Positions 1 to 14,780 of a stretch of DNA of 14,780 nt are shown here, piece after piece; the stretch's first letter is position 1, and each line of letters starts with the position of its first letter. The translations under genes were made by a program, and so were the position numbers. The notes under the pieces are model-generated. The model searched no databases, was not told where the DNA came from, and saw nothing but the letters and a program-made list of their open reading frames with translations. The stretch is from Coriobacteriaceae bacterium (GTDB lineage Bacteria; Actinomycetota; Coriobacteriia; Coriobacteriales; Coriobacteriaceae): contig CABJEP010000023.1 of NCBI GenBank assembly GCA_902364645.1, positions 7,065 to 21,844 on the forward strand, written 5' to 3'.

Positions 1-40
1 GCCAGACGAAAAAGCCCAGCGTGACCTTAAGCGCCGCCAT
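1..40 (-). CDS. N-terminal end of an unidentified gene, cut by the window edge
   Basis: An ATG at 40-38 opens a minus-strand frame reading MAALKVTLGFFVW before the window ends. It begins 7 bases after the stop codon of the gene at 48-602, so it is probably the next gene of the mobilization operon. The residues are mostly hydrophobic, which would fit a membrane protein such as a coupling or transfer protein, but 13 residues are too few to name one. There is no strong ribosome binding site, so translation may be coupled to the gene before it. Confidence 0.4.
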   Translation of the reverse strand, partial: MAALKVTLGFFVW

Positions 41-47
41 GAGGAAC

Positions 48-602
48 CTACCAAGCCTCTTCATCGACGTCACCCCAATCTTCCTTGACCTTGCGGGCGC
101 CCTCGTCGGCGCCCTCCTCCTTCTCTTGCGCGAGCAGCCTCGCCAGCTCGTCGGGCACGCCCGGGACCTCTGCTCTCCCCAGAGCGCGCTGCAGGTCCCT
201 TATCTGCGATTTCAGCGGTTTTGAGGGAGGACCCACGTGCTCGCGGTAGCAGGCGCCGATCGCGGCCGCGTCGCACAGGAAGCCCCGCACCCGGGCGAAC
301 GCCTCGTCGCCGTCGAGCAGGACGCGGCGGGCTCGCCCCAGCTCGGCCTCCGAGGCCAGCATGAAGCGCCAGCCACGGGACCTGCGCGCGGCCGGTATCC
401 CGTCCGCGGGCGCGTCGGCGCGCCAGTCGTCGCGCACCTGGTGCCAGTTCGCCGTGAGCCAGAGCCCCTTCTCGGGCTCCTCCCGCATCTCGAGCTCGAA
501 CTCCGTGAGCATGTTCGCGCCGGAGAACGGCGACCCCTCCGTGAACGAGAGCGTGTCGAACAGCGTCGTCCTGCCGCCCTCGTACTCTATCCTCACCATC
601 AT
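48..602 (-). CDS. Conserved hypothetical protein coupled to the relaxase gene
   Basis: A 184-residue protein starting MMVRIEYEGG. The start at 602 is chosen because its ATGA overlaps the relaxase stop codon (TGA at 601-599), the usual sign of translational coupling; upstream in-frame starts would lie deep inside the relaxase gene and give an Arg/Ala-rich shadow-like leader. The N-terminal half (about residues 1-110) is a mixed sequence with TTLFDTLSFTEG and ANMLTEFELEM. The C-terminal third is charged and probably helical (SQIRDLQRAL, ELARLLAQEKEE), ending in a very acidic tail. I recognise no enzymatic motif. Position directly after the relaxase suggests an accessory role in DNA transfer, which is inference only. 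Confidence 0.75.
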   Translation of the reverse strand: MMVRIEYEGGRTTLFDTLSFTEGSPFSGANMLTEFELEMREEPEKGLWLTANWHQVRDDWRADAPADGIPAARRSRGWRFMLASEAELGRARRVLLDGDEAFARVRGFLCDAAAIGACYREHVGPPSKPLKSQIRDLQRALGRAEVPGVPDELARLLAQEKEEGADEGARKVKEDWGDVDEEAW

Positions 603-1870
603 CTCCGGCCCCTCTCCCTGCGCTGGTCCTGCTGGGCCCGCTGCCGCTCGGCGGCGAGGATGCGCTGTTGCTCGTCCGCTCGGTGGCACTGGCGCGAATT
701 GCCGCTGGCATCGTCGCGCCCTTCACCGTCCCCGTAGCGGGTCTTGAGCGGCATGAGCCCGTTCTCGGCCATGTAGGCGCGGGCGGCCTCGAGGCGACGG
801 TATCCCTCGCCGCCCGCCTGGCCGCGCCGCTCGAGCGTCGCCATCCTGAGCCCGAACTCCTCGATGGACTCGACGTCGAACTTCGCGCACGTCTCGAGCG
901 CCGAGGAGAGCCTGCTCAGCTCCGAGAGGTCGTTGAGCTCGAGGGCTCGCTCGGCGGCCTCGCGGATCCGCGCGGCGCTCGCGTCCGTGGGGCGGTAGGC
1001 GCCTTCGCGCTCGAAGCGCCGGCGCAGCATCTCCTTGCCGTAGACGAACCCCAGGCGCTCGCCGGTTACCTTCTTGGACGGTTCCTCCGCCAGGCTGAAC
1101 ACCCAGTCGTCCCGCCGCGCCTTGGCCGAGTTGTCGGCGACGTGCACGCCCAGGGCGTCGAGGATGCCGAAGAACTCCGCCTCGTCGCGCGCCGTGGTCT
1201 TGGCGAGCGCGACGCGGGCGCGGATGTCGCCGACCCACGAGTAGCCGCCCGAGCGCATGATCTCCTTCTCGGCCCGGCCCAGGTAGACGCTCCTGCGGCT
1301 CCTGGGCCCGCCCGCACCTGCCCGCCCGCGCGCCTTCGACGGAGATTCGGGCGCCCGGTCGTTGGAGAGCCCCGACAGCCCGCGCTCGCGCGCCATGTCC
1401 TGCAGGTCTCGGTTGAGGTCCTCGGGGTGCTGGGTCTGCATGCGGTAGCCGGTGCGGAGGTTGGCGTTGTTCACGACGATGTGCGCGTGCGGTATGCCGC
1501 GGGCGTTGTCGTCGTGGTAGACGATGGCGATCTCGTGGTCGTCGAAGTGCCTGAGCGCCCACGAGCACGCGAGCTCGCGCAGCGTCGCCAGGTCGATGTC
1601 GTCGCCGGGGTCCGGCGAGAGCACGAAGTGCTTGAACGTGCGCGCGGGCTTGCCCCTCCAGGGTGCGTCCGTGCCGAACGCGGCGCGCGTGGCGTCCATC
1701 TCGGCGTCCCAGGCGCAGGCCTCCTTGGCGTCTTCCCCCAGCGCGCCGGCGTCGCGCTCGTCGTAGCTCAGGTTGAACAGGTCGCGCGCCAGGGCGCGGC
1801 CTCCCTTCTCGAGGTAGCGGCGGATGCCGCCCGTCGAGCCGTGGCCGCTTATCGGCTTCAGGATCGGCAT
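599..1870 (-). CDS. MobP-type relaxase / mobilization nuclease
   Basis: A 423-residue relaxase that would nick the plasmid at oriT and stay bound to the transferred strand. The N-terminal ~150 residues carry the relaxase features: a candidate catalytic Tyr19 in GIRRYLEKGG and the metal-binding histidine cluster in YHDDNARGIPHAHIVVNN (His119, His128, His130). The C-terminal half is charged and helical and ends in an Arg/Gln-rich tail, with no helicase or primase domain. Start ATG 1870 lies 13 bases inside the end of the MobC-like gene, so the two are co-expressed. The gene ends in the ATGA overlap with the gene at 48-602. The family assignment (Relaxase/Mobilisation nuclease, PF03432-like) rests on the motifs and the MobC neighbour. 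Confidence 0.88.
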   Translation of the reverse strand: MPILKPISGHGSTGGIRRYLEKGGRALARDLFNLSYDERDAGALGEDAKEACAWDAEMDATRAAFGTDAPWRGKPARTFKHFVLSPDPGDDIDLATLRELACSWALRHFDDHEIAIVYHDDNARGIPHAHIVVNNANLRTGYRMQTQHPEDLNRDLQDMARERGLSGLSNDRAPESPSKARGRAGAGGPRSRRSVYLGRAEKEIMRSGGYSWVGDIRARVALAKTTARDEAEFFGILDALGVHVADNSAKARRDDWVFSLAEEPSKKVTGERLGFVYGKEMLRRRFEREGAYRPTDASAARIREAAERALELNDLSELSRLSSALETCAKFDVESIEEFGLRMATLERRGQAGGEGYRRLEAARAYMAENGLMPLKTRYGDGEGRDDASGNSRQCHRADEQQRILAAERQRAQQDQRRERGRR

Positions 1871-2304
1871 GGCGAGCCCTCCACGAGCGAGTCGGCGCCG
1901 ATGCGACCGAGCTCCGCCGCCATCTCTCGGGCCGCGGCGTTCACGTCGGCGAGCTCGCGCTCGATCGTCGGGATGCTATCCGCGACGAGGTCGCGGTCGA
2001 CGTGCCCGTGGCGGGCGTGGAAGTTGATGAGGTTCATCGCGTGCACGGCCTGGTTGTAGTGGTAGCCCCACTTCGTGAGCTCTCGCGACATCGCCCACAG
2101 GGCTCTGCGGTCCACGAGTATGCGGTGCTCGTCTCCCGCGTTGGCCTCCGTCGACAGCGGTATGCGAACGAGGTAGCGCAGGTACTCCGACTTGCTGAGG
2201 CCGGCACGCTCGCACCGCTCGCAGAGCGCGTCGTAGTCGCCTCCCTCCATGCGGAACGTGACGCGGCGCTCCTTGCCTTTGGCGGCGCCGGCTTCCTCTT
2301 CCAT
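1858..2304 (-). CDS. MobC-like relaxosome accessory protein
   Basis: A 148-residue protein of the plasmid mobilization MobC type. After a short charged N-terminus comes a ribbon-helix-helix-like segment (RRVTFRMEGG, then a helix and LSKSEYLRYLV), followed by the MobC-typical helical part with ALWAMSRELTKWGYHYNQAV and a stretch like LINFHARHG. Such proteins bind oriT and help the relaxase melt and nick it. ATG 2304 is preceded by AGGAAAGGA about 8 bases upstream, and the stop lies within the relaxase start region (13-base overlap). The hairpin-rich gap just upstream fits an oriT position. Confidence 0.85.
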   Translation of the reverse strand: MEEEAGAAKGKERRVTFRMEGGDYDALCERCERAGLSKSEYLRYLVRIPLSTEANAGDEHRILVDRRALWAMSRELTKWGYHYNQAVHAMNLINFHARHGHVDRDLVADSIPTIERELADVNAAAREMAAELGRIGADSLVEGSPCRS

Positions 2305-2514
2305 GGCGGATTCCTTTCCTCGGGCCCGCCGCGCGGCGGGCGCGTCTCTCTAGGGGTGCGGGGGATCCCCCGCAGGCGGCGGCCCGGCTCGGGCGCCGCC
2401 TCTGGGACCGGGCCTCGCGAAAGCGGGCTCCCGAACGGCCCGCGGCATGACGGGTCCGAGGCCGCCCGGTCCCCAAGTGCTATGGACGCCCGACGCGATG
2501 TCGGACGCCATAGG
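2305..2514. other. Hairpin-rich intergenic region, candidate oriT and mobC promoter
   Basis: This 210-base gap between parB and mobC has no credible gene but four inverted repeats: a perfect 18-bp palindrome at 2324-2341 (GCCCGCCGC half), a perfect 18-bp palindrome at 2357-2374 (TGCGGGGGA half), a bulged hairpin at 2375-2400 (GGCGGC/GCCGCC outer arms), and a 13-14-bp stem at 2480-2513 (CTATGG...CCATAG with a 7-base loop) just after the parB stop. Position directly upstream of mobC and the relaxase gene is typical of oriT (family knowledge); the nic site cannot be placed from sequence alone. The last hairpin could instead terminate parAB transcription, although no T run follows it. Confidence 0.45.
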
Positions 2515-3471
2515 CTACTTGCTGGATTTCGGGCCTGAGGCCCTTCTGCGGCGCTTTCGGGCATCGGTGCCCGCATCCGTGTAGGGCGCGGTCATGAGCG
2601 CCATCTCCCGCAGCAGCGAGAGGTCGGCCGGGCTCGGGCTCTCGGGCGGGCTCTCCAGGAAGTCGGCGACGAGCCTCGCGGCCTTCGCGATGCGGCCGTC
2701 GGGGCCTGCCTGCGTCTTGCCCTCGCTCCTCACGTAGTCGGAGAGCTCGCGCTTGGTGCGCCGCCAGGGCTCCATCGCGGCGTGCATCTCCGCCTGGCGC
2801 TCCTTCGGCATGCCCGCGAGCGTGCGCACCGCCTCGGCGCTGAGGTTGCCGCGGTCGGCCTCGGCGGCCCACTCGGGCGAGAGGTCCTCGGCGATGCGGC
2901 GGGCAAGCCTCTCCTCGCGCGCGATGGTCTTGCCGGAGACCTTGCGGCCCGTCTGCCGCTCGATGATGGCGGCCTTCACGTCGTCGACGCGCATGCCGGA
3001 AAGCGACGGGTCCTCGGAGCGCAGGCGCACGGCGTCGCCCCTGAGCGCCTCGGTCGCTGCGGCGCGCTCGGTCACGGTGAGCGCGCGGGTGAAGTAGTTC
3101 GCGGCGTGGAGCAGCGTCACCGCCCGCTCGTCGTCGATGCCCTCTATCACGCGGCAGGGCATCTTCTCGTAGGCGGGGTCGTCCTTGGCGAGCAGCGCGT
3201 AGGCGGCCTTGCGCCGGTGCCCGGAGACCATCTGCCACGAGCCGTCGCCGACCTTGCGCACGAGCGGCAGGTCGGTGAGGCCGTCCTCGCGTATGGACTC
3301 GGCGAGCTCGGCTATCCCCGTTGGGTCCATGGAGTAGGCGGCGTTCGCCGGGTGGTCGGCGATGTCGGCCACCGCTATCTCGGACACCGGGTAGCGCCCG
3401 CGGGTGCGCGACGCGCCGTCGAGAAGCCCCGTGATGGTGAAGCCCGCGGCCACCTGGCTAGGCGAGCTCAC
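2515..3471 (-). CDS. parB: ParB-type partition protein
   Basis: A 318-residue ParB/RepB/Spo0J-family protein. The N-terminal domain contains the family's arginine-rich box, GHRRKAAYALL (about residues 84-94), preceded by SIREDGLTDLPLVRKV. A helix-turn-helix-like region with VSGKTIAREERLARRI follows near residues 180-200, and a basic tail (ARKRRRRASG) ends the protein. It would bind a centromere site and work with ParA in segregation. The start is GTG at 3471, with GAGGTG a few bases upstream, and it overlaps the end of parA by 14 bases, so the pair is one operon. It could also act as a transcriptional regulator of the element. Confidence 0.88.
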   Translation of the reverse strand: MSSPSQVAAGFTITGLLDGASRTRGRYPVSEIAVADIADHPANAAYSMDPTGIAELAESIREDGLTDLPLVRKVGDGSWQMVSGHRRKAAYALLAKDDPAYEKMPCRVIEGIDDERAVTLLHAANYFTRALTVTERAAATEALRGDAVRLRSEDPSLSGMRVDDVKAAIIERQTGRKVSGKTIAREERLARRIAEDLSPEWAAEADRGNLSAEAVRTLAGMPKERQAEMHAAMEPWRRTKRELSDYVRSEGKTQAGPDGRIAKAARLVADFLESPPESPSPADLSLLREMALMTAPYTDAGTDARKRRRRASGPKSSK

Positions 3472-4222
3472 GGGACACCTCGTCGGCGAGAGCTTCGTAG
3501 TCGCGTGCGGGGCGGCTCCCCGGCTCGAAGGCCGCCACCGGCTTCCATTGCCAGCTGCCCTCGCAGACCTTGCTGCTCGCGTGGATGACCGTCTCGAACT
3601 GCTCGCCCGGGAAGAACCCGTCGAGCACGGCCGCGCCCGTGGCCTCGGCGTTGGTCATGCGGCCGGGCACGCAGGTGCGCAGTATCTTCCATCTGGGCGT
3701 GGGCATGCGCAGAGCGTCCGCGATGGAGCGCGTCGCCTCCACGGTGAGCGCCGTGCCGCGCATCACGGTGGAGTCGAGCTTCACGGGGATGACGACCATG
3801 CCGCCCTCCGTTGCGGCGAGGTAGGCGTTGAAGGCGAGCCTGCGCATCACGGGGCTGCAGTCGATGAGGCAGACGTCGTAGGAGCCCGAGGCGTCGTCGA
3901 GGGCGAACTTGAGGCGCTGCTCGCGCAGGAGCATCTCGTTCTGGTCGACGAGGTCGATGGTCGAGGCCACCACGTCGAGGCCCTCCCCGGCGGCGTAAGC
4001 GACCTCTTCCACGGGCGCGCCGCCGTAGAGCAGCTCGACCGAGGTGCGGCGCTCGGAGGCGGCGCGGTCGTAGAGGCCGAAGAAGTCGGTGGCAGACGCC
4101 TGCGGGTCGAGGTCGACGAGCAGGGTCCGAAGGCCCCTGGCGGCGAAGATGGCCGCCAGGTTGACGGCGGTCGTCGTCTTGCCGACGCCGCCCTTGTAGT
4201 TGGAAATGGCTATCGTGCGCAT
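3458..4222 (-). CDS. parA: ParA-type partition ATPase
   Basis: A 254-residue ParA/MinD-family ATPase. It shows the deviant Walker A motif KGGVGKTT (residues 10-17) right at the N-terminus, the VDLDPQA motif (about 36-42) and DVCLIDCSP (Walker B). There is no N-terminal helix-turn-helix, so it is the short ParA form. ATG 4222 is chosen because MRTIAISNYKGG is the normal family N-terminus and AGAGAGGA lies about 10 bases upstream; an open frame runs to 4324, but that extension has no family match and crosses the palindromic operator-like site. It forms an operon with parB. Short ParAs are often autoregulated or controlled by ParB, and the inverted repeats upstream are good candidates for that. 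Confidence 0.92.
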   Translation of the reverse strand: MRTIAISNYKGGVGKTTTAVNLAAIFAARGLRTLLVDLDPQASATDFFGLYDRAASERRTSVELLYGGAPVEEVAYAAGEGLDVVASTIDLVDQNEMLLREQRLKFALDDASGSYDVCLIDCSPVMRRLAFNAYLAATEGGMVVIPVKLDSTVMRGTALTVEATRSIADALRMPTPRWKILRTCVPGRMTNAEATGAAVLDGFFPGEQFETVIHASSKVCEGSWQWKPVAAFEPGSRPARDYEALADEVSRELA

Positions 4223-4295
4223 GGGTCGCGTCCTCTCTAGCGTGGGGCGCGCCTCGCCGCATCCGGTCCGGCGCGCCCCGAGTCTCGGAGCGTCG

Positions 4296-4319
4296 GGACA
4301 AAACCGTACGGATTTGTCC
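4296..4319. promoter_or_regulatory. 24-bp near-perfect palindrome upstream of parA (operator or parS candidate)
   Basis: The arms GGACAAA and TTTGTCC flank a CCGTACGG core; only one symmetric pair of positions breaks the dyad. It lies 74 bases upstream of the parA start. Its CGTACG core reappears in the larger inverted repeat at 4331-4372, suggesting one protein reads both sites. ParB or ParA is the obvious candidate (inference). Confidence 0.6.
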
Positions 4320-4330
4320 GACAAGCGGAG

Positions 4331-4372
4331 TGTACCACGAAAACGTACGTATATGTACGTTTTCGTGGTACA
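4331..4372. repeat. Long inverted repeat, 18-bp perfect arms
   Basis: The arm TGTACCACGAAAACGTAC (4331-4348) is followed by a 6-base GTATAT spacer and its exact reverse complement (4355-4372). The AT-rich content and perfect arms stand out from the GC-rich surroundings. It sits upstream of parA and downstream of the YraN-like gene, so it may be a centromere/operator site or part of a transcription stop for the upstream gene. There is no T run, which favours a protein-binding site. Confidence 0.65.
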
Positions 4373-4392
4373 GGGGCCGGTTTCGGGGGAAA

Positions 4393-4420
4393 GCCCGGCC
4401 CCGGGAGCCCGGGGCCGGGC
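4393..4420 (-). terminator. GC-rich hairpin, likely terminator of the YraN-like gene
   Basis: Thirteen-base perfect arms (GCCCGGCCCCGGG and its complement) with a 2-base loop begin 7 bases after the stop codon of the minus-strand gene at 4428-4799. On that strand the hairpin is followed by TTTCCCCC, a weak T tract, so termination is likely but not textbook rho-independent. Confidence 0.55.
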
Positions 4421-4427
4421 GCGCCGC

Positions 4428-4799
4428 CTAGGAGAGCGGCTCCATCTCGCCGAAGCAGTTGATGTGGTGGCGAAGGAGTGCGCGGTTCTCCTTGACGACC
4501 ATCATCGCCACCTCGTCGAAGCGGACCGGGGTGCCGGCGTAGTCGTCGCCGTTGCCGGCGAGCCACCTCGCCGCCAGCGCCTCGCGCAGCCCGCGCGCCC
4601 TGTGGGCCTCGGGGAAGCCGTCCGTCCCGATCCGGACCGTGGCGTCGACGAAGACCAGGGTCCCGTCCTCGTCCACCGCCACGAGGTCGATCCCGCCGAT
4701 GCCCTCGGGTCCCTGCCAGGCCTCGTCGACGATCTCGTAGCCCTTGCGCTCGAGGAAGGCCTTGACCGCGCCCATCGCCTTTTCCTTCATGTCGTTCAT
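4428..4799 (-). CDS. YraN/UPF0102-like protein with altered nuclease motif
   Basis: A 123-residue protein with the layout of the YraN (UPF0102) family, a predicted endonuclease fold related to Holliday-junction resolvases: an N-terminal helix ending FLERKGYEIVDEAW, then GIGGIDLVAVDEDG (about 34-47), LVFVDATVRIGTDG (48-61) and a helix with ARGLREALAARWLAG. In active members the core reads GEIDL and FVEVKxR. Here the second motif is FVDATVR: the Glu is Asp and the Lys is Thr, so nuclease activity is doubtful. ATG 4799 has AAGGAG 7 bases upstream. It precedes parA on the same strand but is separated by a hairpin and operator-like repeats, so it is probably its own unit. Confidence 0.75.
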   Translation of the reverse strand: MNDMKEKAMGAVKAFLERKGYEIVDEAWQGPEGIGGIDLVAVDEDGTLVFVDATVRIGTDGFPEAHRARGLREALAARWLAGNGDDYAGTPVRFDEVAMMVVKENRALLRHHINCFGEMEPLS

Positions 4800-5346
4800 G
4801 TCTTGCTCCTTAGACTCTGAGGCCCGCCCCTGTGGCGTGCCTTGCGCCGCGTGAGTCGCATGCAGCGCGGGCGTGCCTGCAAGGGAGGAAGCGAAGTCGG
4901 GCATGGAAATAGAAGTCTCCCGACGGCAGTTTTTCGCGTTGTTCGCGCGCGGAGCGCATGGGGCGAAGAACCCGAAAAAGTGTCGCGGCCCTTGCTGGCC
5001 GCCTGCCGGCGTGCGACCCTGCGCGTCCAAGGAGCGCCGGGGCGGGTATTCGGATCAAAGGGGCGCAGGCGTGCGGCATGGAATCCGGCGTGGGCGCCGA
5101 GACCCTCCGGGCATGGGATGCGGCCCATCGGCGGTTGCTGGGCTCCCGCGGGGATTGACGACGACGTCGTGGCGGGGACGGAGGCGGGTTCCCGAGTCGC
5201 GGCGCCGCGGCATGAGTCGGGACGGACGGCTTTCCCGTGCCGCTTGCGGCCGATATGCGCACGGGACCGCGGGCGGCGAGATGGTTCTCCGCATGGAACG
5301 GCTACGGTGCTGCGCGACACGTCCGTTGAGAGAAGGAGGCGAGCTG
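4800..5346. other. 547-base GC-rich gap without a convincing gene
   Basis: This lies between two divergent genes and must hold the promoters of both. A plus-strand frame is open from 4873 through to the gene at 5347, but its product is rich in Arg, Gly and Pro, has no domain, and looks like chance openness in high-GC DNA. A start at 4903 would give MEIEVSRRQFFALF, which contains a twin-arginine-like pattern but no hydrophobic stretch after it. Short palindromes occur (ACGACGTCGT, GCGGCGCCGC). I could not place a clear -10/-35 pair on either strand. Confidence 0.5.
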
Positions 5347-5622
5347 ATGTTGAGCCACGAAGAGAAGTTGGAGCGCATCGAGCTCATCGATGCCGTGTGC
5401 GATGCCGGGAGGCTGGCGAGGGGCCTGGACCAGCTGCTCGAGTCCCTGGCGCATGCCGACCAGCTGGACCCGCTCGACGTCGAGGGGATTCTGGCCCTGA
5501 AGTCGATAAGTGAGAGGTGCGCCGAGCGCATCGGCGACGCCGCGCGAATCTTGGAGGCTCAGAACGAGGTTCTCTACGCCGAGGAATGGGCAAACGCCAA
5601 ACCTCGCGAAAACGAGAGATGA
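5347..5622 (+). CDS. Small hypothetical helical protein
   Basis: A 91-residue protein, MLSHEEKLERIELIDAV at the start. The ATG at 5347 is preceded by AAGGAGG about 7 bases upstream, a strong ribosome binding site that fixes the start even though the frame is open far upstream. The sequence is acidic and almost wholly helical in appearance (RIELIDAVCDAGRLARGLDQ, ILALKSISERCAERIGDAAR), without membrane segments or a known DNA-binding motif. I do not recognise the family. Small plus-strand proteins of this kind are common in mobile elements; it may be a regulator or accessory factor, but nothing in the sequence shows which. Confidence 0.65.
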   Translation: MLSHEEKLERIELIDAVCDAGRLARGLDQLLESLAHADQLDPLDVEGILALKSISERCAERIGDAARILEAQNEVLYAEEWANAKPRENER

Positions 5623-5740
5623 GGACCCGAACGAAAGCGGCCATCCAAGCCCGATCAGGGCGTCCATCGCCGTCCGCGCTCATATAAAGCCTGGACATCG
5701 GCTGTCCTCGCATTCCCAGTGCCGCCGCGTGCCGTCGCGT

Positions 5741-5773
5741 TATAATGCTGCAAACGCATTTGTATTGCATTTC
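5741..5773 (+). promoter_or_regulatory. Promoter with -10 box and repeated GCATT operator-like boxes
   Basis: A perfect TATAAT at 5741-5746 lies about 45 bases upstream of the small RHH gene; the -35 region (around 5718-5723) is weak. Overlapping and following it are AATGC (5744-5748, inverted) and two direct GCATTT copies (5756-5761 and 5767-5772) spaced 11 bases, one helical turn. Ribbon-helix-helix proteins typically bind short boxes with such spacing, so the downstream protein may repress its own operon (inference). Confidence 0.55.
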
Positions 5774-5790
5774 GAGCGATGGGAGCGCAG

Positions 5791-6003
5791 ATGCCCGACA
5801 GCTACAAGGAGCTCATCAAGAGCAATCCCGACGAGACCGAGATCAGAAGCTTCCTGGTGGACGGCGACCAGGTCTCCGTGACCCTGCGCATCCCCGACAC
5901 CCTGCGCGACGCGGCGAAGGAGGAGGCGGCCCTGCGGGGCATGAGCTTCTCCGCCTTCGTGCGCACCTGCATGATCGAAGAGCTCGCGAAAAAGGGGGCA
6001 TAG
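5791..6003 (+). CDS. Small ribbon-helix-helix (CopG/Arc-type) protein
   Basis: A 70-residue protein. The C-terminal half, VSVTLRIPDTLRDAAKEEAALRGMSFSAFVRTCMIEEL, has the pattern of a ribbon-helix-helix DNA-binding domain: a beta strand with alternating residues, helix 1, a turn, then the SFSAFVR helix 2. ATG 5791 is chosen over ATG 5779 because GGGAGCG sits at ribosome-binding distance from 5791. It is the first gene of the helicase operon, 4 bases ahead of the helicase start, and a GCATT-box promoter lies upstream. The likely role is autorepressor or antitoxin-like regulator of the defence operon; no separate toxin gene is adjacent. Confidence 0.75.
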   Translation: MPDSYKELIKSNPDETEIRSFLVDGDQVSVTLRIPDTLRDAAKEEAALRGMSFSAFVRTCMIEELAKKGA

Positions 6004-6007
6004 AGGC

Positions 6008-9000
6008 GTGAAGTCGCTAAGCAACGTCGGCGCGGAGCGCCTGGGAGACGCCCTCGGCGAATCCATCGACGACGGCGCGAAGTTGTCGATAATCAGCTCG
6101 TATTTCACCGTGTTCGCCTACGGGGAGCTCAAAGAGGAGCTCTCCAAGGTCGACGAGGTGCGCTTCCTGTTCAGCGAGCCCACCTTCATCAAGCGCATGG
6201 CCGACTCGAAGGAGCCGCGCGAGTTCGAGGTAGCCCGCCGCGCGCGCGAGGTCGGCGTCGGCGGCTCGGGGCTCGAGCTCACGCTGCGCAACAACCTAAA
6301 CCAACGCGCGCTCGCCCGCGAATGCGCCGAGTAGATCCGCGAGAAGGGCGTCTTCAAGTCCGCCAAGACGTCCGGCGCCATTCAGCCGGGCGGCACCTAC
6401 GTGGTGGAGAACCCATCCGGCGACGACCACGCCTTCATGGGCGCCGCCGCGAACTTCACGCAGGAGGGCCTCGGCTACGAGCGCCGTCCGGGAACCGTGA
6501 CCTGCGTGAGCCATTTCGAGAACGCGACCGAGGCCGTCGGCCTCAAGATGATGTTCGAGTCGGTCTGGGACAACCCTGCCATGGTCGAGGAGGTCACCGC
6601 GCAGGTGGCCGCCCAGGTCGAGACGCTCTACCGCGAGAACCCGCCCGAGTTCATCTATTTCCTGACCCTGTACCACCTGTTCCGCGACTTCATGGAGGAC
6701 GACGAGGACAACGGCATCCGCCCCGGCCTCAAGTTCGAGGAGTCCGTGGTCTGGAGCAAGCTCTACGACTTCCAGAAGGACGCCGTCGTGGGCGCCATCC
6801 GCAAGCTGGAGAAGTACAAGGGCTGCATCATCGCCGACTCGGTGGGCCTGGGCAAGACCTACGAGGCGCTCGCCGTCATGAAGTACTACCAGGAGCGCAA
6901 CGACCGCATCCTCGTGCTGTGCCCGAAGCGCCTGCGGGACAACTGGACCCTGTGGACGCAGGACAACGACGACCGCAACCCGCTGGCCGACGACCGCTTC
7001 AGCTACACGGTGCTCAACCACACCGACCTGTCGCGCTACCACGGCATGAGCGGCGAGGTGGACCTCGAGCACCTGCGCTGGGGCCACTTCGACCTCCTCG
7101 TCATCGACGAGAGCCACAACTTCAGGAACAAGAGCACCGACGCGGACAAGACCGACCGCTACACGCGCCTCATCGAGGACGTCATCAAGTCGGGCCAGCG
7201 CACGAAGGTGCTCATGCTCTCTGCCACCCCGGTGAACAACCGCCTGCTCGACCTGCGAAACCAGATCGAGCTCATCACCGAGGGAGACGACGCGTACCTC
7301 GCCGATACCGATGGCATCCCGTCGATCACCCACGTGACGCGCGTCGCCCAGCAGAGGTTCAACGAGTGGAGCAAGCTCTCCGACTCCGAGCGCACGACCG
7401 AGAGCTTCGTGAACGCGGTGAACGCCGACTACTTCAAGCTGCTCGACGTGCTGACCATCGCGCGCAGCCGCAAGCACATCACGAAGTACTACGGCGCCGC
7501 GAGCGGTACCTTCCCGGCGCGCCGGCCGCCCCTGTCGTTTCAGACGCCCATTGACCTAGAAGGCGAGCTGCCGCCGATTGCCGTGCTCAACGACATGATC
7601 GCCCAGCTCACGTTCGCCCAGTACCAGGTGCTCTCCTACGTGCGCGCCGACCAGCGCCGCAAGTACGAGGACCGCTACGGGGACACGTGGGGCAAGGACT
7701 TCGAGAGCCAGGTCCACCGCACGACGGCGGTGGCCAACCTCATGCGCGTCAACGTCCTCAAGCGCATGGAGTCCTCCGTGAACAGCTTCCGCATCACGCT
7801 GCGACGAATCCTCGACGGCTGCGTCGACCTGCGCGCGAGGCTCGACGCCGACGCGTCGGGGGTCGCCTACGGCACCGAGGGCCTCGAGGACGGGTTCGAC
7901 GACGACGATGCCGAGGAGTTCGAGGCCGGCGGCAAGGTGCGAGTCGACCTGCGAGACGTCGACGCCCTGCGCCTGGGCCAGGACCTCGACTTCGACATCC
8001 AGGTGCTCCGGGCCCTGCTAACCTATGCCGACGCGGTGACGCCCGAGCGCGACGCCAAGCTCGTGAAGCTGCGCGACTTCACCGCGGGCAAGGTCAGCGA
8101 GCCGTACAACCCCGGCAACCGCAAGGTGCTGGTGTTCAGCGCGTTCGCCGACACGACGGCGTACCTTTTGAGCAGCTGGCGCCCTGGCTGAAGCGCGAGC
8201 TCGGAATCGAGTGCGCCGAGGTGGCGGGCAGCTCCAACCGGACCTACTCGCTGAAGCTTCCCAGGACCACCTTCGAGAACATCCTCGCGAGGTTCTCTCC
8301 CGTCTCAAAGGAGCTGCCGGAGAGCCAGCGGGAGCTCGGCGAGATCGACGTCGTCTTCGCGACGGACTGCATCTCCGAGGGCCAGAACCTGCAGGACTGC
8401 GACTGCCTGGTGAACTACGACATCCACTGGAACCCCGTGCGTATCATCCAGCGCTTCGGCCGCATCGACCGCCTGGGATCGAAGAACTCCCAGATCCAGC
8501 TGGTCAACTTCTGGCCGGACATCGCGCTCGACGAGTACATCCAGCTCGAGGGCCGCGTGAAGGGGCGCATGGCGCTGCTCGACGCGTCGGCAACCGGCGA
8601 GGAGAACGTGCTGGAGGCCAAGGGCAATGGAGAGATGAACGACCTCAAGTACCGTCGCCGGCAGCTCCAGCAGCTCAAGAGCGAGGTGCTCGACCTCGAG
8701 GACATCTCGGGCGGCATCTCGATCACGGATTTCGCCTTCGACGACTTCCGCGTGGAGCTCCAGCGCTACGCCAAGGAGCATCCCGGCGCGTTGGAGAACT
8801 CGCCGGCGGGACTGCACGCCGTGGCCCCCATCCCCGACGAGCTTCGCAGCGACGTGAAGCCAGGCGTGGTCTTCTGCCTCAAGCAGAACGACGAGGGCAA
8901 CGATCCCAGGGACACGAACCCTGTCTTCCCGTACTACGTGGTGTACGTGTCGGCCGACGGCGAGGTCATGACGAAGCACACCCAGCCCAAGCCGGCGCTC

Positions 9001-9252
9001 GACATCATGCGCGCCGTCTGCTCTGGGCATCCCGAGCCCATCGCTAAGCTGTGCCGCGAGTTCAACCGCGAGACCCGCGACGGGACGAGGATGGACGCCT
9101 ACACCGACCTGCTTGACGATGTCGTTGCGGCCATCACCGGAACGCAGCAGGACAAAGGCATCGAGAGCCTGTTCAGCCTGGGAGAGGTCGGCAGCGGCAC
9201 CGTCATGGGCTTCAACGACTACTCGTTGGTATGTTTCGCGGTGCTGCGATGA
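6008..9252 (+). pseudogene. PLD-like/SNF2-family helicase, broken by an amber codon and a frameshift
   Basis: About 1,081 residues if restored. The N-terminus (about 1-160) is phospholipase D-like: ISSYFTVFAYGEL and GAAANFTQEGLG match the fold, but the HxK histidine appears lost (SAKTSG). A SNF2/superfamily 2 helicase follows: Walker A GLGKT (280-284), DESH (367-370), SATP (405-408), FATDCISEGQNLQ and QRFGRIDRLG (about 815-825). Lesion 1: TAG at 6332-6334, codon 109, with the same frame continuing as IREKGVFKS; a Trp codon there is likely original. Lesion 2: at 8166-8169 the T run is one short, since five Ts would restore AYLFEQLAPWLKREL. The start is GTG 6008 just after the RHH stop. The end overlaps the next gene by ATGA. 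The predicted role is DNA translocation in a defence system; this copy is probably inactive. Confidence 0.85.
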
Positions 9253-10031
9253 GCGGCATCGACTGGAACGGAATCCTGCGCCTGCCCGAAGCGGCGCTCG
9301 CGGGATGCCGCCGCATTCCCAAGACGGTGCTCGTCAAGCAGGCCATGCTCACCAAGACCGAGCAGAAGAGGCTCGACAAGGTCGCGCGCCTCGAGCACTT
9401 CGCCACGGTCCAGAAGTCCACGACGCGCATCCCGCCGTACGAGGACGACGAGCGCAACGTGCAGAGCGTCGTCTTCCTCCGTTGCGAGATGACAGCCGGG
9501 ACCATGGCGGTGGCCGAGGTGGCGGAGCTCGTGCACAAGTGCTTCCCGAACCCGACGGTGCTCCTGGTCGAGGCGGGCGGCTGCGCGTGCATATCGGTCG
9601 CCCTCACGCGGAGGAGCCAGGCCGAGCAGGGCGCGACGGTCGTCGACCGAGTCGAGTCGACGGGCGCGTTCGATCCTGGCCGTTCAGAATACGCGGACTT
9701 CCTAGGCGCGCTGGCATTCGGGCGGCTCTCGCAGGGCGACCTCTGGGAGTACCTGGTCGACCTGTCGCGCACCGTAGCGCTGTCCCGCGCGATTGGCGGC
9801 CTGGGGTTCTACCCCGTATGCCCCGCTCGAGACCGGGAAAAGCTGATCGCCCTCACGTCGCGCTACGATGAGATGGGAGCCTCCGTCAAGCGGCTGAAGG
9901 AGCAGCGGCGGTCGAAGGACATAACGCTCAACGAGTCCGCGAAGCTGAGGATGGAAATGAAGGAAGAGGAGCGACGCCTGAGGGCGGTCGCCGATGAGAT
10001 AAAGGAGATCTGCAATGGCCGTTCTAGATGA
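9249..10031 (+). CDS. DUF4391-like protein
   Basis: A 260-residue protein. ATG 9249 is chosen because it overlaps the helicase stop (ATGA), although ATG 9231 is also in frame. The N-terminal pattern, LPEAALAGCRRIPKTVLVKQAMLTKTEQKRL, then VVFLRCEM and VLLVEAGGCACISVAL, fits DUF4391, a family found beside SNF2-type helicases and Type III-like methyltransferases (from memory of such neighbourhoods). The C-terminal ~70 residues form a charged coiled-coil-like stretch (KRLKEQRRSKD, MEMKEEERRLRAVADEI). No catalytic motif is evident; a bridging or targeting role between helicase and methylase would be speculation. The frame is intact, unlike its upstream neighbour, and ends 17 bases inside the next gene. 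Confidence 0.7.
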   Translation: MSGIDWNGILRLPEAALAGCRRIPKTVLVKQAMLTKTEQKRLDKVARLEHFATVQKSTTRIPPYEDDERNVQSVVFLRCEMTAGTMAVAEVAELVHKCFPNPTVLLVEAGGCACISVALTRRSQAEQGATVVDRVESTGAFDPGRSEYADFLGALAFGRLSQGDLWEYLVDLSRTVALSRAIGGLGFYPVCPARDREKLIALTSRYDEMGASVKRLKEQRRSKDITLNESAKLRMEMKEEERRLRAVADEIKEICNGRSR

Positions 10032-10809
10032 GTATATTTTGCGAGCGGCGCGCCTTTTGAGTGATGCTGCAGATGAGGATGTTGATGCGCTCTGCCGTGA
10101 AATCATGCAGGTCTTCGACCTCGACTACACTAACCCCGAGGCTTTAAAATATATCAATTCCTCAAGCTCATTTCGCTACTCGAAAAGCGACCTAGGGATG
10201 ATTCTCCAGAAGCTGCGCCTAAAGCGGGAAGACTCAGACGACAAAGCGTTCGGTGCCGCATTCTGCGCAACTATAACGCAGCATATCAGGAGACTGGAGC
10301 AAGCTCTTGAAGAGGGCGTGAAAGACGACGAGCTCAAAGCCGTATACGACTCAATCGACTACGTCTACGCAAACGCGAGGGGCTACGACTCCTACACGGA
10401 CGGACTAGCCTCCTATTCCTATGGGTCTTCCAATCGCAATGATTTCAACGATGAACAGACGCAACTACGTATCGACAAACTGAAGCATTTCCGTGATGAG
10501 GAGCTCCGTAAGCTGAAAATCGCCGAAGCGCAGGGCGCTAGCGTCAGCCTCACGGCATCCGCCACGAGCAACGTACAGGTCACGTTAGAGGCAACCTTTG
10601 AACAGATTGACAAATTGCCAGAGACAACGCTTTCCGATGACGAGAAGACGCTGCTCAAAGGGATGATGGGCGATCTCAACACAAAAGATAAAAGCAAACG
10701 GGGCAGCAAGCTTGACAAACTCCTGAGCTGGCTTGCCGGCAAGGGCACCGACGTTTTTATTGCCGCCATGCCCTACATAGTTCAACTAATCAAATCTCAA
10801 CTTTCCTAG
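10015..10809 (+). CDS. Unrecognised defence-operon protein of lower GC content
   Basis: A 264-residue protein with no family I can name. ATG 10015 has AAAGGAG 6 bases upstream and overlaps the DUF4391-like gene by 17 bases. The N-terminal half is helical and acidic, with a Ser/Tyr/Asp-rich low-complexity patch (about 116-145, ANARGYDSYTDGLASYSYGS). Then come a charged helix, a beta-rich segment (VSLTASATSNVQVTLEATFE), an acidic helix with LSDDEKTLLKGMMGD, a Lys-rich linker, and a hydrophobic C-terminal helix (DVFIAAMPYIVQLIKSQL). That C-terminal layout recalls tails of some abortive-infection-type proteins (weak inference). Codons are noticeably more AT-rich than in the helicase, suggesting a separate origin or module swap within the operon. 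Confidence 0.7.
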   Translation: MAVLDEYILRAARLLSDAADEDVDALCREIMQVFDLDYTNPEALKYINSSSSFRYSKSDLGMILQKLRLKREDSDDKAFGAAFCATITQHIRRLEQALEEGVKDDELKAVYDSIDYVYANARGYDSYTDGLASYSYGSSNRNDFNDEQTQLRIDKLKHFRDEELRKLKIAEAQGASVSLTASATSNVQVTLEATFEQIDKLPETTLSDDEKTLLKGMMGDLNTKDKSKRGSKLDKLLSWLAGKGTDVFIAAMPYIVQLIKSQLS

Positions 10810-10820
10810 GAGGAGACCTC

Positions 10821-12056
10821 ATGGGCGAGATAGAAAAGATGACTCTTGAATCGGAGAGTCTTATTGACGACCGCCTGAATAAGCTCAAGGAGCTGATGCC
10901 CGAAGTGTTCTCCGAGAGCGGAATCGACTTCGACAAACTGCGGCTGGAGCTTGGCGACGAGGTAGACGAGGGCCTGGAGCGCTATGCGTTCACGTGGCCC
11001 GGCAAGGCCGATGCCATCCGCCAGTCGCAGATGTCCAGCACTGCTACTTTGCGTCCCCGTATCGAGAAAAGCCGCAGCCGCGATGGAGAGGATGGGTCCT
11101 TCGACTCGGACAACATTTATATCGAAGGCGACAATCTCGAGGTGCTGAAGCTCCTACAGCGCGGCTACCACGGCAAGGTCAAGATGATCTACATCGACCC
11201 ACCCTACAACACGGGTCACGACTTTGTCTACAAGGACAATTTCGGCAACTCTGTCGATAACTATAAGGAGCAGGCGGGACTCGCCGGCCAGTCCAACGCC
11301 GACACAAGTGGCCGCTACCATAGCGACTGGTGCTCGATGATGTACCCTAGGTTGAGACTGGCTCGAGAGCTCCTAACCGACGATGGCGTCATTTTCATTT
11401 CGATTGACGATAACGAAGACCGCAATTTGCGCATCCTCTGTGACGAGGTGTTCGGAGAGGCAAATTTCGTTTCTCAGCTAATCTGGGAACGAGCTTACTC
11501 GCCCAAGAATGACGCCAAATACGTTTCAAATAGCCATGATTATGTTCTCGTATACGCCAAATCCATTGAGCGCTTTGTGATTGGACGCCTGCCGAGAACA
11601 GACGAGGCAAACGCCCGCTACAAGAATCCAGACAACGACCCTCGAGGCGTTTGGAAGCCAAGCGACCTCAGTGTAAAGACTTACAGCCCAGATTCCGACT
11701 ATCCAATCACAACGCCCTCGGGGCGTGTTGTAGAGCCTCCAGCAGGACGCTGCTGGAGGCTCTCGCGAAACGCGTTTCGCGAGAGACTCCAGGATAACCG
11801 CATTTGGTTTGGCCCAAACGGCGACAGCGTCCCTTGCATCAAGCGTTTCCTAACAGAGCTCAAATATGATGGAATGGCTCCAACTTCAATCATGTTTTAC
11901 AAAGAAGTGGGTCACAGCCAGGAAGGCGCCAAGGAGCTCGTATCTCTATTTGACGGAAAGGGCTATTTCGATGGACCGAAACCGACGAAACTACTTCAGC
12001 GCCTGATAACCCTTGCGAATCTGCTAATGTGCGATAAAGAAGTAATAGAAGTGTAA
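10821..12056 (+). pseudogene. Type III-like DNA adenine methyltransferase (Mod), 3' end lost
   Basis: Ribosome binding site AGGAGGAG overlaps the previous stop, 11 bases before ATG 10821. The 411 residues include the N-terminal segment with EGDNLEVLKLL (about 101-111) and the catalytic DPPYNTG motif (about 125-131), then SGRYHSDWCSMMYPRL, DDGVIFISIDDNE and a conserved target-recognition stretch with PPAGRCWRLSRNAF and NRIWFG. In this methylase class the SAM-binding FxGxG motif lies after motif IV, near the C-terminus; here the homology stops at KPTKLLQRLITLAN and a few unrelated residues (MCDKEVIEV) lead to a stop. Usual Mod proteins are about 550-650 residues, so roughly a third is missing and activity is not expected. 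Loss coincides with the tet(W)-segment boundary. No Res gene follows. Confidence 0.85.
11712..11792. repeat. Cluster of three adjacent hairpins inside the mod coding sequence
   Basis: Hairpin A, 11712-11726: ACGCCC/GGGCGT with a 3-base loop. Hairpin B, 11732-11763: a perfect 13-bp stem (AGAGCCTCCAGCA) with a 6-base loop. Hairpin C: a perfect 24-bp palindrome at 11761-11784 (TCTCGCGAAACG half), extended to 40 bp at 11753-11792 with one mismatch. B and C share 11753-11763, so they are mutually exclusive. The encoded residues belong to the conserved GRCWR/NRIWFG part of Mod. Confidence 0.75.
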
Positions 12057-12070
12057 AAAATTTTGCCGTT

Positions 12071-12102
12071 CCTATCCGGCACTTAGGGCTGTGTCGGATA
12101 GG
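12071..12102. terminator. Inverted repeat between convergent mod remnant and recombinase remnant
   Basis: Twelve-base arms CCTATCCGGCAC and GTGTCGGATAGG match at 11 of 12 positions (the exception allows a G-U pair in RNA), with an 8-base loop. It lies 7 bases past the recombinase stop on the minus strand, and a T run (TTTTTT) follows about 10 bases later, so it is probably that gene's terminator. It may also lie in or near the end of the inserted element. Confidence 0.5.
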
Positions 12103-12109
12103 TCAGGCG

Positions 12110-12735
12110 TTAGGCTTCCGGCAAGTCTATCTTGCCGACAAAGCTGTAATAAATCTCAATGTCCTGCCTGCGGGTGCCGTTCTCGTCATAGCTGCACTCA
12201 TGCACGACGATTTTCTCAATCATTTCCCGCAAGAGGGTGGGGGTCAATTCTTCAAAAGCAAGGTGCTTTCTCACAATCCCCATGAATTTCTCGGCGTTGA
12301 CGGTGGCGGCCTGCGACTTGGAAAGTTCCTCCTGCAAAGCGGCAGCCCGGTCTTTCAGTTCCCGCTGCTCCTGCTCATAGTCCGCCGACAGCTCCATGAA
12401 ACGCTCGTCGCTGATTTTGCCGCTTACATTGTCCTCATACAGCCGCTTGATAATGCGGTTCACTTCGGCAATGCGTGTCTGGGCCTGTTCAAGCTGCTTC
12501 GTGGCTGCGGCGGTCTTTCTCTTGCCGCCGATTTCGTTCTGCTGGATGAGCAGCTTTACAAAGCGGCTCTCATGCCTGGCGGCGTATTCCGTCACTTGCC
12601 GGAGATTGGAAAGCACGCCCGCCGTCAAAAGGTCGGTGCGGATAAAGTGTGCCGTACAGTCACGGGTACGCTTCTTGTAGCTGCCGCAGATATAACAGTC
12701 CTGCTTGCGGTTCTATTCGTCTGTTCCTGGTTCAA
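12110..12735 (-). pseudogene. Large serine recombinase remnant (internal deletion)
   Basis: The frame from 12712 to the stop at 12110 encodes about 200 residues of a large serine recombinase C-terminus: the second half of the zinc ribbon (DCYICGSYKKRTRDCTAHFI), a coiled-coil region (KQLEQAQTRIAEVNRIIKRL, DYEQEQRELKDRAAALQEEL) and the DUF4368-like end IEIYYSFVGKIDLPEA. The resolvase catalytic domain is missing. A TAG at 12715-12713 blocks this frame, but just upstream a TTG at 12735 with AGAGGAG at ribosome-binding distance starts LNQEQTNR, like the N-termini of such recombinases, and runs into the remnant out of frame. The simplest reading is a deletion of about 1 kb joining codon ~8 to the zinc ribbon. 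The gene would originally have mobilised the tet(W) element; it now cannot. Confidence 0.8.
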
Positions 12736-12816
12736 AATAGTTTCTCCTCTCTGATACTGATTTTATCAATGATATTTCGCAATAGCCAGCAATGAACGCT
12801 TGCATTGCGCAAGACG

Positions 12817-14748
12817 TTACATTATCTTCTGAAACATATAGCGCACCTTGTCCAGGCGGCTGTTTGGACGGCGGGGCTGGATGACTGGCTTGCCGACAGC
12901 GGCCTGATACCCTTTCAGTTCTGTAAGGCATACGCTCTGCCCGTTGGTGTAAAAGGCCAGATCAGTACGGTATGCCTGTATACAGCGGGCGGGAATCTCG
13001 CCAGTAAAGACAACTTCATCCTTTTTTACCTGGACCGTTTCGATGGTGGCACAGTATTTCGGTGCATCATGATAAGCCCTGGAAAGATATTCCCGGGGCG
13101 CATAGAGGGTGAAGGAGAGATAAGGTTCCAGCAGTTGCGTCCCTGATTCCTTCAATGCCTGTTCCAATACAATCGGGGCCAATGAGCGGAAGTCCGCCGG
13201 CGTGCTGACCGGACTGTAATAAAGCCCGTATTCAAAGCAAATCTTACAGTCCGTTACGTTCCAGCCGAACAAGCCCTGCTCCAGCCCGTAACGGATACCA
13301 TCCCTGACAGCGTTTTGAAAACTCTGGTTCAAGTATCCCAGCGAAACCCGGCTCTCGTATTGTACACCGGAGCCAAGCGGGAGTGGTGTAACAGACAGTC
13401 CGATGGATGCCCAAAACGGGTTGGGCGGCACCTCGATATGGATGGTGTGGCTGGCTGCTTTGAGCGGCCGCTCCATATAAATGACGGTGGGTTCCTTTAC
13501 CACTGTTTCAAGCTTGTATTTTTCCGACAGCAAAGCGGAAACAACCTCCAACTGCACCCGGCCCAAAAAAGAAAGAATGATCTCATGGGTGATGGAATCC
13601 ACCTCGCAGCGCAAAAGCGGGTCAGTATCCGCAAGTTGCGTAAGAGCGTCCAGCAGCCGTTCTCTTTGCGCTGCCGTTTTCGGCGCAATCGACGTCCGCA
13701 GCATGGGGAGGGGGTCCTCACGCCACCTTTTACGAGGGAGCCGGGTTGGGTCCCCTAATACATCGTTTAACCTCACGCTGTCGCTGGGAAGGATAACAAT
13801 TTCACCCGGATAAGCGGTGTCTGTCCGAACAATTTCCCCTTTGGATGGAATACGCATCTCTGTGATTTTCAGCTTTTCTCTCCCGGCCAGGGCCACCGTA
13901 TCCCGCAGGCGCAGCGTTCCGCTGTATAGCCGTAGATAGACACGCCGCTGGCCGCAATCTGTATACTCCACCTTGAAAACGCTGCCGCATAGGGCGGCGC
14001 TCCCCTGTTCCCCAATCGGTTGGAACAGCCCTGTCACCGCATCCATCAACGGTTGAATGCCAAGGCCCTTTTTGGCGCTGCCATAATAGACCGGGAACAG
14101 GGAGGCGTCTTGAACCCGCCGCTGTTCCTCCCGCACAAGTTTTTCCCGGCTGATTGGTTCTCCTGCGATATACTTTTCCAATAATTTATCGTTATTTTCG
14201 ATGACCGCATCCCATGCTTCTATGTCGGTATTTTCCTCCAGGACTATTTCCGGGGACAGCGACACCGTCTGCTTGATGATAATATCGGCGGAGAGCTTAT
14301 CCCGAACAGACTGAACCACGCTCTGCAAATCAACGCCAGCCTGGTCGATCTTGTTGATAAAGATAACGGTGGGAATGTTCATTTTCCACAGGGCATGGAA
14401 CAGAATACGGGTCTGGGCCTGCACGCCATCTTTAGCGGAGATCACCAAGATGGCCCCATCTAAAACAGCCAAAGAGCGGTACACCTCCGCCAAAAAATCC
14501 ATGTGGCCGGGCGTATCCACAATGTTGACTTTACATCTGTGCCACTGGAAGGAAGTGACTGCCGCTTGAATGGTAATCCCACGCTGCCGCTCCAAAAACA
14601 TGGTGTCCGTCCTCGTTGTCCCTTTTTCGACGCTCCCCGGTTCTGAAATGGCTCCGCTGGCATATAGCAGGCTCTCCGTCAAGGTCGTCTTTCCAGCGTC
14701 TACATGGGCAAGAATTCCAATATTGATTATTTTCGGCTTATAGGACAA
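12817..14748 (-). CDS. tet(W): Tetracycline resistance ribosomal protection protein Tet(W)
   Basis: A GTPase related to EF-G that removes tetracycline from the ribosome. It shows the G motifs AHVDAGKT (14-21), DTPGH (78-82) and NKID (132-135), and nearly all of it matches Tet(W) as I remember it, including the ending [18 protein letters not shown] (usual ending ...KVRHMFQKVM). Usual length is 639 residues beginning MKIINIG. Here the ATG position is CCG (14736-14734) and the frame stays open to the window edge, so the only in-frame starts seen are TTG 14748 or ATT just before it; neither has a ribosome binding site. The coordinate given uses TTG, and the true start may lie outside the window. 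Scattered substitutions (such as W121 for R) mark a variant allele. Confidence 0.93.
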
Positions 14749-14780
14749 AATGTGTGTCCCGATAGAACATCCGTTTCCAT

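Follow-up and report, generated by a model that had tools for sequence, protein, structure and literature searches.

A disrupted Type III restriction-modification operon with a recurrent SNF2-type ATPase-DUF4391 gene pair in a Coriobacteriaceae bacterium

Introduction

The m4C Type III restriction-modification (R-M) systems Eco86II and BspHIV comprise a third protein, a helicase-like ATPase (Murray 2021, PMC8259958). According to the accessible portion of that report, the extra ATPase is found near mod and res in more than 500 genomes, lacks a nuclease motif, is not required for methylation or for cutting in vitro, and has a function that is left unexplained. The same portion states that no peptides of the ATPase were seen in active Eco86II, indicating that the protein is dispensable for cutting by that system.

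We analyzed a stretch of 14,780 nucleotides from a Coriobacteriaceae bacterium (contig CABJEP010000023.1), referred to below as the window. By analogy, the helicase-like ATPase located beside some m4C Type III systems is the nearest precedent for the operon that it contains. The presence of an extra ATPase beside Type III mod and res was already known; our analysis adds DUF4391 as its regular partner, at least with respect to what the accessible portion of the 2021 report describes. In the open-access library searched, we found no laboratory experiments on these loci, no mention of the PADLOC model C3a139, and DUF4391 in a single paper, as a row in a gene-function table.

Gene content of the window

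The features of the operon and of the adjoining cassette are listed in Table 1. The family assignments, which result directly from profile searches, bear out the first-pass annotation for the ribbon-helix-helix regulator, the DUF4391 protein, and the additional protein encoded from position 10015, which had been left unnamed and has no match in Pfam, PADLOC, NCBIfam, or PHROG. They also agree with the proposal of a restriction-type multigene operon. Assignment by defence callers was partial: PADLOC placed the Mod of the window and the Res of its relatives in Type III R-M, matched the ATPase with C3a139, and left DUF4391 and the 10015 protein unassigned.

Table 1. Features of the operon and of the inserted cassette (positions in the window)
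Feature	Coordinates	Strand	Basis
Putative promoter/operator	5741..5778	+	TATAAT-like box and TTGTATTGCA element directly 5' of regulator, read from sequence
Ribbon-helix-helix (YlcI/YnfO-like) regulator, 74 aa	5779..6003	+	NF041551, 36.4 bits (cut-off 30)
SNF2-type ATPase, N-terminal piece, in-frame stop at end	6008..6334	+	ORF list
SNF2-type ATPase, middle piece (ATPase core)	6401..8191	+	SNF2-rel_dom 3e-11; PADLOC C3a139 2.6e-64
SNF2-type ATPase, C-terminal piece, other frame	8170..9252	+	Helicase_C 7.6e-12; PADLOC C3a139 1.2e-41
DUF4391 protein	9231..10031	+	PF14335 E 4.2e-26, 92.7 bits (cut-off 29.9)
264-aa protein, optional cargo	10015..10809	+	92 homologues
Type III Mod, N-terminal part, cassette-interrupted	10821..12056	+	PADLOC MTase_III E 1.5e-134
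Serine-recombinase fragment (DUF4368 part), of inserted cassette	12110..12628	-	PF14287 7.8e-23
Tet(W)-type ribosomal protection gene, of inserted cassette	12817..14748	-	NF033148, 1278.8 bits

The regulator also matches Arc-like repressor PHROGs. The sequence TGTANTGCA was found 5' of the regulator gene in 15 of 18 loci, near-copies included, versus 0.03 expected from mononucleotide shuffles. With translation from the first ATG, the DUF4391 gene shares 22 bases with the ATPase gene; with the second ATG (9249), which is the start of most listed homologues, the overlap is 4 bases. AlphaFold2 modeled the DUF4391 protein with a pLDDT of 91, and no solved fold matched its head domain. DUF4391 was detected in 1 of the 50,697 records of a phage collection. 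The 264-residue protein, for which an all-helical model was obtained (AlphaFold2 pLDDT 81), had no relative among viral contigs. Its gene occupies the gap between DUF4391 and mod in 7/27 loci, and homologues occur at 5 other places in the order; one of the 3 places viewed is beside a different Type III-like Mod/Res. The gene looks like an optional cargo of the gap.

Disruption of the operon

The helicase had been annotated as a single gene. In the window, this gene is instead split into three pieces by two lesions, an in-frame stop and a frame change, both read directly from the sequence. The middle piece is in the same frame as the N-terminal piece and stops at the frame change; in the ORF list, the open frame of the C-terminal piece begins already at 7687. 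The same region is a single open frame of 1092 to 1102 codons in near-identical relatives. The N-terminal piece had no family match in Pfam, NCBIfam, or PADLOC.

The Type III-like mod gene was correctly recognized as to family. Only its N-terminal part is present: the tet(W)-like cassette truncates it at about 12.03 to 12.08 kb, ahead of the AdoMet motif. This part retains the DPPY motif, at residue 126, and lacks AdoMet motif I, the sole FxGxG-like match (377) being off the position of motif I (439 in an intact relative, G018). Res is absent inside the window. In the near-identical genome G001, the rest of mod and Res, the latter with NPDW...ETK, both lie past the cassette. Given two breaks in the ATPase gene and a resistance cassette that splits mod, the copy in the window is unlikely to work; with a Mod lacking the AdoMet motif and a broken ATPase gene, neither modification nor accessory function is expected. 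The window holds a broken, plasmid-like copy on a mobilizable element and illustrates the disruption of a mobile element's restriction module by a resistance cassette.

Comparison of the whole stretch with plasmids by megablast gave one match only, of 59 bases. As a separate observation, the mobile element was transferred almost unchanged between distant actinobacteria.

Distribution of the gene set

The usual order elsewhere is a small regulator gene (often), the gene for a SNF2-type ATPase of ~1,080 residues, DUF4391, the optional cargo, Type III mod, and Type III res. This order was observed directly in chromosomes of Coriobacteriales and E. coli and in plasmids from an archaeon and from four additional bacterial phyla, indicating more than chance association. 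The recurrence of the helicase-DUF4391-Mod(-Res) neighborhood, which the first-pass annotation had put forward, is borne out, and intact copies ending in Mod plus Res were found in relatives.

Of 33 DUF4391 places in Coriobacteriales, 27 were examined with their flanks; the remaining 6 were incomplete, weak, or repeat entries for one locus. The ATPase gene was upstream in 27/27 loci, with Mod downstream in 26 and Res in 21, the missing cases being at contig ends. Conversely, DUF4391 follows the ATPase gene in 7/7 plasmid records, 4/4 E. coli genomes, and 7/7 group B loci, groups A and B being separated by a 60% threshold of identity with the query rather than by a tree. The spacing between the two genes ranges from -22 to +11 nucleotides across 24 loci. 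Among 116 plasmid records with the ATPase, the 22 viewed all contained DUF4391, Mod, and, at least in part, Res; 15 of these 22 contexts were found via DUF4391, and 20 Listeria records were left out.

Across 395 genomes of the order to which the window belongs, Res was located downstream on the same strand at 56 of the 77 ATPase places scored (78 rows, less one for a gene of G346 that was listed in two pieces). Remnants such as those in G357 and G177 are among the 56 pairs. Scoring was limited to two candidates per genome, which makes these counts lower bounds. Of the 21 unpaired ATPase places, 18 run off a contig. Res places without a paired ATPase amounted to 18/74, some being at contig ends or associated with cassette-side deletions. 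The pairs comprised 23 of group A, 33 of group B, and none that was mixed. Of 5,426 E. coli genomes, 251 had a match to Type III res versus 68 for the ATPase, many of the res matches covering about 5% of the query.

Co-inheritance was also observed directly in pairwise distances. For 43 loci, correlation coefficients were 0.956 for ATPase-DUF4391, 0.958 for ATPase-Res, and 0.843 for ATPase-Mod, with 0/999 permutations as high; near-identical copies (L039, L062, L063, and L065) raise these values, and shared descent alone would give a high r. Three loci departed from the rule. In G093 (L199), the ATPase-DUF4391 pair is followed by a Type I system. The order in G277 (L200) is ATPase-DUF4391-OLD-Mod, and the 1.1 kb visible after Mod contain no Res. 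In G195 (L201), Mod-Res is accompanied by a weak (21%) match to DUF4391, and the 6.8 kb lying beyond that match contain none to the ATPase.

The SNF2-type ATPase and the question of a PLD domain

The helicase had been predicted to combine SNF2 and N-terminal PLD-like domains. The SNF2 assignment held (Table 1), and SNF2 motifs are present in the ATPases of three intact relatives. The PLD assignment was not supported. The HKD patterns tested (HxKxxxxD or an HxK...G[SAT]-type motif) fitted none of 54 distinct N-termini and none of the 26 sequences in the alignment, arguing against a PLD nuclease. The ATPase had no Pfam PLDc_2 match, and a PDB profile search with it did not find a PLD chain. Alignment of the ATPase to PLD profiles with hhalign gave probabilities of 0.9 to 17%, versus 0.1% for controls, the PLD set being small and partly off-register (15 of 20 PLDc_2 segments, several without the motif). 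A whole-genome scan found PLDc_2 in 31/40 genomes; G001 has a single match, located on a different contig, and G018 lacks one. For an F-x4-LG half-motif, columns F150 and G156 are invariant in the ATPase alignment (A4). The best PADLOC model for the ATPase, C3a139, is labeled "HKD+Snf2" and covers residues 3 to 1094 of the E. coli protein.

Discussion

We consider that the window contains a defunct copy of a widespread Type III R-M operon equipped with a noncutting accessory motor/adaptor pair, the ATPase and DUF4391, with a probability of roughly 0.55. In intact copies, by likeness to EcoP15I, Mod would mark self DNA and Mod-Res would cut unmodified incoming DNA. The products of the abutting ATPase and DUF4391 genes may form a noncutting complex of DNA motor and adaptor. 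Such a complex would assist the restriction enzyme by loading, moving, or re-setting this enzyme on incoming DNA, for instance when its target sites are scarce or in the wrong orientation. The regulator would autoregulate the operon via the conserved promoter element. Both ATPase and DUF4391 co-diverge with Res, and naturally intact E. coli copies exist in which the function of the pair could be tested directly. In G093, a Type I system follows the pair, suggesting that the pair may be portable. A broader and tentative proposal is that the pair is a portable, non-nucleolytic motor-adaptor module, not confined to one type of ATP-dependent restriction system, with a gap accepting defence cargo. 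If so, it would be a general restriction accessory, serving Type III systems as a rule and a Type I system in G093, that the callers tested do not name as a unit.

The pair could instead be a defence system in its own right, with no link to Type III R-M beyond a common operon. Dispensability of the nearest published ATPase for methylation and in vitro cutting, as described in the accessible portion of PMC8259958, is consistent with this, as is the Type I context in G093. We regard it as rather unlikely, since Res accompanies the ATPase at 56 of the 77 places scored, no pair joins members of different identity groups, most unpaired places (18/21) are at contig ends, and ATPase distances track those of Res as closely as those of DUF4391. 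Regulation or restraint of the restriction module by the pair, such as a delay of Res during plasmid transfer to a new host, would fit the many copies on conjugative or mobilizable plasmids (21/30 and 75/116 records) and the establishment control described for the Type III system EcoP15I in the accessible part of a review (PMC12707154). However, the ATPase is present in chromosomal copies too, and a 1,080-residue SNF2 motor would seem costly for timing alone, making this role improbable.

A DNA-cutting HKD-nuclease/SNF2 effector, as in Type-2 BREX-related systems, would account for the label and coverage of C3a139; it is very improbable given the negative results for HKD patterns, PLDc_2, and PLD chains reported above. 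It is barely credible that the window, in its present state, specifies a functional DISARM-like operon. The combination of a SNF2 helicase with a methylase and a weak DrmD similarity recall DISARM, but the DrmD equivalog scores (84.1 and 63.9 bits for the pieces in the window and 152.5 bits for the intact E. coli relative) are far below the cut-off of 610, and the proteins scanned in the window included no separate DrmA or DrmB, the weak matches to DrmA models being located in the ATPase core. The caution of the first-pass annotation over DISARM was thus justified. In addition, the ATPase gene is in three pieces and mod is truncated, and the truncation would stay even if both ATPase lesions were sequencing errors.

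Comparison with known systems

Like DISARM, the operon has a SNF2-like ATPase adjoining a methylase, although here the latter belongs to a Type III Mod-Res. Type-2 BREX-related systems, according to the accessible part of PMC12839542, similarly combine a SNF2 helicase, extended by an additional N-terminal domain, with an adjoining methyltransferase; they differ by a DUF499 ATPase, DUF3780, an HKD nuclease in the helicase, and a different N6-methyltransferase. Neither DUF499 nor DUF3780 gave a Pfam match among the window proteins scanned.

With Type III R-M systems (EcoP15I/EcoPI), the operon shares a Mod of the Type III family. In intact relatives, mod is directly 5' of res, and Res has SF2 motifs and a C-terminal PD...ExK motif, present as PD...ETK in three relatives; PADLOC REase_III gave E 0 for the Paraburkholderia and E. 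coli Res proteins. DPPY and motif I are both found in the Mods of G018 and Paraburkholderia; a simple pattern did not find FxGxG in the E. coli Mod. Unlike these systems, the operon has two extra conserved upstream genes, a regulator, and a cargo gap, and its copy in the window has neither an intact Mod nor, inside the window, Res. The closest likeness, drawn by description rather than by sequence, is to Eco86II and BspHIV, which also have an extra SF2 ATPase without a nuclease motif upstream of mod and res. In the accessible portion of PMC8259958, that ATPase is encoded immediately 5' of mod and a DUF is unmentioned, whereas here DUF4391 intervenes.

Organization of the operon

The operon almost certainly has the anatomy of a Type III system supplemented by an ATPase-DUF4391 pair. 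It lies between the backbone of a mobilizable element and a Tet(W)-type resistance gene. In further copies of this element, the UPF0102 (YraN)-like backbone protein is encoded beside ParA. The G+C content falls from ~0.65 to ~0.52 around 10.0 kb, i.e., ahead of the tet cassette, indicating that the cargo gene (264-residue product, between DUF4391 and Mod) and the Mod gene differ in composition from the DUF4391 and ATPase genes.

Features of the window
Feature	Position	Strand	Remark
Relaxase, NikA-like mobilization protein, ParB, ParA	left 4.4 kb	-	Mobilizable-element backbone; Pfam matches
UPF0102 (YraN)-like protein	4428-5030		Next after the backbone genes
Ribbon-helix-helix regulator	5779-6003	+	Operon
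SNF2-type ATPase	6008-9252	+	Operon; three pieces
DUF4391	9231-10031	+	Operon
Cargo protein	10015-10809	+	Operon; no family
Type III Mod, N-terminal part	10821-12056	+	Operon
DUF4368 serine-recombinase fragment	12110-12628	-	Cassette, 3' of the operon
Tet(W)-type ribosomal protection gene	12817-14748	-	Cassette
Last 46 bases	14735-14780		No megablast match to aligned relatives

Recurrence of the gene set

In the 395 genomes of the order (Coriobacteriales), the ATPase (E ≤ 1e-60) was found in at least 77 places in 74 genomes and Res (E ≤ 1e-100) in at least 74 places in 72 genomes. Pairing of an ATPase with a Res gene located downstream, on the same strand and within 15 kb, identified 56 pairs, 23 with a group A ATPase (at least 60% identical to the query) and 33 with a group B ATPase (the rest); there was no cross-pairing of the two groups among the 56. 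Eighteen of the 21 unpaired ATPase genes were at contig ends. The remaining three were followed by Type I genes (genome G093), followed by an OLD-like gene and Mod (G277), or part of a remnant (G213).

Searching with DUF4391 detected 33 places in 29 of the 395 genomes. The ATPase gene was 5' of DUF4391 in all 27 places examined, Mod was present in 26, and Res in 21, the missing genes being accounted for by contig ends. A regulator of the window's kind preceded 19 of these places (at a distance of ~1 kb in locus L052), and the cargo protein was present in 7. PF14335 was detected in 7 of 296 genomes sampled evenly across the phylum and in none of 14 control genomes; ATPase and Mod adjoined DUF4391 in all seven, and Res was present in six, the contig of the seventh being 4.2 kb long.

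Among 72,556 plasmid records, 116 matched the ATPase and 30 matched a Paraburkholderia DUF4391. All 22 records with examined context, 15 of them reached through DUF4391, contained the ATPase, DUF4391, Mod, and at least part of Res, in hosts belonging to the Pseudomonadota, Bacillota, Thermodesulfobacteriota, Bacteroidota (Persicobacter), and the archaeon Methanomethylovorans. A close ATPase-DUF4391 copy was present in 10 of 5,426 E. coli genomes; the distant search matched the ATPase in 68 and Res in 251, most of the Res matches listed spanning ~5% of the query. The four genes occurred in order in strains CFT073, NCTC11023, H5, and GPEC996, and Mod-Res alone in strain 042.

ATPase and DUF4391

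SNF2 motifs were found in three intact relatives of the ATPase; among proteins of solved structure, RapA and SWI/SNF-type ATPases resemble the ATPase most closely in sequence. The E. coli ATPase matched one PHROG of unknown function over its full length. The first-pass annotation had proposed a PLD-like domain at the N terminus, and the top PADLOC model for the three intact relatives, C3a139 (4e-111 to 4e-121), is labeled HKD+Snf2. This label was not borne out, since none of the HKD patterns tested occurred in the 54 distinct N termini and no PLD profile matched. The N-terminal domain may be a decayed PLD fold.

DUF4391 starts between -22 and +11 bases from the ATPase stop codon in 24 loci, which suggests that translation of the two genes is coupled. 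The two genes of the window overlap by 22 bases if DUF4391 is read from its first ATG and by 4 bases if it is read from the second, at which most of the homologues listed start. In the predicted structure (pLDDT 91), long helices follow an alpha/beta head. Conservation across phyla is limited to short features (a K past the start region, P-x-P, and the helical end), no nuclease motif was recognized in the protein, and DUF4391 could act as an adaptor.

At 43 loci, the pairwise distances of the ATPase correlated with those of DUF4391 (0.956), of Res (0.958), and of Mod (0.843), and none of the 999 permutations reached such values. An exchangeable recognition region may account for the weaker correlation of Mod. 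Thus, the four genes are inherited as a unit, the correlation speaking to inheritance and not to function.

Variable genes, promoter, and the Type I case

The DUF4391-Mod or Mod-Res interval contained different genes in different loci: the all-helical cargo protein in the window, an OLD-like nuclease in G277, an OLD-like nuclease plus DUF2130 in E. coli H5, an ATP-binding protein in Raoultella, a weak GmrSD-like match in Acinetobacter gerneri and Persicobacter, and a second Mod in some loci. The cargo protein of the window was found in 12 of 395 genomes, in 7 of them within the DUF4391-Mod interval. Three of the other five were examined: the relative in G120 (L221), with one internal stop, adjoined a different Type III-like Mod/Res pair (region 6030-10789), that in G186 (L222) an AAA ATPase, and that in G226 (L220) a transposase and sugar genes.

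Of 18 loci, several of which are close copies, 15 contain the sequence TGTANTGCA beginning 12 to 20 bases 5' of the first base of the regulator gene, versus 0.03 expected; it was absent from four distant plasmid loci. The regulator may bind at this site. In a group B operon (L200, 5403-5624), the regulator is 88% identical to that of the window, with a promoter much alike, and the ATPase is only 45% identical to the query from G018, pointing to a possible separate exchange of regulator and promoter.

In G093 (L199, 638-11966), the strand that encodes regulator, ATPase, and DUF4391 continues with a 125-residue frame and a Type I set comprising methyltransferase (6e-197), specificity (3e-93), and restriction (3.5e-22) genes. 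This is one isolated case; among the other compared loci of >5 kb, none had matches to the Type I set at E 1e-20.

State of the window copy

Every sequence word sampled from the window is present in G001. The window is 99.95% identical to G293 (L039) over 14,734 bases and, over shared stretches, 99.92 to 99.95% identical to G001, 99.9% to Arcanobacterium haemolyticum (L062), 99.5 to 99.9% to Varibaculum vaginae (L063), 98.5% to Bifidobacterium asteroides (L065), and 97.0% to Slackia faecicanis (L068). In these relatives, the ATPase gene is a single open frame of 1,092 to 1,102 codons; that of the window contains both an in-frame stop and a change of frame, which may be real decay or sequencing error. 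The uncovered last 46 bases reflect either a different start region of the resistance gene or an unreliable contig end.

In these six genomes, which span Coriobacteriales and the genera Arcanobacterium, Varibaculum, and Bifidobacterium, the tet cassette also splits Mod, and the junction is the same or nearly so. Four of them (G001, G293, Slackia, and B. asteroides) gave a match to the recombinase fragment; A. haemolyticum and V. vaginae gave none. The Mod part in the window retains DPPY at residue 126, with nothing matching at the position of motif I. Past the cassette, G001 encodes the remainder of Mod, Res (1,020 residues), a DUF4238-like protein, and a GmrSD-type protein.

In Enteroscipio rubneri (L050/L074, 10753-15600), Mod is interrupted elsewhere (~residue 323) by a similar tet cassette in the opposite orientation, suggesting that this gene was hit independently. 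At L195, L197, L198, and L232, the tet gene is present and adjacent operon genes are absent or cut, some ATPase matches stopping beside it at residue 290 or 775; these losses are probably deletions flanking the tet insertion.

Comparison with known systems

We favor, with a probability of roughly 55%, a Type III system equipped with an accessory, non-cutting ATPase-DUF4391 pair; the accessory role taken separately is tentative, at slightly under even odds. The closest precedent is an extra ATPase of unknown role encoded near mod/res in >500 genomes, which was dispensable for methylation and missing from an active enzyme preparation (PMC8259958). That gene differs in lying immediately 5' of mod, and the available text of the report mentions no DUF. 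As described in the available portions of the respective papers, Type-2 BREX-related systems (PMC12839542) and ARMADA (PMC12458937) have components different from those of the window operon, and the study of prokaryotic MORC proteins (PMC2292703) deals with other operons, which contain Rad25-like or SNF2 helicases.
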